Shown here piece after piece: positions 1 to 64,000 of a stretch of DNA of 64,000 nucleotides. Each line of letters starts with the position of its first letter. Positions within the stretch are counted from its first letter, which is position 1. The notes beneath the pieces were generated by a model that saw only the letters and a program-made list of their open reading frames with translations, did no database searches and was not told the DNA's origin. A program made the position numbers and the translations under genes. Source of the DNA: Gaiellales bacterium (GTDB lineage Bacteria > Actinomycetota > Thermoleophilia > Gaiellales > JAICJC01); assembly GCA_036273515.1 (NCBI GenBank), contig DASUHM010000075.1:62001-126000 (forward strand). Reading direction: 5' to 3'.

Positions 1-224
1 ACGGCGACCGTGTAGCCGTGGCGGGTGAACTCCTCGGTCTGCTCGGCGACGAGCTCGAGCAGCGGCGCCGCCACCTCGTCCGGGTAGTCGCCGGAGGGGA
101 GCTGGATCGCGCCCCAGCCGGCCGACTCGAGCGCGGCCAGGCCGTCGATCCCGCGGGCCGCCGGGTTCACCAGCTCGTCCGCGATCAGGGCCACCCGGTA
201 GCCGCGCGCGTCGCCCGCGTCCAC
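1..224 (-). CDS. Hypothetical protein, 3' part beyond window
   Basis: The reverse strand reads an open frame from a GTG at 224 to the window edge (about 74 residues seen). It begins VDAGDARGYRVALIADELVN and ends in an acidic helix-like stretch. The start lies three bases after the stop of the TudS-like gene upstream, so the two are probably co-transcribed. I do not recognise a family and the C-terminus is missing, so no function is given. Confidence 0.5.
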   Translation of the reverse strand, partial: MDAGDARGYRVALIADELVNPAARGIDGLAALESAGWGAIQLPSGDYPDEVAAPLLELVAEQTEEFTRHGYTVA

Positions 225-227
225 CGC

Positions 228-770
228 TCAGGCCTCCAGGAGCGCGACGATGCTCTCGAGCTCGCCCGGGCCGTGGTGGTCGGGCAGCTGGTGGGTGATC
301 CCGGTCGCGCGCGGCATCGGCACACCCCGCTCGGCCAGCTCGGCGGAGAGCTCGTCGATGAAGATGCCGCTCCCGGGCGTGAGCTCGTCGGCGCCGTCCG
401 GCCACTCCGGCCGGCCGCCCCGCTCCGGGTCGGAGCTCGTGACGTGCACGCCCATCGAGGGGCTGCCCTCGAGCCCGACGAGGACGACCTCGTCGCCCGC
501 GCGGACGTGCACCTCGATGGCCCCGGCGACGCCTTTGGCGATCCGCCGGCAGTGGCGCCGGTAGGCGGACGTGTCGAGCTGCTCGCGCACCGCCCAGAAC
601 CGGTTCAGGCCCGTGAAGGCGAGCTCGGGACAGGGCATCTGCTGGATCTGCCAGCCCCGCTCGCGAAGCGCCGCCACGAGCGGCGAGTACACCCCGGGGC
701 AGCGGGCGCCGCCGCTGCACTTGGAGTTCTGGTTCAGCAGGCAGTGGGCGACGAACGCAACTCCGGGCAT
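228..770 (-). CDS. TudS-related (DUF523-like) putative desulfidase
   Basis: About 180 residues from the ATG at 770. The N-terminus MPGVAFVAHCLLNQNSK, followed by GGARCPG and QMPCPE, is the signature of the TudS-related family (CD3072 type), proteins related to the [4Fe-4S] thiouracil desulfidase TudS. Two of the usual cysteines are seen (Cys10 in HCLLN and the Cys of MPCPE). The third expected position, normally in an SPSCG motif, reads SPSMG here, so a methionine replaces the cysteine. The family match is from memory of motifs; the chemistry is not established for this subgroup. An unrecognised gene follows 3 bases downstream. An upstream in-frame ATG at 827 would add 19 residues but lacks family similarity. 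Confidence 0.7.
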   Translation of the reverse strand: MPGVAFVAHCLLNQNSKCSGGARCPGVYSPLVAALRERGWQIQQMPCPELAFTGLNRFWAVREQLDTSAYRRHCRRIAKGVAGAIEVHVRAGDEVVLVGLEGSPSMGVHVTSSDPERGGRPEWPDGADELTPGSGIFIDELSAELAERGVPMPRATGITHQLPDHHGPGELESIVALLEA

Positions 771-941
771 GCGTCGAGTATAGGTCTGGCCGCTCGGTAC
801 GCTGCCTGCCATCGCCCACGACCACACGCTCTACGACCGTGTCGGCGGCCTCCGCGCCGGCGACGCCGCGCCGCCGGACGTCGAGCACTGCTCACGTACT
901 TCCGCGACGCGTCCACGATGTCGTGAACCGGCCGGCGTGAC

Positions 942-2414
942 CTACGGCTTGTAGCCGGGCGGCGGCGGCCGGCATTCGCGGGCCGTCAGCCGGCGCATGT
1001 GGGCGAGCTCGCCCGCCTGCGACGGCTCGCCGGCGATGTTGCGCAGCTCGTACGGATCGGTCTTCAGGTTGTAGAGCTCCTGGTATCCGCCGGTGTACCG
1101 GGCGTACATCCAGCCGATGCCGCGGATGCCGCAGAAGGCGGGCGCGAGCGAGGGCGGGTTCCCGTTCATGTGCTCGAGCAGGAACTGCGTCCGCCACGGC
1201 CGGACGGACTGCTGGTGCTGCAGGAACGGCAGGAAGCTGCGGCCCTCGACGGCGGGGTGGGACGCGCCCGCGATCGCGGCCAGCGTCGGCGCCCAGTCGG
1301 TGTTCACGATCAGATGGTGGTCGGTCGACGGATGGGTCGTGTCCGGCTCGTAGCGGACGACGAGCGGCACCCGCAGCGCCTCGTCGTAGGGCACCTGCTT
1401 GCTGCCGACCGTGAGCCGGTGCTCGCCCCAGCTGACGCCATTGTCCGACGCGAACAGGATCACGCTGTGCGCGAGCCGATGCGTGGCGCGCAGGGACGCG
1501 ACGATGTTCCCGACCTCGTTGTCGACCGTGATCAGCGTCTGGTACTCCGCTTGGCGCTGGGCCATGATCTGGGCGTTCTCGATGCCGTCGAAGCGGCCGA
1601 GCCGGCGGATCCACGGCGGCTTGTCGGAGACGTCCTTCTCGTTGTAGCTCGGCGGCCGGTACGGCTTCAGGTTGGCGAACCGGTTCGCGTACTTGTGCTG
1701 CGGGAACGACGGCAGGTGCGGGGCGTACGGCGCGTAGTAGACGAACACCGGCTGCTTCGCCGGGGCCGAGTCGATGAAGTCGGCCGCCGCGTTTCCGAAG
1801 TACTTGGTCGAGTAGGTCGAGACCTCGCGCTTCAGCCGGCAGGCCGGCCGGCCGGGGCAGCGGTGGGGGGCGTTCGTGAACACGTAGTAGGGGTGGTACT
1901 GCGGCTCGTAGTCGAAGGCGACCCAGCGGCTCCACCCGGGCGGGACGCCGCCCGTGTACGAGTTCAGGTACTTGCCGAAGAGACCGGTCTGGTATCCGGC
2001 CGCCTGCAGCCACGTGGCGAGCGTCGAGCGGTCGTCTCCGGACTTCCGGAAGATCGGCGCGCCGCCGTGCGGCGGATGGTTGTCGTAGACGTGCGTCGTG
2101 TGCGCGTAGTTGCCGGTCAGGATCGTCGCCCGGCTGGGGCAACACAGCGAGTCCGAGACGAACGAGTTGGCGAACGTCACGCCGTGGTGCACGAGCAGCT
2201 TCTGGACGTTCGGCATCGACCAGAGCGTGTCCCAGCGCTGGTCGTCGGTGAGGATGATCACGATGTTGGTGCGCTTCGTCGTGGCAACGACGTAGTGGCG
2301 CGGGCTCCCAGCGCCGCCGCCGTCCGCGATCCTGGTCGTCGCGAGCACCGCAGCGGCCGCCACCAGCACGGCCACCACGAGCGCAATCCGCGTGCCGCGC
2401 CGGCTCGGCTTCAT
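942..2414 (-). CDS. Secreted or membrane-anchored sulfatase
   Basis: About 490 residues from the ATG at 2414. A basic N-terminus (MKPSRRGTR) and a hydrophobic stretch to about residue 26 look like a signal peptide or anchor, so the catalytic domain should face outside. TNIVIILTDDQRWDT provides the metal-binding Asp pair (about residues 57-58). CCPSR at about residue 91 fits the CxPxR motif in which Cys becomes formylglycine. Family knowledge: type I sulfatases hydrolyse sulfate esters with Ca2+ and formylglycine. The substrate cannot be told. An in-frame start 14 codons upstream (2456) is possible. A TACCCT box ends 10 bases before 2414. Confidence 0.85.
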   Translation of the reverse strand: MKPSRRGTRIALVVAVLVAAAAVLATTRIADGGGAGSPRHYVVATTKRTNIVIILTDDQRWDTLWSMPNVQKLLVHHGVTFANSFVSDSLCCPSRATILTGNYAHTTHVYDNHPPHGGAPIFRKSGDDRSTLATWLQAAGYQTGLFGKYLNSYTGGVPPGWSRWVAFDYEPQYHPYYVFTNAPHRCPGRPACRLKREVSTYSTKYFGNAAADFIDSAPAKQPVFVYYAPYAPHLPSFPQHKYANRFANLKPYRPPSYNEKDVSDKPPWIRRLGRFDGIENAQIMAQRQAEYQTLITVDNEVGNIVASLRATHRLAHSVILFASDNGVSWGEHRLTVGSKQVPYDEALRVPLVVRYEPDTTHPSTDHHLIVNTDWAPTLAAIAGASHPAVEGRSFLPFLQHQQSVRPWRTQFLLEHMNGNPPSLAPAFCGIRGIGWMYARYTGGYQELYNLKTDPYELRNIAGEPSQAGELAHMRRLTARECRPPPPGYKP

Positions 2415-2501
2415 CGTGCGCAGGAGGGTACCCCGTGTCGCATCGGCTGGCGACACTCGCTGCCTCAGGGCATCAGGCCGGCCGCCCGTCCCGCGGGCGG
2501 C

Positions 2502-3533
2502 TCACGTGCGGCTCGATGCCGCCCACAGGTTGATGTCGCTCTCGGTCGCGTAGCGGTCGATCTCGGCCAGCTCGTCGTCGCTGAACCCGAGCCGCGCGAT
2601 CGCGCCGAGGTTGTCCTCGAGCTGGGGGATGCTGCTCGCGCCGATCAGGGTCGAGGTCACCCGCGAGTCGCGCAGCGTCCAGGCGAGTGCCATCTGGGCC
2701 AGCGTCTGGCCGCGGCCGGCGGCGACCTCGTTCAGGGCGCGCACCTTCGCCATCGTCCGCGCGGTGAGCAGGTCGGGCGAGAGCGAGTCGTCGCGGCTCG
2801 CCCGCGAGCCCTCCGGGATGCCGTTCAGGTAGCGGTCGGTCAGCATCCCCTGGGCGAGCGGCGAGAAGGTGATGCAGCCCATGCCCTCGTCCTCGAGCGC
2901 GTCCAGCAGGTCAGGCTCGATCCACCGGTTGAGCATCGAGTACGACGGCTGGTGGATCAGCGGCGGCACGCCCATGTCGCGGAGGATGGCCGCCGCCCGC
3001 CGGGTGGTCTCGGCGGAGTAGGACGAGATCCCGGCGTAGAGCGCCTTGCCGGACTTGACCGCGCTCGCAAGCGCGCCCATCGTCTCCTCGAGCGGCGTCG
3101 CCGGGTCGAAGCGGTGGGAGTAGAAGATGTCGACGTAGTCGAGCCCGAGGCGGCCCAGGCTCTGGTCGAGGCTCGCGAGCAGGTACTTGCGCGAGCCGTG
3201 GTCGCCGTACGGGCCGGGCCACATGTCGTAGCCGGCCTTCGTCGAGATGACGAGCTCGTCGCGGAACGGTCGCAGGTCGCGCTCGAGCAGCCGGCCGAAG
3301 TTCTCCTCGGCCGAGCCGTAGGGCGGGCCGTAGTTGTTCGCGAGGTCGAAGTGGGTGACGCCCAGGTCGAACGCGCGGCGGACGATCGCGGCGCTCGTGT
3401 CGAGCGGCCGGTCGTGGCCGAAGTTGTGCCACAGGCCGAGCGACACGGCGGGCAGGTCGAGGCCGCTTCGCCCGCAGCGGCGGTAGGTCATGTGCTCGTA
3501 GCGGTCGGGGGCCGGCTCGTAGCGCGTGACCAT
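2502..3533 (-). CDS. mgrA: Aldo/keto reductase, L-glyceraldehyde 3-phosphate reductase type
   Basis: About 343 residues, start ATG at 3533 (upstream in-frame codons look non-coding). The AKR catalytic tetrad is visible: Asp63 and Tyr68 in FDLANNYGP, Lys99 in ISTKAGYDM and His140 in YSHRFD. The segment YGPPYGSAEENFG and the C-terminal SSIPQLEDNL match the AKR14 (YghZ/Gpr) group, which reduces L-glyceraldehyde 3-phosphate and methylglyoxal-like aldehydes with NADPH. It is a soluble (beta/alpha)8 barrel. The subgroup call rests on overall similarity, not on a tested substrate. The gene stands alone between the sulfatase (same strand) and a divergently read secreted-protein gene. Confidence 0.85.
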   Translation of the reverse strand: MVTRYEPAPDRYEHMTYRRCGRSGLDLPAVSLGLWHNFGHDRPLDTSAAIVRRAFDLGVTHFDLANNYGPPYGSAEENFGRLLERDLRPFRDELVISTKAGYDMWPGPYGDHGSRKYLLASLDQSLGRLGLDYVDIFYSHRFDPATPLEETMGALASAVKSGKALYAGISSYSAETTRRAAAILRDMGVPPLIHQPSYSMLNRWIEPDLLDALEDEGMGCITFSPLAQGMLTDRYLNGIPEGSRASRDDSLSPDLLTARTMAKVRALNEVAAGRGQTLAQMALAWTLRDSRVTSTLIGASSIPQLEDNLGAIARLGFSDDELAEIDRYATESDINLWAASSRT

Positions 3534-3584
3534 GGCCGCGCAGGATAGCCAGCCCTCTCGGCAGCCCGCCCCGGGCCGAACATC

Positions 3585-3617
3585 GGGGACTGTCCCCGCC
3601 CGGCGGGGACAGTCCCC
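3585..3617. repeat. Palindromic intergenic repeat (GGGGACTGTCCCC pair)
   Basis: Two 13-bp palindromes, GGGGACTGTCCCC (3585-3597) and GGGGACAGTCCCC (3605-3617), are separated by 7 bases and are also reverse complements of each other, so the unit can fold as two small hairpins or one larger one. The same unit recurs at 16933-16967 and 49382-49414. It lies in the gap between two divergent genes. Confidence 0.8.
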
Positions 3618-3634
3618 ATCTCGGCCGCCTGACG

Positions 3635-3650
3635 CTAAAAACTGCCTAAG
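3635..3650. promoter_or_regulatory. Putative OmpR-family direct-repeat site
   Basis: CTAAA-AACTGC-CTAAG: two 5-base half-sites with 11-bp periodicity. The spacer also matches the site at 10850-10876 (read on the opposite strand as CTAAG-AACTGT-CTGAG). It lies about 60-75 bases upstream of a possible promoter (TTGCGC at 3678-3683, CATAGT at 3701-3706) for the secreted protein at 3764. Assignment to the MprA-like regulator at 8798 is inference from the matching site in that gene's own promoter. Confidence 0.4.
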
Positions 3651-3763
3651 AATGCGGCTTTCGGACCGTTTTGGCGTTGCGCGCGGCCCCGGGGGTGGCG
3701 CATAGTGGAAGGCAGTGTCCCGGGATGGACACCGGGGATGAATCCCTGCTCGAGGAGGATGTG

Positions 3764-4486
3764 GTGAGCACACGCATGAAGCGCCGGATCGCGATCGCAG
3801 CGGTGGCGCTCGGCGTCGCCGGGCTGGGCGGAACGGCCCTCGCCACGTCCTCCTCGGGCGGCAACTCGTTCTTCGACGATGTCGCGCACCGCCTCGGCGT
3901 GTCGCCGGCGAAGCTCCAGAGCGCCGTCAACGGCGCGCTGGCCGACCGGCTCGACCAGCTCGTCAAGCAGGGCAAGCTGACTCGCGCACAGGCCGACGCG
4001 ATCCTGAAGCAGGCAAAGGCCCATGCCGGCGCCTTCCCGTTCGGCGACTTCGGCCACCACCGCTTCGGCGGGCCGGGCCACTTCGGCTTCCACCGCGGGT
4101 TCGGGCCGGGGCCGTTCTTCGGGCCGGGGCCGATGGGCGGGCCGCTCGCGGGCGTCGCCAAGTACCTGGGCGTCTCGACCGATGAGCTGATCAAGGAGCT
4201 GCGCTCGGGCAAGACGCCGGCCGCGATCGCCGAGGCCAAGGGCAAGTCCGTGAGCGGGCTCGAGTCCGCCATGGTCGCGCCGATCAAGTCGCACCTCGAC
4301 TCCGCGGTGAAGGACGGGCGCATGACGAAGGCGCAGGAGCAGCAGGCGCTTCGCATGATCACCAGGGGGATCGACGGCTTCGTCACCCACGGCTTCCACT
4401 TCCGCATGCGGATGGATCACGGCTGGGGGGACGATCGCAGCAGCGGCCACGGCAGCTCCGCGGCAGCGGCCGCCTCCGGCCTCTGA
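3764..4486 (+). CDS. Secreted protein with helical repeats and Gly/Phe/His/Pro-rich linker
   Basis: About 240 residues. GAGGAGG at 3752-3758 favours the GTG at 3764; an ATG at 3776 is the alternative. MKRRIAIAAVALGVAGLGGTALA is a clear signal peptide. Two similar helical modules follow, each with LGVS...L and ...G.LT.AQ.. patterns (about 35-75 and 140-200), resembling DUF2680-type small secreted proteins. Between them lies a low-complexity linker with repeated FG, GPG and HH (about residues 80-130). A second His/Met-rich segment and an Ala/Ser tail end the protein. Function unknown; histidines could bind metal. The upstream OmpR-type repeat suggests control by an envelope-stress regulator (inference). 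Confidence 0.75.
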   Translation: MSTRMKRRIAIAAVALGVAGLGGTALATSSSGGNSFFDDVAHRLGVSPAKLQSAVNGALADRLDQLVKQGKLTRAQADAILKQAKAHAGAFPFGDFGHHRFGGPGHFGFHRGFGPGPFFGPGPMGGPLAGVAKYLGVSTDELIKELRSGKTPAAIAEAKGKSVSGLESAMVAPIKSHLDSAVKDGRMTKAQEQQALRMITRGIDGFVTHGFHFRMRMDHGWGDDRSSGHGSSAAAAASGL

Positions 4487-4487
4487 G

Positions 4488-4895
4488 CTACTCGGTCGCG
4501 GGCACGAGCACCGTCGCCTCGCCGTCGACGACGAGCGTCTCGCCGACCCAGGCCCGGGTCGCGAGCGTCGCCCGCCGCCGGGCGGCGTCCCAGGCCGTGA
4601 CGGCGACCTCGCAGCGCACGTCGTCGCCGGGCCGCACCGGCGCCGTGAAGCGCAGCTTCTGCCCCAGGTAGATCGTGCCCGGCCCGGGCAGCTCGCCCGC
4701 GAGCAGGGCCGAGAAGAACGCGGCCGTCAGCATCCCGTGCGCGACCCGGCCGCCGAAGGGCGTCGTGGCCGCGTAGGCGTCGTCCAGGTGGACGGGGTTT
4801 CGGTCGCCGGAGACGCCGGCGAACGCCTCGATGGCCGCGTCGTCCACGTGGAAGGTGCGCTCGGCCCGCCGGCCGATCTCGGGATCGCCGGCCAT
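4488..4895 (-). CDS. MaoC-like (R)-specific enoyl-CoA hydratase
   Basis: 135 residues from the ATG at 4895. The hot-dog-fold hydratase motif is clear: FAGVSGDRNPVHLDDAYA followed by GGRVAHGML, with the Asp and His typical of (R)-hydratases (PhaJ/MaoC) that add water to trans-2-enoyl-CoA. The length fits a single-domain PhaJ-type enzyme. Its start is 2 bases from the stop of the dienelactone hydrolase upstream on the same strand, so they are probably one transcript. Its stop lies one base from the stop of the convergent secreted-protein gene. Confidence 0.85.
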   Translation of the reverse strand: MAGDPEIGRRAERTFHVDDAAIEAFAGVSGDRNPVHLDDAYAATTPFGGRVAHGMLTAAFFSALLAGELPGPGTIYLGQKLRFTAPVRPGDDVRCEVAVTAWDAARRRATLATRAWVGETLVVDGEATVLVPATE

Positions 4896-4897
4896 CG

Positions 4898-5653
4898 TCA
4901 GCCGAGGTGCTCCGCCAGGAACCCGAGCGTGCGCGCCCAGGCGTCGCGTGACGCCCGCACGCGATACGAGGGCCGGGTGTCGTTGAAGAAGGCGTGCGGT
5001 GCGCCGGGGTAGACGCGGTGGACGAACGGCTTGCCGGCGGCGGCCATCGCGTCGGCGAAGGCGGGCACCGCGGCGGTGATCGGGTCCTTCGCGCCGTAGA
5101 TGCCGAGCATGGGGGAGGAGATCGCGCCGGCCCCTTCGGCCGGCGGCGGCGTGCCGTAGTAGACGACGGTCGCGCGGACGTCGTCGGCGTCGCAGGCGAG
5201 CAGCCCGCCCAGCCCGCCGCCGAGGCAAAAGCCGACCGTGCCGATCTGGCCGTTGCAGTCGGGGTGGTCGAGCAGGCGCTCGACGGCGCCGCGCAGGTCG
5301 TCGACGAAGCGCTCCGGCGCGTGCATGCCGGCGAAGACGGCCCGCCGCGACTCCTCGATCCGCTCCCGCTCGGTCTCCGGCATGGCCTTCAGGCCGCGCT
5401 CGCGCACCTCCCGGTTGCCGAGGCCGCCGGGCGGGAGCGTGTCGGTGAAGCGCTTGAGCGCGTCGATCCGGTCGGGTGCGAGCTCCGCGGGCCGCGCGCC
5501 GCCGTGCGCGTAGAGGTCGGGCACGAAGGCCAGGTATCCGGCCGACGCGATCCGCCCGGCGACGTCGCGGATGTGGGCGTCCACGCCCCACGCCTCGTGG
5601 ATCACGATGACGGCCGGAAGCGCGCCGCGGGCGGCCGCCGGCCGCACCATCAT
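4898..5653 (-). CDS. Dienelactone hydrolase family protein
   Basis: About 251 residues from the first in-frame ATG (5653). The catalytic Cys-Asp-His set is seen: GFCLGGG (nucleophile Cys), GAKDPITAAV (Asp) and PGAPHAFFND (His). The family hydrolyses dienelactones or related esters in the cytosol. Homologous-looking residues continue upstream of 5653 (EHSISHTTYSRNGNGGAVEA), and a strong purine-rich site TCAGGGGGGA (complement of 5721-5730) lies 20-odd codons upstream with no ATG, GTG or TTG behind it. The true start may therefore be a rare codon such as GTC near 5719. It is transcribed divergently from a MarR gene and followed by the MaoC hydratase. Confidence 0.8.
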   Translation of the reverse strand: MMVRPAAARGALPAVIVIHEAWGVDAHIRDVAGRIASAGYLAFVPDLYAHGGARPAELAPDRIDALKRFTDTLPPGGLGNREVRERGLKAMPETERERIEESRRAVFAGMHAPERFVDDLRGAVERLLDHPDCNGQIGTVGFCLGGGLGGLLACDADDVRATVVYYGTPPPAEGAGAISSPMLGIYGAKDPITAAVPAFADAMAAAGKPFVHRVYPGAPHAFFNDTRPSYRVRASRDAWARTLGFLAEHLG

Positions 5654-5752
5654 CGCCTCGACGGCGCCCCCGTTGCCGTTGCGCGAATAGGTCGTATGCG
5701 AGATCGAGTGTTCGACGACTTCCCCCCTGAGTCGTGAGCCGAACGCGATGCA

Positions 5753-5797
5753 GCATAGCAGCAAAAGCTTGCATGCTGCAAGCAACCTTGCTAGGTT
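5753..5797. promoter_or_regulatory. Overlapping divergent promoters with 7-3-7 palindrome
   Basis: Plus strand: TTGCAT (5769-5774), 17 bases, TAGGTT (5792-5797), then 6 bases to the GTG of the MarR gene. Minus strand: TTGCAG (complement of 5776-5781), 17 bases, TATGCT (complement of 5753-5758), reading toward the dienelactone hydrolase. GCTTGCA-TGC-TGCAAGC (5767-5783) is a perfect inverted repeat across both -35 boxes. It is the natural operator for the adjacent MarR protein, which would then control both directions. Confidence 0.6.
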
Positions 5798-5803
5798 GAG
5801 ACC

Positions 5804-6280
5804 GTGACACTGGCCGACGACCCGACCCAGCGCGACGACCTCACCCGCATCGGCGAGGCGCTCGCAACGGTGTTCCGGGCCGGGCATGCGGCCCGCCTGC
5901 ACGAGCGCGTTGCCGAGGAGGCGGGCGTCGCGGTCGACCGCACCGGGTTCGTGCTGCTCGCCAAGGCGATGCGGGAGCCGGCCCGGATCTCGCAGCTGGC
6001 CGAGCGCATCGGCCTCGACATCTCGACGACGAGCCGCAAGGTGGCCGAGCTCGAGGCGGCCGGCCTCGTCGTCCGCAGGCACGACCCCGGCGACCGGCGC
6101 GCGGCGGTCGTGTCGACCACGGCGCCCGGCGACGAGCTCGTCGCCCGCGTCCGCGAGGCGCGCAACCGCGCGTTCGGGCAGATGCTCTCGGGATGGGCGG
6201 CGGCCGACAAGGCTCGCCTCGCCGACCTGCTCGAGCGGCTGGTGGAGGACATCGAACGGCAGGGAGGACTGAGTGGCTGA
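5804..6280 (+). CDS. MarR-family transcriptional regulator
   Basis: 158 residues from GTG at 5804. The winged helix is seen as RISQLAERIGLDISTTSRKV with the wing DPGDRRAAVV (about residues 65-105); helices at both ends would form the dimer interface. There is no ribosome binding site, and a -10 box ends 6 bases before the GTG, so a leaderless message is likely. It overlaps the following MFS exporter by 8 bases, the classic regulator-pump pair, and is divergent from the dienelactone hydrolase with a palindrome between. A small aromatic or lactone ligand is plausible but not shown. Confidence 0.9.
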   Translation: MTLADDPTQRDDLTRIGEALATVFRAGHAARLHERVAEEAGVAVDRTGFVLLAKAMREPARISQLAERIGLDISTTSRKVAELEAAGLVVRRHDPGDRRAAVVSTTAPGDELVARVREARNRAFGQMLSGWAAADKARLADLLERLVEDIERQGGLSG

Positions 6281-7874
6281 GCAGGGGGCAGGGCAGGTGC
6301 AACCGCGGGTCTACACCCACCGGCAGATCATGGTCATCCTCGGCGGGCTCATGCTGGGCATGCTGCTCGCGGCGCTCGACCAGACCATCGTCGCGACGGC
6401 GCTTCCGACCATCGTCGGCGACCTGGGCGGCCTGAACCACCTCTCGTGGGTGGTGACCGCATACCTCGTGGCGTCCACGGTGACGACGCCGCTCTACGGC
6501 AAGATCAGCGACCTCTACGGGCGCAAGAAGGTGTTCCAGTTCGCGATCGTCGTCTTCCTGATCGGGTCGGCGCTCGCGGGCCTCTCCCAGAACATGCCGG
6601 AGCTGATCGCGTTCCGCGGGCTCCAGGGCATCGGCGCCGGCGGTCTGATGACCCTCGCGATGACGATCATCGGCGACATCGTCCCGCCCCGCGAGCGCGG
6701 CCGCTACCAGGGCTACATGGGCGCCGTATTCGCCCTCGCGAGCGTGGTCGGCCCGCTGCTGGGGGGCTTCTTCGTCGACAACCTCTCGTGGCGCTGGGTG
6801 TTCTACGTGAACATCCCGGTGGGCGCCGTGGCGCTGGTCGTCACGAGCGTCGTGCTCGACCTGCCGCACCGGCGCGTCTCCCACAGCATCGACTACCTGG
6901 GCACCGCGCTCCTCGTCGGCGGCGTGGGGTCGGTGCTGCTGGCGGTGACGTGGGGCGGCACCGAGTACGCCTGGGGCTCGCCGACGATCGTCACCCTCGC
7001 GGTCGTCGGTTCCGTGCTCCTGGCCGCGTTCGTCGCCGTCGAGCGGCGCGTGGCCGAGCCGGTGCTGCCGCCGTACCTCTTCCGGAACCGGGTGTTCACG
7101 GTGGCGACGGCGACGATGTTCATCGTCGGCCTGGCGATGTTCGGCGGGATCATCTACCTGCCGCTGTTCCTGCAGGTCGTCACCGGCCGCAGCGCCACCA
7201 ACGCGGGGCTGCTCCTGCTGCCGCTGATCCTGGGGATCATGTTCACGGCCATCCTGTCGGGCCGGATCATCAGCCGCACCGGGCGCTACAAGGCCTTCCC
7301 GGTGGCCGGGATGCTGGTGATGGCGTTCGGCATGTACCTGCTCTCCACGATGGGCCAGACGACTTCGACGCTCGAGACCTCTGCCTACATGGCCGTCCTC
7401 GGCCTCGGCCTCGGCATGGTCATGCAGGTGCTCGTGCTCGCCGTCCAGAACGCCGTCGACAAGCGCGACCTGGGCACGGCGACCGGCGCGGCGACGTTCC
7501 TGCGCTCGATGGGCGGCTCGTTCGGCGTGGCGCTGTTCGGCGCCGTGCTCACGAACCAGCTGGCCTCGAACCTGCGCGAGCTGCTGCCGGGCGGCAGCCT
7601 GCCGCCGGGCGTCTCGCCGGACACGCTCAAGGGCAGCCCGGCGGCCATCCTCAGCCTGCCCGACGCGGTGCGCGGCCCGGTGATCGAGGCGTTCGCGAGG
7701 TCGATCGACACCGTGTTCCTGATCGGCGTCCCGATCGCGATCATCGGCTTCGCCATCGCGCTCCTGCTGCGCGAGGAGCCGCTGCGGACGACCGACGTCG
7801 GGCCGGAGGCGGTCATGGAGGTGGACCCGATGAACGTGGAGCCGCTCGAGGAGCGGGTCAGCAGCCCGAGCTGA
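6273..7874 (+). CDS. MFS drug exporter, DHA2 (EmrB/QacA) family
   Basis: 533 residues from GTG at 6273, inside the end of the MarR gene. About 14 hydrophobic segments are visible. The DHA2 landmarks are ALDQTIVATALPTIVGDLGG in TM1 and GKISDLYGRKKVF in the first cytoplasmic loop (motif A). FRGLQGIGAGGL and GPLLGGFFVDNLSWRWVFYVNIP follow. These proteins export drugs or other organic compounds using the proton gradient. Translational coupling to MarR suggests induction by the exported compound. The 3' end overlaps the convergent amidase gene by 17 bases. Confidence 0.92.
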   Translation: MAEQGAGQVQPRVYTHRQIMVILGGLMLGMLLAALDQTIVATALPTIVGDLGGLNHLSWVVTAYLVASTVTTPLYGKISDLYGRKKVFQFAIVVFLIGSALAGLSQNMPELIAFRGLQGIGAGGLMTLAMTIIGDIVPPRERGRYQGYMGAVFALASVVGPLLGGFFVDNLSWRWVFYVNIPVGAVALVVTSVVLDLPHRRVSHSIDYLGTALLVGGVGSVLLAVTWGGTEYAWGSPTIVTLAVVGSVLLAAFVAVERRVAEPVLPPYLFRNRVFTVATATMFIVGLAMFGGIIYLPLFLQVVTGRSATNAGLLLLPLILGIMFTAILSGRIISRTGRYKAFPVAGMLVMAFGMYLLSTMGQTTSTLETSAYMAVLGLGLGMVMQVLVLAVQNAVDKRDLGTATGAATFLRSMGGSFGVALFGAVLTNQLASNLRELLPGGSLPPGVSPDTLKGSPAAILSLPDAVRGPVIEAFARSIDTVFLIGVPIAIIGFAIALLLREEPLRTTDVGPEAVMEVDPMNVEPLEERVSSPS

Positions 7875-8721
7875 CTCGGGCCACCGGCGGGCCGGCCGGG
7901 ATCTGGTACCGGCGCAGGAGCGCCCGAAGGCGGGCGCGGTAGGCGGCCATGTCGGCCGGCTGCCAGTCCGAGTGGGTCTGGCAGCGCCACGACGGGTAGA
8001 GCTCGTGGTGCCAGGGCGAGGTCAGGCTCTCGGCGTGGCCGATCACGTCGCCGAGAGGGATGTGGTAGCGCTGCAACAGCCAGGCCGTGAGGTGCAGCGA
8101 CGCCTTCATCTGGGCCGGGTCGTCCAGGATCGCGGCGTCGGACATGCCGACGTGCTCGATGCCGAGCGCCACGAGGTTCAGGCCGACGGTGTGCCGGCAG
8201 ATGACGTCCAGCGGGACGAGCTGGTAGATGGTGCCGTCGCGGTCGACGATGAAGTGCGCGCACGTGCCTGGGAGCTCGTGCAGCTCGGAGTCGGGCACGT
8301 CCTGGGCGAAGGTCGACCAGGCCGACATCATGGTGGTCGACTCGGTGTAATGCTCGACGATCACGTGCGGCCCGCGGATGTGCCAGGTGTCGACGCCATA
8401 GTGGCGCTTCGCGTAGGCGGCCGTCTCGGCCAGCCGCTGGGCCGAGAACGGGATCGGCTTCCAGACGATGTGCGGGCGGGCCAGGTGGGGCGGCGGAGGT
8501 GGCGGCGTGGCCGTCTGGATGAAAGTGCTCGCGCTCGCAGGCGGCGTGCTGGAGAGGCCGGTCGAGTGGGAGGTGTGCGTGTGCCGCGAGCGGGCGTGGA
8601 CGGGCGGCCCCGCCGCCGAATCGCCCGACCGGGAGACCGCGTATGCGGCGGCCGCGCCCGCCAGCGCGAGCGCGACGAGGACGGCGCCGGCTGCCCACCG
8701 GCGTGCACGCGGGCTGGTCAC
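7858..8721 (-). CDS. Secreted N-acetylmuramoyl-L-alanine amidase-like protein (Amidase_2)
   Basis: 287 residues from GTG at 8721. A signal-peptide-like N-terminus ([22 protein letters not shown]) is followed by a Thr/Ser/Pro-rich linker. An amidase_2/PGRP-like domain then begins near residue 105: IVEHYTEST holds the first zinc-type His, and [19 protein letters not shown] and IGIEHVG-like and GHAESL segments follow. The family cuts the lactyl-peptide amide in peptidoglycan; the motifs are somewhat divergent. TACGCT ends 6 bases before the GTG (complement of 8728-8733), so it may be leaderless. It is divergent from the envelope-stress response regulator, which fits a cell-wall role. Confidence 0.75.
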
Positions 8722-8759
8722 GGGGGAAGCGTATTGCCGATCTCGGCGGTTGCAGGGAA

Positions 8760-8791
8760 TTTACGTCGGTCTTAGGATGCCCGCGGATACT
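8760..8791 (+). promoter_or_regulatory. Promoter of response regulator with OmpR-type repeats
   Basis: TTTAC-GTCGGT-CTTAG (8760-8775) gives two half-sites 11 bp apart. GATACT (8786-8791) is a good -10 hexamer, with 6 bases to the GTG at 8798. The repeats would sit at about -38 to -23, where an OmpR-family activator replaces a poor -35 box. Matching repeats at 10850-10876 and 3635-3650 suggest an autoregulated regulon. Confidence 0.5.
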
Positions 8792-8797
8792 GTGGCT

Positions 8798-9472
8798 GTG
8801 GAAGTCCTGATAGTCGATGACGAGCCGGCCGTGGTCGACGCGCTCGACCGGGCCCTGGTGCAGGAGGGCTACAAGGTCGCCTCGGCCGGTGACGGTCGCG
8901 CCGCCCTCGATCGGGTCGCCGCCGCGCCGCCCGACGCCGTCATCCTCGACGTGAGCATGCCGCACATGAGCGGCCTCGAGGTGTGCCGGCGGCTGCGCGC
9001 GAACGGCGACCGTACGCCGGTGCTGATGCTGACCGCGCGCGACCAGGTGACCGACCGCGTCGCCGGGCTCGACGCCGGCGCCGACGACTACCTGTCGAAG
9101 CCGTTCGCGCTCGAGGAGCTGCTGGCGCGGCTGCGGGCGCTCATGCGGCGGACGGGGACGGGCGAGAGCCAGGGCGTGTTGCGCTTCGCCGATCTGACCC
9201 TCGACCCGACGACCTACGAGGCCCGTCGCGGCGACCGCGTCATCGAGACCACTCGCACCGAGTACGCGCTGCTCGAGCTCCTCATGCAGCACCCCCGGCA
9301 GGTGCTCACGCGCGCGACGATCTTCGAGCGGGTGTGGGGCTACGACTTCGGCTACGCCTCGAACTCGCTCGACGTCTACATCGGCTACCTGCGCCGCAAG
9401 ACGGAGGCGGACGGGGAGCCGCGGCTGATCCACACCAAGCGGGGAATCGGCTACGTGCTGCGGGAGCCGTGA
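8798..9472 (+). CDS. Response regulator, OmpR/MprA family
   Basis: 224 residues from GTG at 8798 ([13 protein letters not shown]). An ATG at 8777 is a possible earlier start, but GATACT ends 6 bases before 8798. Receiver domain: acidic pair DDE, phospho-acceptor Asp in VILDVSMPH (about residue 51) and Lys in LSKPF. The C-terminal winged helix (about 125-222) carries [21 protein letters not shown] and GYLRRKTE. The order and sequence resemble MprA-type regulators of envelope stress. It overlaps the sensor kinase by 4 bases (GTGA), so the pair is co-translated. Confidence 0.93.
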
Positions 9473-10824
9473 GCTTCCGGCTCCGGCTCACGCTCGCGTC
9501 GGCGGCGGCCGTGGCCCTGGCGGTCGCGGTTGCGTGCGCGATCGCCTACATCGTGGTCGGCCAGCGCCTCTACGGGCAGGTCGACTCCGCGCTGCGGTCG
9601 GAGGCGACGGCTGCGGTCCAGCAGATGAGCCCGCCCACGTACCGCATCCCGTCACCCGAGCTCTTCTCGAGTTCCGACAACGACTACATGCAGGCCGTGA
9701 CGGCAGGAGGCGACATCTGGGCTCGCTCGCCGAACACCCGCGGCCGGCTGCCCGTGACGCAGGCGGCCCTCGACGCGGCCCGCACACAGGAGTCGCTGAC
9801 GCTCCAGACGATGACCGTTCAGGGCGTGCACCTGCGCGTCGCCACGGTCTCGCTCGGCAACGGCCTCTCGCTGCAGATCGCCCGCCGGCTCACCGACGCC
9901 GACATCGTCCTGCGGCAGCTGCGGATCTGGTTCCTGCTCGTCGCCGCGGGCGGCGTCGCGCTCGCGGCGCTGCTGGGCGCGTTCGTCGCCCGCGAGGCGC
10001 TTCGGCCCGTCCGCAAGCTCACCGAGACGGCCGAGAACGTGGCGGCGACGCACGACCTCACGCAGCGCATCGAGGTGACCGGCCACGACGAGCTCAGCCG
10101 GCTTGCGACCAGCTTCAACACGATGCTGGCCGCGCTCGAGCAGGCCGTCGCCGCACAGCGCCAGCTGGTCGCCGACGCGTCGCACGAGCTGCGCACGCCG
10201 CTGACCAGCCTGCGCACGAACTTCGAGGTGCTGATGCGGCCCGCCCCGCTGCCCGAGGAGAGCCGCCGCAAGCTCGAGCAGGACGTGCACCGCCAGTTCG
10301 ACGAGCTGACGGTCCTTGTCGGCGACATCGTCGAGCTCGCTCGCGACGGCCAGTCGCCGGGCGAGGAGGACGACGTGCGCCTCGACGTGCTCGTGGCGGA
10401 GGCGATCGAGCGGGCCGAGCGCAACTCCGCCGACGTGAACTTCCGCCTCGACGCTCGGCCGACGCTGGTGCGCGGCGTGCCGGGGCGGCTCGACCGGGCG
10501 GTGCGCAACCTGCTCGACAACGCGGCCAAGTGGAGCCCGCGCGGCGAGGTCGTCGAGGTGGACGTCGGTGAGGGCACCGTGACCGTCCGCGACCACGGCC
10601 CGGGCATCGCCGGCGACGACCTGCCGTTCATCTTCGACCGGTTCTACCGCTCGGCCGAGGCGCGCAGCATGCCGGGGTCGGGCCTCGGCCTCGCGATCGT
10701 GCGCCAGGTGGCCGAGGCGCACGGCGGGCACGTCACCGTGGAGACCGCCGCGGACGGCGGCACCCGCTTCGTCTTCTCGGTGCCGCCGCTGCCCGTCCCG
10801 AGCGAAGATCTCGTCGATGTCTAG
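9469..10824 (+). CDS. Sensor histidine kinase, MprB-like
   Basis: 451 residues from GTG at 9469. TM1 is about residues 8-30, an extracytoplasmic sensor loop about 31-145, and TM2 about 148-170. HAMP follows with [18 protein letters not shown]. HisKA contains [13 protein letters not shown] with the phosphorylated His near residue 239. The ATPase domain has [10 protein letters not shown] (N box), RDHGPGI (G1), IFDRFYRS (F box) and [11 protein letters not shown] (G2). It should sense an envelope signal and phosphorylate the regulator encoded just upstream. The CTTAG repeats after its stop mark a further target of the system (inference). Confidence 0.93.
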
Positions 10825-10849
10825 AGCCGTCCGCATTTCTGGATAAACC

Positions 10850-10876
10850 CTTAGCCCGCCCTCAGACAGTTCTTAG
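10850..10876 (+). promoter_or_regulatory. Triple CTTAG direct repeat, 11-bp period
   Basis: CTTAG-CCCGCC-CTCAG-ACAGTT-CTTAG: three half-sites exactly 11 bp apart, the usual geometry for OmpR-family regulators. A weak -10-like TTCAAT lies at 10887-10892, the same distance downstream as the -10 box in the response-regulator promoter. The next coding start on this strand is more than 2 kb away, so a transcript from here would be non-coding. Confidence 0.45.
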
Positions 10877-10894
10877 GTGAGGGTTGTTCAATAG

Positions 10895-11072
10895 TCCGCA
10901 TAGCCCGCGCGACCTCCTCGGAGACGCCCGGGCGCACACGAGCCGGCTACCGGAGGGACACGCCGGCCGCAGAGCGCCCGGAGCGGTCATGGTCGCGTCG
11001 GTGGGCGGTACTCCCCGCCCGGTCTACGGGTTACCCCTCCTCGTAGCCGGGCGGGAGATACCCGCCCACTCG
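10895..11072 (+). ncRNA. Candidate structured non-coding RNA
   Basis: No convincing gene lies in this stretch. It holds two strong folds. The first pairs CCGGGCGC (10928-10935) with GCGCCCGG (10974-10981) and then GCCGGC with GCCGGC across symmetric 6-base internal loops. The second is a 69-base inverted repeat (11001-11069) whose arms begin GTGGGCGG and end CCGCCCAC, with an inner CCCGCCCGG/CCGGGCGGG stem. Alternative pairings exist (GGGCGGG with CCCGCCC at the 3' side). An OmpR-type site precedes it. I match it to no known riboswitch or small RNA class. Confidence 0.35.
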
Positions 11073-11078
11073 CGGGCT

Positions 11079-11106
11079 GAATAAACGGGGTCAGACCCCT
11101 GTATTC
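11079..11106. repeat. Palindromic repeat GAATA...GGGGTCAGACCCC...TATTC
   Basis: A 28-bp near-palindrome: GAATA at one end, TATTC at the other, and GGGGTCAGACCCC (11087-11099) in the centre. A relative with the same ends but a decayed centre is at 41607-41635. It lies just past the 3' end of the orphan histidine kinase gene. Confidence 0.75.
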
Positions 11107-11110
11107 ACGC

Positions 11111-12868
11111 TCAGGCATGGGCCATGCCGGCGCCGTCGCGGACGTCGGCCTCGACGGCCGGGATCCGGAACCGTAGGCGTGTGCCCTCGCCGGGGGCAGA
11201 GTCGATCTCGATGTCGCCGCCGGCCAGGCGGATCCGCTCGATGGTCGCGTCGAGGCCCAGGTGCAGGCGGGTGCGGTGGCGGTCGAGGGCGCGGCGAACG
11301 TCGAAGCCGAGGCCGTCGTCGGCGACCGTGCCGACGAGCTCGCCGTCCACGTGGAGCAGCGTCACCTCGAGCCGGCGGGCGCGGGCGTGGCGGCGCACGT
11401 TCGCCACCGCCTCGCGGACGATCCGGTAGACCAGCGTCTCGAAGTCGCCCGCGTAGCGCGGCACCTCGACCTCGACGGCGACCTCGAGCCCGAGCTCCTG
11501 GTTGGCATGCTCGACGAGGTCGCGCACGGCGGGCGCGAGCCCGTGCGCCTCGAGCAGCGGCGGGCGCAGCTCGAACATGAGCCGGCGGGTGCGCTCGAGC
11601 GCGAGCCCGAGGGTGTGCCGGGCCTTCTCGGCCGCCTCGGCGGCGGCCTCGGGCTTGCCGTGGGCGTCCGACCGGCGCTGGCTGTCGAGCGAGAGCAGGG
11701 TGGCGGTCAGCACCTGCACCGTGTCGTCGTGCAGCTCCTCGGCGATCCGGGCCCGCTCGTCGGCCTCGGCGCGCAGCATCTGGTTCAGCACCATCCGCCG
11801 CTGCTCCTCGGCGTCCTCCAGCTGGACCCGCAGCTGCTCGCTCTCGCGCAGGCGGCGGAAGCTCAGCGAGACGCGGATCGTGACCGCGAGCAGGACGAGC
11901 ACCGAGAGCACCATGGCGACGGGGTTGGCGGCGTCGATCAGGTTGAGCGCCTGGAGGGCGACGGCGATCAGGGCGAAGACGGCGGTGAACCCGACGACGG
12001 GCCGGGCCGGCGTCGGCCGGGGCGGGCCCGAGGGCACGATCGCGGCGATCGCGAGCAGCGCGGCGGCGACGGGGACGAGCGTCTGCCGCGGCCCGCCGGG
12101 GAGCCCCACCATCGCGGCCGTGCCGTGGTAGAGCGAGAGCGCGTCGCCGGCCGTCAGGACGATCCCGCCGGCAAAGAGCAGCCACCGCTCGCGATGCCCG
12201 CGCGAGGCGGCCAGCGCCGCGCAGCCCGCCATCACGCCGAGCAGGGCGAGGTCGGAGGCGATCCAGATCCCGTCGACGGCGATCCCGGCCAGGCGCTGGC
12301 CGGTGTGGTCGAGCAGCGGACGCAGCCCGACCTCGGCCGCCACGGCGGCGAGCGTGATGCCGCCGATCAGCCCGTCCACGATGAGCCCGGCGTCGAAGCG
12401 GTCGGCCCGGCTGCGGGCGAGGAGCACGACGCAGGCGATCACGAAGGGGTAGAAGGCCAGCCACAGGGCGGCGGCGGACGGCGTCACGGACGCCATCCCG
12501 TGCCCCAGCCGGGGCGCGGCGACGATCGTGACGGTGCCGTACCCGGCGAGGCCGATGCCGAGCGCCGCCCACGCCGCGCGGTCGGCCCGGTCGGCGGCGG
12601 CCCGGCCGAAGGCGGCCAGCCCGCAGAGGACGATCGCGGCGGCCGAGAGCCGGCCGTCCAGATCGGTGCCCGACCACGACCCGGCGGTGCCGGAGGCGAC
12701 CCGGGCGAGATGCAGGGCCGTCAGCCCCAGCGCGGCGGCCGGGAGGGCCGTGAGGATCAGGTGCGCCCGCCGGCGAGCGCGAATCGGTGTCTGCGCGAGT
12801 TGCACGTCTAGGTATCCTCGCGCCCTGCCCGCCGGGCCGTCTCCCCGCATCGGGGGATCGTCGGTCAC
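11111..12868 (-). CDS. Orphan membrane histidine kinase (HisKA_3 type)
   Basis: About 585 residues from GTG at 12868 (GGAGG is only 1 base upstream; ATG at 12850 is the alternative). The N-terminal half (about 35-340) holds some ten hydrophobic segments with short loops, an integral membrane sensor. Then a coiled stretch leads to the NarL-type phosphorylation site AEELHDDTVQVLTATL (His near residue 380). HATPase motifs follow: VREAVANVRRHA (N box), DDGLGFD (G1) and PGEGTRLRF. Kinases of this class partner LuxR-type regulators, but none is nearby, so it is an orphan. The signal is unknown. Confidence 0.88.
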   Translation of the reverse strand: MTDDPPMRGDGPAGRARGYLDVQLAQTPIRARRRAHLILTALPAAALGLTALHLARVASGTAGSWSGTDLDGRLSAAAIVLCGLAAFGRAAADRADRAAWAALGIGLAGYGTVTIVAAPRLGHGMASVTPSAAALWLAFYPFVIACVVLLARSRADRFDAGLIVDGLIGGITLAAVAAEVGLRPLLDHTGQRLAGIAVDGIWIASDLALLGVMAGCAALAASRGHRERWLLFAGGIVLTAGDALSLYHGTAAMVGLPGGPRQTLVPVAAALLAIAAIVPSGPPRPTPARPVVGFTAVFALIAVALQALNLIDAANPVAMVLSVLVLLAVTIRVSLSFRRLRESEQLRVQLEDAEEQRRMVLNQMLRAEADERARIAEELHDDTVQVLTATLLSLDSQRRSDAHGKPEAAAEAAEKARHTLGLALERTRRLMFELRPPLLEAHGLAPAVRDLVEHANQELGLEVAVEVEVPRYAGDFETLVYRIVREAVANVRRHARARRLEVTLLHVDGELVGTVADDGLGFDVRRALDRHRTRLHLGLDATIERIRLAGGDIEIDSAPGEGTRLRFRIPAVEADVRDGAGMAHA

Positions 12869-12902
12869 ACCTCCGGGTGAGCCACAGAATTCTTACAAGT
12901 GC

Positions 12903-12917
12903 AGGCATTTTCTGCCT
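12903..12917. promoter_or_regulatory. Small perfect inverted repeat in divergent gap
   Basis: AGGCA-TTTTC-TGCCT, a perfect 5-5-5 inverted repeat in the gap between the divergent histidine kinase and the small gene at 12982. It may be an operator for either gene. Nothing else supports it. Confidence 0.25.
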
Positions 12918-12981
12918 ATCGCACAGGTTCTGCCAGACGCGTCACGGCGTTTCCGCGCAGCCGCGCCTACACTGGGCGGGG

Positions 12982-13212
12982 ATGCCGGGATTCCGCATCG
13001 ATCGCGACGAGGAGGGGCGCAGGTCGCTGCGCGTCATCGGCTGCTGCGGCGACCCGGAGCGGATGCGCCGCGACTACGACCAGGCGTTCCTCGAGCAGAC
13101 GCTCGCCGAGGGCGGCACGCTCGTCTCGTCGGGCCCCGACGGCGTCGAGCTGCGCGACCGCCGCGGCCGCACGCACCGCCTCGCCGCGGGCGTCACGCTT
13201 CCGTCAGTCTGA
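12982..13212 (+). CDS. Small hypothetical protein
   Basis: 76 residues from ATG at 12982. It starts MPGFRIDRDEEGRRSLRVIG and has a CC pair near residue 21, a charged middle and no membrane segment or signal peptide. A TACACT hexamer (12968-12973) ends 8 bases before the ATG and no ribosome binding site is seen, so it is probably leaderless. The 3' end overlaps the convergent P-type ATPase gene by 9 bases. I do not recognise the family. The good -10 box and coding-like composition argue that it is real. Confidence 0.6.
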   Translation: MPGFRIDRDEEGRRSLRVIGCCGDPERMRRDYDQAFLEQTLAEGGTLVSSGPDGVELRDRRGRTHRLAAGVTLPSV

Positions 13213-15603
13213 GGCGGGCGGCTCGATCTGGGGCGGCGCGGGCGGCGCTGCCGACTGGGGCGGGTGGGCGTATGGCGACAGGCCGGCGAAGGCCATCACC
13301 CGGATCCCGGCGATGGTGGCGAGCACCATGATCACCGCGTCGAGCAGATCGGGCGCGGCGAGGGCAAAGAAGTCGCGCGCCGGCTCGAAGCTGAGCGTGA
13401 GCAGGTAGCCGGCGCCGAGCGTCCCGACCAGCGCGAGGATGCCGATCGCGTAGGGCCTGCTCTCCGTCATCCGCTCGGGGTCGAGCACGAGCAGGAGGTA
13501 CAGGCCCAGGGCGACGAAGACCGTCACGGCCGCGGTGCGGGCGTCGGTGATCGAGCGCACGCGCACGGCCCGCTCGAGCAGATACGCGGCGAGCACCGCG
13601 GCGGCCATCACGGCGCCGGCCGGGATCGAGAACCGGGCCACGCGGCGCAGGAACGTGCTCGTGTCCGGCCGCTCGTTCGCGGGGATCAGCGCGATGACGA
13701 AGCCCGGGATGCCGACGGTGATGGTCGCCGCGAGCGTCAGGTGGCGGGGCAGAAGCGGGAAGCCGGCGGTCGCGAGCCCGAAAGTCAGTATCACGCAGGC
13801 GGCGAAGACGCTCTTGGTGACGAACAGGCGCGCCACCCGCTGGATGTTCAGGATGATCTGGCGGCCCTCGCCGATCGCCGCCGGCACCGCCGCGAAGCTG
13901 TCGGTGACGAGCACGCTGTCTGCGACGCTCTTCGCCATCTGGGCGCCGCTCCCGAGGGCGATCGCCAGCCGGGATCCCTTCATCGCCGGGACGTCGTTCA
14001 CCCCGTCGCCGATCATGGCCACGTAGCGGCCGGAACTGCCGAGCGACTCGATCAGCGTGCGTTTCTGCTGGGGCGAGAGACGGGCGAAGATCGTCGATGC
14101 GGTCGCGGTCTCTGCGAGGTCGGCCCCCTCCGGGAGGTGCGCGCCGTCGATCGGCGGCCCCTCGACCACGATCCCGGCGCGCTCGGCGACGGCGGCCACG
14201 GTGGCCGGCGAGTCGCCGGACATCACCTTGACGACGACGCCCTGGCCGCGCAGGAACGCGATCGTGTCGGGCGCCTCGGGGCGGACGTGCTCCTCGAGCG
14301 CGACTACGGCAAGCGGCTCGATCGCCGGGGCCGCCGCGCCGTCGTCGGGCGGTACGAGCTCGGCGGGGCTGGTGCCGAGCACGAGCGTGCGCCGGCCGGC
14401 GGCCTCGTGCTCGCCCACGAGGGCGGTCGCGCCGTCGCCGAGGAGGACGTCGGGCGCTCCCAGGACGAGCGCCCTGTCCTCGCCCTCGAGCCGGCAGGCG
14501 CTCCACTTCCACCGCGACGAGAACGGCACCTCGGCCGTGACCGGCCGGGCGGTCGCCGGCAGCGCCGCTGCGATCGCGTCGACCGTGTCGTTGCGCGACG
14601 TGATGCTGGCGGCGAACTCGCCCACCCGCCGCTCCGCCTCGTCCGCCGTCGCGCTCCCGGCCGGGAAGACGCCGTGCAGGGCAAGGGTGCCGTCGGTCAG
14701 GGTGCCCGTCTTGTCGAGGCAGACCGTGTCGACGTTCGCGAGCGACTCGACCGCGTTGAACGCCTGGACGAGCATGCCGCGGCCGGAGAGGCGCACGGCG
14801 GCGACGGCGAACGTCAGGCTCGTGAGCAACACGAGCCCCTCGGGCACGAGCGTGACGATCCCCGCGGTGGCGGTGGCGGCCGCCGACCGGAACGGCGCGT
14901 TGTGGTTGATCAGCACCCACACGAACGCCAGGCCGAGCGGGATCATCACCGCGACGGTCGCGAGCAGCAGGCGGTTGATCTGGTGCTCGAGCGGGGAGCG
15001 CCGGAACCGGAACTCGCGCGCCTCCCCGACCACCTGCGACGCATAGCTGTCCTCGCCCGTCCGGTTCGCGATGTAGCGGCCGGCGCCCTCGACGCAGAAC
15101 GAGCCGGAGAGGATCTCGTCGCCGACCCCTTTCGCGATCGGCCGCGACTCGCCGGTGAGCTGGGACTCGTCCAGCATGAGCGCGGAGCTCTCGACCACCG
15201 ACCCGTCCGCGACGACCTGGTCGCCGGGCCGCAGGGCGACGAGATCCCCGTCCACGACCTCGCTCGCGGGCGCGGTCGTCTCGGTCGCGTCGCGCACGAC
15301 CCGGGCGTGGGGGGCGACGAGCAGCGCCAGCCGGTCGAGCGCGCGCTTCGCGCGCACGTCCTGGAGGATGCCGATGCCGGTGTTGGCCACCAGCACGAAC
15401 CCGAAGAGGCCGTCCGCCGGCCTGCCCGCCGCCAGGATCACGACCCAGAACGCCCCCAGGATGAGGTTGAACAGCGTGAGCGTGTTCGACCGGACGATGC
15501 TCGCGTAGGAGCGGGTCGTCGTCTGCGCCTCGGGCGGTGGGGCGGCCGCCAGGCGGCGGCTGGCCTCGACCTGGGAGAGGCCGGTGAGCCTGGCTTCGGT
15601 CAC
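13204..15603 (-). CDS. Cation-transporting P-type ATPase, CtpE-like
   Basis: About 799 residues from GTG at 15603, preceded by a G-rich binding site. Motifs in order: actuator TGES in QLTGESRP; VPEGL in the fourth membrane helix, as in P2-type Ca2+/Mg2+ pumps and unlike the CPC of heavy-metal pumps; the phosphorylated Asp in CLDKTGTLTDG (about residue 297); and hinge GDGVNDVPAMK. About ten membrane segments are visible. Length and N-terminus (GLSQVEASRRLA) resemble mycobacterial CtpE, a calcium transporter. Substrate assignment to Ca2+ is inference. It stands alone. Confidence 0.87.
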   Translation of the reverse strand: MTEARLTGLSQVEASRRLAAAPPPEAQTTTRSYASIVRSNTLTLFNLILGAFWVVILAAGRPADGLFGFVLVANTGIGILQDVRAKRALDRLALLVAPHARVVRDATETTAPASEVVDGDLVALRPGDQVVADGSVVESSALMLDESQLTGESRPIAKGVGDEILSGSFCVEGAGRYIANRTGEDSYASQVVGEAREFRFRRSPLEHQINRLLLATVAVMIPLGLAFVWVLINHNAPFRSAAATATAGIVTLVPEGLVLLTSLTFAVAAVRLSGRGMLVQAFNAVESLANVDTVCLDKTGTLTDGTLALHGVFPAGSATADEAERRVGEFAASITSRNDTVDAIAAALPATARPVTAEVPFSSRWKWSACRLEGEDRALVLGAPDVLLGDGATALVGEHEAAGRRTLVLGTSPAELVPPDDGAAAPAIEPLAVVALEEHVRPEAPDTIAFLRGQGVVVKVMSGDSPATVAAVAERAGIVVEGPPIDGAHLPEGADLAETATASTIFARLSPQQKRTLIESLGSSGRYVAMIGDGVNDVPAMKGSRLAIALGSGAQMAKSVADSVLVTDSFAAVPAAIGEGRQIILNIQRVARLFVTKSVFAACVILTFGLATAGFPLLPRHLTLAATITVGIPGFVIALIPANERPDTSTFLRRVARFSIPAGAVMAAAVLAAYLLERAVRVRSITDARTAAVTVFVALGLYLLLVLDPERMTESRPYAIGILALVGTLGAGYLLTLSFEPARDFFALAAPDLLDAVIMVLATIAGIRVMAFAGLSPYAHPPQSAAPPAPPQIEPPASD

Positions 15604-15689
15604 CCCCACGAGTCTAGAGGCGGCACCTTGGAGCACGTCGCCGACGCGCCACACTGCTCCATCTCCACCTGCGGCATGGTTGTTGTGCG

Positions 15690-15725
15690 GTCAATACTTG
15701 ACGACTCAGGTTTCTCTGCTAGGGT
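15690..15725 (+). promoter_or_regulatory. Promoter and operator of yceI-FMN reductase operon
   Basis: GTCAA-TAC-TTGAC (15690-15702) is a perfect palindrome that contains the -35 box TTGACG (15698-15703). After 16 bases comes TAGGGT (15720-15725). A second half-site, GTCAAGT, lies at about 15736-15742 in the leader. The half-site CTTGACG also occurs in the operators of the MarR gene at 54537, so that regulator may act here (inference). Confidence 0.55.
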
Positions 15726-15764
15726 TCCTTGCGTAGTCAAGTTTTCCCCATGGAGGTTTCAGCA

Positions 15765-16313
15765 ATGAGCACCATCGAGTCCACGAACGCCGCAGTCCTC
15801 CCCGCCGGGACGTGGCAGCTCGACCCCGTCCATTCCCAGGTCGGCTTCGCCGTCAAGTACATGGTGGGGACGTTCCGGGGCAGCTTCTCGCCCGTCGCCG
15901 CGACCCTCTCGGTCGCCGATGGCGAGGCCAGCCTGACCGGCGAGGCGAAGGCCGAGAACGTGAAGGTGCAGGAGCCGAGCCTGGTCTCCCACCTGCTCGC
16001 GCCCGACTTCTTCGACGCCGAGCGGACGCCCGACCTGCGCTTCCGCTCGACCGACGTGCGCGTGGACGGCGACCGCATCGCCGTCGACGGCGAGCTCGAA
16101 GTCAAGGGCGTGACGAAGCCGGTGACGCTCACGGGCGAGGTCGGCGAGCAGATCACGGATCCCTTCGGCCGCGAGCGGGTCGGACTCACCCTCACCGGCA
16201 CGATCGACCGGACGGAGTTCGGCATCAACTGGAACAACCCGCTGCCGAGCGGCAAGTCGGCGCTGGCGAACGAGGTCACCCTCGACGCCGAGCTCTACCT
16301 GGTGAAGGAGTAG
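15765..16313 (+). CDS. YceI-family lipid-binding protein
   Basis: 182 residues from ATG at 15765 with GGAGG at 15752-15756. The YceI pattern is clear: AGTWQLDPVHSQVGFAVKYMV at the start, then the regular beta strands FRG.F, TGEAKAENV, PDLRFRST, VDGELEVKGVTKPVTL and LTGTIDRTEFGINW. The fold is a lipocalin-like barrel that binds polyprenyl chains in characterised members. There is no signal peptide, so it is cytosolic. It is followed after 8 bases by an FMN reductase, a pairing often seen with MarR control. The promoter holds a strong palindrome. Confidence 0.9.
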   Translation: MSTIESTNAAVLPAGTWQLDPVHSQVGFAVKYMVGTFRGSFSPVAATLSVADGEASLTGEAKAENVKVQEPSLVSHLLAPDFFDAERTPDLRFRSTDVRVDGDRIAVDGELEVKGVTKPVTLTGEVGEQITDPFGRERVGLTLTGTIDRTEFGINWNNPLPSGKSALANEVTLDAELYLVKE

Positions 16314-16321
16314 CGGTCGCA

Positions 16322-16879
16322 ATGAAGATCCTCGGCGTCTCGGGCAGCCTGCGCGCGGACTCGCACAACACGGCGCTTCTGCGCTGCGCCGCCCGGCACC
16401 TGCCCGAAGGCGTGGAGCTCGAGGTGTGGGACGGCCTGCGGGACGTCCCGCCGTACGACGAGGACGACGACGTCGATCCGGCCCCGCACGCGGTCGCCGC
16501 GTTCCGCGCGGCGCTCGCCGGGGCCGACGCCGTCCTCTTCTCCACCCCGGAGTACAACTCGTCTATCCCGGGCCAGCTGAAGAACGCGCTCGACTGGGCC
16601 TCGCGGCCGCACGCCACGAACGTCCTGCGCAATCTCCCGGTCGCCGTGGTCGGCGCCAGCACCGGCGCCTTCGGGGCCGTCTGGGCCCAGGCAGAGCTCC
16701 GCAAGGTGCTCGGGGCGGCCGGCGCCCGGGTCGTCGACGGCGAGGTCATCCTCGGCCACGCCCATCGCAAGATGGACGAGGACGGCGTCCTGCTCGACGA
16801 CGAGATCCGCGAGCAGCTGGTGGAGGTCATCTCCGGCCTCGCCGGCGCCGTCGAGGTCCGCGCCGCAGTCGCCGCCTAA
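16322..16879 (+). CDS. NADPH-dependent FMN reductase (flavodoxin fold)
   Basis: 185 residues from ATG at 16322. GVSGSLRADSHNTALLR is the flavin phosphate loop, and TPEYNSSIPGQLKNALDWASR is the hallmark second flavin-binding loop of the NAD(P)H:FMN/quinone reductase family. The enzyme should pass electrons from NADPH to FMN or small electrophiles such as quinones in the cytosol. It lies 8 bases after yceI and should be in the same transcript, which points to a response to redox-active or lipophilic compounds. Palindromic repeats begin right after its stop. Confidence 0.9.
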   Translation: MKILGVSGSLRADSHNTALLRCAARHLPEGVELEVWDGLRDVPPYDEDDDVDPAPHAVAAFRAALAGADAVLFSTPEYNSSIPGQLKNALDWASRPHATNVLRNLPVAVVGASTGAFGAVWAQAELRKVLGAAGARVVDGEVILGHAHRKMDEDGVLLDDEIREQLVEVISGLAGAVEVRAAVAA

Positions 16880-16881
16880 CC

Positions 16882-16967
16882 GGGGTCAGACCCCGAACGG
16901 CGGCTGTTGCAAAGTCGTTTCGGAGTTGTGACGGGGACTGTCCCCACCGTACCCGGGGACAGTCCCC
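16882..16967. repeat. Composite palindromic repeat block
   Basis: Three 13-bp palindromes: GGGGTCAGACCCC (16882-16894), GGGGACTGTCCCC (16933-16945) and GGGGACAGTCCCC (16955-16967). The first, with its right flank GAACGGCGGC.GTTGCA, also occurs at 44206 with a single difference. The block lies between convergent genes and abuts the stop codon of the small membrane protein on the other strand (16977-16979). Confidence 0.8.
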
Positions 16968-16976
16968 GTCGCCGTT

Positions 16977-17240
16977 CTAGCCGTGCGGCTCGTTGCGGTC
17001 GTGCCGCCGGACGCGGGTCGGCGCCCTGTGCACGGCGGCCGCGCGGGAGTCACCCACCGGCTGCTGCTTGCCGCAGCGGACGCAGCGCCGGTGCCACAGC
17101 CGGCCCTCGTCGTAGAGCGACTCGAGCACCCACTTGTGCCGGCACAAGGCCTCCCGCGCCAGGCGATCCTCGCGCCGCGCGCCCAGCCACATGGCCAGGA
17201 GCAACAGGCAGAAGACGAGTCCGACGACGTTCGAGAGCAT
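16977..17240 (-). CDS. Small membrane protein with cysteine pair motif
   Basis: 87 residues from ATG at 17240. One N-terminal membrane helix (VVGLVFCLLLLAMWLGA) is followed by a cytoplasmic part with CRHKWVLESLYDEGRLWHRRC and CVRCGKQQ, giving a His/Cys-rich, possibly zinc-ribbon-like core. Function unknown. It reads alone on this strand, and its stop codon lies 10 bases from a palindromic repeat. The composition looks coding and a homolog family in related genomes is plausible, but I cannot name it. Confidence 0.6.
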   Translation of the reverse strand: MLSNVVGLVFCLLLLAMWLGARREDRLAREALCRHKWVLESLYDEGRLWHRRCVRCGKQQPVGDSRAAAVHRAPTRVRRHDRNEPHG

Positions 17241-17294
17241 CGAAGTTGGCTACCCGGGCGGGCGTGTTGCCCAAACACCGGAAGGCGCGGCTTC

Positions 17295-17645
17295 CTACGG
17301 CAACAGGTGGACGGTGCGGCTGATCATCGTCATGTCGAGGATCCGCCGGATCGAGGGCGAGCCGCAGACGAGCTCGAAGCGGCCGCCGCGCTCCGCCATC
17401 CGCTGCGCCGACGCCAGGATCACGCCCAGCGCGGTCGAGTCCAGGAACGTCACCGAGGCCGCGTCGACCCGCAGCACCGAGCAGCCCTCTGCCTCGGCTG
17501 CATCGAGCGCCTCACGGAGCGCGTCCGCGGAGTTGATGTCGAGCTCGCCGTCGACGTTCACGACCGTCGCCGTCTCTTCCACGGTGTCGCGTGTGAACCG
17601 CGCGGATGCGGCCCTCGGAGCACCCCTGCTGCTGGCGTCGTCCAT
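17295..17645 (-). CDS. STAS-domain anti-anti-sigma factor (RsbV/SpoIIAA type)
   Basis: 116 residues from ATG at 17645. The STAS core runs from about residue 25: VVNVDGELDINSADALREAL, then VDAASVTFLDSTALGVIL, where the Ser of DSTALG is the regulatory phosphorylation site. When unphosphorylated such proteins bind the RsbW-type kinase and free the sigma factor. It is divergent from the sigma factor gene at 17815 and belongs to the partner-switching island. The basic N-terminal extension is unusual and of unknown use. Confidence 0.9.
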   Translation of the reverse strand: MDDASSRGAPRAASARFTRDTVEETATVVNVDGELDINSADALREALDAAEAEGCSVLRVDAASVTFLDSTALGVILASAQRMAERGGRFELVCGSPSIRRILDMTMISRTVHLLP

Positions 17646-17814
17646 TCGCGGAACACCTTACCCCGTCGCTCGCATCGGCCACCACGGCAGCCGCTCCGGT
17701 GCCGTTGACCGGAGGCACGACCGTATCACGGGCCGGTCCCGATGTTTGAGAAGGACCCATACCCGCACACGTTCCTCTTCGACGGCCAAACCCCGGAAGG
17801 AGCACTGCAACCGG

Positions 17815-18585
17815 ATGGATTCGCTCACACACCGCACCGACATCGAGCTCATCGCCGCGCATCGCGAGGGCGGCGACCCCGCACCCCGCGAGCAGCTGGT
17901 GATGCGGCACTCGGGCCTGGTGCGCTCGATCGCGCGCCGCTACCACGGCCGTGGCCTGCCGCTCGAAGACATCGAGCAGACCGGCTACGTCGGCTTGATC
18001 CAGGCGGTCGACCGCTACGACCCCTCCCGCGGCGTGCCGCTGCGGGCGTATGCGGCCCGGACGATCGACGGCGAGATCATGCACCTCTTCCGCGACCGCG
18101 GCTGGGCGGTGCGTGTGCCCCGCTCGCTGCAGGATCTGAGCCGGCGCGTGGCCGCCGTGCGCGAGCGCATGGGCCACCGGCTCGGCCGCTCGCCGTCGCT
18201 CGAGGAGCTGGCCGAGGCCACCGGCGAGAGCGAGGAGCGGATCGCCGAGGCGATCGCCGCCGGCCGTGCCTACACGGCCGAGCCGCTGGTCGAGCCCGAC
18301 GCCGCGTCCGAGAACGCGGCCGGCGAGGGCCTCCCGGCGGGTCGCGTGCTCGCCTCCGAGGAGCCGGGCTTCACGGCGACCGAAGACCGCGACCTGCTCG
18401 AGCGGGCGATGCGGGCGCTGCCGCCGCGCGAGCGCCGGATCGTCGGCCTGCGGGTCTATCACGACCTCACCCAGGCCGAGATCGCCGCACGCACGGGCAT
18501 CAGCCAGATGCACGTCTCCCGGCTGCTGCGCGGGTCGCTCGAGACGATCGCCGAGGAGATCGACTCCGCCGCCGTCGCCTCGTAG
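17815..18585 (+). CDS. RNA polymerase sigma factor, SigB/F/G group
   Basis: 256 residues from ATG at 17815, with GGAAGGAG at 17795-17802. Region 2 shows PLEDIEQTGYVGLIQAVDRYDP and FRDRGWAVRVPRS; region 3 follows with LGRSPSLEELAEATG. Region 4 has PPRERRIVGLRVYHDLTQAE and the helix-turn-helix IAARTGISQMHVSRLLRGSL. This is the group 3 sigma family (SigB/SigF) held by RsbW-type anti-sigma factors. STAS genes flank it on both sides. The RsbW-type kinase at 18979 is the natural partner (inference). Confidence 0.93.
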   Translation: MDSLTHRTDIELIAAHREGGDPAPREQLVMRHSGLVRSIARRYHGRGLPLEDIEQTGYVGLIQAVDRYDPSRGVPLRAYAARTIDGEIMHLFRDRGWAVRVPRSLQDLSRRVAAVRERMGHRLGRSPSLEELAEATGESEERIAEAIAAGRAYTAEPLVEPDAASENAAGEGLPAGRVLASEEPGFTATEDRDLLERAMRALPPRERRIVGLRVYHDLTQAEIAARTGISQMHVSRLLRGSLETIAEEIDSAAVAS

Positions 18586-18587
18586 CG

Positions 18588-18947
18588 TCAGGCGTGCGCC
18601 GCGGCGCCGGCGATGGCGTCGGCGCGCGTCGGCACGGCCTCGAGCCGGTCTTCCATCCCGGTCAGCTCGAGCAGGCGGCGGACGCCGTGGCCGGTCGTCT
18701 CGCCGAGCGCGCAGCGGAACCCGACCGAGCGTTCGCCCGCCAGCTCGCGGGCGCAGATCAGCACGCGCAGCACGGTCGAGTCGATGAAGGTCGTGCCGAG
18801 CAGATCGATCACCACCGGCTGGCCCGAGTCGAGCGCGGCCTCCAGACGCCGCTCGAGCTCTGGCGCCGTGGAGAGGTCGTGCTCACCGGTGACGACGACC
18901 ACCTCGACGCCGGGCTCGGCTCGTTCGACGACGATCCCGCTCACCAC
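18588..18947 (-). CDS. STAS-domain anti-anti-sigma factor, second copy
   Basis: 119 residues. VVVVTGEHDLSTAPELERRLEAAL is the N-terminal STAS strand-helix, and LGTTFIDSTVLRVLI holds the target Ser in the DST motif. It follows the RsbW-type kinase gene on the same strand with a gap of about 30 bases, so it is likely the last gene of a phosphatase-kinase-antagonist operon. Its end lies 2 bases from the stop of the convergent sigma factor gene. Two STAS proteins in 1.7 kb imply at least two inputs to the same kinase. Confidence 0.9.
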   Translation of the reverse strand: MVSGIVVERAEPGVEVVVVTGEHDLSTAPELERRLEAALDSGQPVVIDLLGTTFIDSTVLRVLICARELAGERSVGFRCALGETTGHGVRRLLELTGMEDRLEAVPTRADAIAGAAAHA

Positions 18948-18978
18948 GCCCTGCAGGATAACCGAGACCCGGGCGGAC

Positions 18979-19428
18979 TCAAGGCGCGGTCGCCGTCGCG
19001 ACGCCGAACGTCATGCGGACGACGGTGCCGGTGCCTTCGGGCGTGTCGATCTCGAGCGCGTCGGCGATCGCCGCCATCACCGGCAGGCCGACGCCGAGCC
19101 CGGGGCTATCGACCCGCGGCGCCATGCCCGAGCCGTAGTCGCGCACCGTCACCACCAGCTCGCCGGCGGCCGAAAGGTCGGCCGACGCCTCGAACGTGCC
19201 GATCGTGTCCGGATACGCGTGGAGGACGGCGTTCGCGCACGCCTCCGTGACTGCGAGGGTGATGTCGGAGATCCGCTCCTCGTCCACTCCAGACGCCTCG
19301 AGCAGGCCACGCAGGGCATGGCGAACCAGCGGGACGTTGTCCGTCTCGGCTGCCAGCTCGAGCTCGAACCCGGATGACCGCGGCGCCATCGCGGTGTCGG
19401 ATACCCGACCAGTCATGGCTCTAGTCAT
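18979..19428 (-). CDS. Anti-sigma factor / serine kinase (RsbW, HATPase_c_2)
   Basis: 149 residues from ATG at 19428, or 144 from the ATG at 19413. The ATP-binding motifs are intact: N box TEACANAVLHAYP, G1 DYGSGMAP and G2 GLGVGLPVMAAIADA. Such proteins sequester SigB/F-type sigma factors and phosphorylate STAS antagonists. It overlaps the end of the large phosphatase gene by 8 bases and precedes a STAS gene, the classical order of a partner-switching operon. Partners by location are the sigma factor at 17815 and the STAS proteins at 18588 and 17295. Confidence 0.92.
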   Translation of the reverse strand: MTRAMTGRVSDTAMAPRSSGFELELAAETDNVPLVRHALRGLLEASGVDEERISDITLAVTEACANAVLHAYPDTIGTFEASADLSAAGELVVTVRDYGSGMAPRVDSPGLGVGLPVMAAIADALEIDTPEGTGTVVRMTFGVATATAP

Positions 19429-22087
19429 TCCCCGTTAGGCGTAGGACAATCACGGCAACGTCATCGGCCGGCGGTCCGGGCGTGAATTCGAGCACCGCCC
19501 GCTCGATCCGGTCGGCGATCCCGGCGGCGCTGAGACCGGCGGAAGCCCGCAGCAGCTCCGCCAGCCGCTCCTCCCCGAACATGCGTCCCTCGCGCCGCTC
19601 CTCGGTCACGCCGTCGGTGTGGAAGACGACCGCGTCGCCGGGCTCGAGGTCGACGGTGAGGTCGGAGAGCTGCACCTGCTCGTAGATGCCGAGCAGCGTC
19701 CCCGGCGAGCCCGCCTCTTCGATGCTGCCGTCGCTGCGGACGAGCAGGGGCGGGGGATGGCCGCCGCAGCAGACGGTCAGTCGCGCACCGCCCTCGCGCG
19801 CCTCGAGCCGTCCCACGGCCACGGTGCAGAAGCGGTGCTCGATCATCTGCCGCAGCAGGGCCTGGTTGAGGGTGCGCAGGATCGCCCTCGGCGAGCGCTC
19901 GCGCACCGCGGCGGCACGCACGGTGTGGCGGGCGATGCCGGTCAGCGCGGCCGCCGGCGCCCCCTTTCCGCACACGTCGCCGATCGCGAGGAAGAGGCCG
20001 CTCTCGCCCGTCTCGAACGCGTCGTAGAAGTCGCCGCCGACGTCGCCGCCGCCGCCCGCCGGGTGGTAGACGGCGGCGAGCTCGATGCCTGGCACGTCGG
20101 GCAGGTCCGGCGGCAGGAGGCTGCGCTGCAGCGTGCGCGCCACCTGGTCGCGGTCCTGGTACAGGCGGGCGGTGTCGATCGCCGTCGCCGCCCGGCGGGC
20201 GAGCTCGGTGGTGAACGCGACGTCGTCCGGCCCGTACGTGCGCCCCGACTCGGCGGTGACGAGGGTGAGCGTGCCATGGGTGCGGCCGCGAGCGGTCAGC
20301 GGCGCGACGATCGCCGAGCGGACGTCGAGGCCGCGCAGGATCGCCCGGTGCTCCTCGTCGGCGCCAGTCTCGCCGAACGCGGGGGGCACCCGCCGGACCG
20401 CGGAGGCCTCGCCGGCGCGCAGCCCGCTCGCGCCGGCCGCCGCCTCGGGGTCGGCCGGGTAGCGGCGGACGAGCTCGTGGGCGAGCTCGACCTTGGCCGG
20501 GTCGGAGTGGGCCACCCAGGTGCCGTGAGAGCGGTCGGGCTCGACGAGGTCGACGGCGCACCAGTCGGCCAGGTGGGGCACGATCAGGTGCGTGAGGCTG
20601 CCGAGCGCGGCCCGGAAGTCGAGCGACTCGCCGAGCACGTCCGAGGTGCGGGCGAGCAGCTCGAGCCGCAGCCGGGCGTCGTGCTCCGCCTCGTAGGCCT
20701 GGGCGCGGTCGACGGCGAGCGCGATTCGCCCGGCGGCGAGGCCGATCAGGTCGATCTCGTCCTGCCCGAGCGGCCGCGGCGCCAGCCAGTCGGTCTGGAG
20801 CACGCCGACGGTGCGCGGTCCGACCCGCAGGGGCGCCGCCAGCAGCGTGCGCACGCCGCGGTCGAGCTGGAGCGGCCCCATCTCGGCGTCTGTGGGGTCG
20901 TGGACGACGACGGGCCGTCCTGCGGCCACCGGGGCCGCGACCGAGGGGTCGGCCGCGGCGATGCGGGCGCCCAGCCCCGCCTCGGTGCCGGCCCCGCTGG
21001 CCGCGCGCACGGCCAGGTGCTCCGCGTCGGACTCCATCAGGAGCACGGCGGCCGCGTCGGACTCGAGCTCCTTGCGCAGGAGCGCCAGGATCTCCTCGAG
21101 CAGGTCGTCGAGGTCGACGTGCGAGAGCGCGGCGTCGGAGAGCCGCTGCAGCCGCTGGGCCGCGTCGGCCCGCTCCTGGGCGGCGCGCAGCAGCACGCTG
21201 TTGTCGACCGCCACCGCCGTCCGCCGGGCCAGCTCCTCGGCGACGGCGACGTCGTCGGCGCTGAACGGCGGCCGGTCGCCGCAGGCGAGGAGCAGCATCG
21301 CGCCGAGGGTGCGGCCGCGGGCGGCGAGCGGCAGGATCAGCGCCGACCGCGCGTCGATCTGGCGCACGACCTCGATGTGGCGGGGGCCGTGCAGGCGCTC
21401 TCGCAGGACCTCGTCGGAGAGGTCCGTCAGGATCTCCGTGCGGCCTTCGTGCAGGGCGGCGGTCATGTGCAGGGCGTCGGGATCGGGCGGGAACGCGCGG
21501 AGCCGTTCGGTGAGCGGCGCCCGGGCGCGGTCGGCGTCGGCCACCGCAACCCGGCGCATGCCGGCGTCGTCGTCGAGGAGGTCGAACGCGCAGACGTCGG
21601 CGAGCCACGAGGCTGCCAGCCGGGCGACGCCCTGCAGGCCGGCGTCGGCGTCGAGCGCGCGGGCCAGGAGCTCGCTCGCCTGGAGCAGAAGCTCGAGCCG
21701 CATCTGGGCCGGCTGGGCGCCGTCCGCGGGGGCGGCCTCGAGCGCGACGCTGACACTTCCGGCGGGATTCCCACCGGCGTCGGTCACCGGCGAGCTGACG
21801 ACGTGGACGCGGATGTGCGTGCCGTCCTTGCGCACGGCCGCCACCTCGCCCTCCCATACGTCGCCGGCGCGCGTCCGGGATCCGAGCGCCGCGGCGGCCT
21901 CGCTGACGCCGAGCTCCTCCGGCGTGCGTCCGACCGCCTCCTCGGCGGTGTACCCGAAGAGCTGCTCCGCGCGCCGGTTCCAGGCAGTCAGGGTGCCGTC
22001 GGGCGCGGTCGCGACGATCGCGGCGGGCGCCTCGTCGATCAGCTCGGAGCCCGCGATGCCCGCAGGTGCGGTCTCCGGGGTGTTCAC
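19421..22087 (-). CDS. PAS-GAF-GAF-GAF-PP2C phosphatase (RsbU/SpoIIE-like)
   Basis: About 888 residues from GTG at 22087, behind a G-rich site; the frame stays open to 22177, but a promoter lies in that stretch. Domains in order: PAS (about 15-115; LTAWNRRAEQLFGYTAEEAVG), three GAF domains (about 130-290, 310-460, 480-630) and a SpoIIE-type phosphatase (about 650-885). The phosphatase motifs are VGGDFYDAF, AIGDVCGKG and the final PADDVAVIVLR, whose Asp residues bind metal. It should dephosphorylate STAS proteins when its sensor domains detect a small molecule, light or redox signal. It overlaps the kinase gene downstream. Confidence 0.92.
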   Translation of the reverse strand: MNTPETAPAGIAGSELIDEAPAAIVATAPDGTLTAWNRRAEQLFGYTAEEAVGRTPEELGVSEAAAALGSRTRAGDVWEGEVAAVRKDGTHIRVHVVSSPVTDAGGNPAGSVSVALEAAPADGAQPAQMRLELLLQASELLARALDADAGLQGVARLAASWLADVCAFDLLDDDAGMRRVAVADADRARAPLTERLRAFPPDPDALHMTAALHEGRTEILTDLSDEVLRERLHGPRHIEVVRQIDARSALILPLAARGRTLGAMLLLACGDRPPFSADDVAVAEELARRTAVAVDNSVLLRAAQERADAAQRLQRLSDAALSHVDLDDLLEEILALLRKELESDAAAVLLMESDAEHLAVRAASGAGTEAGLGARIAAADPSVAAPVAAGRPVVVHDPTDAEMGPLQLDRGVRTLLAAPLRVGPRTVGVLQTDWLAPRPLGQDEIDLIGLAAGRIALAVDRAQAYEAEHDARLRLELLARTSDVLGESLDFRAALGSLTHLIVPHLADWCAVDLVEPDRSHGTWVAHSDPAKVELAHELVRRYPADPEAAAGASGLRAGEASAVRRVPPAFGETGADEEHRAILRGLDVRSAIVAPLTARGRTHGTLTLVTAESGRTYGPDDVAFTTELARRAATAIDTARLYQDRDQVARTLQRSLLPPDLPDVPGIELAAVYHPAGGGGDVGGDFYDAFETGESGLFLAIGDVCGKGAPAAALTGIARHTVRAAAVRERSPRAILRTLNQALLRQMIEHRFCTVAVGRLEAREGGARLTVCCGGHPPPLLVRSDGSIEEAGSPGTLLGIYEQVQLSDLTVDLEPGDAVVFHTDGVTEERREGRMFGEERLAELLRASAGLSAAGIADRIERAVLEFTPGPPADDVAVIVLRLTGND

Positions 22088-22148
22088 GTTCCGCCCCCGC
22101 GACCGGCGGGGACGCACAGCTCGCCTCTGAGCGCCGATGACATGCGCC

Positions 22149-22177
22149 ACCCTAGTGCCGCTCCGAATCGGTGTCAA
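22149..22177 (-). promoter_or_regulatory. Housekeeping-type promoter of phosphatase operon
   Basis: Reading leftward: TTGACA (complement of 22172-22177), 17 bases, TAGGGT (complement of 22149-22154). This is among the best sigma-70-like promoters in the window. It gives a start of transcription near 22142 and a leader of about 55 bases before the GTG at 22087. Confidence 0.6.
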
Positions 22178-22183
22178 TCGAGG

Positions 22184-22210
22184 GTTCTGAGGGCCCGGCG
22201 AGTGGGGTAA
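22184..22210 (+). promoter_or_regulatory. Possible sigma-B/F-type promoter
   Basis: GTTCTG (22184-22189), 15 bases, GGGTAA (22205-22210). This resembles the GTTT-N15-GGGTAA pattern used by SigB/SigF holoenzymes and would drive the RsbW-like/sigma pair at 22222, giving autoregulation by a stress sigma factor. The match is imperfect and the call is tentative. Confidence 0.35.
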
Positions 22211-22221
22211 CCTGCCGGTCG

Positions 22222-22551
22222 GTGGCGGCGATCAACGGCACAGTGAGCCTGCGCGTGCTGGGTGCGACGCCCGCCGCTGCCGTTGCCGAGCCGGTGCTGC
22301 TCGCGCTGGGCGCCCGCGCCGGCCTCGACGTGGCGGCGCTCGACGAGCTCGTGATGGCGGTCGAGCTCGCGATCCGCGGCGCCGGGCGTCCGCTCCTGAT
22401 CGAGGTCACGCCGGACGAAGGCCGCCTGACGGTCGCCGTGCGGCCGCTCGAGCCGGAGGGCCTCCGCGCGTGCGGGCAGGCCCTGCGCCGGCTCGTGACG
22501 GACGTCGAGATCGACGGCGACGGGGCGGGGATCGTGATGCGTGCCGGCTGA
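22222..22551 (+). CDS. Degenerate RsbW-like anti-sigma protein
   Basis: About 109 residues from GTG at 22222 (other upstream codons are possible). The layout LRVLGATPAAAVAEPVLLALGARAGLDVAALDELVMAVELAIRGAG resembles the first half of RsbW-type proteins, but the N box lacks the usual E-x-x-x-N residues and no G1 or G2 loops are visible. It should therefore not bind ATP or act as a kinase. It overlaps the next gene, a sigma factor, by 11 bases, the arrangement of rsbW-sigB and spoIIAB-sigF pairs. A non-catalytic anti-sigma role is inference. Confidence 0.55.
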   Translation: MAAINGTVSLRVLGATPAAAVAEPVLLALGARAGLDVAALDELVMAVELAIRGAGRPLLIEVTPDEGRLTVAVRPLEPEGLRACGQALRRLVTDVEIDGDGAGIVMRAG

Positions 22552-23242
22552 CCCGGCCGGGCGGCTGGCAGTGCTCGCGGCGGCCGGCGACGGCGCCGCG
22601 AAGGCGGAGCTCGTCAAGCGGATGAGCCCGCTGGTGGGGCGGTTGGCGGGCCGGATGGCGAGCGCGCGGGTGCCGCGCCAGGATCTGGAGCAGGCGGGGG
22701 CGGTGGGGGTGCTCGCGGCGGTCGACGGCTTCGATCCCGACCGGGGCGCCGCGTTCGAGCCCTATGCGATGCGCTACGCCCTTGGCGAGATGCGCGCGCT
22801 CGCGCGCGGGGCGGCGGCGGTGCACGTGTCGCGCACCGGCCGCGACCTGGCCGCCGCAGTCGAGGCGGCCGCCGCCGACCTCGCCGCCGAGTCGGGCGCG
22901 CCGCCCACCGTCGACGAGATCGCCGACCGGGCCGGGCTCGACGAGGAGCAGGTCGTCACCGGCCTGCGCGCCCGCCGCGGCCTGGCGCCGCCAGCCGGCG
23001 GCCAGGACGAGCTGCTCGAGGCGCACGGCGGTTGGGAAGACGCGGTCGAGCAGGTCGAGCGGCGCCTCGACGTCGGCCGCCGCCTGGAGGAGCTCGACTC
23101 TCGGTCGCAGCGCATCGTCGCCATGCGCTTCGGCCTCGAGCTCTCCCAGACCGAGATCGCGGAGCGCCTCGGCATCTCCCAGATGCATGTCTCCCGCCTG
23201 CTCCGCGCCGCCCTCGAGCAGCTGTGGGGGGAGGAGGCGTAG
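22541..23242 (+). CDS. RNA polymerase sigma factor, SigB/F-like (divergent)
   Basis: 233 residues from GTG at 22541, inside the end of the RsbW-like gene. Region 2 is recognisable but divergent (VPRQDLEQAGAVGVLAAVDGFDPDRGAAFEPYAM). Region 4 is strong: LDSRSQRIVAMRFGLELSQTEIAERLGISQMHVSRLLRAAL, nearly the same recognition helix as the sigma factor at 17815 (GISQMHVSRLLR). It probably reads similar promoters. The region 3 linker is rich in Ala. It should be held by the small protein upstream, with which it is co-translated. Confidence 0.85.
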   Translation: MPADPAGRLAVLAAAGDGAAKAELVKRMSPLVGRLAGRMASARVPRQDLEQAGAVGVLAAVDGFDPDRGAAFEPYAMRYALGEMRALARGAAAVHVSRTGRDLAAAVEAAAADLAAESGAPPTVDEIADRAGLDEEQVVTGLRARRGLAPPAGGQDELLEAHGGWEDAVEQVERRLDVGRRLEELDSRSQRIVAMRFGLELSQTEIAERLGISQMHVSRLLRAALEQLWGEEA

Positions 23243-23390
23243 GCGGGCGGGCGTTCGGCGGGTGGGGGCGGTGGGGTGTGCCAGGGGTGTGACGGGTGTT
23301 CCGGAGGCGTCGGCGAGCTGCAAATGACACATGTCGCACGCGCCAACTGCCGGCGAGGCGGAGAACCGTCCTCCCCAACCGTCTGTCCGC

Positions 23391-23432
23391 CGGCGCCGGC
23401 CGGCCAGCTCTCCGAAGGAGCGCCGGCCGGCG
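23391..23432. terminator. GC-rich hairpin between convergent genes
   Basis: GCCGGCCGGC-type arms enclose CTCTCC-GAA-GGAG, giving a long GC stem with a 3-base loop. It lies between the sigma factor stop (23242) and the convergent peptidase stop (23441). There is no T-run, so a bidirectional, non-classical terminator is the best guess. The rest of the gap (23243-23390) shows no gene. Confidence 0.4.
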
Positions 23433-23440
23433 AGCGCCGT

Positions 23441-24496
23441 CTAGACCGGCGAGGCGTCGAGCCAGGCGGTGCGGTCGGGCGGGCCGGGTGCGATCCGCAC
23501 TCGGGGCGATGCGCCGAGCTCGGCCCAGATCGACCCGAAGGTGAGCCATGGGTGCCCCGGCTCGGCGACGACGCAGAGCGGCGCGTCGCGGTCGGCGAGC
23601 GCGCGCTCGCAGTCGGCGCCGGTGGCGACGTCCGGGGCGGCGGCCTCGATGGCGGCGAGGCGGACGTGCGAGTCCCACCGTCCCTCCGCGGGGACGTTCG
23701 GGTCGAGGTCGGTGCTTCGCAGCGGGTGGTTCGTGTGGCAGAGGCGTCCATCGCCAGAGTCCGAACGCGCTGCTCCCGCGGCCGAGCACTCGTAGCCGGC
23801 CACCTCGGTGCGGTCGGCCAGCGCGTAGTGCTGGCCGGAGGCATGCGGCACCCGGCCGAGGAACGCGGCCGCGCCGGCAACGCTGCCCTGGGCGAGCGCG
23901 CCGCGCATCACGAACGCGACCGGCAGCCCGTCGCGGGAGTGGTTCAGCATCGAGAGCGTGTTCACGCACACGCCGAGCCCGCCGGAGCTGACACCGGTCA
24001 GGCCGACCATCCCGGCGGCGGTGAGCACGGTGCCGCCGTCGCCCTTCCCGTCGTCGTGGCGCACGATCGCCTGGGCGCCGTCCATGACCTCGGGCAGGTC
24101 CATGTTCTGGGCCAGCAGCGACGGCCGGCCTTCGGACGGGCCGACCGCGATCAGCGTGCAGGCGTTGCGCGGCTCGGCCGGGGCGGTGAACCACCACTCC
24201 TCGTCCATCAGGTTCAGCGCGAGGACGCGGTCGAAGGCGACGTTCGACCCCTCGGCGATCCCGCGTACCTCGGCGAGCAGGTCGGGCGTGTGCCGCTCGA
24301 TGGCTGCCAGGAACCCGGTCGTCTCGACGAGGTCCGAGACGAGCGTCTGCGGCGGCCTCCCTTGGCGGGCGGCGACCCTCGCGTCCCACCGCTTGAGCAG
24401 CCCGTGAATCCGATCGCGCAGCGCCTCGCCGTGGGCACGCCCGCGCTCCCGCCCGTCGCCGCGGCACTCGACGATCTCGTGCGATGTGACCGCCAT
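23441..24496 (-). CDS. C45-family peptidase / acyltransferase
   Basis: 351 residues from ATG at 24496. GIAEGSNVAFDRVLALNLMDE followed by RNACTLIAVGP and LLAQNMDLP is the pattern of the acyl-CoA:6-aminopenicillanate acyltransferase family (peptidase C45). There the precursor cleaves itself before Cys, and that Cys becomes the N-terminal nucleophile (here the Cys of NACTLIA). SSGGLGVCVNTL and SHPLR-like HTNHPLRS also fit. Substrates in bacteria are mostly unknown; amide or peptide bonds are likely. TACGAT ends 7 bases before the ATG and no ribosome site is seen, suggesting a leaderless message. Confidence 0.82.
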   Translation of the reverse strand: MAVTSHEIVECRGDGRERGRAHGEALRDRIHGLLKRWDARVAARQGRPPQTLVSDLVETTGFLAAIERHTPDLLAEVRGIAEGSNVAFDRVLALNLMDEEWWFTAPAEPRNACTLIAVGPSEGRPSLLAQNMDLPEVMDGAQAIVRHDDGKGDGGTVLTAAGMVGLTGVSSGGLGVCVNTLSMLNHSRDGLPVAFVMRGALAQGSVAGAAAFLGRVPHASGQHYALADRTEVAGYECSAAGAARSDSGDGRLCHTNHPLRSTDLDPNVPAEGRWDSHVRLAAIEAAAPDVATGADCERALADRDAPLCVVAEPGHPWLTFGSIWAELGASPRVRIAPGPPDRTAWLDASPV

Positions 24497-24556
24497 CGCA
24501 TCGATCGTAGCGGGGCTACGCGGTTCGGTTGAGCCAGTGTCGTTCCCCGGAGCCGG

Positions 24557-24750
24557 CTAGCGCTGGTTCCAGATCTGGGCGGCGTGCGAAAACGGTGGGA
24601 GATCCCAGACCTCGACGTACTGGTGGCCGGGGAGCGCCTTGCACGTGGACTGTCGCCGGTCGCTGCGAGGGCGATGCCGGCTCCGGCCGCGCGGCACGTG
24701 AGCGCTCCCAGGGCCAAACCGACCACCACTCGTGTCCGAGGGCCTAGCAC
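24557..24750 (-). pseudogene. Broken small secreted-protein gene
   Basis: A GTG at 24750 starts a signal-peptide-like sequence (TRVVVGLALGALTCRAAGAGIALA) in one frame. The end of the protein, STCKALPGHQYVEVWDLPPF to the TAG at 24557, is in another frame. The span is 194 bases, not a multiple of three, so one frameshift separates the two halves near 24655. The start overlaps the stop of the also broken gene upstream. Either the pair is decaying or the sequence has small errors here. Function unknown. Confidence 0.45.
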
Positions 24751-25002
24751 CCGCCCACCGCCACCGGCAGGTACCCGTTGAACGCGCGCCGATGGAGGCC
24801 GTACTCGGGCAGCCCGCCGACGCCGACCGCGCTCGCCAGGCTCCCAACCTGCCGCGGCGCGCGCTCCGTGGAAGCTGATCGTTGCCGGTAAGACGCGCGG
24901 ATACGGCCACGTGTAGCCGAGCTCGCTCACCGCGAACACGGCCCACACGACGACGGCCATGCACGCACCGCCGACGCCGATCGGTGCGCGATTCAAGCCC
25001 AC
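24744..25002 (-). pseudogene. Broken small membrane-protein gene
   Basis: From a GTG at 25002 (or ATG at 24960) one frame reads a membrane helix and VSELGYTWPYPRVLPATISF. The continuation SLASAVGVGGLPEYGLHRRA to GYLPVAVGGC and the TAG at 24744 is in another frame. The 259-base span is one over a multiple of three, which fits a single frameshift near 24850. Both halves look like real protein. The family is not recognised. The stop overlaps the start of the next broken gene, so they were once coupled. Confidence 0.45.
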
Positions 25003-25052
25003 TCCGTCCCGAGGTCTAGACCTCCGCCCACTTCACCGCTACAACGAGAGGA

Positions 25053-25937
25053 GTGCGGCCGTCCCGCCTCATCACGCTCCTCGTCGTCCTCGTCGCCGCC
25101 ACCGCCTGCGGGCAGGCGCAGGCGAACCACACGAACGCCAGCGCGCCGCCGGCCTCGACGCAGTCGGGCACGCCGAAGCCCGCGGTGGAGCTCGCGGCCT
25201 CGGCGGCCCGCACCTCGCGCGCCAAGAGCGCACGGATGGCGATGACGATGCGGATGTCGGTGCCGCCGACGGGCCAGACGATCGTCGCGCACGCCACCGG
25301 GGTCGTCGGCTTCCGCAGCCGCAACGGCGAGCTCACGATGAACATGACCATCCCCGGCGCCGGCGTGATCCGGATGCGCGAGGTGATGGTCTGGCCGGTC
25401 ATCTACATGCACTCGCCGCTCTTCGCGGCGGGCCTGCACGGCAAGCAGTGGATGAAGCTCGACATGGCCAAGATCGAGCGCGCGCACGGCGTCAACCTGA
25501 ACGCGCTCACGAGCACCTCGAGCAGCGATCCGACGCAGATGCTGCAGACGCTCGAGAACGAGTCCGACTCGCTCCAGAACCTCGGCGTCGCGACGGTGCG
25601 AGGCGTGCAGACGGTGCACTACCACGCCGTCATCGACCTCGACAAGGCCGTCAGGAACGCGCCCGCCGCCATGCGCGCCGCCGTCCAGAAGTCGGACGCC
25701 CGGCTGGTCGCGATGCTCGGCACCCACCGCATGCCGATGGACGTCTGGATCGGCCAGGACCACCTCGTCCGCCGCCTGGCGTACCACATGGCGCTCCCGC
25801 TCGCCTCGACGGGCGAGACGATGTCGATGGACGTCAAGCTCGACATGTTCGACTTCGGCGTTCCCGTCCACGTGACGGCGCCCCCGGCCGGGCAGGTGGC
25901 AGCGCTGCCGGCTGCGGCCATGGCCGCGACCCAGTAG
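25053..25937 (+). CDS. Lipoprotein, LppX/LolA-like fold suspected
   Basis: 294 residues from GTG at 25053 with AGAGGA just upstream. Signal peptide and lipobox are seen at LITLLVVLVAATACGQ, so Cys19 is the lipidated residue. The mature part has alternating strands with many Met residues and segments such as MREVMVWPVIYMHSPLF and MPMDVWIGQDHLVRRLAYHM. The latter recalls the LppX/LprG-type fold (open barrel carrying lipids) seen in actinobacterial lipoproteins. The fold call is tentative. It probably sits at the outer face of the membrane. Confidence 0.7.
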   Translation: MRPSRLITLLVVLVAATACGQAQANHTNASAPPASTQSGTPKPAVELAASAARTSRAKSARMAMTMRMSVPPTGQTIVAHATGVVGFRSRNGELTMNMTIPGAGVIRMREVMVWPVIYMHSPLFAAGLHGKQWMKLDMAKIERAHGVNLNALTSTSSSDPTQMLQTLENESDSLQNLGVATVRGVQTVHYHAVIDLDKAVRNAPAAMRAAVQKSDARLVAMLGTHRMPMDVWIGQDHLVRRLAYHMALPLASTGETMSMDVKLDMFDFGVPVHVTAPPAGQVAALPAAAMAATQ

Positions 25938-25951
25938 TAGTGTCCACCCGC

Positions 25952-26890
25952 GTGAGCGGGATCGCGCACTGGGACGAGGTGGAGGGCTTCCACGCGTCGG
26001 CGGGCCACCTCGACGCCGTCTGGCGTGATCTCGGCTCGGCAGCCGGCACCTTCACCGTCGGGCTGCAGCGGATCACGATCGCGCCCGGGAAGTGGTCGAC
26101 CCCCGCACACATCGAGCACGCCGAGGAGGAGATCTTCTGGGTGCTCGGCGGCAGCGGCCTGTCGTGGCAGGACGAGGGCGACGGCCCGGCCACCTACGGG
26201 GTCGGCGCCGGCGACTGCCTCGTCCACGTGGCCCGGTGGGAGGCGCACACCCTGCAGGCCGGGCCCGAGGGACTCGACGTGCTCGCCTTCGGCCAGCGCG
26301 TGCGCGGCGGCGGCGCCTACCTGCCCCGGGCCGGCCTCTCGTGGCACGGTCCCAGCTGGGTGCGCTCGGGCGGCGACCCCTCGCCGTGGGAGGGCGAGGC
26401 TCGCGCCGGGGCGCCTGAGATCGTCGATCCCACGCCGCGCCCCGGCAGGATCGTGCACGTCGACGCCGTCGAGGGCCAGCGTCGCGACGGTGCGACCGTG
26501 TGCCGCGAGCGGCGCAACCTGGGCCGCGCGGCCGGCTCGGCCACGACCGGCCTCCAGCACGTCGTCACCGATCCGGGCAAGCTGTCCTCGCCGCCGCACT
26601 GCCACTCGGCCGAGGAGGAGATCTTCGTCGTCCTCGCCGGCGACGGAACGCTGATCCTGGGCGACGACGAGGAGCACCCCGTCCGCCCCGGGACGGTCGT
26701 CAGCCGCGAGGCGGGAACCGGCGTCGCTCACGTCTTCCGGGGCGGGCCGGAGGGCCTCACCTTCCTCGCCTACGGCACCCGCGTGCCGGACGACATCTGC
26801 TACTACCCGCGCTCCGGCAAGGTGTTCCTGAGCGGCATCGACGTCGTCGGCCGCATCGAGCAGGCCGACTTCTGGGACGGCGAGGACTGA
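25952..26890 (+). CDS. Double-cupin protein
   Basis: 312 residues from GTG at 25952 (TAGTGT ends 8 bases before it; GTG at 25940 is the alternative). Two cupin domains are visible. The N-terminal one has PAHIEHAEEEIFWVLGG and GDCLVHVARWEAHTL. The C-terminal one has PPHCHSAEEEIFVVLAGDG and FRGGPEGLTFLAYG, with the usual His-x-His-x-Glu metal site more complete in the second. Bicupins include dioxygenases and sugar isomerases, and the substrate is unknown. The stop overlaps the presumed start of the esterase gene. Confidence 0.75.
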   Translation: MSGIAHWDEVEGFHASAGHLDAVWRDLGSAAGTFTVGLQRITIAPGKWSTPAHIEHAEEEIFWVLGGSGLSWQDEGDGPATYGVGAGDCLVHVARWEAHTLQAGPEGLDVLAFGQRVRGGGAYLPRAGLSWHGPSWVRSGGDPSPWEGEARAGAPEIVDPTPRPGRIVHVDAVEGQRRDGATVCRERRNLGRAAGSATTGLQHVVTDPGKLSSPPHCHSAEEEIFVVLAGDGTLILGDDEEHPVRPGTVVSREAGTGVAHVFRGGPEGLTFLAYGTRVPDDICYYPRSGKVFLSGIDVVGRIEQADFWDGED

Positions 26891-27540
26891 GCGGGCCGCT
26901 CGAGATCCGCTCGATCGAGCGCCCGGCCGCCGCGGAGCCGAGGGGGATGCTCGTGCTCACCCACGGCCGCGGCGCCGACGAGCACGACCTGCTCCCGCTG
27001 GCGGACATCCTCGACCCCGGCCGCCGGCTCGTCGCGGTGCTGCCCCGCGGGCCGCTGCGACTGCCGCCCGGCGGCGCCCACTGGTATGCGGTGCACGAGA
27101 TCGGGAGCCCCGATCCGGCCACGTTCCTGCCCACCTTCGCCGCGTTCGGCGGCTGGCTCGACGCGGCAGCCGAGGCGCACGGCGTCCCGCCGGACCGGAC
27201 GGTGCTCGCCGGGTTCTCGCAGGGCGCGGTCATGTCCTACGCGCTCGGCCTGGCGGCGGCGCGGCCGCGGCCGGCGGGGATCCTCGCGCTCTCGGGATTC
27301 GTCCCCACCGTCCCCGGCTTCGAGCTCGGCCTGGAGGAGCGGGCCGGGCTCCCGGTCGCGATCGGCCACGGCACGCACGACCCCGTGATCGGCGTCCAAT
27401 GGGGGCGACGGGCACGGGCGCTGCTCGAGGGCGCCGGAGCCGATGTCCGCTACCGGGAGTCGCCGATGGCGCACAGCATCGATCCCGAATATCTGTCCGA
27501 GCTCGCGGGCTGGCTCGAGGACGTCCTCGCTGACCGCTGA
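26887..27540 (+). CDS. Phospholipase/carboxylesterase-type alpha/beta hydrolase
   Basis: About 217 residues. LVLTHGRGADEHDLLPLA is the oxyanion region, GFSQGAVMSYAL holds the nucleophile Ser, GTHDPVIGVQ the Asp and PMAHSID the His. This matches the phospholipase/carboxylesterase (YpfH/Est-like) family. The start is uncertain: the usual N-terminal strand lies upstream of the first ATG (26947), and the only initiator-like codon there is CTG at 26887, overlapping the stop of the cupin gene (CTGA). Coupled initiation at CTG is suspected. Confidence 0.75.
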   Translation: MSGPLEIRSIERPAAAEPRGMLVLTHGRGADEHDLLPLADILDPGRRLVAVLPRGPLRLPPGGAHWYAVHEIGSPDPATFLPTFAAFGGWLDAAAEAHGVPPDRTVLAGFSQGAVMSYALGLAAARPRPAGILALSGFVPTVPGFELGLEERAGLPVAIGHGTHDPVIGVQWGRRARALLEGAGADVRYRESPMAHSIDPEYLSELAGWLEDVLADR

Positions 27541-27577
27541 TACCCTTGTCGAGGCAACTACTGCCGCAGGGGGAGCG

Positions 27578-28048
27578 ATGCAGGAGAGCTCGGCCGCCGA
27601 TACCGTGCTTCTGACCCGGAGCGAGCTGGCCTCGTGGCGGGGGTTCCTGCGCGTGCACGCGGCCCTCGAGCGGGAGCTCGACGCCGAGCTGATCGCCGCC
27701 CACAGCCTCCCGCTCAGCTCTTACGAGGTGCTCCTGACGGTCGCCGACGCGCCGGAGGAGCGGATGCGGATGTCCGAGATCGCCGACTCCGTGCTGCTCT
27801 CGCGCAGCGGCGTCACCCGGCTCGTCGATCGGCTCGAGCGCGACGGCCTCGTCGAGCGCGTGCCCTGCGAGGACGACGCCCGCGGCCAGTACGCGGTGCT
27901 CACGGCCCGCGGCCGGGCCGCCTTCGACGCCGCCCGCGTCACCCATCTGGCGGGCGTGCGCCGGCGCTTCCTGGAGCAGTTCGACGCCGACGAGCTGGCC
28001 GGCCTGGCCGCCTACTGGGAGCGGCTCGTGCCCGGAGTCACCTCCTAG
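27578..28048 (+). CDS. MarR-family transcriptional regulator
   Basis: 156 residues from ATG at 27578 with GGGGGAG upstream. The winged-helix core is EERMRMSEIADSVLLSRSGVTRLVDRLERDGLVERVPCEDDARGQYAVLT. Its N-terminal helices (LASWRGFLRVHAALERELDAEL) form the dimer region. It follows the esterase by 37 bases, and LigD begins 12 bases after it. The gap upstream contains TTGTCGAGGCAA, a possible operator. Its ligand is unknown. Confidence 0.88.
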   Translation: MQESSAADTVLLTRSELASWRGFLRVHAALERELDAELIAAHSLPLSSYEVLLTVADAPEERMRMSEIADSVLLSRSGVTRLVDRLERDGLVERVPCEDDARGQYAVLTARGRAAFDAARVTHLAGVRRRFLEQFDADELAGLAAYWERLVPGVTS

Positions 28049-28060
28049 GCGGCCCGCGTC

Positions 28061-30367
28061 TTGAGCAAGCGCCTCGACGCCTACCGGCGCAAGCGCGACC
28101 CGGCCCGGACGCCGGAGCCGTTCACGGGCGCGGGCGGCGACGACAACCCGATCTTCGTCGTCCAGCGCCACGACGCCCGCCGGCTGCACTTCGACTTCAG
28201 GCTCGAGCGCGACGGCGCGCTCGCCAGCTGGGCCGTCCCCAAGGGCATCCCGCTGCGCAAGGGCCAGCGCCACCTGGCCGTGCACGTCGAGGATCACCCG
28301 CTCGACTACGCGAACTTCGAGGGCGAGATCCCGAAGGGCGAGTACGGCGGCGGGACGGTCGAGATCTGGGACCGCGGTCACTACGAGACGGTCGAGGAGA
28401 AGCGCGACGGCGGCCTCACGGTGCGCCTGCGCGGCGAGCGCCTGAACGGCCTCTGGACGCTCATCCCGGCCCGGATGGACGGCGACGAGAAGAACTGGCT
28501 GATCGTGCGCAAGGACGAGGGCGACCTGGCGGGCGACCCCGCCCAGCTGCGGCCGATGCTGGCCGTCGCCGCGACCGATCTCCCCACGAACGGGGAGTGG
28601 GTGTACGAGGTGAAGTGGGACGGCTACCGGGTGATCGCCGCGATCGAGGGCGGCGAGGCGACCCTGCGCAGCCGAAACGGCAACGACCTGACAGCCCGCT
28701 TCGCCCAGGTGGCCCGGGCGCTGCCCGGCGCCCTGCGCAGCGCCGACTGCGTGCTCGACGGCGAGGTGTGCGCGCTCGACGAGGCCGGGCGGCCGCGCTT
28801 CTCGCTGCTCCAGCACGGCGGCGGGGCGCTCGCGCTGTACGCCTTCGACCTGCTCATGCTCGACGGCCGCGACGTCACCGGGCTACCCCTCTCCGAGCGC
28901 AAGGAGCTCCTGGCCGAGACGCTGATCGCGGGCGAGACCATCCGCCTCTCGGTCGCGTTCGACGACGGCCCGGCGCTGTTCGAGCAGGCGAAGGCACATG
29001 GCCTCGAGGGCGTCCTCGCCAAGCGGCCCAACAGCCGCTACCTGCCCGGGCGGCGCAGCGAGGCGTGGGTGAAGGTGAAGACGCAGCAGCGCCAGGAGCT
29101 CGCGATCGCCGGCTACACGCGTGGGCAGGGCCGCCGCGACAACGCCTTCGGCGCGCTCGTGCTGGCCGTCGAGCGCGGCTCGGAGCTCGTGTGGGCGGGC
29201 AACTGCGGCACCGGGTTCGACGACGCCGAGCTCGACATGCTGATGGAGCGGCTCGCGCCGCTGCGGCGCAAGACCACCCCGCTCGCCGTCGAGCCGAAGA
29301 TGCCGCGCGTGCGCTCCGGCGACGTCACCTGGGTCGAGCCGAGGCTGGTGTGCGAGGTGGAGTTCCTGGAGTGGACGCGGGACGGGAGGCTGCGGGCGCC
29401 GTCGTACAAGGGCCTGCGGGACGACAAGGAGGTGAAGGACGTGCATCGCGAGCACCCTCGCAAGGAGCGGGCCGGATCGCCCGGGCGGCCGCTCGAGCTC
29501 TCGAACCTGGACAAGGTGTTCTGGCCGGATGAGGGGATCACGAAGGGCGACCTGATCGACTACTACCGGGCCGTCGCCGACGTGGCCGTGCCGCACCTGG
29601 AGGGGCGGCCGTTCACGATGAAGCGCTACCCGGACGGGATCGCCGCCAAGCCGTTCTTCCAGAAGAACGCGCCGTCGCACATGCCCGACTGGATCCCCAC
29701 GGCGGAATTCCCGGCCACGTCGCGCGAGACGCGGGAGAAGCGCATGATCCGCTACCCGCTCGTGAACGAGGAGTCGGCGCTCCTGTGGATGGCGAACATG
29801 GGCTGCATCGACCTGAACGCTTGGTGCTCGCGCATCGACAAGCCCGACCGGCCGGACTTCGCCCTGTTCGACCTCGACCCGACGCCGGAGGCCGGCTTCG
29901 CCGCGGCCGCCGAGGTGGCGCTCCTGATCCGCGACGCGCTCGCGGCCGTCGACCTGCGCGGCTACCCGAAGACGAGCGGCTCGGACGGCGTGCACGTGCT
30001 GGTGCCGCTGGCCCGGCGCTACGGCTACGACCAGACCCGCGCCGTCGTGCTCGCGATCTCGCGCGCGCTCGCCTCGATGCGGCCGGACCTGGTCACGACG
30101 GAGTGGTCGAAGGCGAAGCGCCACGGCGTGCTGATCGACGCGAACCAGAACGGCCCCGGCCGCACGATCGCGTTCGCGTACTCCGTGCGGCCGAAGCCCG
30201 GGGCGCCGGTCTCGACGCCGGTCACCTGGGACGAGCTGCGCGCCGGCGTCGACCCCGAGGCGTTCACCATGTCGGTGGTGCTCGACCGCCTCTCCCGCCA
30301 CGGCGACCTGCAGGCGCCGGTGCTCGAGGACCGCCAGGCGCTCGGCCCGGCGCTGCGCTCGCTCTAG
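28061..30367 (+). CDS. ligD: ATP-dependent DNA ligase LigD (NHEJ), three-domain
   Basis: 768 residues from TTG at 28061. Domain order is phosphoesterase, ligase, polymerase. The 3'-phosphoesterase (about 20-150) has NPIFVVQRHDARRLHFDFRLE. The ATP-dependent ligase (about 165-460) has the nucleotidyl Lys in YEVKWDGYRV, and GEVCALDE, EGVLAKRPNSRY and WVKVK. The primase-polymerase (about 480-765) has LDKVFWPDEGITKGDLIDYY and the metal pair in LFDLDPT. LigD seals double-strand breaks with Ku, but no ku gene is in the window. The order matches Pseudomonas-type LigD and differs from the mycobacterial one (POL first). Confidence 0.95.
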   Translation: MSKRLDAYRRKRDPARTPEPFTGAGGDDNPIFVVQRHDARRLHFDFRLERDGALASWAVPKGIPLRKGQRHLAVHVEDHPLDYANFEGEIPKGEYGGGTVEIWDRGHYETVEEKRDGGLTVRLRGERLNGLWTLIPARMDGDEKNWLIVRKDEGDLAGDPAQLRPMLAVAATDLPTNGEWVYEVKWDGYRVIAAIEGGEATLRSRNGNDLTARFAQVARALPGALRSADCVLDGEVCALDEAGRPRFSLLQHGGGALALYAFDLLMLDGRDVTGLPLSERKELLAETLIAGETIRLSVAFDDGPALFEQAKAHGLEGVLAKRPNSRYLPGRRSEAWVKVKTQQRQELAIAGYTRGQGRRDNAFGALVLAVERGSELVWAGNCGTGFDDAELDMLMERLAPLRRKTTPLAVEPKMPRVRSGDVTWVEPRLVCEVEFLEWTRDGRLRAPSYKGLRDDKEVKDVHREHPRKERAGSPGRPLELSNLDKVFWPDEGITKGDLIDYYRAVADVAVPHLEGRPFTMKRYPDGIAAKPFFQKNAPSHMPDWIPTAEFPATSRETREKRMIRYPLVNEESALLWMANMGCIDLNAWCSRIDKPDRPDFALFDLDPTPEAGFAAAAEVALLIRDALAAVDLRGYPKTSGSDGVHVLVPLARRYGYDQTRAVVLAISRALASMRPDLVTTEWSKAKRHGVLIDANQNGPGRTIAFAYSVRPKPGAPVSTPVTWDELRAGVDPEAFTMSVVLDRLSRHGDLQAPVLEDRQALGPALRSL

Positions 30368-30379
30368 CTCGGAAAGCGG

Positions 30380-30408
30380 AGCCTGGCCCGGCGACGGGGC
30401 CAGGCCCC
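30380..30408. repeat. Palindromic hairpin after ligD (GGGGCCAGGCCCC)
   Basis: AGCCTGGCCC (30380-30389) pairs with GGGCCAGGCC inside GGGGCCAGGCCCC (30396-30408). It could end the ligD transcript, but it has the same GGGG-N5-CCCC design as the dispersed palindromes. No T-run follows. Confidence 0.55.
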
Positions 30409-30465
30409 GTGCCGAAATCCCCGCAAACTGGGCACGACATGGTTTGCGGCGAGGCCCTGCTCGTG

Positions 30466-30479
30466 CGAACATACGTTCG
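30466..30479. promoter_or_regulatory. LexA (SOS) box
   Basis: CGAACATACGTTCG is a perfect 5-4-5 palindrome and fits the actinobacterial/Gram-positive LexA consensus CGAAC-N4-GTTCG. The next gene on the plus strand is the cyclase fusion (start 30536), and ligD ends 99 bases upstream, so the fusion gene is the likely target. Direct proof needs LexA binding or DNA-damage expression data. Confidence 0.6.
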
Positions 30480-30535
30480 TCGAGGGATGGGAGCGAAAGG
30501 TGGGCCGAGAAGCGTCCGTGTGCCAGACTGCATCC

Positions 30536-33500
30536 ATGGTGGTGACCGAGGGAGAGCGCCGCGTCGTGGCGGTGCTGATGGCAGATGTGGCCGGCTCGAC
30601 GGCGATCGGCGAGCAGCTCGGTCCCGAGCGGTCCAAGTTCCTCTTCGACGAGGTCGTCCGGCTCATGGCCGAGCAGGTCGAGCGCTACGACGGCACGGTC
30701 GCCCAGCTGCTCGGCGACGGCCTGCTCGCGGTCTTCGGCGCCCCGGTCGCCCACGAGGACGACAGCGAGCGGGCGGTGCGCGCCGGGCTCGCGCTCCAGC
30801 GTGCGCTCGCCGCCTACTCGCGCGACGTCGACGAGGCCTACGGCATCGAGCTGCGTGCGCGCGTGGCCGTGAACACCGGCCCCGTCCTGATCACCGCCGA
30901 CGCCGATGGCGAGGAGCATTTCAACGCGCTCGGCGACACCGTGAACGTAACCGCGCGGCTGCAGGCGCTCGCCGGCGACTCCGATGTCATGCTCGGGCCC
31001 GACACGGCCGTCCAGGTACGCGACTGCTTCGAGCTCGAGGACCTCGGCCCGACCGAGCTGCGCGGGCGCTCGCGCCCGGTCGACCGCTACCGCGTCGTCA
31101 GCGAGCGCGACCGCGGCGACCGGCCCGCGGACGGCCCGCTCGTCGGCCGCGCCCACGAGCTGGCCGAGGTGCGGGACGCGTTCGAGCGGCTGGGCGACGG
31201 GATCGGCGTGATCGTCTCGCTGACCGGCGAGCCCGGTATCGGCAAATCGCGGCTCGCGGCCGAGGCCGTCGGCCCATACCGCGACCGGCTGAAGGTGCTC
31301 GTCGGCCGCGGCCTCTCATACACCCAGGGCTTCTCGTACTGGCCGATCCGCGACCTGCTGCGCGACTGGCTCGGCGCCTCGGCGACGACCAGCGAGGCGC
31401 GGATCCGCTTCGATCTCAAGGCCGCCCTGCACGAGCTCTACGGGCCCGGCGACGACCGCTATCCGTTCCTGGCCAACCTGCTCGGCCTCCAGGAGGCCGA
31501 CCGCCGCGCCGCTGCCGAGCTGCGCGAGCTGTCCCACGAGGCGCTTCACCGGCGCAGCCTCGAGGTGGTGGCAGACCTCCTGACGCGCCTGGCCGCGGAG
31601 CGGCCGCTCCTCGTCGTCTTCGAGGATCTGCACTGGGCCGACGAGCTGACGCTGCAGGCGGTGGAGAGCTTGCTCGAGCTGACGGAGGCCCAGGCGCTCG
31701 GCATCGCGATGCTCTACCGCAGCGAGCGCGAGCTCCCGTCCTGGGGCGTCGGCGAACGCGCCCGCCAGCACTACCCTCACCGTTATGTAGAGGTTGAGCT
31801 TCGGGCGCTCGCGGGCGACGCGACGCTCGAGCTGGCCCAGGCGCTCGCGGACGCCCCGCTGCCCGAGATGGTGGCCGACCTGATTTCCCAGCGGGCCGGC
31901 GGGAACCCGCTGTTCGTGAGCGAGGCGCTGCGCGATCTCGTCGAGCGGGGAGCGCTGACCCGGGAGAACGGCGGCGGCTGGAAGCTGGCCGTCGACCCGT
32001 CGCAGCTCGAGGTGCCCGCGCTCGTCCAGGGCGTGCTCCAGGCCCGGCTCGACCGGCTCGACGCCTCCGGGCGCGAGACCGTCGCCGTGGCGGCGGTGAT
32101 CGGGCGCCGGTTCGGCATGCCGCTGCTCGAGCGGGTGCTGCGCCCCGAGGTGCTGCCCGCGGCGCTGCTGGAGCTGCAGCGGCTCGACCTGATCGTCGAG
32201 GAGCGCCGCCGGCCCTACCCGGAGTACCGCTTCCGCCACGGCCTCGTGCAGGAGGCGGCGTATGCCAGCCTGACCGAGGCCGACCGGCAGGAGCTGCACC
32301 GCCGCGTCGGGGTGGGTCTCGAGGAGCTGGTCGGCGACGAGAAGAGCGGCTCGACGCTGGCGCTGCTCGCCCGGCACTTCAGCGCCGCCGACGACCCCGC
32401 CCGGGCGGCCGAGTACCTGATCCAGGCGGGCGACGACGCCCGCGCCATCTACGCGAACCAGGAGGCGATTCGCCACTACCGCCAGGCGCGCGAGTTCCTG
32501 GCCCGGATGGGCGACGACCGCCGCTCCCGCGAGACGCTCTTCAAGATCGCCCTCGTCCACCACCTGGCGTTCAACTTCGCCGAGGCCGAGCGGGCCTACG
32601 ACGAGGCCTTCGCCTGCAAGGTCATGCCGCTCGACCAGCCCGAGCCGACCGAGCGGATCGTCACGGCGGTGCTGCGCCCGGACTCGCTCGCGCCCGGACT
32701 CGAGTACGTGGCCGAGACGAGCGCGCTCACCGCGCACCTCTTCCGCGGCCTGCTCGTGATCGACCGCGACCTGAACGTGATGCCGTCGCTGGCCGAGAAC
32801 TTCCGCGTCTCCGGCGACGGGCTCACCTACCTCTTCCAGCTGCGCGAGAGCGCCTGCTGGAGCGACGGCGAGCCGGTGACGGCACACGACTTCGTCTACA
32901 CGTGGGAGCGGGCCCGGCAGCGCTCGACCGTGACCGCGTTCCTGCTGCAGGACGTCGATCAGGCGACCGCGCTCGACGATCACACGCTCGAGGTCGTGCT
33001 GCGCGAGCCGCGCAACTACTTCCCCTACATCCTGGCGTCGACCTATGCCTATCCGTGGCCGCGCCACCTGTGCGAGACGCAGGGCGAGGACTGGCACCGG
33101 CAGCAGCCGCTCGTGTCGAACGGGCCGTTCCTGCTCGAGAGCATCGACGACGACAGCCTGCGGATGGTCGCGAACCCGCGCTGGACCGGCCGCCGCGGCA
33201 ACCTGCGTGAGATCGAGGTCGACTTCCGCATGCACGGCAGGGCCGAGGCCGTGAACGAGCTGTGGGGCTCCGGGAGGCTCGACGTGCTCTCGACGCCGTT
33301 CGTGCCCGACCACGTCGACGACGCCGACGACGCGTGCACCGATCTCGCCCCCCGGCTGGGCACGGCGATCATCGGCTTTCGCACCGACCGCGAGGTGTTC
33401 GCGGACGTGCGGGTGCGCCGCGCGGTGGCCGCGGCGCTCGCTCCTGTCGCGCTGGGGTTCGCCGACGTCGGCCTGATGGGCCGCGCCGCCGACGGCGGCG

Positions 33501-34105
33501 GCCTGCTGCCGCCGGCGATGCCCGGGCACGACCACCACGTCTCGACGCCGCTCGACCTCGATGCGGCGCGCGCCCTGCTGGCCGAGGCGGGCCATCGCGG
33601 AGGCGCCGGCCTGCCGCGCCTGCAGATGCTCGTCTCGAAGGGCTTCGAGGTGCTGCTGGGCGCGATCGAGACCGCTCTCGCCGAGATCGGGCTCGAGGTC
33701 GAGTTCATCATCAGCCAGCGCGGGTCGCGGGCCTCGGAGATCCCGGCCGACCTGTGGCTGAGCGCGTGGCTGGCCGACTACCCCGACCCCGACGGGTTCT
33801 TCCGCGGGCTGCTCGCCGACCCGTGCGATCCGGTCACCGAGCCGGAGATGACGCGCGAGCTCGTCGACCTGATCGACCGCGGCCGGGGGTCGCGCAACCA
33901 GGACGAGCGGCTCGAGCTGTACGGCCGTGTCGACCGGCTGCTCGTCTCGGAGTGGGTCGTGCTCGTGCCCCTGGCCTACCTGCGCACCACCGTCCTGCGG
34001 CGGCCGTGGGTGCACGGCCTGTGGGCGAACGCGCTCACGCCGTTCCGGTTCGACGCGGTGATCGTCGACCGCGAGCACGCGAAGCAGCCGGGCGCCGCCG
34101 GGTGA
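30536..34105 (+). CDS. Adenylate cyclase - AAA ATPase - solute-binding domain fusion
   Basis: About 1,189 residues from ATG at 30536 (CAGACT ends 6 bases before; GTG at 30500 is the alternative). The class III cyclase (about 5-185) has metal Asp residues in LMADVAGST and LLGDGLLAVFGAP and catalytic NVTARLQ. A STAND/AAA-type ATPase follows (about 200-480), with Walker A GEPGIGKSRL near 230 and Walker B LLVVFEDLHWADE near 360. A helical TPR-like part covers about 480-700. The C-terminal 480 residues (about 707-1185) match SBP_bac_5 oligopeptide-binding proteins: LRESACWSDGEPVTAHDFVYTWERA and DVRVRRAVAAAL. There is no signal peptide, so this binding domain should work inside the cell as a ligand sensor. 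It overlaps the next gene by 4 bases. Confidence 0.9.
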   Translation: MVVTEGERRVVAVLMADVAGSTAIGEQLGPERSKFLFDEVVRLMAEQVERYDGTVAQLLGDGLLAVFGAPVAHEDDSERAVRAGLALQRALAAYSRDVDEAYGIELRARVAVNTGPVLITADADGEEHFNALGDTVNVTARLQALAGDSDVMLGPDTAVQVRDCFELEDLGPTELRGRSRPVDRYRVVSERDRGDRPADGPLVGRAHELAEVRDAFERLGDGIGVIVSLTGEPGIGKSRLAAEAVGPYRDRLKVLVGRGLSYTQGFSYWPIRDLLRDWLGASATTSEARIRFDLKAALHELYGPGDDRYPFLANLLGLQEADRRAAAELRELSHEALHRRSLEVVADLLTRLAAERPLLVVFEDLHWADELTLQAVESLLELTEAQALGIAMLYRSERELPSWGVGERARQHYPHRYVEVELRALAGDATLELAQALADAPLPEMVADLISQRAGGNPLFVSEALRDLVERGALTRENGGGWKLAVDPSQLEVPALVQGVLQARLDRLDASGRETVAVAAVIGRRFGMPLLERVLRPEVLPAALLELQRLDLIVEERRRPYPEYRFRHGLVQEAAYASLTEADRQELHRRVGVGLEELVGDEKSGSTLALLARHFSAADDPARAAEYLIQAGDDARAIYANQEAIRHYRQAREFLARMGDDRRSRETLFKIALVHHLAFNFAEAERAYDEAFACKVMPLDQPEPTERIVTAVLRPDSLAPGLEYVAETSALTAHLFRGLLVIDRDLNVMPSLAENFRVSGDGLTYLFQLRESACWSDGEPVTAHDFVYTWERARQRSTVTAFLLQDVDQATALDDHTLEVVLREPRNYFPYILASTYAYPWPRHLCETQGEDWHRQQPLVSNGPFLLESIDDDSLRMVANPRWTGRRGNLREIEVDFRMHGRAEAVNELWGSGRLDVLSTPFVPDHVDDADDACTDLAPRLGTAIIGFRTDREVFADVRVRRAVAAALAPVALGFADVGLMGRAADGGGLLPPAMPGHDHHVSTPLDLDAARALLAEAGHRGGAGLPRLQMLVSKGFEVLLGAIETALAEIGLEVEFIISQRGSRASEIPADLWLSAWLADYPDPDGFFRGLLADPCDPVTEPEMTRELVDLIDRGRGSRNQDERLELYGRVDRLLVSEWVVLVPLAYLRTTVLRRPWVHGLWANALTPFRFDAVIVDREHAKQPGAAG

Positions 34106-35049
34106 GCTCCCCCACCGGGCCGGCGCCTGCGCCGGCGGTGTCCGCGGCACGCCCGCCCGCGGCCGAGCTGATCGCCGCGTTCGCGGCGATCTACCTGGTC
34201 TGGGGATCGACGTTCCTGGCGATCCGCTACGCCGTCGAAACGATCCCGCCGTTCGCGATGATGGCCGGCCGGTGCCTGCTCGGAGGCGGGATCCTGCTCG
34301 CGTTCGGCCTCGTCCGCGAGCGCGATCTCACGTGGCCGACGCGGAGGGAGTGGGGCGGTGCGGTCGTGATCGGCGTGCTGCTCTTCGTCGGCTGTCACGG
34401 CGTGCTCGCATACGCCGAGGAGAAGGTGCCGTCGGGCATCGCCGCGCTCTGCCTGGCCACGATCCCGCTGTTCGTCCCGCTGCTCGCATGGACGCTGCCG
34501 GACGGGCGGCCGCCGTCGCGGCGGCGGGTGGGGGCGTTCGTCGTCGGGTTCGCCGGCGTGGCGCTGCTGGTCGTCTCGCAGGGCACGAGCGGCGGCCTGC
34601 ACCCGGCCGACGCGTTCCTGCTGGTCGGAAGCGCGCTCTCCTGGGCGGCCGGGACGGTCGCCACCCGGGTCGTGCCCGTGCCGCGCTCGCCGGTGGTCGG
34701 CGCGGCGATGCCGCTGCTCGCCGGCGGCGTCATCCTGACCGCGGTCGCCGCCGGATCGGGCGAGCTCTCGTCGCTCCACCTCGCCGACATCTCGGAGCGC
34801 TCGATCGGCGGGCTCGCCTATCTCGTCGTCTTCGGCACCGTGCTCACGTTCTCGGCCTACGTGTGGCTGCTGCGCGTCGTCGCCCCGGCCCGTGTCGCCA
34901 CGTATGCCTTCGTGAACCCGGCGGTCGCGGTGGTGCTGGGGTGGGCGGTCGCCGGTGAGTCGCTCACCGCGGGCGCCGTCGTCGCGAGCGCCGTGATCGT
35001 CGCCGCCGTTGCGGTTGCGGTCTCCGAGCGCGAGCGCGCCCCGGCCTGA
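34102..35049 (+). CDS. EamA/DMT-family exporter
   Basis: 315 residues from GTG at 34102, overlapping the stop of the cyclase fusion (GTGA). Ten hydrophobic helices form two EamA repeats. IYLVWGSTFLAIRYAVETIPPF is the typical first helix, and a second similar set begins near ADAFLLVGSALSWAAGTVATR. Such carriers export amino acids, purines or other metabolites. Coupling to the sensor-like fusion suggests the pump may export what the fused binding domain detects; that is inference. Confidence 0.88.
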   Translation: MSSPTGPAPAPAVSAARPPAAELIAAFAAIYLVWGSTFLAIRYAVETIPPFAMMAGRCLLGGGILLAFGLVRERDLTWPTRREWGGAVVIGVLLFVGCHGVLAYAEEKVPSGIAALCLATIPLFVPLLAWTLPDGRPPSRRRVGAFVVGFAGVALLVVSQGTSGGLHPADAFLLVGSALSWAAGTVATRVVPVPRSPVVGAAMPLLAGGVILTAVAAGSGELSSLHLADISERSIGGLAYLVVFGTVLTFSAYVWLLRVVAPARVATYAFVNPAVAVVLGWAVAGESLTAGAVVASAVIVAAVAVAVSERERAPA

Positions 35050-35054
35050 AGCCA

Positions 35055-35087
35055 GGCAATTGGCACGCGCTGCGAGTGCCAATTGCC
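35055..35087. terminator. Perfect 12-bp inverted repeat after exporter gene
   Basis: GGCAATTGGCAC (35055-35066) and GTGCCAATTGCC (35076-35087) are perfect reverse complements with a 9-base loop. It starts 6 bases after the exporter stop and could end that transcript, although no T-run follows. The next gene has its own promoter at 35111. Confidence 0.5.
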
Positions 35088-35110
35088 GGGGTAGCCGCCG
35101 GCCTGCGAAT

Positions 35111-35139
35111 TTGACAGCGACACAGTTACGATATATCGT
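35111..35139 (+). promoter_or_regulatory. padR promoter with palindromic operator
   Basis: TTGACA (35111-35116), 17 bases, TATCGT (35134-35139). ACGATATATCGT (35128-35139) is a perfect palindrome over the -10 box, and a related inverted pair, TATCG...CGATA, continues downstream to about 35153. Self-repression by the PadR protein is likely. AGGAGG at 35175-35180 precedes the start. Confidence 0.6.
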
Positions 35140-35185
35140 GATGTGACGCGATAGTCATTGAGACGAACACGACTAGGAGGATTCG

Positions 35186-35818
35186 ATGACCTACGCAGAG
35201 ACGATCCCGGCGGGGTGGGCCCGAAAGCGGCGCCGCCACCACGGGATGCACATGTTCTCCAGGCGCCGGCACGGCGGGGGCGACCCGTTCGGGCGCGGCG
35301 GCTGGGGCGGCGGCCGCGGCAACGCCTTCTTCGGCGGCGGCCGCCGGGCCGGGCGCGGTGACATCCGCGCCGCGATCCTGGCGCTCCTTGCCGAGCAGGG
35401 CATGCACGGCTACCAGATCATCCGCGAGCTCGGCGAGCGCACCGGCGGGGCCTGGAACCCCAGCCCGGGCTCGGTCTACCCGACGCTCCAGCAGCTCGAG
35501 GACGAGGAGCTCGTCCGCGAGCAGAAGTCCGACACAGGCCGGCGCGTCTACGAGCTGACCGACGCGGGCCGCCAGCGGGCGGCCGAGCTGCCCTCACCGC
35601 CGCCGTGGGAGCAGGTGGCCGCCGAGGCTCACGACGAGCACGGCGACCTGCGGAGCCTGGCGTTCCAGGTGCTCGGCGCGGTGCGTCAGGTGGGCATGGC
35701 CGGCACGCCGGCGCAGCGCGAGAAGGCCCAGGAGGTGTTGCGCGGCGCCCGCCGCAGCCTGTACCAGATCCTGGCCGAGGACGAGGCGCCCGGCGACACG
35801 CCGGAGACGAACCTCTAG
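35186..35818 (+). CDS. PadR-family regulator with Gly/His/Arg-rich N-terminus
   Basis: 210 residues from ATG at 35186. The first 60 residues are unusual: RRRHHGMHMFSRRRHGGG and a run rich in Gly, Arg and Phe, likely disordered and possibly nucleic-acid- or metal-binding. The PadR winged helix follows: IRAAILALLAEQGMHGYQIIRELGERTGGAWNPSPGSVYPTLQQLE. The C-terminal helix for dimerisation starts near residue 150. An operator-like palindrome overlaps its own promoter. The gene ends overlapping the convergent PHP gene by 4 bases. No dedicated transporter follows it. Confidence 0.87.
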   Translation: MTYAETIPAGWARKRRRHHGMHMFSRRRHGGGDPFGRGGWGGGRGNAFFGGGRRAGRGDIRAAILALLAEQGMHGYQIIRELGERTGGAWNPSPGSVYPTLQQLEDEELVREQKSDTGRRVYELTDAGRQRAAELPSPPPWEQVAAEAHDEHGDLRSLAFQVLGAVRQVGMAGTPAQREKAQEVLRGARRSLYQILAEDEAPGDTPETNL

Positions 35819-36741
35819 AAGACGACCGGGTTCGACCAGGCGGTCCCGCCGTCGCCGTCCGCCAGCTCGATGCGGGCGGCGGCGGCGCCGGGCGGCGGCG
35901 CGAACTCGACGGCGGTGACCAGGCCCGACGACGGGTCGCGGTCGACGATCTTCGCGCGGTGGCGGAACGCCAGCCGCCCGACCGTCGCCCGGCCGCCGTC
36001 CTCCGGCCCGGTGAGCAGCGTGACCGACTTGGACGGGCTGCAGCGGACGAGCAGGCCGCCCGGCACCGGCTCGATCGTGTCGAAGCGCGGGCCGGTCGAG
36101 GCGTAGGACGCCCCCTCGCGCAGGGCTGCGACCACGCCCTCGGCCGTCGGCTCGGCCGCCCGCACCATCGTCCAGGCGTGGCCCGAGTCGAAGCCGGCGT
36201 AGTGGGTGTCGTCACAGGCGACGGCGAAGCACGGGTGGCCGGCGTCGAGCAGCATGTCCCAGTGCACGGTCGAGAGCCCGCGGCCGCACTCGATCTCGCA
36301 GCCGGCGTTGTAGACCTCGATGCCGACGACCGCCGGCAGGCCGGGGACGATGTCCATCGGCACGTTCGTCCAGTAGGGGTGGGCGATGTAGGCGACCCCG
36401 CCGTGCTCGGCCACGAACGCCATGGCGTCGGGCAGGTCGGGATACGAGTCGTAGTTGTCGGGCTCGACGTCGAGCTCGCGGTCGAGCCCGTAGACGAGCA
36501 CGTCGACCCAGATGCCCGATTCGGTGCGGCAGGTGAGCTCGATCCCGGGCACGAGCACGATCCCGTCGCGCGCCGGCGGCCGGGTGATCGTCCAGTGGTC
36601 GGTGACGGCGAGCCCGGTCCACTCGGCCCGCTCGTAGTGGTCGACGAGCGCCTCGGGCTGGAGCTCGCCGTCGGAGCGGGTGGTGTGGGCGTGCAGCGCA
36701 CAGCGCAGCCACGTGCCGTCTGTCTGGAAGGGGTTCGTCAT
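35815..36741 (-). CDS. PHP-domain metal-dependent phosphoesterase
   Basis: 308 residues from ATG at 36741. LRCALHAHTTRSDGELQPEALV is the first PHP metal motif (HxH), AVTDHWTI the second, and GIELTC, AYIAHPYW and ACDDTHYAGF supply further His/Asp ligands. This matches small PHP proteins related to RNase AM/YciV. The C-terminal 90 residues form a beta-rich domain not typical of YciV. The product likely hydrolyses phosphoesters in the cytosol; the substrate is not clear. A TAGATT box lies 16 bases upstream of the start. Confidence 0.8.
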   Translation of the reverse strand: MTNPFQTDGTWLRCALHAHTTRSDGELQPEALVDHYERAEWTGLAVTDHWTITRPPARDGIVLVPGIELTCRTESGIWVDVLVYGLDRELDVEPDNYDSYPDLPDAMAFVAEHGGVAYIAHPYWTNVPMDIVPGLPAVVGIEVYNAGCEIECGRGLSTVHWDMLLDAGHPCFAVACDDTHYAGFDSGHAWTMVRAAEPTAEGVVAALREGASYASTGPRFDTIEPVPGGLLVRCSPSKSVTLLTGPEDGGRATVGRLAFRHRAKIVDRDPSSGLVTAVEFAPPPGAAAARIELADGDGGTAWSNPVVF

Positions 36742-36776
36742 CGCGGGGGCTCGCGCGAATCTACCATCGCGCCCCG

Positions 36777-37823
36777 CTACGACGGCTGGACGTCCGACCC
36801 GCTCACACCCCAGGTGTCGGAGAGCAGATAGCCCTCCGGGAAGGGGTCGGTCGGGTCGACGACGAGCTGCGAGACGCCGGTGATCCAGGCGCTCCCGCGG
36901 ATCGCCGGCACGATCGCCGGCCGGCCGCCGACCCGGGTCTCCGAGACGATCCGCCCGTCGAAGGTCGAGCCGATCGCCGAGGCATGCGTCATCCCGTCGC
37001 CGGGGCGCATCAGGCCGCGGGCGTGGAGGGCCGCCATCCGCGCCGAGAGGCCGGTGCCCGTGGCCGAGCGGTCGAGCCGGCCTGGCGCGATCACCACCGC
37101 GTTTCGGCTCACCGCGCCGACGCCCCGCCACGGCCCGGCGATCTGGACGATGCTGACGCCGGCGATGTCCGGGTTCTCCGGGTGGGCGCAGGGCAGCTGC
37201 GCGCGCGCCGCCTCGCGGATGCGCTCGCCGGCCAGGGACAGGTCGCGCGCCTCGTCCGGCTCGATCGCGAAGCCGAGCGCGGCGGCGTCGGCGATCGCAT
37301 ACCACATGCCGCCGTAGCTGACGTCGACGGTGAGCGTGCCCATCCCCTCCACCTCGAGCGGCGCATCCAGCCGGTCGGCGAAGGCGGGGACGTTCGTCAC
37401 CTCGACGCTCTCGCAGCGGCCGTCGCGGCACTGCGCCCGCACCTCGACGACGCCCCCGGGAGCCTCGAGCCGGAGCCTCGTCTCGGGCTCGGTCATCCTC
37501 ACCATGCCCGTCTCGAGCAGGACGGTGGCGGTGCAGATCGTGTTCGAGCCGGACATCGGCGGGTACTCGGTCGGCTCCATGATGATGAACCCGGCGTCGC
37601 AGTCCGGCCGGGTCGGTGGCACGACCAGGTTGGCGTGGCAGGCGACGCTGCCGCGGGGCTCGCGCAGGAGCAGCCGGCGCAGGCCGTCGCCGTCGCGGCG
37701 CAGCGCCTGCATCTGCTCGAAGACGGTCGCGCCCGGCGGCGGCAGCACGCCGCCCGTGACGACGTTTCCGATCTCGCCGCCGGCGTGGCAGCCGACCACC
37801 GTGATCACCCGGCCTACGCGCAT
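36777..37823 (-). CDS. Proline racemase family, trans-3-hydroxy-L-proline dehydratase-like
   Basis: 348 residues from ATG at 37823 (TACACT ends 8 bases upstream). Family landmarks are CHAGGEIGNVVTGG and MEPTEYPPMSGSNTIC. The two acid/base residues of racemases (Cys/Cys) are here Ser91 (MSGSN) and Thr255 (DRSATGTG). A Thr at the second site is known from trans-3-hydroxy-L-proline dehydratases, so dehydration rather than racemisation is expected. A Ser/Thr pair is less common, so the assignment is tentative. The gene is divergent from a GNAT gene. Confidence 0.8.
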   Translation of the reverse strand: MRVGRVITVVGCHAGGEIGNVVTGGVLPPPGATVFEQMQALRRDGDGLRRLLLREPRGSVACHANLVVPPTRPDCDAGFIIMEPTEYPPMSGSNTICTATVLLETGMVRMTEPETRLRLEAPGGVVEVRAQCRDGRCESVEVTNVPAFADRLDAPLEVEGMGTLTVDVSYGGMWYAIADAAALGFAIEPDEARDLSLAGERIREAARAQLPCAHPENPDIAGVSIVQIAGPWRGVGAVSRNAVVIAPGRLDRSATGTGLSARMAALHARGLMRPGDGMTHASAIGSTFDGRIVSETRVGGRPAIVPAIRGSAWITGVSQLVVDPTDPFPEGYLLSDTWGVSGSDVQPS

Positions 37824-37860
37824 CGGCGGCGAGTGTAGCGGCGGCGGTAGTGTGCGCGGC

Positions 37861-38397
37861 GTGCGGATCCCGCCGCTTCGGACAACACGGCTGACGGTGC
37901 GCGAGCTCGACGCCGGCGATCGCGCCGCCGTCGAGGCGATGATGGGCGGCGAACGGGAGCGGTGGCTGCGCTGGACCGAGCTCGCCTACGAGCAGCTGGA
38001 CGAGCTGCGTCAGCCGCCGTACGGCGAGCGGGCGATCGCGCTGAACGAGTCGGGCAGCGTGGTCGGCCTCGTCGGGCTCGTCCCGTCGCTGGGCCCGTTC
38101 GGGCTGCTGCCGTCGTGGCCCGAGCCGGGCCGGCGGTTCCTGCCCGAGGTCGGCCTCTACTGGGCGGTCGCGCCCGAGCACCGCCGCCGCGGCATCGCCG
38201 CCGAGGCCGCCGCCGTCCTCATCGACCACGCCTTCGTCGAGCTCGATCTGGCCCGCGTCGTCGCGACCACCGAGCGCGAGAACCTCGCCTCGATCGGCGT
38301 GATGCGGCGGCTGGGCATGCGGGTCGAGCAGAATCCGGAGCCCGAGCCGGCCTGGTTCCAGGTGGTCGGGATCCTCAGCCACGACCGACAGGGGTGA
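37861..38397 (+). CDS. GNAT acetyltransferase (RimJ/RimL type)
   Basis: 178 residues from GTG at 37861; TAGTGT ends 7 bases before it. LRTTRLTVRELDAGDRAAVE is the usual first strand of RimJ/RimL-like GNAT proteins. The acetyl-CoA loop is VAPEHRRRGIAAEAAAVLI, and TERENLASIGVMRRLGM is the typical C-terminal signature. It probably acetylates a small molecule or protein N-terminus. It precedes two short genes in the same direction by 2 bases, forming a likely three-gene operon. Confidence 0.85.
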   Translation: MRIPPLRTTRLTVRELDAGDRAAVEAMMGGERERWLRWTELAYEQLDELRQPPYGERAIALNESGSVVGLVGLVPSLGPFGLLPSWPEPGRRFLPEVGLYWAVAPEHRRRGIAAEAAAVLIDHAFVELDLARVVATTERENLASIGVMRRLGMRVEQNPEPEPAWFQVVGILSHDRQG

Positions 38398-38399
38398 GC

Positions 38400-38720
38400 A
38401 TGGAACGACCCGGGAGCGTCCAATTCGTCATCCGCTTCCGCGGCGGCGACTTCGAGAGCTGGAAGGAGGCCTTCGACGCCCACGAGCCGGAGCGGGTGAA
38501 GCACGGCGCCGTCGGCCACTGGATCGCGCGGTCGATCGACGACGCGAACGAGTTCATCGGCGTCGTCGAGTTCACGTCGCGCGGCGGCGCCCGGGCCTAT
38601 GCCGCCGACGCCGACCGGATGGACGTCCAGCGCGCGCTCATGATGGAGGGCGGCCCGCATCAGAAGACCTGGGACGAGGGCATCCACGAGACGGTCGACG
38701 CCGTCCGCTACGAGGGGTGA
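38400..38720 (+). CDS. Small dimeric alpha-beta barrel-like protein
   Basis: 106 residues from ATG at 38400. VQFVIRFRGGDFESWKEAFDAHEPERVKHGAVGHWI and FIGVVEFTSRGGARAYAADA look like an ABM/EthD-type ferredoxin-like fold used by small cyclases and monooxygenases; the family name is uncertain. It starts 2 bases after the GNAT stop and overlaps the hydrolase gene by 4 bases (GTGA). The function is unknown, but coupling suggests the three proteins act on a shared substrate. Confidence 0.7.
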   Translation: MERPGSVQFVIRFRGGDFESWKEAFDAHEPERVKHGAVGHWIARSIDDANEFIGVVEFTSRGGARAYAADADRMDVQRALMMEGGPHQKTWDEGIHETVDAVRYEG

Positions 38721-39517
38721 ACGGCCCCGACGGCATCCATGCCGAGACGGCCGGCGACGGGCCGCCGCTGGTCCTCGTCCATGCCGGCATCTGCGACAGC
38801 GGCATGTGGGATCCGCAGTGGCGCACGCTCGCCGGCCGGCATCGCCTGATCCGCCACGACATGCGCGGCTTCGGCCGCTCGCCGGTGCCGCCGGGCGCGT
38901 ACTCGCACGCGGGCGATCTGGTTGCCGTGATGGACGCGGCCGGCATCGCCGAGGCCGTGGTCGTCGGCACGTCGATGGGCGGACGGGTGGCGCTCGAGGT
39001 GGCCGTCGCGCATCCGGAGCGCGTCTCGGCGCTCGTCCTCGTCGGATCCGGTGTGCCCGGCCATGAGTGGTCGGATGCCGTCAAGGAGTACTGGGCGGCA
39101 GAGGACGAGGCGATCGAGCGCGGCGACTTCGCCGAGGCCGCGGAGGTCAACGTGCGCTTCTGGATCGACGGCCCCGGCCGCCGGCCGGAGGACGTCGACC
39201 CGGAGCTGCGCCGCCATGCCCACGCGATGCAGCTGCGCGCGCTCGAGCTGCAGGTGCCGAGCTACCTGGAGGTCGGCGACCTCGAGGAGCCGCTCGTGTC
39301 CGACCTCGGCGAGCGCCTGGGCGAGGTGACCCAGCCCACGCTTGTCGTGATCGGCGAGGCCGACCAGCCCGACATCCACGCCATCGCCCGGCACATCGTG
39401 GCGAGCCTGCCCGACACGGCCGAGGCGTCGATCCCCGACGCCGGCCATCTGCCGAGCATGGAGCGGCCCGAGACCTTCGACCGGCTGCTCGGCGACTTCC
39501 TCACCCGACGGGCTTGA
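38717..39517 (+). CDS. Alpha/beta hydrolase
   Basis: 266 residues from GTG at 38717. LVLVHAGICDSGMWDPQW gives the oxyanion strand, VVVGTSMGGRVALEVA the nucleophile Ser, VIGEADQPDI the Asp and IPDAGHLPSMERPE the catalytic His. A typical soluble esterase/lactonase of the 3-oxoadipate enol-lactonase-like group; the substrate is unknown. It is the last gene of the GNAT operon, and its end overlaps the convergent LytR-CpsA-Psr gene by 17 bases. Confidence 0.88.
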   Translation: MNGPDGIHAETAGDGPPLVLVHAGICDSGMWDPQWRTLAGRHRLIRHDMRGFGRSPVPPGAYSHAGDLVAVMDAAGIAEAVVVGTSMGGRVALEVAVAHPERVSALVLVGSGVPGHEWSDAVKEYWAAEDEAIERGDFAEAAEVNVRFWIDGPGRRPEDVDPELRRHAHAMQLRALELQVPSYLEVGDLEEPLVSDLGERLGEVTQPTLVVIGEADQPDIHAIARHIVASLPDTAEASIPDAGHLPSMERPETFDRLLGDFLTRRA

Positions 39518-41495
39518 GCGACCGGGCGATCGCGAGCATCTCGGGATCGGTGAGGTCGTCGAGCAGGGTGTTCTGCACCCAGTAGGCGACGCCGTTCTGG
39601 ACGAAGGCGATCGTCTGGATGTGGCTGCCGTTGAAGAAGAACATGTACGTGCGCCCGTCGAGCTTGCGGGTCGCGTTCGGCGTCTGCAGGAGCGGCGCGT
39701 CGGTGAAGCGCGTCTCCTCGATGCCGAAGTAGGGACCCATCGCCGTTGGCCCCTTGAACACGGCGTACATGGAATTCCAGCCCTTGCCGGCGGCTCCGAT
39801 CCCGTAGATGCGGATCGGCGACGTCGACGTTCCGTCGCAGCTGAGCGTTCCCGAGCCCGCCGGCGTCGGCACCCAGGGGCACAGGGAGTACTGGTTCTGC
39901 ATCGCGGTCGGGTACATGATCGGGAAGTGCAGGACGCTCTGGACGTGCTGGAAGTCGGCCCGGTACGCCGTCGTCTTCGTGATCGTGGCCGGCGGCCCGG
40001 TGGCCTTCGTGGGCGTCTTCTTGGGCGCGATCAGCGCCACCTTGCCGACGAAGCCCTGCCCGATCACGACCGCCACCTTGGCCTTCGGCCCGGTCGCGGC
40101 GGCGATCGCGGCGGGCATCGGCGCGGCCGTCGCGCCTCCGCCGAGGATGTGGGCGACGTCGCCGGCGACGGCCTGGTCGCCGGGCCGGTAGTAGGCCCAC
40201 GTGGCGGGATAGTCCTGCCGCGGCGCGTTGCCGGCGTGGGCGGCGTACCCCCAGGCGGCCAGGCCGTGCACGGTCTTCCCGGCCGCGCCCTTCACCCCGT
40301 TGCCGTTCAGGACGGCAACGTGCACGCCCGCCGGGTCGACGGCCGGCTTCCACGCGGGCTTGGTGTGGTGCCCGCGCCCGGTCGGCAGCGACGAACCCGC
40401 GTTCTCGAGCTTCCACGGATGCCGCCACTGCGCGATCGCCGACGACATGTTCGTCACGTTCAGGGCCGCCTCGCCGTCGGGGGCGGTGTACGGCGTCCAG
40501 TCGAGGTGGATCGTGACCACGTGCGCGCGGGCCTCGTACGCCGTCGCGGCGAACGAGAGCAGGGTCTGCGGACTGGGCGCCTTCTCATGCGGGCCGATGA
40601 TCGTGACGCTGTCCGAGATCGCGCCGAGAAGGTCGTTGATGAACGGGATGTCGGTGACCGAGATGCCGTGGAAGCGGTCGGAGGCGCGGGCCTCGAACGC
40701 TCGTAGGAACATCTGCTGGCGAGCCTGGCGGTGGAAGTCGTCGTCAGTGTGCCGGTAGCGCGAGAAGGCCAGCGCGTCGGCCCCCTTCAGCTTCTGGTAG
40801 CCGGGCTTGACGTCGATCGCCGAGAAGCCCGTCGACGGCGAGATGCTGGGCGGGTTGTAGTAGTACTGGTCGACGTTCACGTAGATGCCGCCGAGCGTGT
40901 CGACCAGCCGCTGGAACCCGGCGAAGTCGACGTTGATCAGGTAGTTGGGCTTGAGGCCCGTGACTCCCTCGACCGCCTGGAGCGAGGCGTTGTCGCCGCC
41001 GGCCGAGTAGGCCGAGTTGATCTTCGCCCCGAGGCTCGGCACCCACAGGTCACGCGGGATCGAGAGCAGCGAGATGACGTGGTGCTTGGGGTCGAGCCGC
41101 GCCAGCATCAGCGTGTCCGAGAGGCCGTTCTTGCCTGTGGCGCCGTCCGTGCGGTGGTCGGAGCCGATCATGAGCGCCGTGATCGGCTGCGATGACGTCG
41201 GGATCTGCTGTGCGAGGCGCTTGGACGCGTTCTGGTCGTTCTTCCCGTGGATCTTGGTGACCTTGTTGTAGACGTTGTTCAGGTACCACAACTCGTAGCC
41301 GCCGGCGGCCAGCACGATGAGCACCAGCAGGCCCATCGTCGCCAGGATCCAGCGCGCCCAGCGCGGCAGTCGGTGGCGTCTGCGGCCCCCCCGCCGGGGT
41401 GGCTTTTGCGGTGGCCCACTTTCGTAGATCACCATCTTCGCGCGCCGGGGGGAATCTCCCTCGCCCGGACCTCTGGGCGGCGTCGTGGTTGCCAA
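39501..41495 (-). CDS. LytR-CpsA-Psr family cell-wall ligase-like protein
   Basis: 664 residues from TTG at 41495, with GAGGAG 4 bases upstream. A cytoplasmic basic N-terminus (KPPRRGGRRRHRLPRW) precedes one membrane helix (WILATMGLLVLIVLAAGGYEL, about 47-67). The LCP domain follows (about 95-300), with MIGSDHR, SDTLMLARLDP, LLSIPRDLWVP and ADALAFSRYRH, whose Arg/Asp residues bind the pyrophosphate of polyprenyl substrates. A LytR_C-like domain (VAVLNGNGVKGAAGKTVHGL) and a further 170 residues follow. LCP enzymes attach glycopolymers to peptidoglycan outside the cell. The long C-terminal region is unusual. Confidence 0.88.
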   Translation of the reverse strand: MATTTPPRGPGEGDSPRRAKMVIYESGPPQKPPRRGGRRRHRLPRWARWILATMGLLVLIVLAAGGYELWYLNNVYNKVTKIHGKNDQNASKRLAQQIPTSSQPITALMIGSDHRTDGATGKNGLSDTLMLARLDPKHHVISLLSIPRDLWVPSLGAKINSAYSAGGDNASLQAVEGVTGLKPNYLINVDFAGFQRLVDTLGGIYVNVDQYYYNPPSISPSTGFSAIDVKPGYQKLKGADALAFSRYRHTDDDFHRQARQQMFLRAFEARASDRFHGISVTDIPFINDLLGAISDSVTIIGPHEKAPSPQTLLSFAATAYEARAHVVTIHLDWTPYTAPDGEAALNVTNMSSAIAQWRHPWKLENAGSSLPTGRGHHTKPAWKPAVDPAGVHVAVLNGNGVKGAAGKTVHGLAAWGYAAHAGNAPRQDYPATWAYYRPGDQAVAGDVAHILGGGATAAPMPAAIAAATGPKAKVAVVIGQGFVGKVALIAPKKTPTKATGPPATITKTTAYRADFQHVQSVLHFPIMYPTAMQNQYSLCPWVPTPAGSGTLSCDGTSTSPIRIYGIGAAGKGWNSMYAVFKGPTAMGPYFGIEETRFTDAPLLQTPNATRKLDGRTYMFFFNGSHIQTIAFVQNGVAYWVQNTLLDDLTDPEMLAIARSLKPVG

Positions 41496-41606
41496 GCAGC
41501 TCCTCGTTCGCAGCGGCCGGCGGCGCGCGGCGACGTTGGCGGGGCACGGGTCGGCGGAGTATACGGCACCGGTCCGGCGCCCCCGTTGGAAAGTGGTTAG
41601 ACCGGT

Positions 41607-41635
41607 GAATACACGGCGCCAGATCCCTTTTATTC
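41607..41635. repeat. Decayed relative of the GAATA...TATTC palindrome
   Basis: 29 bp starting GAATACA and ending TTTATTC, the same ends as the element at 11079-11106 read on the other strand. The centre, CGGCGCCAGATCCC, has lost the perfect palindrome. The stop codon of the cyclic-nucleotide-binding gene (TGA, complement of 41634-41636) lies in its edge. Confidence 0.55.
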
Positions 41636-42068
41636 AGTGAGAGGCGGAGCGCTCGGACGCGCGCAGCCGCTCGGCCATCGTCTGCAGCAGCGCGATCGCG
41701 ATCTTCGGCTCGTCCTGAACCGTCTTCAGGAAGGCGTTTCGGCCGAGCAGCATCGCGAACACATCCGTCTGCGCCTCGACGGTCGCGGCCCTCGGTGCGG
41801 CGTCGATCAACGCCATCTCGCCGAACCAGTCGCCGGCGCCGAGGCGCACCCCGCGCTTGCCCGGCAGCTTCACCAGGGCGGTGCCGTCGAGGATGACGTA
41901 GAAGCTGTCGCCGCGGTCGCCCGCGCGGACGATCGGGGTGAAGCGCGCATATCGGCGCGTCTTGGCCAGCTTCGCGATCTTGTTCACCTGGCGCTTGGAG
42001 AGGCCGGCGAAGAGCGGGATCTCCGCAAGCACGTCGGCCCAGCCACGGCCCATCGAATCGGTCGGCAT
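41634..42068 (-). CDS. Single cyclic-nucleotide-binding domain protein
   Basis: 144 residues from ATG at 42068. IPLFAGLSKRQVNKIAKLA is the usual entry helix of CNB domains. The beta roll follows, with GDSFYVILDGTALV and the phosphate-binding cassette FGEMALIDAAPRAATV, where Glu and Arg would hold the cyclic phosphate and ribose. No DNA-binding or enzyme domain is attached, so it should act by binding a partner. Ligand binding looks intact. The cyclase fusion 8 kb away is a possible source of signal (inference). Confidence 0.85.
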   Translation of the reverse strand: MPTDSMGRGWADVLAEIPLFAGLSKRQVNKIAKLAKTRRYARFTPIVRAGDRGDSFYVILDGTALVKLPGKRGVRLGAGDWFGEMALIDAAPRAATVEAQTDVFAMLLGRNAFLKTVQDEPKIAIALLQTMAERLRASERSASH

Positions 42069-42130
42069 CGAGGTCTCCCGGGTCGGTCGCGGGCGAGTAT
42101 TTCACGAATGGCGCCGGCGCCCCTTCCGAT

Positions 42131-42173
42131 TTGACCTCCGGCGAGCGTATATACATACTTAGGTCGCCCTAAG
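42131..42173 (+). promoter_or_regulatory. Promoter with iron-box-like palindrome before efeB relic
   Basis: TTGACC (42131-42136), 17 bases, CATACT (42154-42159). CTTAGG-TCGC-CCTAAG (42158-42173) is a perfect 6-4-6 inverted repeat just behind the -10 box, and another CCTAAG half-site follows at about 42184-42189. The half-sites resemble the TTAGG/CCTAA ends of DtxR/IdeR iron boxes. The relic of an iron-related peroxidase immediately downstream fits. Confidence 0.5.
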
Positions 42174-42188
42174 ATTGGGGCACCCTAA

Positions 42189-42388
42189 GTCCATCGGCTG
42201 GGAGGGAAGCTGCGCATCCTCCGCCGCGGCTACTCGTACACCGACGGGATCGATCCGGCCACCGGCGAGCTCGGCTCGGAGCGGGCGATGGGCTGAACGA
42301 GTACATCAGGCACACGTCGAGCGCGGTCTTCGCTCTCCCTGCAGGCGTCGCTCCGGGCGGGTACGTTGGGCAGGGACTGTTCGCATGA
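42189..42388 (+). pseudogene. efeB: Relic of Dyp-type peroxidase EfeB (C-terminus)
   Basis: LRILRRGYSYTDGIDPATGEL in one frame is followed, after a junction near 42288 and a frame change, by LNEYIRHTSSAVFALPAGVA and GGYVGQGLFA with its stop at 42386-42388. Both pieces are hallmark C-terminal segments of EfeB/Dyp-type heme peroxidases. The normal 30 or so residues between them, and the whole N-terminal 350 residues, are missing. No start codon precedes the first piece. The final ATGA overlaps the start of the methyltransferase gene. A promoter with an iron-box-like site remains upstream. Confidence 0.7.
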
Positions 42389-43152
42389 GCTTCGACGTCT
42401 CCGCAGACTCGTACGACCGCTTCATGGGCCGCTACTCGGTGACCCTGTCGCCGCAGCTTGCCGACCTCGCCGGCGTCGCCGCCGGCCAGCGGGCGGTCGA
42501 CGTGGGCTGCGGGTCGGGGATGCTCACCGCCGAGCTGGTGGCCCGCCTGGGTGCGGGCTCGGTGGCGGGGATCGACCCGTCACCGCCGTTCGTCGAGGCG
42601 ATCGGGACGCGGTTCCCCGGCGTGGACGTGCGCCGCGGCACCGCCGAGGAGCTGCCGTTCGACGACGGGGAATTCGACGCTGCGCTCTCGCAGCTCGTCG
42701 TCCACTTCATGCGCGATGCGGTGCAGGGGCTGCGGGAGATGGCCCGGGTGACCCGGCCGGGCGGCGCCGTGGCCGCGTCCGTCTGGGACACGGCCGGGGG
42801 GCGGGCGCCGTTCAGCCCATTCTGGCGGGCGGCGGTCGCGCTCGACCCGAACGCGCGCGGCGAGATGGCGGTCGTCGGCGGCCGCGCCGGTCACCTCGAG
42901 GCGCTGTTCACGCAAGCCGGCATCGAGGACATCCGCACGGTCGAGCAGCCGGCCGTCGTCGAGCACCAGACGTTCGACGACTGGTTCCAGCCGTTCACGC
43001 TGGGCGTCGGGCCGGCGGGGAGCTACCTGATCGGGATCGACGAGCAGCGCCGGGCGGCGGTGCGGGAACGCTGCCGGGAGGAGCTCGGGGACGGCCCGTT
43101 CACGATCCCGGCGGTCGTCTGGGCGGCCGTCGGCGTCAGCCCGGCCCGCTGA
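42385..43152 (+). CDS. Class I SAM-dependent methyltransferase
   Basis: 255 residues from ATG at 42385, which overlaps the stop of the efeB relic (ATGA). SADSYDRFMGRYS is a common N-terminus of this group. Motif I is VDVGCGSGMLTAEL, motif II is AGIDPSPPF, and FDDGEFDAALSQLVVHFM with RPGGAVAASVWD completes the fold. The family methylates small molecules such as quinones or phenols; the substrate is unknown. The 3' end overlaps the convergent lyase gene by 17 bases. It may still use the old peroxidase promoter upstream. Confidence 0.87.
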   Translation: MSFDVSADSYDRFMGRYSVTLSPQLADLAGVAAGQRAVDVGCGSGMLTAELVARLGAGSVAGIDPSPPFVEAIGTRFPGVDVRRGTAEELPFDDGEFDAALSQLVVHFMRDAVQGLREMARVTRPGGAVAASVWDTAGGRAPFSPFWRAAVALDPNARGEMAVVGGRAGHLEALFTQAGIEDIRTVEQPAVVEHQTFDDWFQPFTLGVGPAGSYLIGIDEQRRAAVRERCREELGDGPFTIPAVVWAAVGVSPAR

Positions 43153-44179
43153 CGACGCAACGGTAGCCCTCCGGGTCGCTCGCGCCCTCGGTGGCGACGA
43201 GCAGCACGCGCGTCTCCGACCCCAGGCCCACCGCCCGGCGCAGGTCCCTGCACTCGTCCTCGGCCGCGAGCACCTCGAGCGCGGCCAGCGTGGCCGCGCC
43301 GCAGTCGCCGATCTCGAGGCCCTGCGCGGCCAGGCCCCGCATCGCGGCGTGCGTCTCGGCATCCGAGACGGTGACCATCCCGTGCATGCCGTGCCGCAGC
43401 GTCGGCCAGGCTGACGTCGAGATCTCGGCGCAGTCGAGGCCCGCCATGGTCGTCCCCGGCGTCGTCACGGCCGTCGGCTCTCCGGCGGCGATGGAAGCGG
43501 TCAGGCAGGCTGCCGTCACCGGCTCGACGCCGACGACCGCCGCGCCGGCGGCGGCGCCGTGGCGGGCGGCGGCCGCCGCGAGCGAACCGCACCCGACCGG
43601 CACCAGGATGAGGTCGTGTGCCGCCTGGGCGGCGGCCTCGGCGAAGAGCGTGTGGTAGCCGTCGATCACCCACCGGGCGGGGCCGGAGTCGCCGATGTCG
43701 GCAATCTCGATCGCGTCCGGCTGGGCCGCCGCCTCGGCGGCTGCCGCGACGGCGTCCTCGTAGGCGCCGTCCACGACCACGACCTCGGCGCCCTCACCGG
43801 CGATCGCCTCGCGCCGGCCCGGCGTCGAGCGGCCGGGCAGGAAGATCCGCGCGTGCAGCCCGCGCAGGGCCGCGACGTGCGCCACCGCACGGCCGTGGTT
43901 GCCGGCGCTGGCGGCGACGAGCGTGCGCACGTTCGGCCGCTCGCGCAGCGCCTGCTCGACGGCCCACGAGGCGCCGAGCACCTTGAACGCCGGCAGGCCG
44001 AAGCGGTCGGACTCGTCCTTCAGCCCGACCGCGCCGAGCCCGAGCTCGCGGGCGACGCCGGGCAGATCGTGCACGGGTGTCGGCCGGTATCCGGCCATGC
44101 GCTCGTGGAACGCGCGGGCGTCGGTGCTCGGCGGCGGCACCCGGGCGGGGTCGGCGGCGGGGTTCACGAGCGCGCGCAT
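43136..44179 (-). CDS. dpaL: PLP-dependent diaminopropionate ammonia-lyase-like enzyme
   Basis: About 347 residues from ATG at 44179; CACAAT ends 7 bases before it, and the ATG at 44188 is an alternative. KDESDRFGLPAFKVLGASWA holds the PLP Lys (near residue 66) and is the clearest mark of diaminopropionate ammonia-lyases. SAGNHGRAVAHVAALRG and VPVGCGSLA (phosphate-binding glycine loop) agree with fold type II. The enzyme would convert 2,3-diaminopropionate to pyruvate and ammonia. It is shorter than the E. coli enzyme (about 400 residues), so a related substrate is possible. Confidence 0.8.
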   Translation of the reverse strand: MRALVNPAADPARVPPPSTDARAFHERMAGYRPTPVHDLPGVARELGLGAVGLKDESDRFGLPAFKVLGASWAVEQALRERPNVRTLVAASAGNHGRAVAHVAALRGLHARIFLPGRSTPGRREAIAGEGAEVVVVDGAYEDAVAAAAEAAAQPDAIEIADIGDSGPARWVIDGYHTLFAEAAAQAAHDLILVPVGCGSLAAAAARHGAAAGAAVVGVEPVTAACLTASIAAGEPTAVTTPGTTMAGLDCAEISTSAWPTLRHGMHGMVTVSDAETHAAMRGLAAQGLEIGDCGAATLAALEVLAAEDECRDLRRAVGLGSETRVLLVATEGASDPEGYRCVVSGPG

Positions 44180-44205
44180 GCGGCGCATTGTGTCAGTCCC
44201 GCATC

Positions 44206-44268
44206 GGGGTCAGACCCCGAACGGCGGCCGTTGCACTTCGGTGACACTTTCGTACGGGGTCTGACCCC
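44206..44268. repeat. Palindromic repeat pair
   Basis: GGGGTCAGACCCC (44206-44218) and its reverse complement GGGGTCTGACCCC (44256-44268). The right flank of the first (GAACGGCGGCCGTTGCA) matches the copy at 16882 with one difference, so the repeated unit extends well beyond the palindrome. Confidence 0.8.
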
Positions 44269-44322
44269 GGTCAGGCGGCCGGCGCTCGGCCACTTTGACC
44301 GTGGTCGAGATGGAGCAGTGTT

Positions 44323-44367
44323 GGGGTCAGGCCCCCGGTGGTTTGCCGGCGTGCGGGGTCTGACCCC
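44323..44367. repeat. Palindromic repeat pair next to erm
   Basis: GGGGTCAGGCCCC (44323-44335, one mismatch in the palindrome) and GGGGTCTGACCCC (44355-44367). Both this second palindrome and the one at 44256-44268 continue as GGTCAGGC, and here that flank supplies the stop codon of the erm gene (complement of 44370-44372). Confidence 0.75.
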
Positions 44368-44369
44368 GG

Positions 44370-45143
44370 TCAGGCTGCGAGGCCGAAGAGGGCTACCCAG
44401 TCCCACACGTCCAGGTCGTGCGGGCGGGCGTCGGGCTGCAGGCCCCGGGTGCGGGCGAAGCGCTTCCAGGTGCGCGGCGGCAACGCGAGCGCCCGCCGCA
44501 CCGGGCGCGCGTCGCGGGTGAAGCCGGCCTCGAGGAACGCCCGGTAGCCCGCGGCCTGCTCCACCGGCAGCAGCGCCGGCCGCCGCGGCCGGATCGCGAG
44601 CAGCGCTGCGTCGACCCGGGGCGGCGGGTCGAAGCACGCCGCCGGCAGATGCCGCTCGGCCTGGAGCCGCCACCACGGCTGCCAGCGCAGCGCCAGCAAC
44701 GTCGAGGGCCGCGTCGCCGCCCGCTTGCGTACGAGCCCGTCCTGGACGATCAGGTCGGCCCGGGCGAGCGCGGACGCGGGATCGTCCAGCAGCCGGCGCA
44801 GGGTCGGCGTCGTGATCGCGAACGGCACGTTGCCGACGACGCGGTGGGGCTCGGCCGGCGGCGCCAGGGCCAGGAAGTCCGCCTCGATCACCGTCACCTG
44901 GTCGCCGCCGTAGCGGCGCCGAAGCGAGCCTGCGAGCCCGGGGTCGAGCTCGACGGCGACGACCCGCGCTCCGGCGCTTCGGAGCGGGGCCGTCAGCCGG
45001 CCGAAGCCGGCGCCGATCTCGACCACGAGCTCGCCGTCGCGAACGCCGGCCGAGGCGACGATCTCGGCCGCCAGCCCGGCGCTACGCAGGAAGTGCCGGC
45101 CGTGGCCGGCCTGCGGCCGTGCGCCGCGCCCTCGCGCGGCCAC
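44370..45143 (-). CDS. erm: 23S rRNA (adenine-N6)-methyltransferase, Erm type
   Basis: 257 residues from GTG at 45143. GHGRHFLRSAGLAAEIVASAGV is the Erm/KsgA entry. Motif I is VVEIGAGFGRLTAPL, then VELDPGLAGSLRRRY and VIEADFLAL. Motif IV is GNVPFAITTPTLRRLL and is followed by the Erm-like stretch LIVQDGLVRKRA and CFDPPPRVDAALL. Erm enzymes methylate A2058 of 23S rRNA and give macrolide-lincosamide-streptogramin B resistance. A KsgA-type 16S target is less likely because of the shorter C-terminus. It lies 35 bases after the MFS pump on the same strand. The stop codon comes from a repeat. Confidence 0.82.
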   Translation of the reverse strand: MAARGRGARPQAGHGRHFLRSAGLAAEIVASAGVRDGELVVEIGAGFGRLTAPLRSAGARVVAVELDPGLAGSLRRRYGGDQVTVIEADFLALAPPAEPHRVVGNVPFAITTPTLRRLLDDPASALARADLIVQDGLVRKRAATRPSTLLALRWQPWWRLQAERHLPAACFDPPPRVDAALLAIRPRRPALLPVEQAAGYRAFLEAGFTRDARPVRRALALPPRTWKRFARTRGLQPDARPHDLDVWDWVALFGLAA

Positions 45144-45178
45144 GGAACGTCACCGTGAAGGTACCCATCGCGCCCATC

Positions 45179-46630
45179 CTACTCGGACTCGGTCGCGAGC
45201 TCACCGGCCGGCTCGTGGCCGCCCTGCGCCTGCACGTCGGCACGCAGCACCGAGGCGCCGATCGCCGCCGCGGCGAACGCGAACACCGCGCCGAGCAGGA
45301 AGGCGACGTGATAGCCGCCGACCAGCGCCTCGAGGTGAGCCTCGCCCGACGCGCGCAGGTCGCTCGTGTGCGACGCGGCCACGCTTGTGAGCACGGCCAG
45401 GCCGAGCGCCCCGCCCATCATGAAGGCGGTGTTGACGACGCCCGAGGCCAGGCCGGACTCGGCCGGGTCGACGTCGTTCATCGCGGCCAGGAGCAGCGGA
45501 TTGAACGACATGCCCGCGCCGAACCCGAGCAGCACCATGCTCGGCAGGACGTCTGTGATGTAGCTGCCGCCGACGGGTGCGCGGGCGAACAGCACGAGCC
45601 CGGCTCCGGCCAGCGAGAGGCCGACCCCGAGCGGGATGCGGACGCCGTAGCGCATCACGAGCTTGGCGGAGAGGCCGAGCGAGAACGCGGCCATGATCAG
45701 GTTCGTCGGCAGGTACGCCAGGCCGACCCGCAGCGGGCTGTAGCCGAGGATCAGCTGCAGGTAGAGCGCCGAGAGGAAGAACCAGGCGAACATCCCCGCC
45801 GCCCACAGGATGCCGACCACGTTCGAGGTGGCGACGTTGCGCAGGCGGAACAGGCCGAGCGGCATGAGCGGCGACGCCACCCGCGCCTCGATCACGAGGA
45901 ACACGCCGAGCAGGGCGAGCGACGCGGCCAGCAGGCCGAGCGTCTGATCCGACGTCCAGCCGGTCTGGTTGCCGTTCACGATGGCGTAGACGGCCAGCAT
46001 CAGGGCCGCGGTGACGGTGACCGCGCCGGCGACGTCGAGCTGCGTCTGCGCCTGGCCGCGCCCGGACGGGAGCAGCACGAAGCAGAGGCCGAAGACGGCC
46101 ACGCCCACCGGCAGGTTGACGATGAAGATCCAGTGCCAGTCGAGCACGTCGGTGAGGACGCCGCCGAGCAGCACGCCGACGGTGCCGCCGCCGGCGGCGA
46201 CGAAGCCGAACACCCCCATCGCCTTGGCCCGGTCGCCGGCCTCGGTGAACATGGTCATGATCAGCGACAGCGAGACGGCCGAGACGATCGCGCCGCCGAG
46301 GCCCTGCACCGCCCGCGCGCCGATCAGGACGTGCTGGGAGGTGGCCAGGCCGCACGCAAGCGACGCCAGCGTGAAAAGGGCGATCCCGGACAGGAACAGG
46401 CGGCGGTGGCCGAACAGGTCGCCCAGCCGGCCGCCCAGCAGCAGGAACCCGCCGAACGTCAGCAGGTAGGCGTTCACGACCCACGCGAGCGACGTCTCGG
46501 TGAAGCCGAGATCCTGGCGGATCGACGGCAGGGCGACGTTCACGATGGTCGTGTCGAGCACGATCATGAGGCTGCCCGAGCAGAGCACGATCAGCGCCAG
46601 CCAGCGCCTGTTGCCCTCGACGCCGCTCAT
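45179..46630 (-). CDS. MFS drug exporter, DHA2 family
   Basis: 483 residues from ATG at 46630, overlapping the stop of a 14-residue leader frame (ATGA). About 14 membrane helices are seen. VLDTTIVNVALPSIRQDLGF in TM1 and GGRLGDLFGHRRLFL (motif A) are typical of EmrB/QacA-type proton-driven pumps, and GARAVQGLGGAIVSAVSLSLI follows. The next gene downstream is an Erm methylase, which makes a combined efflux and target-modification operon likely. The substrate may be a macrolide-like antibiotic (inference). Confidence 0.9.
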   Translation of the reverse strand: MSGVEGNRRWLALIVLCSGSLMIVLDTTIVNVALPSIRQDLGFTETSLAWVVNAYLLTFGGFLLLGGRLGDLFGHRRLFLSGIALFTLASLACGLATSQHVLIGARAVQGLGGAIVSAVSLSLIMTMFTEAGDRAKAMGVFGFVAAGGGTVGVLLGGVLTDVLDWHWIFIVNLPVGVAVFGLCFVLLPSGRGQAQTQLDVAGAVTVTAALMLAVYAIVNGNQTGWTSDQTLGLLAASLALLGVFLVIEARVASPLMPLGLFRLRNVATSNVVGILWAAGMFAWFFLSALYLQLILGYSPLRVGLAYLPTNLIMAAFSLGLSAKLVMRYGVRIPLGVGLSLAGAGLVLFARAPVGGSYITDVLPSMVLLGFGAGMSFNPLLLAAMNDVDPAESGLASGVVNTAFMMGGALGLAVLTSVAASHTSDLRASGEAHLEALVGGYHVAFLLGAVFAFAAAAIGASVLRADVQAQGGHEPAGELATESE

Positions 46631-46671
46631 GTCTCCGCTCCGGTGTTGGTGGTGTTGATGTGGTTCTGCAT
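46627..46671 (-). CDS. Putative 14-residue leader peptide
   Basis: ATG at 46671 with a textbook AAGGAG (complement of 46680-46685) 8 bases upstream encodes MQNHINTTNTGAET, and its TGA overlaps the ATG of the MFS gene. The better ribosome site belongs to this short frame, so the pump would be translated by coupling. Translated leaders of this size control many erm and efflux genes by ribosome stalling. Whether this one does is inference. Confidence 0.45.
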   Translation of the reverse strand: MQNHINTTNTGAET

Positions 46672-46688
46672 GGAAGTGGCTCCTTGAA

Positions 46689-46714
46689 GGTCTTCGAGTC
46701 TGTCACTGAAGACC
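46689..46714. promoter_or_regulatory. Inverted repeat upstream of leader-MFS-erm
   Basis: GGTCTTC (46689-46695) and GAAGACC (46708-46714) form a 7-bp inverted repeat with AGT/ACT also mirrored inside. It precedes the leader's ribosome site by a few bases. It could be a repressor operator or the stem of a leader RNA. Confidence 0.4.
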
Positions 46715-46778
46715 GGGCAGGCGGCCGAAACTCATCGAGCGCGCACCGTAGCGATCGGGCCCGCGGCGTTCGCGCAGG

Positions 46779-49001
46779 TCAGGACATGATGGCCGGGGTG
46801 GGCGCCTCGACCTCTTCGTCGAAGACGCCGGTGCCCTCGACGTTCACGCGCGGGAGGACGCGGTCGAGGAACCCGGGCAGGTACCAGCTGCGGCGGCCGA
46901 GCACTTCCATCACGGACGGGACGAGCATGCAGCGCACCACCGTCGCGTCGAGCGCGATCGCGACCGCGAGCCCGATGCCGAACTGCTTCACCACCGGATC
47001 GCCGTTCAGGACGAAGCTCGAGAACACGAACACCATCACGAGCGCCGCCGACGTGATCACGCGACCGGTCCGGGCGAGGCCTTCGACCACCGCCTCGCCG
47101 GCGTCGCCGGTGGCGTGGTAGCGCTCCTGGATCTGGCTGACGAGGAAGACCTCGTAGTCCATCGAGAGGCCGAACAGGATCGCGAACATGAGCAGGGGTG
47201 CGTAGCTCACGATCGGGATCGCGTGGGGCAGGCCGACGAGGCCGATCCCGTGCCCTTCCTGGAAGATGAACGTGACGACGCCGTATGCGGCGCCCACGGA
47301 GAGCAGGTTCATCACCGCGGCCTTGATCGGGATCACCACCGAATGGAACGCGAGCATGAGCACGACGAAGCTCAGCAGCACGACGATCGCGATCATCAGC
47401 GGCAGCTTCGCGCCGATCTTCTCCGCCAGGTCGATGTATCCGGCGGTCTGGCCGCCGACGTACACGGTCAGGCCGGAGCTCGCGACTGCCTTGGGGATGA
47501 CCGTGTCGCGCAGGTTGTTCACCAGGTCCTGGGTCTGGTCGGACGATGGCGACGTCTTCGCGACCACGCTGAACACGGCGCCGGTACCTGACGGATCGAC
47601 CGTGGCGGGCGCGACCGACTGCACGTCGGCGGTCTTCGCGATGGTGTTCTGGAGGCTCGTCAGGCGCGGGTCGGTGGTCGGGTCGCCCCCCGCCTGGGCG
47701 GGCTGCGCCGGTGTCGGGAACTTCACGGCGATCAGGAGCGGCCCGTTCGACCCGGCCCCGAACCCGGTTGCCATCGCGTCGTACGACTGCCGCTGGGTCG
47801 TGGACTTCGGCAACACGCTGTTGTCCTGCTGGCCCAGCCGCAGGTTGATGAGCGGGAACGCCAGCACGAGCAGGAGGACGGTGCTCCCGATCATGTACGG
47901 CCAGGGGTTGCGGCCGACGGCGCGCGCCATCCGCGCCCAGCCGTGCGGCTGGTGGTCGTCGGGGTGGGTGCGGCCGATGTGCACGCGCAGGGAGTTGATG
48001 TGCTCGCCGAGCGCTCCGAGCAGTGCCGGCAGCAGCGTGATCGCCGCGAGCACCGAGACGGCCACGGCGATGGCCGCCGTGTAGCCGAGCGTCGAGACGA
48101 GCGGGATCCCGGCCACGACCAGCGAGCAGAGCGCGATCACGACCGTCACGCCGGCGAACAGGACCGCGCCCCCGGAGGTGGCGGCCGCGCGGGCGATCGA
48201 CTCGTTCATCTCGATCCCGTGGCCGAGCTGGAGCTTGTGCTTCGTGACGATGAACAAGGAGTAGTCGATGCCGACGCCGAGCCCGATCATGGTCGCCAGC
48301 GTCGGCGAGACCGTGGGCACGGCGGTGAGGTGGCTGATCGCGGTGATCAGCGCGAGCGTCGTCAGCAGCCCGAGGATGGCGGTGATGATCGGGAGCAACA
48401 TCGCCGTCACCGTCCCGAAGGCGATCACGAGGATCACGACCGCGGCCGCGATCCCGATCGCCTCGCTGCTCTCGGTCGACGGCCGGGACAGCTTCTGGCC
48501 GACGTAGCCGCCGACGGACGGCTCGAGGCCCGCCTTCGCCGCCGGATCGGCCGCGTCGAGGATGTCCTGGGCGTCCTGGTCCGTCGTGCTGCCCGAGCCG
48601 GTGTTCAGCGTCACCGAGATGTAGGCGACCTTCCGGTCCTTGCTCACGAGCCCCTGGGCGCCCTGGTCGAGCGGGCTGACCACCCTGGTGACGTGGGGCA
48701 CCGCCTTCAGGTTCTTCACGGTCGCGTTGATCGCGCTCGTGCTGGCGGAGTCCCCGATCTGGCCGGAGTGGTCGACGAGCGTGAGCGGGATGCTGCCGTA
48801 GGCCTGCTGGGGCAGCTTCTGCTGCAGCAGGTTGGTGGCGTTCGTCGAGCCCGTCCCCGGCAGCGTCAGGTTGTCGTTCCAGTTCTGGCCGAGCGACGCC
48901 GCCCACAGGTGCAGCCCGACCGCCACCACCAGCCACGTCGCGATCACGTACCAGCGTCGGCGCACGCAAAAGCCGCCGACCTCGTAGAGCGCCCGAGTCA
49001 C
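46779..49001 (-). CDS. MMPL/RND-type transporter
   Basis: About 741 residues from GTG at 49001, with TGAGG 8 bases upstream. One helix (about 15-32) is followed by a large outer loop, then a bundle of five to six helices, a second large loop and a second bundle. This is the 12-helix MMPL layout. GLGVGIDYSLFIVTKH and GLSMDYEVFLVSQIQERY carry the Asp-Tyr pairs expected for the proton relay. Family members move lipids, siderophores or drugs across the membrane. It lies upstream of the MFS/erm operon's reading direction, and palindromes precede its start. Confidence 0.9.
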   Translation of the reverse strand: MTRALYEVGGFCVRRRWYVIATWLVVAVGLHLWAASLGQNWNDNLTLPGTGSTNATNLLQQKLPQQAYGSIPLTLVDHSGQIGDSASTSAINATVKNLKAVPHVTRVVSPLDQGAQGLVSKDRKVAYISVTLNTGSGSTTDQDAQDILDAADPAAKAGLEPSVGGYVGQKLSRPSTESSEAIGIAAAVVILVIAFGTVTAMLLPIITAILGLLTTLALITAISHLTAVPTVSPTLATMIGLGVGIDYSLFIVTKHKLQLGHGIEMNESIARAAATSGGAVLFAGVTVVIALCSLVVAGIPLVSTLGYTAAIAVAVSVLAAITLLPALLGALGEHINSLRVHIGRTHPDDHQPHGWARMARAVGRNPWPYMIGSTVLLLVLAFPLINLRLGQQDNSVLPKSTTQRQSYDAMATGFGAGSNGPLLIAVKFPTPAQPAQAGGDPTTDPRLTSLQNTIAKTADVQSVAPATVDPSGTGAVFSVVAKTSPSSDQTQDLVNNLRDTVIPKAVASSGLTVYVGGQTAGYIDLAEKIGAKLPLMIAIVVLLSFVVLMLAFHSVVIPIKAAVMNLLSVGAAYGVVTFIFQEGHGIGLVGLPHAIPIVSYAPLLMFAILFGLSMDYEVFLVSQIQERYHATGDAGEAVVEGLARTGRVITSAALVMVFVFSSFVLNGDPVVKQFGIGLAVAIALDATVVRCMLVPSVMEVLGRRSWYLPGFLDRVLPRVNVEGTGVFDEEVEAPTPAIMS

Positions 49002-49038
49002 GAGTCGAACCTCAAAGCCGGGCGAGGATACCAAGCAG

Positions 49039-49076
49039 CGGATCGCCCAATTGGGGCGATCCGACACGGTAACCGT
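49039..49076. promoter_or_regulatory. Two palindromes upstream of MMPL gene
   Basis: CGGATCGCCC-AATTG-GGGCGATCCG (49039-49063) has perfect 10-bp arms, and ACGGT-A-ACCGT (49066-49076) is a second perfect palindrome 2 bases on. They lie 38-75 bases upstream of the GTG. They look like operators for a dimeric repressor such as TetR. No such regulator gene is adjacent. Confidence 0.45.
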
Positions 49077-49109
49077 TTATCTCACGCTCACGTCGAGCGT
49101 TAGACTCGC

Positions 49110-49374
49110 AGCGGCTCGAGCAGGCGGCGCGGCGCCTACGGCCGGTGCCTCGTGGCCGGGCTCGTCGAGGTGCAGCGGATGGCATCCGGCCACGATCTGG
49201 CCCGCCTGACCGCGGTCTTCTACGCGTTCACGTATCTCGGGTTCGCGGCGCCCTACCTGCTCGCGCTGGGCGCGCTACGTGGCGGACTACGCACTGCTCT
49301 TCGGCGCGACGGCCGCGCTCGCCCTGGCGACGGCCGCCCTGGTCGCGCCGCGCCCCGGCGCGACCCCCGCCTGA
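49110..49374 (+). pseudogene. Relic of an MFS transporter C-terminus
   Basis: GHDLARLTAVFYAFTYLGFA and APYLLALGA read as a membrane segment in one frame. After a one-base shift near 49277, VADYALLFGATAALALATAALVAPRPG runs to the TGA at 49372-49374. Together they look like the last helices of an MFS protein. The rest of the gene is absent, and a palindromic repeat begins 8 bases after the stop. Confidence 0.55.
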
Positions 49375-49381
49375 GCGAAGT

Positions 49382-49414
49382 GGGGACTGTCCCCGGTCAA
49401 TCGGGACAGTCCCC
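49382..49414. repeat. Palindromic repeat pair
   Basis: GGGGACTGTCCCC (49382-49394) and CGGGACAGTCCCC (49402-49414), the same two-hairpin unit as at 3585 and 16933, with one mismatch. It lies between the MFS relic and the convergent GST gene. Confidence 0.75.
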
Positions 49415-49430
49415 ACGCGGGGCGCACGAG

Positions 49431-50126
49431 CTAGGCCGGCGCCTGCGAGCGCACGTACTCGATGTAGCCGCGCACGTCGGCGGCGGGCTCGGTGTACGCG
49501 TCGCCGAGGTCCTCGGCCATCGCGTCCATGAACTCCCTCGCCCACGCCGGCATGTCGTAGTCGATCGAGGCCAGGAACTCCAGGCTGGCGGCGAGGCGGA
49601 TGTCGGCGATCGAGGGATGGTCGCCGCCGATGAAGCGCTTGCCGTCGAGGAAGAACGCCCGGTAGACGTCGAGCGGCTCGGCCAGGGCCCTCTCGGCGGC
49701 CTGCTGGGCCTCGGCCTTGGCGGCGTCGTCGGCGTTCGACGAGCCCACCTCGCCCGGGTACTGGGGGAAGTTCAGCGCCGGGTAGGTGGCGCGGGCGAGC
49801 AGCGGGTAGAGCGTGCCGATCAGGTAGAAGTTGGCGCTGTCGATCATCGCCCGCTTGCCCGGGTCGCTGGGATAGAACTGCTCCAGGCCGTGCGTGTTGC
49901 ACAGGTAGGCCATGATCGCGCAGCTCTCCCAGAGCGTCGTCCGCGGCAGCCCCGCGTGCTCGATCATCGGGGTCAGATGGGCCGGGTTCTTGGCCAGGAA
50001 CTCGGGCGTCTGCGTGCTGCCCCAGACGTCGACCTCCTCGAACTCGAGCCCCGCCGCGCGGACGAAGATCCGCACCGTCAGATTGTTGACGCTCGGCTTC
50101 AGCACGTGCAGCGTCATTGTCGCCAT
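49431..50126 (-). CDS. Glutathione S-transferase family protein
   Basis: 231 residues from ATG at 50126, with GAGGAGG at good spacing. The N-terminal thioredoxin-like domain (1-80) has LHVLKPSVNNLTVRIFVRAAGLEFEEVDV, NPAHLTPMIEH with the cis-Pro region and LWESCAIMAYLC. The all-helical C-terminal domain contains GGDHPSIADIRLAASLEFL, the typical N-capping box. Actinobacteria usually lack glutathione, so the thiol partner may differ. The 210-base gap upstream contains a near-palindrome CATATTGG-GCCAA-ATATG (about 50213-50231), a possible operator. Confidence 0.8.
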   Translation of the reverse strand: MATMTLHVLKPSVNNLTVRIFVRAAGLEFEEVDVWGSTQTPEFLAKNPAHLTPMIEHAGLPRTTLWESCAIMAYLCNTHGLEQFYPSDPGKRAMIDSANFYLIGTLYPLLARATYPALNFPQYPGEVGSSNADDAAKAEAQQAAERALAEPLDVYRAFFLDGKRFIGGDHPSIADIRLAASLEFLASIDYDMPAWAREFMDAMAEDLGDAYTEPAADVRGYIEYVRSQAPA

Positions 50127-50336
50127 CCGAAACCTCCTCGATGGTTGATCGGTGAGTCCCGTGATGTCCTGGGCGGCTGCGAACCGAGCAGCGCAAGGAC
50201 GCAGGGAGCGTTCATATTGGGCCAAGATATGGGCGCGACCGAGGACGCGGCGATGCGACGGTTCGCAGCCGCAGCGCCACCAGCGGTTCGCCGGCCGGCC
50301 GACCGTCGTGCGTCCAGGCGCGCGTGGATTCGCCGA

Positions 50337-50927
50337 TCAACCATCCGCGTACGGGTTCTTGGGGGACCGGTCCTGCGAGAGCGACGGCCGCGACCGCCGC
50401 GTCATGAGCTCGATGGCGTCGGCCAGGTGGATCTCGGCGATGTTGTACTCGCCCCGCTCCTCGCGCAGCTTGTGCGCCTCGAGCAGGACGTCGGAGTGGG
50501 CGTAGCCGAACGGCGGCTCGAACCGGTAGGACGCGAGCTCGATCAGGAGCCCCAGCGGGTCCTCGAAATAGATCGAGTCCATGAATCCGCGGTCCTTCAC
50601 GCCGCTGTGGCGGACGCCGCGCTCGTCGAGCCGCTCGACGGTCTGCTTGAACGTTGCCTGCGAGAGCGAGAACGCGATGTGGTGCACGCAGCCCTGGTCG
50701 GTCGACGTGCGGGTCGCGTCGGCCGTGCGCTCCTCGTTGGTGAACACCGTGATCAGGCGCCCGTCGCCCGGGTCGAAGTAGAGGTGGCTCTCCGACTCGT
50801 TGTCGAGGTTCGGCTGCTCGAACACGAACGGCATCCCGAGCACGCCTTCCCAGAAGTCGATCGACGTGCGCCGGTCGGCGCCGACGAGCGTGATGTGGTG
50901 GACACCCTGGCTCTGGATCTTGCGCAT
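50337..50927 (-). CDS. VOC-family (glyoxalase/extradiol dioxygenase-like) protein
   Basis: 196 residues from ATG at 50927. Two beta-alpha-beta-beta-beta units are seen: GVHHITLVGADRRTSIDFWEGVLGM and CVHHIAFSLSQATFKQTVERL. The putative metal ligands are His in VHHITLV, His in CVHHIAF and Glu in LLIELASYRFEPPFGY. This resembles one half of ring-cleaving dioxygenases of the PcpA/LinE-like VOC group. The substrate is unknown. The C-terminal 40 residues are helical and charged. Confidence 0.8.
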   Translation of the reverse strand: MRKIQSQGVHHITLVGADRRTSIDFWEGVLGMPFVFEQPNLDNESESHLYFDPGDGRLITVFTNEERTADATRTSTDQGCVHHIAFSLSQATFKQTVERLDERGVRHSGVKDRGFMDSIYFEDPLGLLIELASYRFEPPFGYAHSDVLLEAHKLREERGEYNIAEIHLADAIELMTRRSRPSLSQDRSPKNPYADG

Positions 50928-51000
50928 AGTTGCGGCGGCAAAGACTACCCCACTCAAGGGGCTCGCGTCAGTGGCCGGGCCGCGCTCCCCGCCTAGCGTG

Positions 51001-51029
51001 TTGTCAAACGTGCAATACGCTCGTACGTT
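51001..51029 (+). promoter_or_regulatory. Sigma-70-like promoter of beta-propeller gene
   Basis: TTGTCA (51001-51006), 17 bases, TACGTT (51024-51029). GGAGG (51056-51060) and a GTG at 51065 follow, giving a leader of about 28 bases. One of the clearer promoters with a normal ribosome binding site in this window. Confidence 0.6.
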
Positions 51030-51064
51030 GGAGGCTGGACGAAGTCGACCTGCCTGGAGGCGGA

Positions 51065-52498
51065 GTGACGCGCATGCGTGTGGGCGCGGCGGTCATTGCG
51101 GTGCTTGTCACCCTGATCGTTGCTGGAGGAGCGGAGGCAGCCGTGCCGCCGGGCTCGATCCCTGTCGGTGCCTCGTGGCAGACGAACGGCCGCGTCGAGA
51201 CCATCGTCGTGGTCGGCTCGACCGCGTACGTGGGCGGGGAGTTCACGTCGGTGCGGCCCTCGGGCTCGCCGCTCGGGACCGGCGAGGTCATGCGCAACCA
51301 CGCCTACGCCGTGAACGTGCAGACCGGCGAGCTCCTCCCCTGGGACCCGAACACGAACAACACCGTGCAGAGCATCGCCGTGTCCGGCCAGACCGTCTAT
51401 CTGGGCGGCACCTTCGGCACCGTCGGCGACAAGACGCACGCCCGCGTCGCCGCCGTGGACGCCACGACCGGCGCCCCGATCCAGACCTTCAAGGCGAAGA
51501 CCAACGGCTCGGTGAACGCGCTCGCGATCGGCGCGACCGGCCTCTACATGGGCGGCGCCTTCACGACGGCCGACAAGGCCACCGCCAACCACCTGGCCCA
51601 GGTCGACCTCGGCACCGGCGCGCTCGTCCCGGGCTGGACGGCCAGCACCGACCAGAAGGTGACCGCGATCGGGCTCACGACCGACGGCGCGCGCCTCATC
51701 GTGGGCGGCAACTTCCAGACGATCAACTCGAGCTTCGGCCAGCGCTACATCGGCGCCGTCAGCCCGGCGACGGGCGCGACGCTGTCGTGGTTCACGCACC
51801 CGACCTACCCGATCATCACGCTCGCCATCGACTCCGACGGCGTGTTCGTCGCGGGCAACGGCAACGGCGGCAACGTCGCGTCGTTCAACCCGACCACCGG
51901 GCAGCAGCAGTGGATCGGCGGCGTCGACGGCAACGTCCAGGCGATCGCCGTGGACAGCGCCGCGAGCACCGTCTACGTCGGCGGCCACTTCAACAACTAC
52001 TGTGGCCACCAGACCGGCACCAACGTGTGCCGGACGCCGACCGTCCGCGACCACCTGATGTCGCTCGACGAGCTCACCGGGAACATCCTGCCGTGGCACC
52101 CGAGCGCAAACGGCGTCCTCGGCGTCTTCGCGATGGCTGCCGCCAACGGCACCGTCGAGGCGGGCGGCGACTTCACGAAGATCGGCGGCGTCGCCCAGCA
52201 GGGCTTCGGCGAGTTCTCCGCCATCTCCGATCCGACCCTGACCGACAGCTGCGGCGGCGCGCCGACTAACGTGAACCCCGTGACCGTCACGGCCTCGGGC
52301 TCAGCGTCTACCGGCCCCGGCTTCGCCGGCTACAAGTACCAGACGTCGACCGACGGCGGCGTGACCTGGGGCGCCCTGCGCAACGGGCCGACTGCCACCG
52401 TCAAGACGGTCGGCGCGACGATGGTGCGGTTCGAGGCGGTCGACGCCTACGGCAACGCCAGCAACTGGATCTCCGACACGGTGACGATCACGCCGTAG
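51065..52498 (+). CDS. Secreted beta-propeller protein with C-terminal Ig-like domain
   Basis: 477 residues from GTG at 51065 (ATG at 51074 possible). The signal peptide is VGAAVIAVLVTLIVAGGAEA. Repeats of about 45 residues then follow, each with a VYLGGTF/VYVGGEF strand and a following D/N-T-G turn: TAYVGGEF, TVYLGGTF, GLYMGGAF, RLIVGGNF, GVFVAGNG, TVYVGGHF and TVEAGGDF, about seven blades. The last 85 residues (VTVTASGSASTGPG... DGGVTWG) look like an Ig/fibronectin-like fold. Probably an extracellular binding or adhesion protein. No enzyme motif is seen. Confidence 0.82.
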   Translation: MTRMRVGAAVIAVLVTLIVAGGAEAAVPPGSIPVGASWQTNGRVETIVVVGSTAYVGGEFTSVRPSGSPLGTGEVMRNHAYAVNVQTGELLPWDPNTNNTVQSIAVSGQTVYLGGTFGTVGDKTHARVAAVDATTGAPIQTFKAKTNGSVNALAIGATGLYMGGAFTTADKATANHLAQVDLGTGALVPGWTASTDQKVTAIGLTTDGARLIVGGNFQTINSSFGQRYIGAVSPATGATLSWFTHPTYPIITLAIDSDGVFVAGNGNGGNVASFNPTTGQQQWIGGVDGNVQAIAVDSAASTVYVGGHFNNYCGHQTGTNVCRTPTVRDHLMSLDELTGNILPWHPSANGVLGVFAMAAANGTVEAGGDFTKIGGVAQQGFGEFSAISDPTLTDSCGGAPTNVNPVTVTASGSASTGPGFAGYKYQTSTDGGVTWGALRNGPTATVKTVGATMVRFEAVDAYGNASNWISDTVTITP

Positions 52499-52501
52499 CG
52501 G

Positions 52502-53272
52502 TCAGCGTGATTCCGGCTCGCCGAACTCGTCGAGCAGGATGTGGATGTGGCCGACCGGGTCGAAGCCGGCCCGCTCGAGGATCGGCCGGGACATCGACCC
52601 GCCCTGCGTGATCAGGGCGGGCGTGCCCCGCGCCACGGCCTCGTCCCAGCGGGCGTGGAGCAGGGCCCGATAGCCGCCTCGGCCACGGGCATGCGGCGCG
52701 GTCGCGCCGCCGTAGAGCAGGAGCCCCTCCGACACCGGCGCGGCCGTCCCGGCCGAGACGATCTCGCCGTCCATCCAGACGGCGTGCATGATCATCGTCT
52801 TGTCGGCCCACGACTTCTCGAGCAGGGCGCGCGACTCGGCCAGCTCCTCGCCCTCGGCGCCGAACGCTGCGAACTGCACCTCGTTGGCGGCGACGTACTC
52901 GGCGAAGGTCTCGACCCGGCGGCCGACGGCTCCCGCCGGGCCCGCAGGCGGCTCGTGCTGGAGCACGAGCGCCACCGCGTAGGGATCCTTGTCGGGCACG
53001 ACCCCGCGCGCGAGCAGCAGGTCGGCCAGTCCGGCGGGCTCCGCGGCGCTTCCCACCTCCCACTGGGTGGAGCCGCGGCCGCGCTCGCGCAGATGCGCGT
53101 GTACCTCAGCCATCACCTCATCGATCTCGGCCGCGGCGAAGCGCTGCCGCTGCACGGTGTTCCAGCTCGACCCGCGGCCCATGCAGAGGGTGTAGCGGGG
53201 CGTCTCGATGCGCTCGCTGTCGGCCGCGAGGGGGCCGAACGAGTTGGGGTACTCGGCGATCTCGCGCAGCAT
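52502..53272 (-). CDS. GNAT acetyltransferase
   Basis: 256 residues from ATG at 53272. The acetyl-CoA loop is seen as GGATAPHARGRGGYRALLHARWDEAVARG near residue 185, and the final GFDPVGHIHILLDEFGEP matches the usual last strand. The N-terminal 110 residues form a second, degenerate GNAT-like or dimerisation domain. It starts 4 bases after the stop of the Crp-type regulator, so the two are co-transcribed and it may be regulated with it. The substrate is unknown. Confidence 0.8.
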   Translation of the reverse strand: MLREIAEYPNSFGPLAADSERIETPRYTLCMGRGSSWNTVQRQRFAAAEIDEVMAEVHAHLRERGRGSTQWEVGSAAEPAGLADLLLARGVVPDKDPYAVALVLQHEPPAGPAGAVGRRVETFAEYVAANEVQFAAFGAEGEELAESRALLEKSWADKTMIMHAVWMDGEIVSAGTAAPVSEGLLLYGGATAPHARGRGGYRALLHARWDEAVARGTPALITQGGSMSRPILERAGFDPVGHIHILLDEFGEPESR

Positions 53273-53276
53273 CGGC

Positions 53277-53918
53277 CTATCCCTTTCCCACGCCGTAGAC
53301 GACCAGCCGGCCGCGGCTGACCTCGACCTGGCCGCGCGCCCGCATCTCGCGCAGGACGCGACTCACCGTCAGGCGGGACGTGCCGGCCAGGCTGGCCAGA
53401 TCCTCCTGCGTGAGCGGGATCGTGGCCGTGCCGGACTCGTCGCGGTAGCGGTCGGCCAGCGTCTCGATGAACGACGCCACCCGCCGTGGCGCCGGCGTGT
53501 AGAGCGCGTCGACGAGCCGCTCGGTCATCTCGGCCACCCGGTCGGCCAGGATCTGCACGAGCAGCGCGTCGACGGCGGGGTGCTCGCGCCTCAGGCGGTC
53601 GAACGTCTCGCGGTTGAGCGAGTAGGTCTCGGTGGCGGCGAGCGCCTGGATCGTCGCGCTGCGCATGCGCGCTTCGCGCAGGAGGCCCATCTCGCCGACG
53701 ACGCCGCCGGGGCCGACGATGGCGAGCGTCGCCATGTCGCCGAGCGGGGTGAGCACGCGGATGGCGAGAGACCCCGTCTGGACGAGGTGCATCGTGTCGG
53801 CCGGGTCGTCGCGATGCACCACGACCTCACCGCGCTGGAACCGGCGCCGGCGGGCCAGCAGCAGCACCTGGCGCTTCTCGTCTTCGGAGAGCGGCGAAAG
53901 GATCGGCCAGTCGGGCAC
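53277..53918 (-). CDS. Crp/Fnr-family transcriptional regulator
   Basis: 213 residues from GTG at 53918 with GGAGGAGG at good spacing. The cyclic-nucleotide-binding-like domain (about 5-120) contains DTMHLVQTGSLAIRV and GVVGEMGLLREARMRSATIQAL, with the Arg-Ser pair of cAMP-binding members. The HTH_Crp domain (about 145-210) has LTQEDLASLAGTSRLTVSRVLREM. It is followed by a GNAT gene in the same transcript. GTGTA-N8-TACAC just upstream may be its own site. Confidence 0.9.
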   Translation of the reverse strand: MPDWPILSPLSEDEKRQVLLLARRRRFQRGEVVVHRDDPADTMHLVQTGSLAIRVLTPLGDMATLAIVGPGGVVGEMGLLREARMRSATIQALAATETYSLNRETFDRLRREHPAVDALLVQILADRVAEMTERLVDALYTPAPRRVASFIETLADRYRDESGTATIPLTQEDLASLAGTSRLTVSRVLREMRARGQVEVSRGRLVVYGVGKG

Positions 53919-53935
53919 GTCACCTCCTCCGGCGA

Positions 53936-53953
53936 GTGTATCCGACGTTACAC
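53936..53953. promoter_or_regulatory. Putative Crp-type operator
   Basis: GTGTA-TCCGACGT-TACAC: perfect 5-bp arms with an 8-base spacer, 18 bases upstream of the crp-like start codon and overlapping the expected promoter. The GTG...CAC core resembles Crp sites (TGTGA-N6-TCACA). Autoregulation is inference. Confidence 0.4.
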
Positions 53954-54135
53954 ACGAAGCACATCCGCAGATGCAGAACCCGCCACATCGGGCGGGTAGC
54001 GTGATCCCCGGGGAATCCGAGATCGGCCCGATCCGGTACCTGCCAAGACACGTCTCTGTTCCGAGCAGCGGCGTCGCGAGCGGGGCGGCTTCCTACCCAC
54101 GGCCGCACTGCCTGCTCTGCCCGGACAGTCGACGT

Positions 54136-54181
54136 CCGGGGCCCCCACGCGCGGAGCGGAACCGCGCGTGGGGGTCCCCGG
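54136..54181. terminator. Very strong GC hairpin between two leftward genes
   Basis: Arms of 19-20 bases (54136-54154 and 54162-54181) pair almost perfectly around the loop AGCGGAA, with a single one-base bulge. It lies 25 bases past the stop of the small gene at 54206-54436 and before the Crp gene region, so it may end that transcript. No T-run is seen. The remaining sequence 53954-54135 shows no convincing gene. Confidence 0.5.
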
Positions 54182-54205
54182 CACGGCTGCCGCGGATGCG
54201 GCGGC

Positions 54206-54436
54206 CTACCGCGAGGGGCGCGGTTGCCGGGCGGCGTACTCCGCCCAGCGCCTTGGGGCCTGGGAGCGATGCTGCGGGGCGGCGTCGGGCGCGAGCCGCA
54301 TGCCGGCGCCCACCAGCAACGATCCGAGGCGGTGGCGGACGGGCCCTGCCGGCCGCGGGGCCGGCGGGTCGCCGCGCAGGATCTCGTGTCGATCGGTCGC
54401 GAGAATTCGTCTTGCGTGTGTGTCGGTCGGCAGCAC
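54206..54436 (-). CDS. Small basic hypothetical protein
   Basis: 76 residues from GTG at 54436, with AAAGGA 8 bases upstream. It reads MLPTDTHARRILATDRHEIL in the first 20 residues, then a Pro/Arg-rich stretch, then WAEYAARQPRPSR at the end. No signal peptide or membrane helix is present. It is divergent from a MarR gene, and the MarR palindromes lie between the two, with GATACT (complement of 54461-54466) as a possible -10 box next to one palindrome. Likely co-regulated with the MarR gene. The family is not recognised. Confidence 0.5.
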   Translation of the reverse strand: MLPTDTHARRILATDRHEILRGDPPAPRPAGPVRHRLGSLLVGAGMRLAPDAAPQHRSQAPRRWAEYAARQPRPSR

Positions 54437-54462
54437 GTCAATGTCCTTTTCTCGACCTAAAG

Positions 54463-54525
54463 TATCTTGACGTCGAGAGTCTAGCGATGGAATCTCTTGA
54501 CGTCAAGAGAAATTTCTGACACACT
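54463..54525. promoter_or_regulatory. Divergent promoter region with two MarR palindromes
   Basis: TCTCTTGACGTCAAGAGA (54493-54510) is a perfect 18-bp palindrome. TCTTGACGTCGAGA (54465-54478) is a second copy with one mismatch. Each contains a -35-like TTGACG; the second is followed after 16 bases by CACACT (54520-54525). The sites sit between the small gene at 54436 and the MarR gene at 54537. The half-site CTTGACG is also in the yceI promoter at 15697. Confidence 0.65.
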
Positions 54526-54536
54526 CCAGAACAGCG

Positions 54537-55079
54537 ATGGCGAACACGACCCGGAGCGCGCAGCGCGACCACGTCGATCGGTTCCTCGAGACGATCAACC
54601 TCGTGTTCCCCGATCTCGACCTCGAGGTCGAGGGGCTCGTCGACCGGATCACCGGGATCGCCCGGCGGATCAACCGCGCCCTCGACGAGACGCTCGGCGA
54701 GCTCGGCCTGGAGTTCGGCGAGTACAAGCTGCTCTCCGCGCTGTCGCAGGCCGGCAAGCCGTACCGCAGCACGCCAGGCGCGCTCTCGAAGCGCATGGAG
54801 CTTTCGAGCGGGGCGATGACGAACCGGCTCGACCGGATGGAGGAGGCGGGCCTTGTGCGCCGCCTGCCCGACCCGGGCGACCGGCGCAAGGTCGTCGTCG
54901 AGCTGACCGACCACGGCCGCGAGACCTATCGCCGCACGGTCGGCGTCCAGGCGCAGAAGGAGGCGCTCTTCGCCGGCGCGCTGAACGACGATGAGAAGGC
55001 GCAGCTGAACGGGCTGCTGCGTCAGCTCATGATCGAGTTCGAGCGCCGCGAGGGCTCGCGGCCGCCCGACGACTGCTGA
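54537..55079 (+). CDS. MarR-family transcriptional regulator
   Basis: 180 residues from ATG at 54537. LGLEFGEYKLLSALSQAGKP is the typical central helix, and TPGALSKRMELSSGAMTNRLDRMEEAGLVRRLPDPGDRRKVVVELT is the winged helix with its DPGDRR wing. Long N- and C-terminal helices form the dimer. Perfect palindromes cover its promoter, so autorepression is likely. Similar half-sites before yceI suggest control of that operon as well (inference). Confidence 0.92.
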   Translation: MANTTRSAQRDHVDRFLETINLVFPDLDLEVEGLVDRITGIARRINRALDETLGELGLEFGEYKLLSALSQAGKPYRSTPGALSKRMELSSGAMTNRLDRMEEAGLVRRLPDPGDRRKVVVELTDHGRETYRRTVGVQAQKEALFAGALNDDEKAQLNGLLRQLMIEFERREGSRPPDDC

Positions 55080-55128
55080 CGTCGGCCGCGTCACGGCGGC
55101 CGCGGCCGGCCGCGGCTACGGTGGCGCG

Positions 55129-55371
55129 ATGGCACCCGTCGACCTGGTCGCACTCGGGTTCCACTTCTCCGGGGTGGTCGTCCTTGGGGTGCTCGCCTGG
55201 GCCCTGAGGGACGTCCTGCGGGCCTCGCCCGACGAGCCACGACGTGGCGGTGGAGGCGGCTCCGACCGGATCGGGCCGCGGCCGCCGTGGTCGTGGCAGC
55301 CGCACGGCGGCCGCTCCGCCGGCCGGCGCACGCGCTCCGCCCGGCCGGCCGGAACACGTTCTCGCCGCTGA
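55129..55371 (+). CDS. Small single-helix membrane protein
   Basis: 80 residues from ATG at 55129. One membrane helix (VALGFHFSGVVVLGVLAWAL) is followed by a low-complexity Gly/Arg/Pro-rich tail (RRGGGGGSDR, SAGRRTRSARPAG), probably cytoplasmic. TACGGT ends 6 bases before the ATG and there is no ribosome site, which fits leaderless translation and supports the gene being real. Function unknown. It follows the MarR gene by about 50 bases but has its own -10 box. Confidence 0.55.
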   Translation: MAPVDLVALGFHFSGVVVLGVLAWALRDVLRASPDEPRRGGGGGSDRIGPRPPWSWQPHGGRSAGRRTRSARPAGTRSRR

Positions 55372-55483
55372 CCGGCTGAACGTTTCCTGGTTTACATCCG
55401 GTTCGCGTCCGGCGATGCAGACGCAGGCCGGGATCGGCCCTAGCCTCGGTGGCACAGATTTCGCCCCCACCAAGGAGCCGATC

Positions 55484-55996
55484 ATGCTGAGCACGACCCG
55501 AACTCTCCGTCTCACCGCAGCGACCGCCGCGGCCCTCGTCCTCATGACGGGCGCCGCCCAGGCCCACCCGCTCGCGATCAACACGGGCCAGGCCGAGTCG
55601 TCCCAGACCACCGGCGTGTACTCCGGTACCTACCGGCCGGCCACCGGCACGGCCAGCGTGTCGCCTGCGAACAACGTGGCGCTCGCCAAGGGCGCGGCGG
55701 CGGCGCGCGTGACGCTCGCCCCGGATCGCGTCGACCGCATCGGCGCGGGCCCGCGGATCACGCCGCAGGGCAACGTCCCCGACCGCGTCGACCTGGTCGG
55801 CACGGCCCAGCAGCACCAGGCGCTGGCCCCGCTGGCCCCCGCGGGCACCATCGTCGTCCACACGACGTCCACCAAGGGCGGCTTCGACTGGACGGCCGCC
55901 GCGATCGGCGCGGCCACGGCGCTCCTGATCGCACTGATCGTCGGCGGTGCCGGGATGACCCTCCGCGGCCGCCGCAACGTCGCACTGTCCTCCTGA
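55484..55996 (+). CDS. Secreted, C-terminally anchored hypothetical protein
   Basis: 170 residues from ATG at 55484 with AAGGAG at 55472-55477. The signal peptide is LTAATAAALVLMTGAAQAHP, then an extracytoplasmic part of about 105 residues with no cysteine, containing LAPDRVDRIGAG and VPDRVDLVG as a short imperfect repeat. A C-terminal membrane helix (AAIGAATALLIALIVGGAGM) ends in a basic tail (LRGRRN), so the protein is likely anchored with a short inner tail. The family is common in style but unnamed. Function unknown. Confidence 0.7.
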   Translation: MLSTTRTLRLTAATAAALVLMTGAAQAHPLAINTGQAESSQTTGVYSGTYRPATGTASVSPANNVALAKGAAAARVTLAPDRVDRIGAGPRITPQGNVPDRVDLVGTAQQHQALAPLAPAGTIVVHTTSTKGGFDWTAAAIGAATALLIALIVGGAGMTLRGRRNVALSS

Positions 55997-56132
55997 GCGA
56001 GGCCATGCCACACCAGGCGGGAGGGCTCGGCTTCACGAGCCCTCCCGCCTCGTGGCGTGTCTCGCGGCCGCAGTGGGGGCAACCAACCATGACTCAGTCT
56101 ACGGCGTCCATGCTGGTACATTCAGGCGGCCG

Positions 56133-56630
56133 ATGGCGAAGGACAAATCGGGACGGACGAGCGCGGGCATCCTTCTGTGGCGACTCCGGGGCGGGGCGCT
56201 CGAGGTGCTCTTGGCGCACAACGGCGGGCCCTTCTGGGTCAGGAAGGACCACGGCCACTGGACGATCCCCAAGGGCGAGGTCGAGCCGGGCGAGGAGGTG
56301 GCCGCCGTCGCCCGGCGCGAGTTCGCCGAGGAGACCGGCCACCAGGTGCCCCACGGCCCGCAGATCGAGCTCGGAGAGATCCGCCAGAAGTCGGGCAAGG
56401 TGGTGATCGGCTGGGCGGTCGAGGGCGATCTCGACCCGGCCACGGCGGTCAGCAACACGTTCGAGATGGAGTGGCCGCCGCGGTCGGGCCGGATCGCCGT
56501 GTTTCCCGAGATCGACCGGGTCGAGTGGTTCGGCATGGACGAGGCCCGGACGCGGCTGAAGGCCGCGCAGGTGCCGTTCCTCGAGCGGCTCGAAGCGGCG
56601 CTTGGACAACGGGTGGGGGAGGGGTCATGA
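56133..56630 (+). CDS. NUDIX hydrolase
   Basis: 165 residues from ATG at 56133; TACATT ends 10 bases before it. The complete NUDIX box reads GEVEPGEEVAAVARREFAEETG (Gly-x5-Glu-x7-Arg-Glu-x2-Glu-Glu-x-Gly), which binds the metal used to split nucleoside diphosphate compounds. SAGILLWRLRGGALEVLLAH and HWTIPKGEVEPG at the start match the Ap4A/ADP-ribose pyrophosphatase-like group acting on small nucleotides. It overlaps the next gene by 4 bases (ATGA), so the two are translationally coupled. Confidence 0.9.
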   Translation: MAKDKSGRTSAGILLWRLRGGALEVLLAHNGGPFWVRKDHGHWTIPKGEVEPGEEVAAVARREFAEETGHQVPHGPQIELGEIRQKSGKVVIGWAVEGDLDPATAVSNTFEMEWPPRSGRIAVFPEIDRVEWFGMDEARTRLKAAQVPFLERLEAALGQRVGEGS

Positions 56631-57094
56631 ACGAGCAGGAGATGGTGGGCCGGGCGCAGGCCGCTCTGGAGCAAAGCGGCGTCGAGGATCGCGTGGAGGC
56701 CGCAGCGATCTTTCTGCCGCGCGGACACTTCGGAAGCGCGTTCGCCGGCGGGTTCATCGGTGACGAGCTCGTCGGCGGCGGGATCGGGGCTGCCGGGGGC
56801 GCGCTGGCCGGGATGAAGGCCCACGACGCCGCCGCGCCCACGCCCGAGCGGTGCATGGTCGCCGTCACGGCGGGAAAGGTGTACGGCTTCGACACGGAGC
56901 GCGGGAAGGGCGGCCGGGTTCCCACCCGGGCGGTCTTCGCCGTCGCCCGGGAATCGCTCCAGGTGAAGGTGCGCCAGCGGTTCAACGTGCGCGTGCTCGA
57001 GCTGATCGACACCGACGGTGCGGCGATCGAGCTCGAGGGGCCGCGCTTGCCCGGCTTCCACGCCGGCTCGGTGATCGACGCCCTGCGCGGCTGA
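56627..57094 (+). CDS. Hypothetical protein with glycine-rich segment
   Basis: 155 residues from ATG at 56627, overlapping the NUDIX stop. The glycine-rich stretch AFAGGFIGDELVGGGIGAAGGALAG (about residues 38-62) resembles a glycine-zipper helix and may insert in a membrane or self-associate. The second half is beta-rich (CMVAVTAGKVYGFDTE, LQVKVRQRFNVRVLELIDTDG), recalling PH-like YokE/YcxB domains. No named family is recognised with confidence. Confidence 0.65.
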   Translation: MNEQEMVGRAQAALEQSGVEDRVEAAAIFLPRGHFGSAFAGGFIGDELVGGGIGAAGGALAGMKAHDAAAPTPERCMVAVTAGKVYGFDTERGKGGRVPTRAVFAVARESLQVKVRQRFNVRVLELIDTDGAAIELEGPRLPGFHAGSVIDALRG

Positions 57095-57131
57095 CGACCG
57101 CCCGATCTGGGGGCGGCGAGGGCGCCCTTCG

Positions 57132-58334
57132 CTAGATCACGTCGAGCACCGGCATGGCCGGGTCGGCCCGGATGCAGCTCGCCAGGAACAATGCCGCGCC
57201 GACGTCGCCCGTCCAGAGCGAGTAGCGCCCCCGCCCGTGCTCGGACCGGGCCCGCTCGACCTGGCGGGCCGCGTGCATCGCGAGCGCGCGGGCGCGCTCG
57301 AGCCAGCGCTCGTCACCGGTACGGTCGAGCAGCTTCAGGAAGGCGTAGCCGTTCCCGGCGGTGCCGTGGCAGAGCCCGGGCCCCTTCGCGAGCGGGCCCG
57401 CCCGCCAGGTGAGCTCGCCGCCGGCGACGAGCAGCTCCGTCAGCTCGGCGTTCCCGCGCGCGATCGGCGCGAACGAGCTGACGATCCCGGGCGCGCCGTG
57501 GCACCACTGGGTGCGGGTGGTCGCGGTCACCGAGGCCGGGTCGTCGGTCGGCTGCCACTGGGCCAGGTCGCCGTCGCGGATCACGAACCGGCGCAGCGTC
57601 TCGAGCGACCGGCGCTCGAGCTCGGCCCGGCGCACCGCGTCAAGCAGGTCGCCACGGGCGAGCACATGCACGTTGCCGGCGAAGCCGTGCCCGGGGCCGA
57701 TGTAGCGCCGCTGCGTGCCGTACATCTCCTGCAGCCAGAGCCCGTCCTGCCACTCGTCCCAGAGCCAGTCGGCCGATTCGCGCCAGGCGTCGGCGAGCCG
57801 CTCGTCGCCGGTCTCCTCGTACATGAGCTGCGCGGCCAGCGCTGTGCCCGGCGACCCCCACAGGAGCTCGCGCGTCGGATTCGTGACGTTCGCGCGGACG
57901 CATGCGAGCATGCGCTCGACGTGCTCCGGCGCGGGCGCCAGTCGGTGGGCGGCGAGCAGGACGCCCGACTCCCCGGCGAGCAGCGACGGCACCGGCCGGC
58001 CGTCGGTCAGATCGGGCACGTCGGGCGTCGCCAGGTAGCGGTCGGGCAAGCCCGCGGCCACGTCGGCCCAGGCGCGGCCGGGCGTTGCGACACCGGCGCG
58101 CGCGAGCGCGTCGAGCGCCCAGATCACGCCGGACGCGCCCAGGTAGATCGTCACCGGCGAGGGCAGCTCACCCCCTTCCTCGTCGAGCGGGTGCGCCGGC
58201 CAGAGCGTCTCCGGGTCGAACGCCGCCTCGGCGTCGGCGCAGGTGGCGGCGATCGCGTCCTTCGCGGCCGCGTCGCTCCACTCGGCGCCCGCGAGCGGCT
58301 CGTGGGACGGGCCGTGGAAGAGCTCGGGGGGCAC
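57132..58334 (-). CDS. LanC-like (lanthionine synthetase C-like) protein
   Basis: 400 residues from GTG at 58334. The alpha/alpha toroid repeats carry GxxG-like turns (YLGASGVIW, LLAGESGVLL, LLWGSPGTAL, GPGHGFAGNV, HGAPGIV, HGTAGNGYAF, WTGDVGAAL). The zinc ligands are intact: Cys278 in QWCHG and Cys322-His323 in GLCHGTAGNG. His216 in GPGHGFAG may act in catalysis. In lantibiotic synthesis LanC adds Cys thiols to dehydrated residues; stand-alone LanC-like proteins have other roles. No LanB, LanM or precursor peptide is nearby. It begins directly after the stop of an MBL-fold gene. Confidence 0.85.
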   Translation of the reverse strand: MPPELFHGPSHEPLAGAEWSDAAAKDAIAATCADAEAAFDPETLWPAHPLDEEGGELPSPVTIYLGASGVIWALDALARAGVATPGRAWADVAAGLPDRYLATPDVPDLTDGRPVPSLLAGESGVLLAAHRLAPAPEHVERMLACVRANVTNPTRELLWGSPGTALAAQLMYEETGDERLADAWRESADWLWDEWQDGLWLQEMYGTQRRYIGPGHGFAGNVHVLARGDLLDAVRRAELERRSLETLRRFVIRDGDLAQWQPTDDPASVTATTRTQWCHGAPGIVSSFAPIARGNAELTELLVAGGELTWRAGPLAKGPGLCHGTAGNGYAFLKLLDRTGDERWLERARALAMHAARQVERARSEHGRGRYSLWTGDVGAALFLASCIRADPAMPVLDVI

Positions 58335-58931
58335 CTAGGAGATCGCGCGCACGAGCGCGGCCCGGTCGGCCGGCGGGCCGTGCGTCGGCAGGACGATCTC
58401 GACGGGCAGGTCGAGCAGCGGTCGCAACGTCGCCAGCACCTCGCCGAGCGTCACGTCGCGCAGCCAGGTGACGGGGATCTCGAGACCCTCGCCGCGGTCG
58501 ACCAGGGTGTCGCCCAGGACGAGCGCCCGGCGGCTCTCGATCCAGAGCACGAGGTCGTTCGGCTCCAGGCCGAGGAACGCCCGCACGTCGCCCGTCGGCC
58601 GGTCGCCGGCGGCGTACACCGTCCCCGGTGGCGGGTCGGCGTCGCCCTCGTCCGGGGGCGGGACGAAGATCGGGGCGCCCAGCCGCTCGGAGACCAGGCG
58701 GGCGTCGCGCTCGTGCCACGGGCAGGTGAGGACGATCGCCGTCTCCCGGCCTGCGGCGAGCTCGTCGACCTCCACCGGCACGGCCAGCGGGTCGATCAGG
58801 AGCAGGCGGTCGCCGGTGTCGATCGCGAAGCAGGCCACGTCGGGCCCCCAGCCGTCCGGGCCGCCGTCGTCCTGCGACCAGCTCGGATGGCGCGCCTCCC
58901 AGCGCCAGATCCCCTCCCGTACCTCCTCCAT
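58335..58931 (-). CDS. Degenerate metallo-beta-lactamase-fold protein
   Basis: 198 residues from ATG at 58931. VACFAIDTGDRLLLIDPLAVP is the first strand pair of an MBL fold. The usual HxHxDH motif reads CPWHERDA, keeping one His and the Asp but losing the first His. ALVLGDTLVDRG retains the bridging Asp region and LPTHGPP the last His. It may bind one metal or none. It lies 4 bases after the cupin-TPR gene and its stop abuts the start of the LanC-like gene. Confidence 0.75.
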   Translation of the reverse strand: MEEVREGIWRWEARHPSWSQDDGGPDGWGPDVACFAIDTGDRLLLIDPLAVPVEVDELAAGRETAIVLTCPWHERDARLVSERLGAPIFVPPPDEGDADPPPGTVYAAGDRPTGDVRAFLGLEPNDLVLWIESRRALVLGDTLVDRGEGLEIPVTWLRDVTLGEVLATLRPLLDLPVEIVLPTHGPPADRAALVRAIS

Positions 58932-58935
58932 GTGG

Positions 58936-59574
58936 CTACCCGAGCAGCTCCTTGATGGCGGGGTCGTCGCGGATCGCCGCGACGTCGGCGTCCTCGACGG
59001 CGAGCCGGCGCAGCTGGGCGGAGCGCTCGATCGCCGAGCGCAGGTGCCTGACGGCGTCCTCGCGACGGCCGGCCAGGCTCTCGCAGCATGCGAGGTTGTA
59101 GAGCAGGCCGGGATACTCGGGGTTGGCCTCGACCACGGCGCGGGCGGCGTCGGCGGCCTCGGCGTACTTCCCCTCCTGGTAGAGCGGCGCGATCGGCGCC
59201 CATAGCTCCCAGCCGTCCGGCTCGTACGCCTGTCCCGGCGTCCCTCCGAGGGCGAGGATCGTCGTGCCCGCCTCCTCGGCGAACGCGGTCCGCTTCACGC
59301 CCGGCGGCACGAACACGAACGTCCCGGTGGGGGCGTCAACCGTCTCGCCGTCGAACTCGAAGCGGGCCCGGCCGGTGTGGACGAGGTAGAGCTCTTCGTT
59401 CTCGCCATCCTCGTCGTGCTCGTTGAGGATGCGGTCGCCGGCGTCGTGACCGGTCCACGTGTTGACGCCGAAGGACGTGATGTGGAAGTGGTGCCGGACC
59501 GGTCGCCAGGGCTGGCGGCCGTCGGTGATCTCGGCGATCTGGTCGATGTGCGCCAGGGTGTATCCGGTGCTCAT
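58936..59574 (-). CDS. Cupin-TPR fusion protein
   Basis: 212 residues from ATG at 59574 with GGGAGG at 6 bases. The N-terminal cupin (about 25-115) shows NEELYLVHTGRARFEFDGE and VFVPPGVKRTAFA, with a poor metal-ligand set (HHFHITSFG before it). The C-terminal part (about 125-200) has TPR-like repeats: WAPIAPLYQEGKYAEAADAARAVVEANPEYPGLLYNLACCESLAGR. It is the first gene of a tight operon with the MBL-fold and LanC-like genes. The combination suggests a sensor or scaffold role (inference). Confidence 0.8.
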   Translation of the reverse strand: MSTGYTLAHIDQIAEITDGRQPWRPVRHHFHITSFGVNTWTGHDAGDRILNEHDEDGENEELYLVHTGRARFEFDGETVDAPTGTFVFVPPGVKRTAFAEEAGTTILALGGTPGQAYEPDGWELWAPIAPLYQEGKYAEAADAARAVVEANPEYPGLLYNLACCESLAGRREDAVRHLRSAIERSAQLRRLAVEDADVAAIRDDPAIKELLG

Positions 59575-59664
59575 TGGGGCCTCCCGCAGGTGGAGTTCGG
59601 GGCCGGAGGAGCGGGTTGACGGTAGCGACCCGGCGGCGGCGGTGCGCCGGTCGGCCGGGCCTCG

Positions 59665-60288
59665 CTAGCCCGCGCCGTCGAGCCTGGCCACCGCGCGGAA
59701 CTCGGCGGCGTCGTTCGTACGCGGAAACGGCTCGTCGGGCACCGGTACGCCGAGCATCGCACAGAGCGGCTCCCAGCCGTCGGCGGGCCGCCATTCGACC
59801 AGACGATCGGGCCTGATGGCCGCCCGCACCTCGGCGTTGTGGCGCTCGTACGCGGCCTGCACCGCGGCCGGGTCGGGCCACTCCGGGCAGAACCGGCGGG
59901 CGATCGTGCGCCCCATCACCCGGATGCGGGCGATCTCGGGGTCCGCGGAGGGGGTTGTGAGCGCGAGGGCGACCGTCTTCTCGACGCTGCCCCACCACTG
60001 CTCGGCGCTCGTGCGTTGCGAGAGCAGGACGGGCGCCTCCGGATTCGCGGCGGCGAGCTCGCGCCAGAACGCGCTCGCCGGCCAGTCGACGGCGGCGACA
60101 TAGCCGCCGAGCAACGTGCCCCAGTCGGGCGCCCGCCCTTCGGCCGCGGCCTTCCAGACGTCGGCCGCGCCGGGCCGCTCCGACACCTCGAGCATGTGGT
60201 AGCAACGCCCGCCGGTCAGGCGTTCGAGGGCGAGCTTGAGCGAGTTCGTCCCGGTCCGCGGGAGGCCGGCGCCGACGATCCGTAGCAC
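59665..60288 (-). CDS. Sulfotransferase-family protein
   Basis: 207 residues from GTG at 60288; TAGGAT ends 6 bases before it. GAGLPRTGTNSLKLALERL is the PAPS 5'-phosphosulfate loop. LLSQRTSAEQWWGSVEKTV holds the 3'-phosphate-binding Arg/Ser pattern, and FPRTNDAAEFRAV is a typical C-terminal piece of the bacterial/eukaryotic NAD-like 'Sulfotransfer_4' group. It should transfer sulfate from PAPS to an alcohol or amine. It follows the hydrolase gene on the same strand by 9 bases, so co-transcription is also possible. Confidence 0.82.
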   Translation of the reverse strand: MLRIVGAGLPRTGTNSLKLALERLTGGRCYHMLEVSERPGAADVWKAAAEGRAPDWGTLLGGYVAAVDWPASAFWRELAAANPEAPVLLSQRTSAEQWWGSVEKTVALALTTPSADPEIARIRVMGRTIARRFCPEWPDPAAVQAAYERHNAEVRAAIRPDRLVEWRPADGWEPLCAMLGVPVPDEPFPRTNDAAEFRAVARLDGAG

Positions 60289-60297
60289 GCGCCGATC

Positions 60298-61188
60298 CTA
60301 CGCGGTCGGCCAGGCGTGGCGTGCGAGCCACTCGTGCACGTCGCCGATCCGCAGCGCGGCGACGCCGAGGTGGCCGTCGCCGTCGCGGAGGTCCGCCTCG
60401 GCGCCGGGGATGCGCGCCGCCAGCCAGCGCCCGTGCTCGACCGGGACGAAGCGGTCGTCCTCGCCGTGCCACACCTTGACCGGGACGGCGATGGCGGCCG
60501 GGTCGATGCCCCAGGGGCTGTCGAAGGCGAGGCTGTCGTCGATCCAGCCGTCGGCGGTGGGCTCGATCCCGACCCGGATCGACCGGTGGAGCCAGGCGCC
60601 GAAGGGCCCATGGAGCAGCTCGCCGTCGCCCGGAGAGATCCCCTCGGACCACGCCTCGGCGAGGTCGGCGGCCGTCATGGCCAGCATCTCGTCGCGGTCG
60701 CTGCGCGCGCGGCGTTCCCACAGCTCCCGGTCGGCCCGGAGGAGCTCGATGTCCTTCCGGTTCGCACCCTCCATCGTCTCGAGGAAGTCGAACCCGGCTG
60801 CGTCGGGCGGTGCCATCGCGCCGATCGACGCCGCCGCAACGACGAGGTGGGGCAGAAGCGCGGCGCACGCGAGCGCATGCGGGCCGCCACCGGAGAAGCC
60901 CCAGACGACACACCGCTCGAACCCGAGCGCCCGGCCGATCGCGTGCACGTCGTCGGCGCAGTCGGCCACGCTGCGCCCGTCCAGCCGCGTCGACCCCCCG
61001 TAGCCGGGCCGGTCGTAGGTGAGGAGGGTGAGGCCGCGCCCGGCGGCGTCCTCGATCCACGGCTCGTAGAGCACGCCGGCGTTCGGTGTGCCGACGTGCG
61101 CGACCACGACGCGCTCGCCGTCTCCCGCAACCTCGACCCGGAGCGTGCGCCCGTCGGGCGTCTCGACGTATCGCGTCTCGGCCGTCAT
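60298..61188 (-). CDS. Alpha/beta hydrolase
   Basis: 296 residues from ATG at 61188. VVVAHVGTPNAGVLYEPWIEDA is the first strand and oxyanion region, VVWGFSGGGPHALACA holds the nucleophile Ser, VWHGEDDRFVPVEHGRWLA the Asp and DGDGHLGVAALRIGDVHEWL the His. The aligned pattern fits haloalkane-dehalogenase-like or proline-iminopeptidase-like hydrolases; the substrate is unknown. It is divergent from the MFS gene at 61272, with an inverted repeat in the gap. Confidence 0.88.
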   Translation of the reverse strand: MTAETRYVETPDGRTLRVEVAGDGERVVVAHVGTPNAGVLYEPWIEDAAGRGLTLLTYDRPGYGGSTRLDGRSVADCADDVHAIGRALGFERCVVWGFSGGGPHALACAALLPHLVVAAASIGAMAPPDAAGFDFLETMEGANRKDIELLRADRELWERRARSDRDEMLAMTAADLAEAWSEGISPGDGELLHGPFGAWLHRSIRVGIEPTADGWIDDSLAFDSPWGIDPAAIAVPVKVWHGEDDRFVPVEHGRWLAARIPGAEADLRDGDGHLGVAALRIGDVHEWLARHAWPTA

Positions 61189-61204
61189 GTGCGAGACGCT
61201 ACAC

Positions 61205-61240
61205 GCTTCACCGGGGATGGTCGTCCTCATCGGGTGAAGC
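61205..61240. promoter_or_regulatory. Inverted repeat in divergent gap
   Basis: GCTTCACC (61205-61212) and GGTGAAGC (61233-61240) are perfect 8-bp reverse complements, 20 bases apart. The site lies between the hydrolase and MFS starts. It may be an operator for an unlinked regulator or bind two dimers. Confidence 0.4.
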
Positions 61241-61271
61241 CGTTACGCCGTCCCTGGGCCACACTCGAGTC

Positions 61272-62693
61272 GTGGCCTCGACATCGACGGCAGCCACGAC
61301 GCAGATGCCCGCCGCCCGCTCGCGCGACGCCCGCCGGCTGGTGCTCCCGCTCGCGCTGGCGCAGTTCATCTGCAGCTTCGCCGGCTCGAACATGAACGTG
61401 ATGATCAGCGACATCAGCCACGACCTGAACACGACGGTGCAGGGCGTGCAGATCACGATCACGCTGTTCCTGCTGATCATGGCGGTGATGATGATCCCGT
61501 GCAGCAAGCTCACCGACCGGTGGGGGCGCAAGCGCTGCTTCCTGCTCGGCCTCGCCCTCTACGGCGTCGGAGCGCTGCTGAGCGCGGTCGCGCCGGGACT
61601 GCCGCTGCTCATCCTGGGCAACTCCGTGTTGGAGGGTGTCGGCACTGCGCTCCTGATCCCGCCGGTCTACATCCTCGCCACGATCTGGTTCCGTGACCTC
61701 ACGTCGCGCGCGTGGGCGTTCGGGGCGATCAGCGGCATGGGCGGCGTCGGCTCGGCGGCCGGCCCGCTGATCGGCGGCGTGATCACCACCGGGATCAGCT
61801 GGCGGGCTGCGTTCATCTTCCAGGCCGCGATCATCGTGCTGATCATCCTGCTCAGCCGCGGGATGACCGACCCGCTCCCCGCCGAGCCCGACCAGCCGTT
61901 CGACCTGATCGGCGCGGTGCTCTCGGCGGTGGGCATGTTCTGCGTCGTGCTCGGCGTCCTCTACGCGGGCACGCACAACCTCCTGATGCTCGTGCTGCTG
62001 GCGGTCGGCGTGGGCTTCCTCGCCGGCTTCTTCCTGTTCATACGGGCGCGGGAGCGGGCCGGGAAGGTCGCGCTCCTCTCCACCGACCTCTTCCGCAACC
62101 GGACGTGCAACCTGGCGCTCGTCACCCAGAACGTGCAGTGGCTCATGCTGATGGGGACGTCGTTCGTCGTGTCGGTGTTCCTGCAGGAGGTGAAGGGCTA
62201 CAGCGCGATCCGCACCGGCGTCGTCTTCACCTCCGCCACGATCGGCGTCCTGCTCTCGTCATTTGGCGCGCAGCGGTTCGCCAGGCGGCGCACGCAGCGG
62301 ACGCTCATCGTGGCCGGCTTCGTGCTCGTCATCGCCGGGATCGGCCTCCTGCTCGTCCTGGCGCCGATCACGAAGAACATCCTGTCGTTCGTGCCCAGCC
62401 TCTTCCTGGTCGGATTCGGCACGGGCCTGATGCTGACGCCGTCGGTGAACGTCGTCCAGTCGAGCTTCGGCGAGGACCAGCAGGGCGAGATCTCCGGGCT
62501 CTCCCGCAGCGTCTCGAACCTCGGATCGTCGTTCGGCACCGCCATCGCCGGCACGATCCTGATCTCCGTGGTCGCCACCGGGAACCGCTCCTACGCCATC
62601 GCGCTGGCGTCGCTCGCGGTCATCGGCCTGATCGGCCTCGCCGCCGCGCTCAAGCTGCCCCAGGACGCAGGCAAAGCCGCGCCGACGGCGTAG
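61272..62693 (+). CDS. MFS transporter (14-helix, DHA2-like)
   Basis: 473 residues from GTG at 61272; CACACT ends 6 bases before it. ATG at 61303 is a later option. About 14 membrane helices are seen, with NMNVMISDISHDLNTTVQGVQ in TM1, KLTDRWGRKRCFLLG as motif A and GPLIGGVITTGISWRAAFIFQ as the TM5 region. TM1 lacks the D-x-T-I-V-x-x-A-L-P of drug pumps, so the substrate may differ. A strong hairpin terminator follows 16 bases after the stop. Confidence 0.88.
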   Translation: MASTSTAATTQMPAARSRDARRLVLPLALAQFICSFAGSNMNVMISDISHDLNTTVQGVQITITLFLLIMAVMMIPCSKLTDRWGRKRCFLLGLALYGVGALLSAVAPGLPLLILGNSVLEGVGTALLIPPVYILATIWFRDLTSRAWAFGAISGMGGVGSAAGPLIGGVITTGISWRAAFIFQAAIIVLIILLSRGMTDPLPAEPDQPFDLIGAVLSAVGMFCVVLGVLYAGTHNLLMLVLLAVGVGFLAGFFLFIRARERAGKVALLSTDLFRNRTCNLALVTQNVQWLMLMGTSFVVSVFLQEVKGYSAIRTGVVFTSATIGVLLSSFGAQRFARRRTQRTLIVAGFVLVIAGIGLLLVLAPITKNILSFVPSLFLVGFGTGLMLTPSVNVVQSSFGEDQQGEISGLSRSVSNLGSSFGTAIAGTILISVVATGNRSYAIALASLAVIGLIGLAAALKLPQDAGKAAPTA

Positions 62694-62708
62694 GCGACCG
62701 GCGAGTCC

Positions 62709-62748
62709 CGGGTCCGCCCCGGCTGAGGAGTGTGCCGGGGCGGACCCG
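62709..62748. terminator. Perfect 15-bp hairpin, bidirectional terminator
   Basis: CGGGTCCGCCCCGGC (62709-62723) and GCCGGGGCGGACCCG (62734-62748) pair perfectly around a 10-base loop. It lies between convergent stops (62693 and 62761), so it can serve both genes. There is no T-run on either side. Confidence 0.65.
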
Positions 62749-62760
62749 CGTCCGACGGAT

Positions 62761-62991
62761 CTAGACGGCGCCGCCCGTATCGCCGCCCGAATCGCCGCCC
62801 GAGTCGCCGCTGCGGCCGCGGTGGAGGCCGCAGCTGGGATGGCCGGCGGGGTTCACGTGCACGCCGTTGTGGGCGCAGCGCTGCTTCGCAGGGCCGGAAT
62901 CGCCGCCGTGATGCGGCGACGCGTACGCGGCCGGAGCGGCGGCCATCGCCGCGCCGAGGCTGAGCAGCAGAACGAGACGTCTTGCGGACAT
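62761..62991 (-). CDS. Small secreted His/Gly/Asp-rich protein
   Basis: 76 residues from ATG at 62991, with AAAGGA 9 bases upstream. The signal peptide is RRLVLLLSLGAAMAAAPAAYA. The mature 50 residues have HHGGDSG, CAHNGVHVNPAGHPSCGLHRG and a repeated SGGDSGGDTGG tail. The two cysteines could form a disulfide, and the His-rich core may bind metal. Function unknown. The 135 bases upstream to 63126 hold no other gene. Confidence 0.65.
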   Translation of the reverse strand: MSARRLVLLLSLGAAMAAAPAAYASPHHGGDSGPAKQRCAHNGVHVNPAGHPSCGLHRGRSGDSGGDSGGDTGGAV

Positions 62992-63126
62992 GTGGGCCTG
63001 TCCTTTCGAGGGTGAGCTTGCGGTGCTATTGACCCGCCACCCGTCTCGAACCTGCGCCGCGTCCGCCAAGTTCCCCCGGGCGGGGGAGCCAACGTCGCTC
63101 AAAGACGCCACGGGTACCTTCGGGCG

Positions 63127-64000
63127 ATGCGCACGTCCGGGCCGGCCGGACAGCGGGCACCCCTCGACCGACGCCGGGCGCGCAGACGCCGGCGCCGGAT
63201 CCGCCGCGTGGCGTTCGTGGTCGTCGTCGTCCTGCTCTCGCCGGCGGTCTACTCGTACGCCACGACGATGATGCAGCCGTCGAGCCTGCCGCTGTGGCCG
63301 CGCAGCGTCGAATGGCTGCGGGCGCACCACGGCAACTGGCTCGTCGACGAGGTCGAGCACTACTACTACACGTGGCAGGCGCCGGCTCCGGGCGGGCCGC
63401 AGCTCAAGACGCTTCCGACCGTCGGCATCGACACGCCGCCGCCGGGCAGCACGCCGGCGCGCCACCGGGCGGCGTACGTGCCGCCGCCGATCGTGCCGCT
63501 GTTCGCCGACCCGCTTCCCGGCGAGGGCATCTGGCGGGGCACCGGGCCGGTCGTCCGCGGCCGTCCGCCCGTGCTCGTGACCACGTTCCGGTCGGAGGTC
63601 GCCTATCCCCGGATCGTCGCCTACGTCGCCTGGTTCGACCACACCCGCACGGCGCTTGCCTGGTACCCGGGCCGCTACGAGCCGCCGAACGCGCCGGTGC
63701 GCGGACCGATGTCGATCCCGTTCGGCGAGCGCTGGCGCCTGTACGCGACCTTCAACGGCGGCTTCATCTACACCGACGGCAACAACGGATCGTCGATCGG
63801 CGGCCGCCAGTACGAGCCGCTGAAGGACGGCCTGGCGACGCTGATCGCCTACCGCGACGGCCGGGTCGACGTGCGCACCTGGCACGGCGGCCCGGTGGCC
63901 GGGCCGAACATCGCGTTCGCCCGCCAGAGCCTGCCGCTCATCGTCGACCACGGCCGCCTCAGCCCCGCGCTGAACGACAGCTCGCAGTGGGGGTTCACCC
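63127..64000 (+). CDS. Phosphodiester glycosidase-like protein (NAGPA/DUF2233), 3' truncated
   Basis: Open from ATG at 63127 through the window end (291 residues seen, no stop). TACCTT ends 6 bases before the ATG. A very basic N-terminus ([12 protein letters not shown]) precedes a membrane helix (VAFVVVVVLLSPAVYSYA), so the rest is outside the membrane. ATFNGGFIYTDG and GLATLIAYRDGRVDVRTWHGG match the phosphodiester glycosidase family related to the mannose-6-phosphate uncovering enzyme. The catalytic C-terminal part is only partly seen. Its role may be trimming of cell-wall glycopolymers (inference). Confidence 0.75.
   Translation, partial: MRTSGPAGQRAPLDRRRARRRRRRIRRVAFVVVVVLLSPAVYSYATTMMQPSSLPLWPRSVEWLRAHHGNWLVDEVEHYYYTWQAPAPGGPQLKTLPTVGIDTPPPGSTPARHRAAYVPPPIVPLFADPLPGEGIWRGTGPVVRGRPPVLVTTFRSEVAYPRIVAYVAWFDHTRTALAWYPGRYEPPNAPVRGPMSIPFGERWRLYATFNGGFIYTDGNNGSSIGGRQYEPLKDGLATLIAYRDGRVDVRTWHGGPVAGPNIAFARQSLPLIVDHGRLSPALNDSSQWGFT

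Follow-up and report, generated by a model that had tools for sequence, protein, structure and literature searches.

Soluble class III cyclases are numerous in Actinomycetota, and the signals that control them are mostly unknown; the gene examined here carries as its likely sensor a member of a domain family that can be screened for ligands with standard binding assays. A class III cyclase and an ATPase are followed in it by a domain of the type that delivers peptides to transporters, which raises the question of whether these parts belong to one genuine protein, how widely and from what origin such a protein is distributed, and whether the binding domain might act inside the cell as a sensor of the cyclase.

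One open reading frame, four domains

The window, i.e. the whole stretch of 64,000 nucleotides that was analysed, contains the gene as one intact open reading frame of 1189 codons, in which Pfam profiles recognized, in this order, a class III cyclase, an AAA_16 ATPase, a weak TPR match and an SBP_bac_5 domain, all above cut-off with the exception of the TPR. The features are as follows.

30536..34105, + strand: fused cyclase-AAA-TPR-SBP gene (open reading frame translation; start from orthologue alignment)
30560..31075, + strand: class III nucleotide cyclase domain, residues 9-180 (PF00211 Guanylate_cyc, 58.9 bits against a cut-off of 21.9, E 6.5e-16; conserved residues; PDB alignments)
31136..31690, + strand: AAA_16 / STAND-type ATPase, residues 201-385 (PF13191, 82.6 bits against a cut-off of 32.6, E 6.2e-23; invariant Lys237 and Asp364)
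31736..32614, + strand: helical and TPR-like linker, residues about 401-693 (weak TPR_12; helices in the predicted model; peptide patterns)
32642..34075, + strand: complete OppA-type SBP_bac_5 domain, residues about 703-1180 (PF00496, 187 bits against a cut-off of 32.4, E 6.8e-55 across 346 residues; OppA match; predicted model and its TM score)
32777-33814, + strand: Pfam core of SBP_bac_5, residues 748-1093 (PF00496)
33776..33778, + strand: codon of Asp1081, the column of OppA Asp419 (OppA alignment; 29-sequence alignment)
34102..35049, + strand: EamA-family exporter gene, its GTG start overlapping the TGA stop of the fused gene; an accessory, unconserved neighbour

The ATG at 30536 is the preferred start, as it is better backed by alignment with the N-termini of orthologues, the alternative being a GTG at 30500 that would give 1201 residues; the stop is the TGA at 34103-34105. 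The start at 30466 given in the preliminary description lies out of frame and was a minor error. Its fused architecture of cyclase, ATPase, helical part and binding domain is otherwise borne out by the single reading frame, the Pfam matches and the orthologues described below, and the cyclase and ATPase motifs that it quoted are present in the sequence. None of the named NCBIfam families reached its curated cut-off (best TIGR03903, 256.6 bits against 705.75; OppA, 100.4 against 947).

A cytosolic location, as had been claimed from the lack of a signal peptide, is upheld. The N-terminus of the protein is the cyclase, no signal peptide or lipobox of the kind typical of the SBPs of ABC transporters is present, and a 19-residue hydropathy scan found no hydrophobic segment or signal at the N-terminus or ahead of the SBP part, the highest window (1.86, residues 963-981) falling inside the SBP_bac_5 part.

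The ATPase has both nucleotide-binding motifs, Walker A (GEPGIGKS, including Lys237) and Walker B (VFEDLHW), with Lys237 and the Walker B Asp364 invariant in 29/29 sequences. The TPR_12 match in the linker is weak (7.8e-5, below cut-off), and the same region carries the family signature LFK[IML]AL.

Distribution and origin of the fusion

The window genome is in draft form (98 contigs), so that an artefact of assembly or annotation, by which separate cyclase and SBP genes were merged, had to be considered. Full-length matches to the whole protein were obtained in 11 of the 61 genomes of relatives (own genome counted), and among the 399 genomes of the class there were 26 matches, 25 of them full-length within one open reading frame and one cut by a contig end, all belonging to one order. 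The survey of related genomes that the preliminary description had proposed thus shows that the one-frame fusion recurs. A further scan of named genomes, which used linker peptides as patterns and therefore favours fused proteins by design, yielded 33 loci, and nearly all the complete ones encode cyclase, ATPase and SBP in a single frame, that of the isolate Pedococcus cremeus CGMCC 1.6963 included; the fusion thus extends to other families of the phylum. As these orthologues, with identities of 36-88%, occur in independent genomes, share the join and have a conserved linker, and as GC3 is even through the junction (0.90-0.99 per 100-codon stretch, no N, no break near 32650), an assembly join near that position is ruled out and we assign the artefact a practically negligible probability.

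A less biased test was a profile search with the SBP part alone across 396 genomes of the phylum. Hits of at least 301 bits lay in long fused frames of about 1,100-1,600 residues or were cut by contig ends; below 301 bits there was a gap, and hits of 276 bits or less were stand-alone single-domain proteins of about 530-615 amino acids, in nearly all of which a lipoprotein signal is visible.

In the tree of SBP domains the fused proteins form one side of a branch with a support of 99, their nearest other sequences being OppA and one relative from the class, and the tree of the N-terminal 600 residues places them likewise on one side of a branch (support 88). Both trees, like every other analysis, divide them into the same two clades, the window gene belonging to clade 1. 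The simplest reading of these trees is a single ancient fusion followed mainly by vertical inheritance, with some transfer (Pedococcus and metagenome-assembled genomes labelled Chloroflexi and Acidobacteriota). Two members (L086 and L063) come from assemblies labelled Acidobacteriota and Chloroflexi, in which binning errors are possible; misbinning is likely for L086, since the SBP tree groups it with close sequences from Actinomycetota.

Counted from where the match begins, the closest unfused cyclase-ATPases (L020 and L021) are about 657 residues long and stop just short of the SBP join. No split pair of cyclase and SBP genes was found within 1.5 kb flanks of unfused cyclases, and a search of plasmids matched the cyclase-ATPase half alone, the fusion not being found. 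One locus (L068:277-9899) contains three tandem cyclase-ATPase genes, the first with an SBP domain and the other two with a zinc ribbon and TPR; a zinc-ribbon cyclase gene also lies near the fused gene in L063 and L074, on the opposite strand in the latter.

A complete OppA-type binding domain

The preliminary description had assigned the roughly 480 C-terminal residues to SBP_bac_5, and both the profile search and structure prediction confirmed this identity. By sequence the nearest solved structure is OppA (residues 723-1162, E 1.4e-26). An AlphaFold model of the isolated domain (pLDDT 90.1, pTM 0.87) found its best fold matches in DppE (with murein tripeptide), OppA and MppA, with TM scores mostly of about 0.8 over near-full length of both partners; against DppE (8ay0_B) the scores were 0.83/0.83 over 519 columns, both lobes being complete in the predicted model.

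Asp1081 aligns with OppA Asp419, the ligand of the peptide amino group. All 12 sequences of clade 1 have Asp in this column, and all 17 of clade 2 have Gly; as Asp is common there in the ordinary SBPs of the window genome too, it fits the binding of a peptide or amine without proving it. OppA Arg413, which binds a tripeptide carboxylate, corresponds to Leu1075, a difference that counts against the sensor reading. To judge from these sequences, the two clades probably differ in ligand.

A comparison of the window gene with its 88%-identical relative gave a dN/dS of 0.19 for the whole gene, 0.06 for the cyclase, 0.11 for the AAA domain and 0.31 for the SBP domain, so that all domains are under purifying selection, the SBP domain least; the faster divergence of the latter would fit a change of ligand as well as a weaker constraint. 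The SBP-like domain might instead be a module for protein-protein interaction or dimerisation that binds no small ligand, the cyclase being controlled by partner proteins. Three observations would suit such a module: its residues 881-1060 evolve fastest (dN/dS 0.33), the amine-binding Asp is missing from clade 2, and no linked transporter or catabolic gene hints at a ligand. We nevertheless judge it unlikely, because the full two-lobe fold is retained in the predicted model, the N-lobe motif WSDG is invariant (29/29), Asp1081 is fixed within clade 1, and the N-lobe of clade 2 is highly conserved (0.92).

An intact cyclase with non-canonical specificity residues

In the 29-sequence alignment the metal-binding residues Asp17 and Asp61 of the cyclase, together with Asn137, are each invariant (29/29), and Arg141 is present in 28/29, in agreement with the earlier claim of an intact class III cyclase. 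The further claim that its output is cAMP did not stand in that form. The specificity positions are Gln57 and Asn130 in clade 1, and Asp57 with Ala, Gly or Thr, mostly Ala, in clade 2, so that the canonical adenylyl cyclase pair, Lys with Asp or Thr, was found in neither clade; in PDB alignments the pair is Lys/Thr in CyaB, and the first position is Glu in 2w01. With Gln57/Asn130 in place of Lys/Asp, these residues do not settle whether cAMP or cGMP is the product. Since Rv0386 of Mycobacterium tuberculosis, an adenylyl cyclase that also shows some guanylyl activity, carries a Gln-Asn pair, the product may still be cAMP.

The window genome encodes 13 class III cyclases and 13 proteins with cNMP-binding domains, so candidate effectors exist. 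Two cNMP-binding domains lie within the window, at 41715-41957 (- strand) and 53580-53849 (- strand), about 8 and 20 kb from the cyclase, and are possible effectors.

Gene neighbourhood

The preliminary description had linked the fused gene to the adjoining EamA gene as a possible exporter of the sensed compound. The overlap of the EamA start with the stop of the fused gene (GTGA) was confirmed in the window genome and in the 88%-identical relative (G002), and in E. coli the sugar exporter gene setA likewise lies near sgrR. These two genomes are nevertheless the only ones in which EamA adjoins the fused gene: it is missing beside all other members, including a genome of the same genus (G001) in which the next gene is a GMC oxidoreductase, and neighbours elsewhere are unrelated. 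EamA is thus ruled out as a conserved partner and stands outside the conserved system; export of the sensed compound is probably not its general role, and a functional pair of sensor and exporter appears very improbable.

The neighbours are housekeeping genes in some clade 1 genera (a class II tRNA synthetase, dus, type III pantothenate kinase, DUF2469, a folP-like/pterin-binding enzyme and ftsH), and in parts of clade 2 they are cytochrome b/Rieske and UbiD genes, or ATP-sulfurylase and TauE genes. No conserved transporter or operon neighbour was found among the neighbourhoods examined. Directly upstream of the fused gene in the window (28061-30367, + strand) is a gene for a LigD-type multifunctional DNA ligase with 3'-phosphoesterase, ligase and primase-polymerase domains, and a related gene is also found upstream in the 88%-identical relative (L054).

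The domain might take peptides or other solutes delivered by Opp/Dpp importers, in which case the protein would report on imported nutrients rather than on an endogenous compound; this variant of the main explanation departs from it only as to where the ligand comes from. Its kinship with OppA and the 17 further SBP_bac_5 proteins of the window genome speak for such a supply, but among the neighbours named by Pfam no ABC permease or ATPase and no other SBP gene was identified beside the members examined, and we consider this variant rather doubtful. The window genome also has a pair of closely related genes for SBP_bac_5 lipoproteins situated near one another (L093, G000:C7:49600-56500).

Proposed mechanism

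The protein is, with reasonable likelihood, a cytosolic and probably ligand-gated class III nucleotide cyclase of the STAND type. To judge from its domains, what it senses is probably a cytoplasmic small molecule; what we infer here comprises ligand binding, the coupling between domains, which way the effect runs and which product is made. The role of intracellular ligand sensor suggested in the preliminary description agrees with the conserved fused architecture, with a location in the cytosol and with the assignment to SBP_bac_5, and sensing is the best reading of the domain, whereas control of the cyclase by a ligand is a step that we infer.

In MalT-like STAND proteins, inducer bound to the sensor and arm converts the closed state with ADP into an open state with ATP that assembles (PMC4381067). 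The order cyclase, ATPase, helical arm and SBP domain fits a design in which closure of the SBP domain frees the ATPase and unites the cyclase domains. A cytosolic ligand would close the two SBP lobes, the likeliest one in clade 1, given its conserved amine-binding Asp, being a peptide or some other molecule that bears a free amino group. Lobe closure would then be relayed through the helical arm to the ATPase, whose nucleotide state would change and which would oligomerise as in MalT. In the full-length model the linker is helical and the domain packing uncertain (pTM 0.63), so that the relay between domains is hypothetical. Since class III active sites arise at the dimer interface, oligomerisation might bring two cyclase domains together, and the cyclic nucleotide made would be read by some of the 13 cNMP-binding-domain proteins of the genome. 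In its most specific form, the proposal is of an ancient, conserved Actinomycetota family in which an internalised OppA fold would serve as a cytosolic peptide or amine sensor directly gating cyclic nucleotide synthesis via a STAND switch, the clades sensing different ligands; we advance this version tentatively, at somewhat below an even chance.

Comparison with known systems

Many genomes and plasmids encode proteins that match the N-terminal 660 residues at 32-40% identity, namely class III cyclase-AAA/STAND-TPR proteins of the M. tuberculosis Rv0386 type, but at the C-terminus those proteins have TPR or nothing where the fused protein has a whole SBP_bac_5 domain. With OppA, DppE and MppA (SBP_bac_5, cluster C) the family shares the profile, the predicted fold (TM 0.83) and, in clade 1, the amine-binding Asp; it differs from them in the absence of a signal peptide and lipobox, in the attachment to a cytosolic enzyme and in that no ABC permease genes were identified nearby.

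A presumed intracellular sensor of the SBP_bac_5 type is also found in SgrR, DsvR and YbaE, where it is joined to an HTH and the output is a DNA-binding domain, whereas here it is a cyclase, and no HTH was detected in the fused protein with Pfam. The E. coli sgrR locus, encoding an SBP_bac_5 regulator with setA nearby, is one precedent, and DsvR is a cytosolic SBP_bac_5 regulator as well (PMC13060122); a survey also remarks in general terms that signalling proteins of the cytosol can have SBP Pfam families as their sensor domains (PMC9602780). The use of SBP_bac_5 as a cytosolic sensor is therefore not new in principle; the earlier idea of a normally extracellular binding domain turned intracellular is sustained as to architecture. 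A common origin with SgrR is unsupported by a first tree of SBP domains: although only 36% of the columns are filled, it places the SBP parts of SgrR and YbaE apart from the fused clade, which points to independent invention.

MalT and other STAND regulators are expected to share the principle of a C-terminal sensor, a helical arm, an ATPase switch and a separate output. In MalT the sensor is a TPR superhelix and the output a LuxR-type HTH, in contrast to the SBP sensor and cyclase output of the fused protein. The natriuretic peptide receptor guanylyl cyclases of animals also combine a class III cyclase with a sensor of the periplasmic-binding-like kind, and the cyclase domain of the ANP receptor is among the PDB matches of the cyclase studied here; those receptors differ from it in having a binding fold of type I, an extracellular location, a membrane helix and a kinase-homology linker.

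The new part is the join itself of a cyclase-ATPase to SBP_bac_5, a description of which was not found in the open-access full-text literature; both halves are known separately, cyclase-ATPases being common and intracellular SBP_bac_5 domains occurring in SgrR and DsvR. The Pedococcus cremeus isolate offers an accessible case. If the proposed role is true, the family would constitute, after SgrR, a second and apparently independent case in which a binding domain of the peptide-transport type has become a cytosolic sensor, here with a second messenger as output.

What the first reader, a model, noticed from the sequence alone, without database searches (positions are those of the whole stretch)
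44370..46714. Leader peptide, efflux pump and Erm methylase in one likely operon
A 14-residue frame (MQNHINTTNTGAET) with a strong AAGGAG overlaps the MFS start, and an Erm-type gene follows after 35 bases. An inverted repeat precedes the leader. This has the form of an inducible macrolide-type resistance operon that joins efflux with ribosome methylation, in an environmental chromosome.
Basis: partly seen in the sequence, partly recalled or inferred. Interest (0 to 1): 0.6.

Follow-up and report, generated by a model that had tools for sequence, protein, structure and literature searches.

The report
Hidden arrest leader inside Erm start
An environmental bacterium's antibiotic-resistance gene (Erm type) appears to be governed by a tiny hidden gene that overlaps its start codon and carries the Arg-X-Arg signal known to jam drug-bound ribosomes; the leader first reported, in front of the neighbouring efflux pump, is probably not the switch.

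Summary
The reported pieces exist (minus strand): a 14-codon ORF, an EmrB-type pump, and an Erm-type methylase 35 bases on. The proposed role of that leader is not supported. It occurs only in this genome and one sister, its amino acids are not conserved, and it sits where other pump orthologs start translation, behind a conserved ECF-like promoter. The pump-Erm adjacency is local too.

A different leader emerged. An ORF at 45168-45082 (MGTFTVTFRGRA...) overlaps the Erm GTG start out of frame. In 34 of 35 Erm orthologs found among 399 genomes of the class, this frame reads Arg-X-Arg exactly at the Erm start. The last Arg is spelt with all six Arg codons (at least 12 codon changes on the tree, no amino-acid change), while the overlapping Erm residue varies. 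The ORF always ends 38-65 nt inside erm (5.5% of 220 control genes end at 35-70), stable RNA begins at the Erm start, and Erm has no Shine-Dalgarno. Arg-X-Arg is a known ketolide/macrolide arrest motif.

Most likely: a drug-sensing leader whose arrest site is the Erm start codon itself, with Erm begun by local restart. Leader and motif are well supported computationally; drug response and restart are inferred. New variant of a known kind.

The parts
45082..45168 (-). Overlapping leader ORF of erm, MGTFTVTFRGRARARRTAAGRPRPALPA* (28 aa); an in-frame ATG also lies at 45177
   Evidence: same frame and motif in 34 of 35 orthologs
45136..45144 (-). Arg-Gly-Arg codons (CGT GGC CGC); the Erm GTG (45143-45141) lies inside CGT-GGC
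44370..45143 (-). Erm-type rRNA methyltransferase, GTG start, 257 aa, no SD core before the GTG
45094..45147 (-). Stretch from the Erm start with excess RNA stability (z -2.61 in this genome)
   Evidence: no covariation found
45176..45181 (-). TAGGAT, -10-like hexamer 7 nt before the leader ATG; overlaps the pump's TAG stop
   Evidence: read; TANNNT 4-9 nt before a leader start in 18 of 34 leaders against 1.3% of control ATG/GTG
45179..46630 (-). DHA2/EmrB-type MFS efflux pump, 483 aa
46627..46671 (-).
46710..46736 (-). Promoter-like element GATGAGTT-N14-GGTCT of the pump
46689..46714 (-). Inverted repeat GGTCTTC...GAAGACC; its first arm overlaps the -10-like box

Best explanation
The Erm gene is controlled by its own overlapping leader peptide, which senses ribosome-bound macrolides or ketolides. 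The mRNA often seems to begin at or near the leader's start codon. Without drug, the ribosome reads through the leader, passes the Erm start out of frame and stops 38-65 nt further on; RNA structure then closes over the Erm GTG, which has no Shine-Dalgarno. With drug, the ribosome arrests at Arg-X-Arg. By analogy with ErmDL and TlrB, X is in the P site and the second Arg in the A site, so the arrest melts that structure and places the Erm GTG across the E and P sites. Erm is then begun there by local restart after the nascent chain is lost. Shown by sequence: the ORF, the motif, its fixed position, the stop, the stability excess, the missing SD. Inferred: drug arrest, restart, induction, and methylation of A2058.
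For: 34 of 35 Erm orthologs among 399 genomes of the class have the overlapping frame with Arg-X-Arg at the Erm start. The last Arg is spelt with six codons: at least 12 codon changes, no amino-acid change, while Erm residue 3 changed at least 11 times. Base +5 and +7 vary together as Arg codons require (p 2.3e-5, relatedness not corrected). Motif plus an open upstream start in 1 of 272 control genes. Leader stop at +38..+65 in 34 of 34 against 5.5% of 220 controls at 35-70. TANNNT close to a leader start in 18 of 34. No SD before the Erm GTG in 34 of 34. Stability excess from -4 to +50, mean z -1.82 against 0.06. The arrangement also occurs in 6 of 28 phylum loci examined, 3 more shifted by two codons. 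The motif is a known arrest motif (PMC8298421 passages; PMC6851288 passages).
Against: No drug experiment. Arg at the third place is common by chance in such genomes (19 of 47 C-GTG control starts). RNAalifold finds no conserved pair, and the GTG is only modestly more paired than control sites (0.82 against 0.67). An arrested ribosome covers the Erm start, so the usual uncovering step does not fit and restart is unproven. Erm starts are predicted; in 6 of 34 loci more than one start was possible. G041 and 18 of the 28 phylum loci lack the arrangement. PMC8298421 reports that the motif is dispensable for arrest with erythromycin.
Confidence: 0.55

Rival explanations
1. The drug-arrested ribosome shifts frame (+1 or -2) at the motif and continues into the Erm frame, making a leader-Erm fusion.
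For: The frame relation is fixed in all 34 leaders, and Erm lacks an SD. Macrolide-induced frameshifting has been reported (recalled; not read here).
Against: No slippery site: the X codon and the next codon vary (X: four codons; last Arg: six codons), and tRNA re-pairing after a shift would be poor. The Erm frame is usually closed just upstream, which the model does not need but which gives no help.
Confidence: 0.08
2. Classical attenuation: arrest only keeps the start-codon structure open, and another ribosome begins Erm at the GTG once the arrested one has left.
For: Stability excess at the start and +X+ motif, as in known erm attenuators (PMC11264731 passages).
Against: The arrested ribosome sits on the start codon, there is no SD to uncover, and the position of GTG inside the motif is fixed in 34 of 34, which this model does not require.
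Confidence: 0.2
3. A drug-independent damper: the overlapping ORF merely lowers Erm translation, and Arg-X-Arg is a by-product of the CGTGGC start context and high GC.
For: Arg is common at that place (19 of 47 controls), and the first Arg is largely dictated by C-GTG.
Against: The last Arg is kept through at least 12 codon changes and the +5/+7 co-variation; the upstream start, the stop and the promoter placement are non-random.
Confidence: 0.12
4. One reading: the 14-residue leader before the pump is the inducible attenuator of a pump-Erm operon.
For: Good SD, ATGA coupling, 35-base gap to erm; frame kept in G002 through a 3-base indel.
Against: Present in 2 of 27 pump orthologs; amino acids not conserved; its ATG lies 38-40 nt behind the promoter motif, where the pump itself starts in the 20 other orthologs with the motif (32-56 nt); erm is next to the pump only here, with two genes between in G002.
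Confidence: 0.05

Closest known systems
ErmDL leader (+X+ class; Arg6-Leu7-Arg8 in PMC8298421, passages)
   Same: Short leader with Arg-X-Arg at codons 6-11, before an Erm gene.
   Different: ErmDL lies upstream of its gene (recalled); here the arrest codons contain the Erm start codon.
TlrB/YxjB leader of Bacillus subtilis (RYR; PMC6851288, abstract and passages)
   Same: Arg-X-Arg leader controlling a 23S rRNA methyltransferase, with a start-region hairpin.
   Different: Nine-residue leader that does not overlap the gene, SD-sequestering hairpin, terminator and RNA polymerase pausing; a different methylase (RlmAII, G748).
Actinobacterial plasmid Erms 36, 46, 55 and the Kocuria and Dietzia Erms
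   Same: Erm family; candidate upstream ORFs ending RFRRF, EFRRF, RIRRF or RDRRA, also Arg-X-Arg-like.
   Different: Those ORFs lie about 100-270 nt upstream and do not overlap the start; these Erms begin with ATG and fall elsewhere in the tree.
Erm(38) (structure 7f8a)
   Same: Best solved-structure match to the family profile, E 6.2e-58, ahead of all KsgA/RsmA entries.
   Different: Distant: NCBI's Erm(38) model gives the window protein 117.6 bits against a cut-off of 800.

Membership tests
Erm 23S rRNA methyltransferase | Scores higher with Erm than with KsgA models | tested here: met
   205.1 against 127.9 bits; five relatives scanned 188-213 against 99-122
Erm 23S rRNA methyltransferase | Reaches NCBI's naming cut-off for the broad Erm model (212 bits) | tested here: not met
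   205.1 bits; so called Erm-type here. A naming threshold rather than a biological trait
Erm 23S rRNA methyltransferase | Lies outside the KsgA branch, with a separate KsgA in the genome | tested here: met
   Tree of 77 rows, KsgA one branch (SH-aLRT 86); G000 KsgA 195.7 bits
Erm 23S rRNA methyltransferase | Methylates A2058 and gives MLS resistance | not testable with these tools
   Needs enzyme assay
Macrolide-inducible +X+ leader attenuator | Translated short leader with Arg/Lys-X-Arg/Lys near its start | tested here: met
   Motif and frame in 34 of 35 orthologs; translation itself not tested
Macrolide-inducible +X+ leader attenuator | Structure that hides the SD or start of the resistance gene | tested here: inconclusive
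   Stability excess at the start, no covariation, no SD present
Macrolide-inducible +X+ leader attenuator | Leader upstream of and separate from the resistance gene | tested here: not met
   Overlaps the Erm start out of frame; hence a variant
Macrolide-inducible +X+ leader attenuator | Drug-dependent arrest and induction | not testable with these tools
   Toeprinting and reporters needed
DHA2 (EmrB-type) MFS efflux pump | Scores over the TIGR00711 cut-off | tested here: met
   243.6 bits, cut-off 230.2
ECF-type sigma promoter of the pump | Two boxes at fixed spacing shared by a regulon, with a known sigma factor | tested here: inconclusive
   Element and recurrence found; sigma factor not identified

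The most novel reading that the evidence does not exclude
A new attenuator architecture: the drug-arrest codons and the resistance gene's start codon are the same nucleotides, on an mRNA that often has no 5' UTR, so that the arrested ribosome itself restarts at the resistance gene and no SD has to be uncovered. It is kept across one bacterial class and recurs elsewhere in its phylum.
Probability: 0.3. Interest if true: 0.8.

Novelty: new variant of a known kind. Interest (0 to 1): 0.62.

Why it matters
It would show that macrolide sensing by Arg-X-Arg leaders is widespread in chromosomes of environmental bacteria far from the clinic, and that it can work without the textbook SD-uncovering switch. 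Leaders that overlap a start codon out of frame are easily missed by gene callers. The arrangement is a compact test of whether an arrested ribosome can restart on the spot.

Tried and rejected
KsgA: rejected. A conserved RNA structure by covariation: none found; only an energy excess. Frameshift: no slippery site. Literature for the promoter motif: the only paper holding GATGAGTT with the other terms had it in Myc-tag primers; the listings showed no match. Literature for an overlapping Erm leader: the listings showed none by title or abstract start; the listed papers were not all read, so this is no proof of novelty.

Cautions on counts. Control genes come from my own crude gene caller on 22 sources (the window and 21 fetched stretches). 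G053, G258 and G214 have two GTGs, both in CGTG: searches use the upstream one, the other. The Erm start was picked by the Arg-X-Arg rule where several starts existed (6 of 34); 28 of 34 have a single candidate. G041 was left out of the 34 and is reported as the miss. The TANNNT count (18 of 34) allows one to four candidate starts per leader; for G000 the script picked another start, and TAGGAT before the ATG is read directly from the sequence. The shifted cases G418, G473 and G737 were read by eye. Shuffle z-scores use 60 shuffles (40 for controls).

Full report
WHAT WAS CHECKED. The finding lies on the minus strand of the window, which is G000:C75:62001-126000 of an unnamed 4.07 Mb draft genome. 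All described pieces are there: the 14-codon ORF at 46671-46627 with AAGGAG at 46685-46680, its TGA overlapping the pump ATG at 46630, the pump 46630-45179, a 35-base gap, the Erm-type gene 45143-44370, and an inverted repeat within 46714-46689. The pump is a DHA2/EmrB transporter (TIGR00711 243.6 bits, cut-off 230.2). The methylase scores 205.1 with NCBI's broad Erm model (cut-off 212) and 127.9 with KsgA (cut-off 171).

THE METHYLASE IS ERM-TYPE. Another gene of the genome scores as KsgA (195.7 KsgA, 116.5 Erm on the stretch scanned). In a 77-row tree the ten KsgA rows form one side of a branch (SH-aLRT 86) without the window protein. The latter sits in a 47-row side (support 89) with relatives of its class and phylum, apart from the plasmid Erms 36, 46, 51, 55, X and the Kocuria and Dietzia Erms (quick method, many open forks). 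The closest solved structure to the family profile is Erm(38). Because some phylum members group with Kocuria and Dietzia Erms, the organism is probably an actinobacterium (inference; its name is not known here).

Of 27 pump orthologs (66-100% identity), 22 carry upstream the element GATGA-TT-N14 followed by GTC. In 20 of these the pump's nearest plausible starts lie 32-56 nt behind it. In G000 and G002 the leader ATG lies there (38 and 40 nt) and the pump start has moved to 79 and 84 nt. The leader exists only in these two genomes. Between them the leader DNA has one 3-base gap and 10 of the 13 residues after Met differ, while the pump start next to it is nearly identical. So the frame is kept, the peptide is not. 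The simplest reading is ATGA translational coupling, not an arrest peptide. The inverted repeat's first arm is the -10-like box of the element, so most of that arm is probably not transcribed.

THE PUMP PROMOTER BELONGS TO A REGULON. Exact GATGAGTT-N14-SGTCT occurs 6 times in the own genome (12 with one mismatch), the reversed pattern 0 times, and in 25 of 61 genomes of the order-level set, control 0 in every genome. Downstream genes in the own genome look, by eye from recalled family features, like DUF899 proteins (three), VOC/glyoxalase proteins, a RibD-like reductase, an SRPBCC protein, an MMPL transporter and the pump; not every site precedes a gene start. This resembles ECF sigma regulons (recalled); the sigma factor was not identified.

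THE PUMP-ERM LINK IS LOCAL. In G002 (Erm 82-83% identical) the same neighbourhood carries a divergent membrane-protein gene and a TetR-like gene between pump and erm. The window sequence joins G002's pump end and its pre-erm sequence near a shared GAGTAG, which fits a deletion here or an insertion there. In the other nine Erm-bearing genomes, the best listed pump relatives and erm lie on different contigs.

THE HIDDEN LEADER. Upstream of the Erm GTG an ORF in another frame starts at 45168, reads MGTFTVTFRGRARARRTAAGRPRPALPA, and ends inside erm at 45082. In the class search, 35 of 399 genomes had an Erm match at E <= 1e-38. In 34 of these 35 the same overlapping frame exists and reads Arg-X-Arg, the first Arg codon CGT holding the first two bases of the Erm GTG. 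The exception is G041, whose Erm starts with ATG and falls elsewhere in the tree. Examples: G002 MGVFTVTFRGRA, G001 MTFCTVTFRGRA, G004 MAFVTVTVRVRR, G057 MPTVIFRGRT, G021 MCMVVFRGRP, G238 (another family of the class) ...MVMVFRGRA. Two leaders would start with GTG (G317, G246).

SELECTION ON THE PEPTIDE. The last Arg is present in 34 of 34 and spelt CGT 12, AGG 8, CGC 6, CGG 4, AGA 2, CGA 2. On a tree made without the first 12 Erm residues this is at least 12 codon changes and no amino-acid change, while the overlapping Erm residue 3 changed at least 11 times among V, G, A, E. When base +5 is A, base +7 is always a purine (10 of 10), as Arg but not Ser requires; when it is C, 5 of 24 (Fisher p 2.3e-5, relatedness not corrected). 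Background is high: 19 of 47 control C-GTG starts also have Arg at that place, so the motif in one genome alone would mean little. Motif plus an open upstream start 10-45 nt before occurs in 1 of 272 control genes. The leader stop falls 38-65 nt after the Erm start in 34 of 34; it falls at 35-70 nt in 5.5% of 220 control genes, whose median is 540 nt.

mRNA FEATURES. TANNNT lies 4-9 nt before a candidate leader start in 18 of 34 (1.3% of ATG/GTG in the same loci), which points to leaderless mRNA; 10 more have an SD-like core. No SD core lies before the Erm GTG in 34 of 34. From -4 to +50 of the Erm start the RNA is more stable than its shuffles (mean z -1.82; 29 of 34 below -1, against 13% of 210 internal windows), while -25 to +20 is not (mean z 0.17). 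There is no covariation support, and the GTG itself is only modestly more paired than control positions.

SPREAD. In the phylum search 85 of 396 genomes matched at 1e-35, many of the weaker ones probably KsgA; the 28 newly fetched loci were examined. Six have the exact arrangement (G411, G425, G432, G532, G507, G644). Three have Arg-X-Arg two codons earlier, still with the GTG in its last Arg codon (G418, G473, G737; by eye). G669 has VRGY. Eighteen lack it. Plasmid Erms 36, 46 and 55 instead have candidate separate Arg-rich ORFs upstream.

MECHANISM. Arg-X-Arg is a known arrest motif: PMC8298421 (passages) describes arrest on Arg6-Leu7-Arg8 of ErmDL with telithromycin or erythromycin, the intact motif being dispensable with erythromycin; PMC6851288 (abstract and passages) places Tyr and the second Arg of RYR in the P and A sites. 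Applied here, the arrested ribosome has the Gly codon in the P site and the Erm GTG across E and P sites, with the start structure melted. Release of a hidden SD cannot be the step, since there is no SD and the start is covered. I therefore favour local restart two bases back after loss of the nascent chain. This step is inference; the rivals are a classical switch, frameshift, and a drug-independent damper.

NOVELTY. PMC11264731 (passages) describes the usual upstream leader and hairpins; PMC8274638 (passages) describes a second leader for ermB, not an overlap with the erm start. No listing showed an overlapping arrangement; the library lacks most subscription papers. I rate it a new variant of a known kind.

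Noticed in passing
46710-46736 (-) and 11 further sites in the own genome: A conserved two-box element GATGAGTT-N14-SGTCT, found in 25 of 61 relatives with no hit of the reversed control, precedes genes that look like DUF899, VOC, RibD-like, SRPBCC, MMPL and MFS genes; it looks like an ECF sigma regulon whose sigma factor is unknown.
   Followed up: partly
44206-44218, 44256-44268, 44355-44367, 11087-11099, 16882-16894: Five copies of the palindrome GGGGTCWGACCCC (0 expected in shuffles), three of them just downstream of erm.
   Followed up: no
window 45170-45181; L036 5210-5230 and 6760-6790: Pump and erm are joined near a shared GAGTAG, where G002 has a membrane-protein/TetR-like gene pair: a deletion here or an insertion there.
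   Followed up: partly
L137, L140, L141, L143, L144 upstream of erm: Known actinobacterial plasmid Erms have candidate short ORFs ending RFRRF, EFRRF, RIRRF or RDRRA about 100-270 nt before the gene.
   Followed up: no
46779-49067 (-): An MMPL-family transporter lies just upstream of the pump on the same strand and is kept in G002, so two transporters and the Erm gene stand in a row.
   Followed up: no
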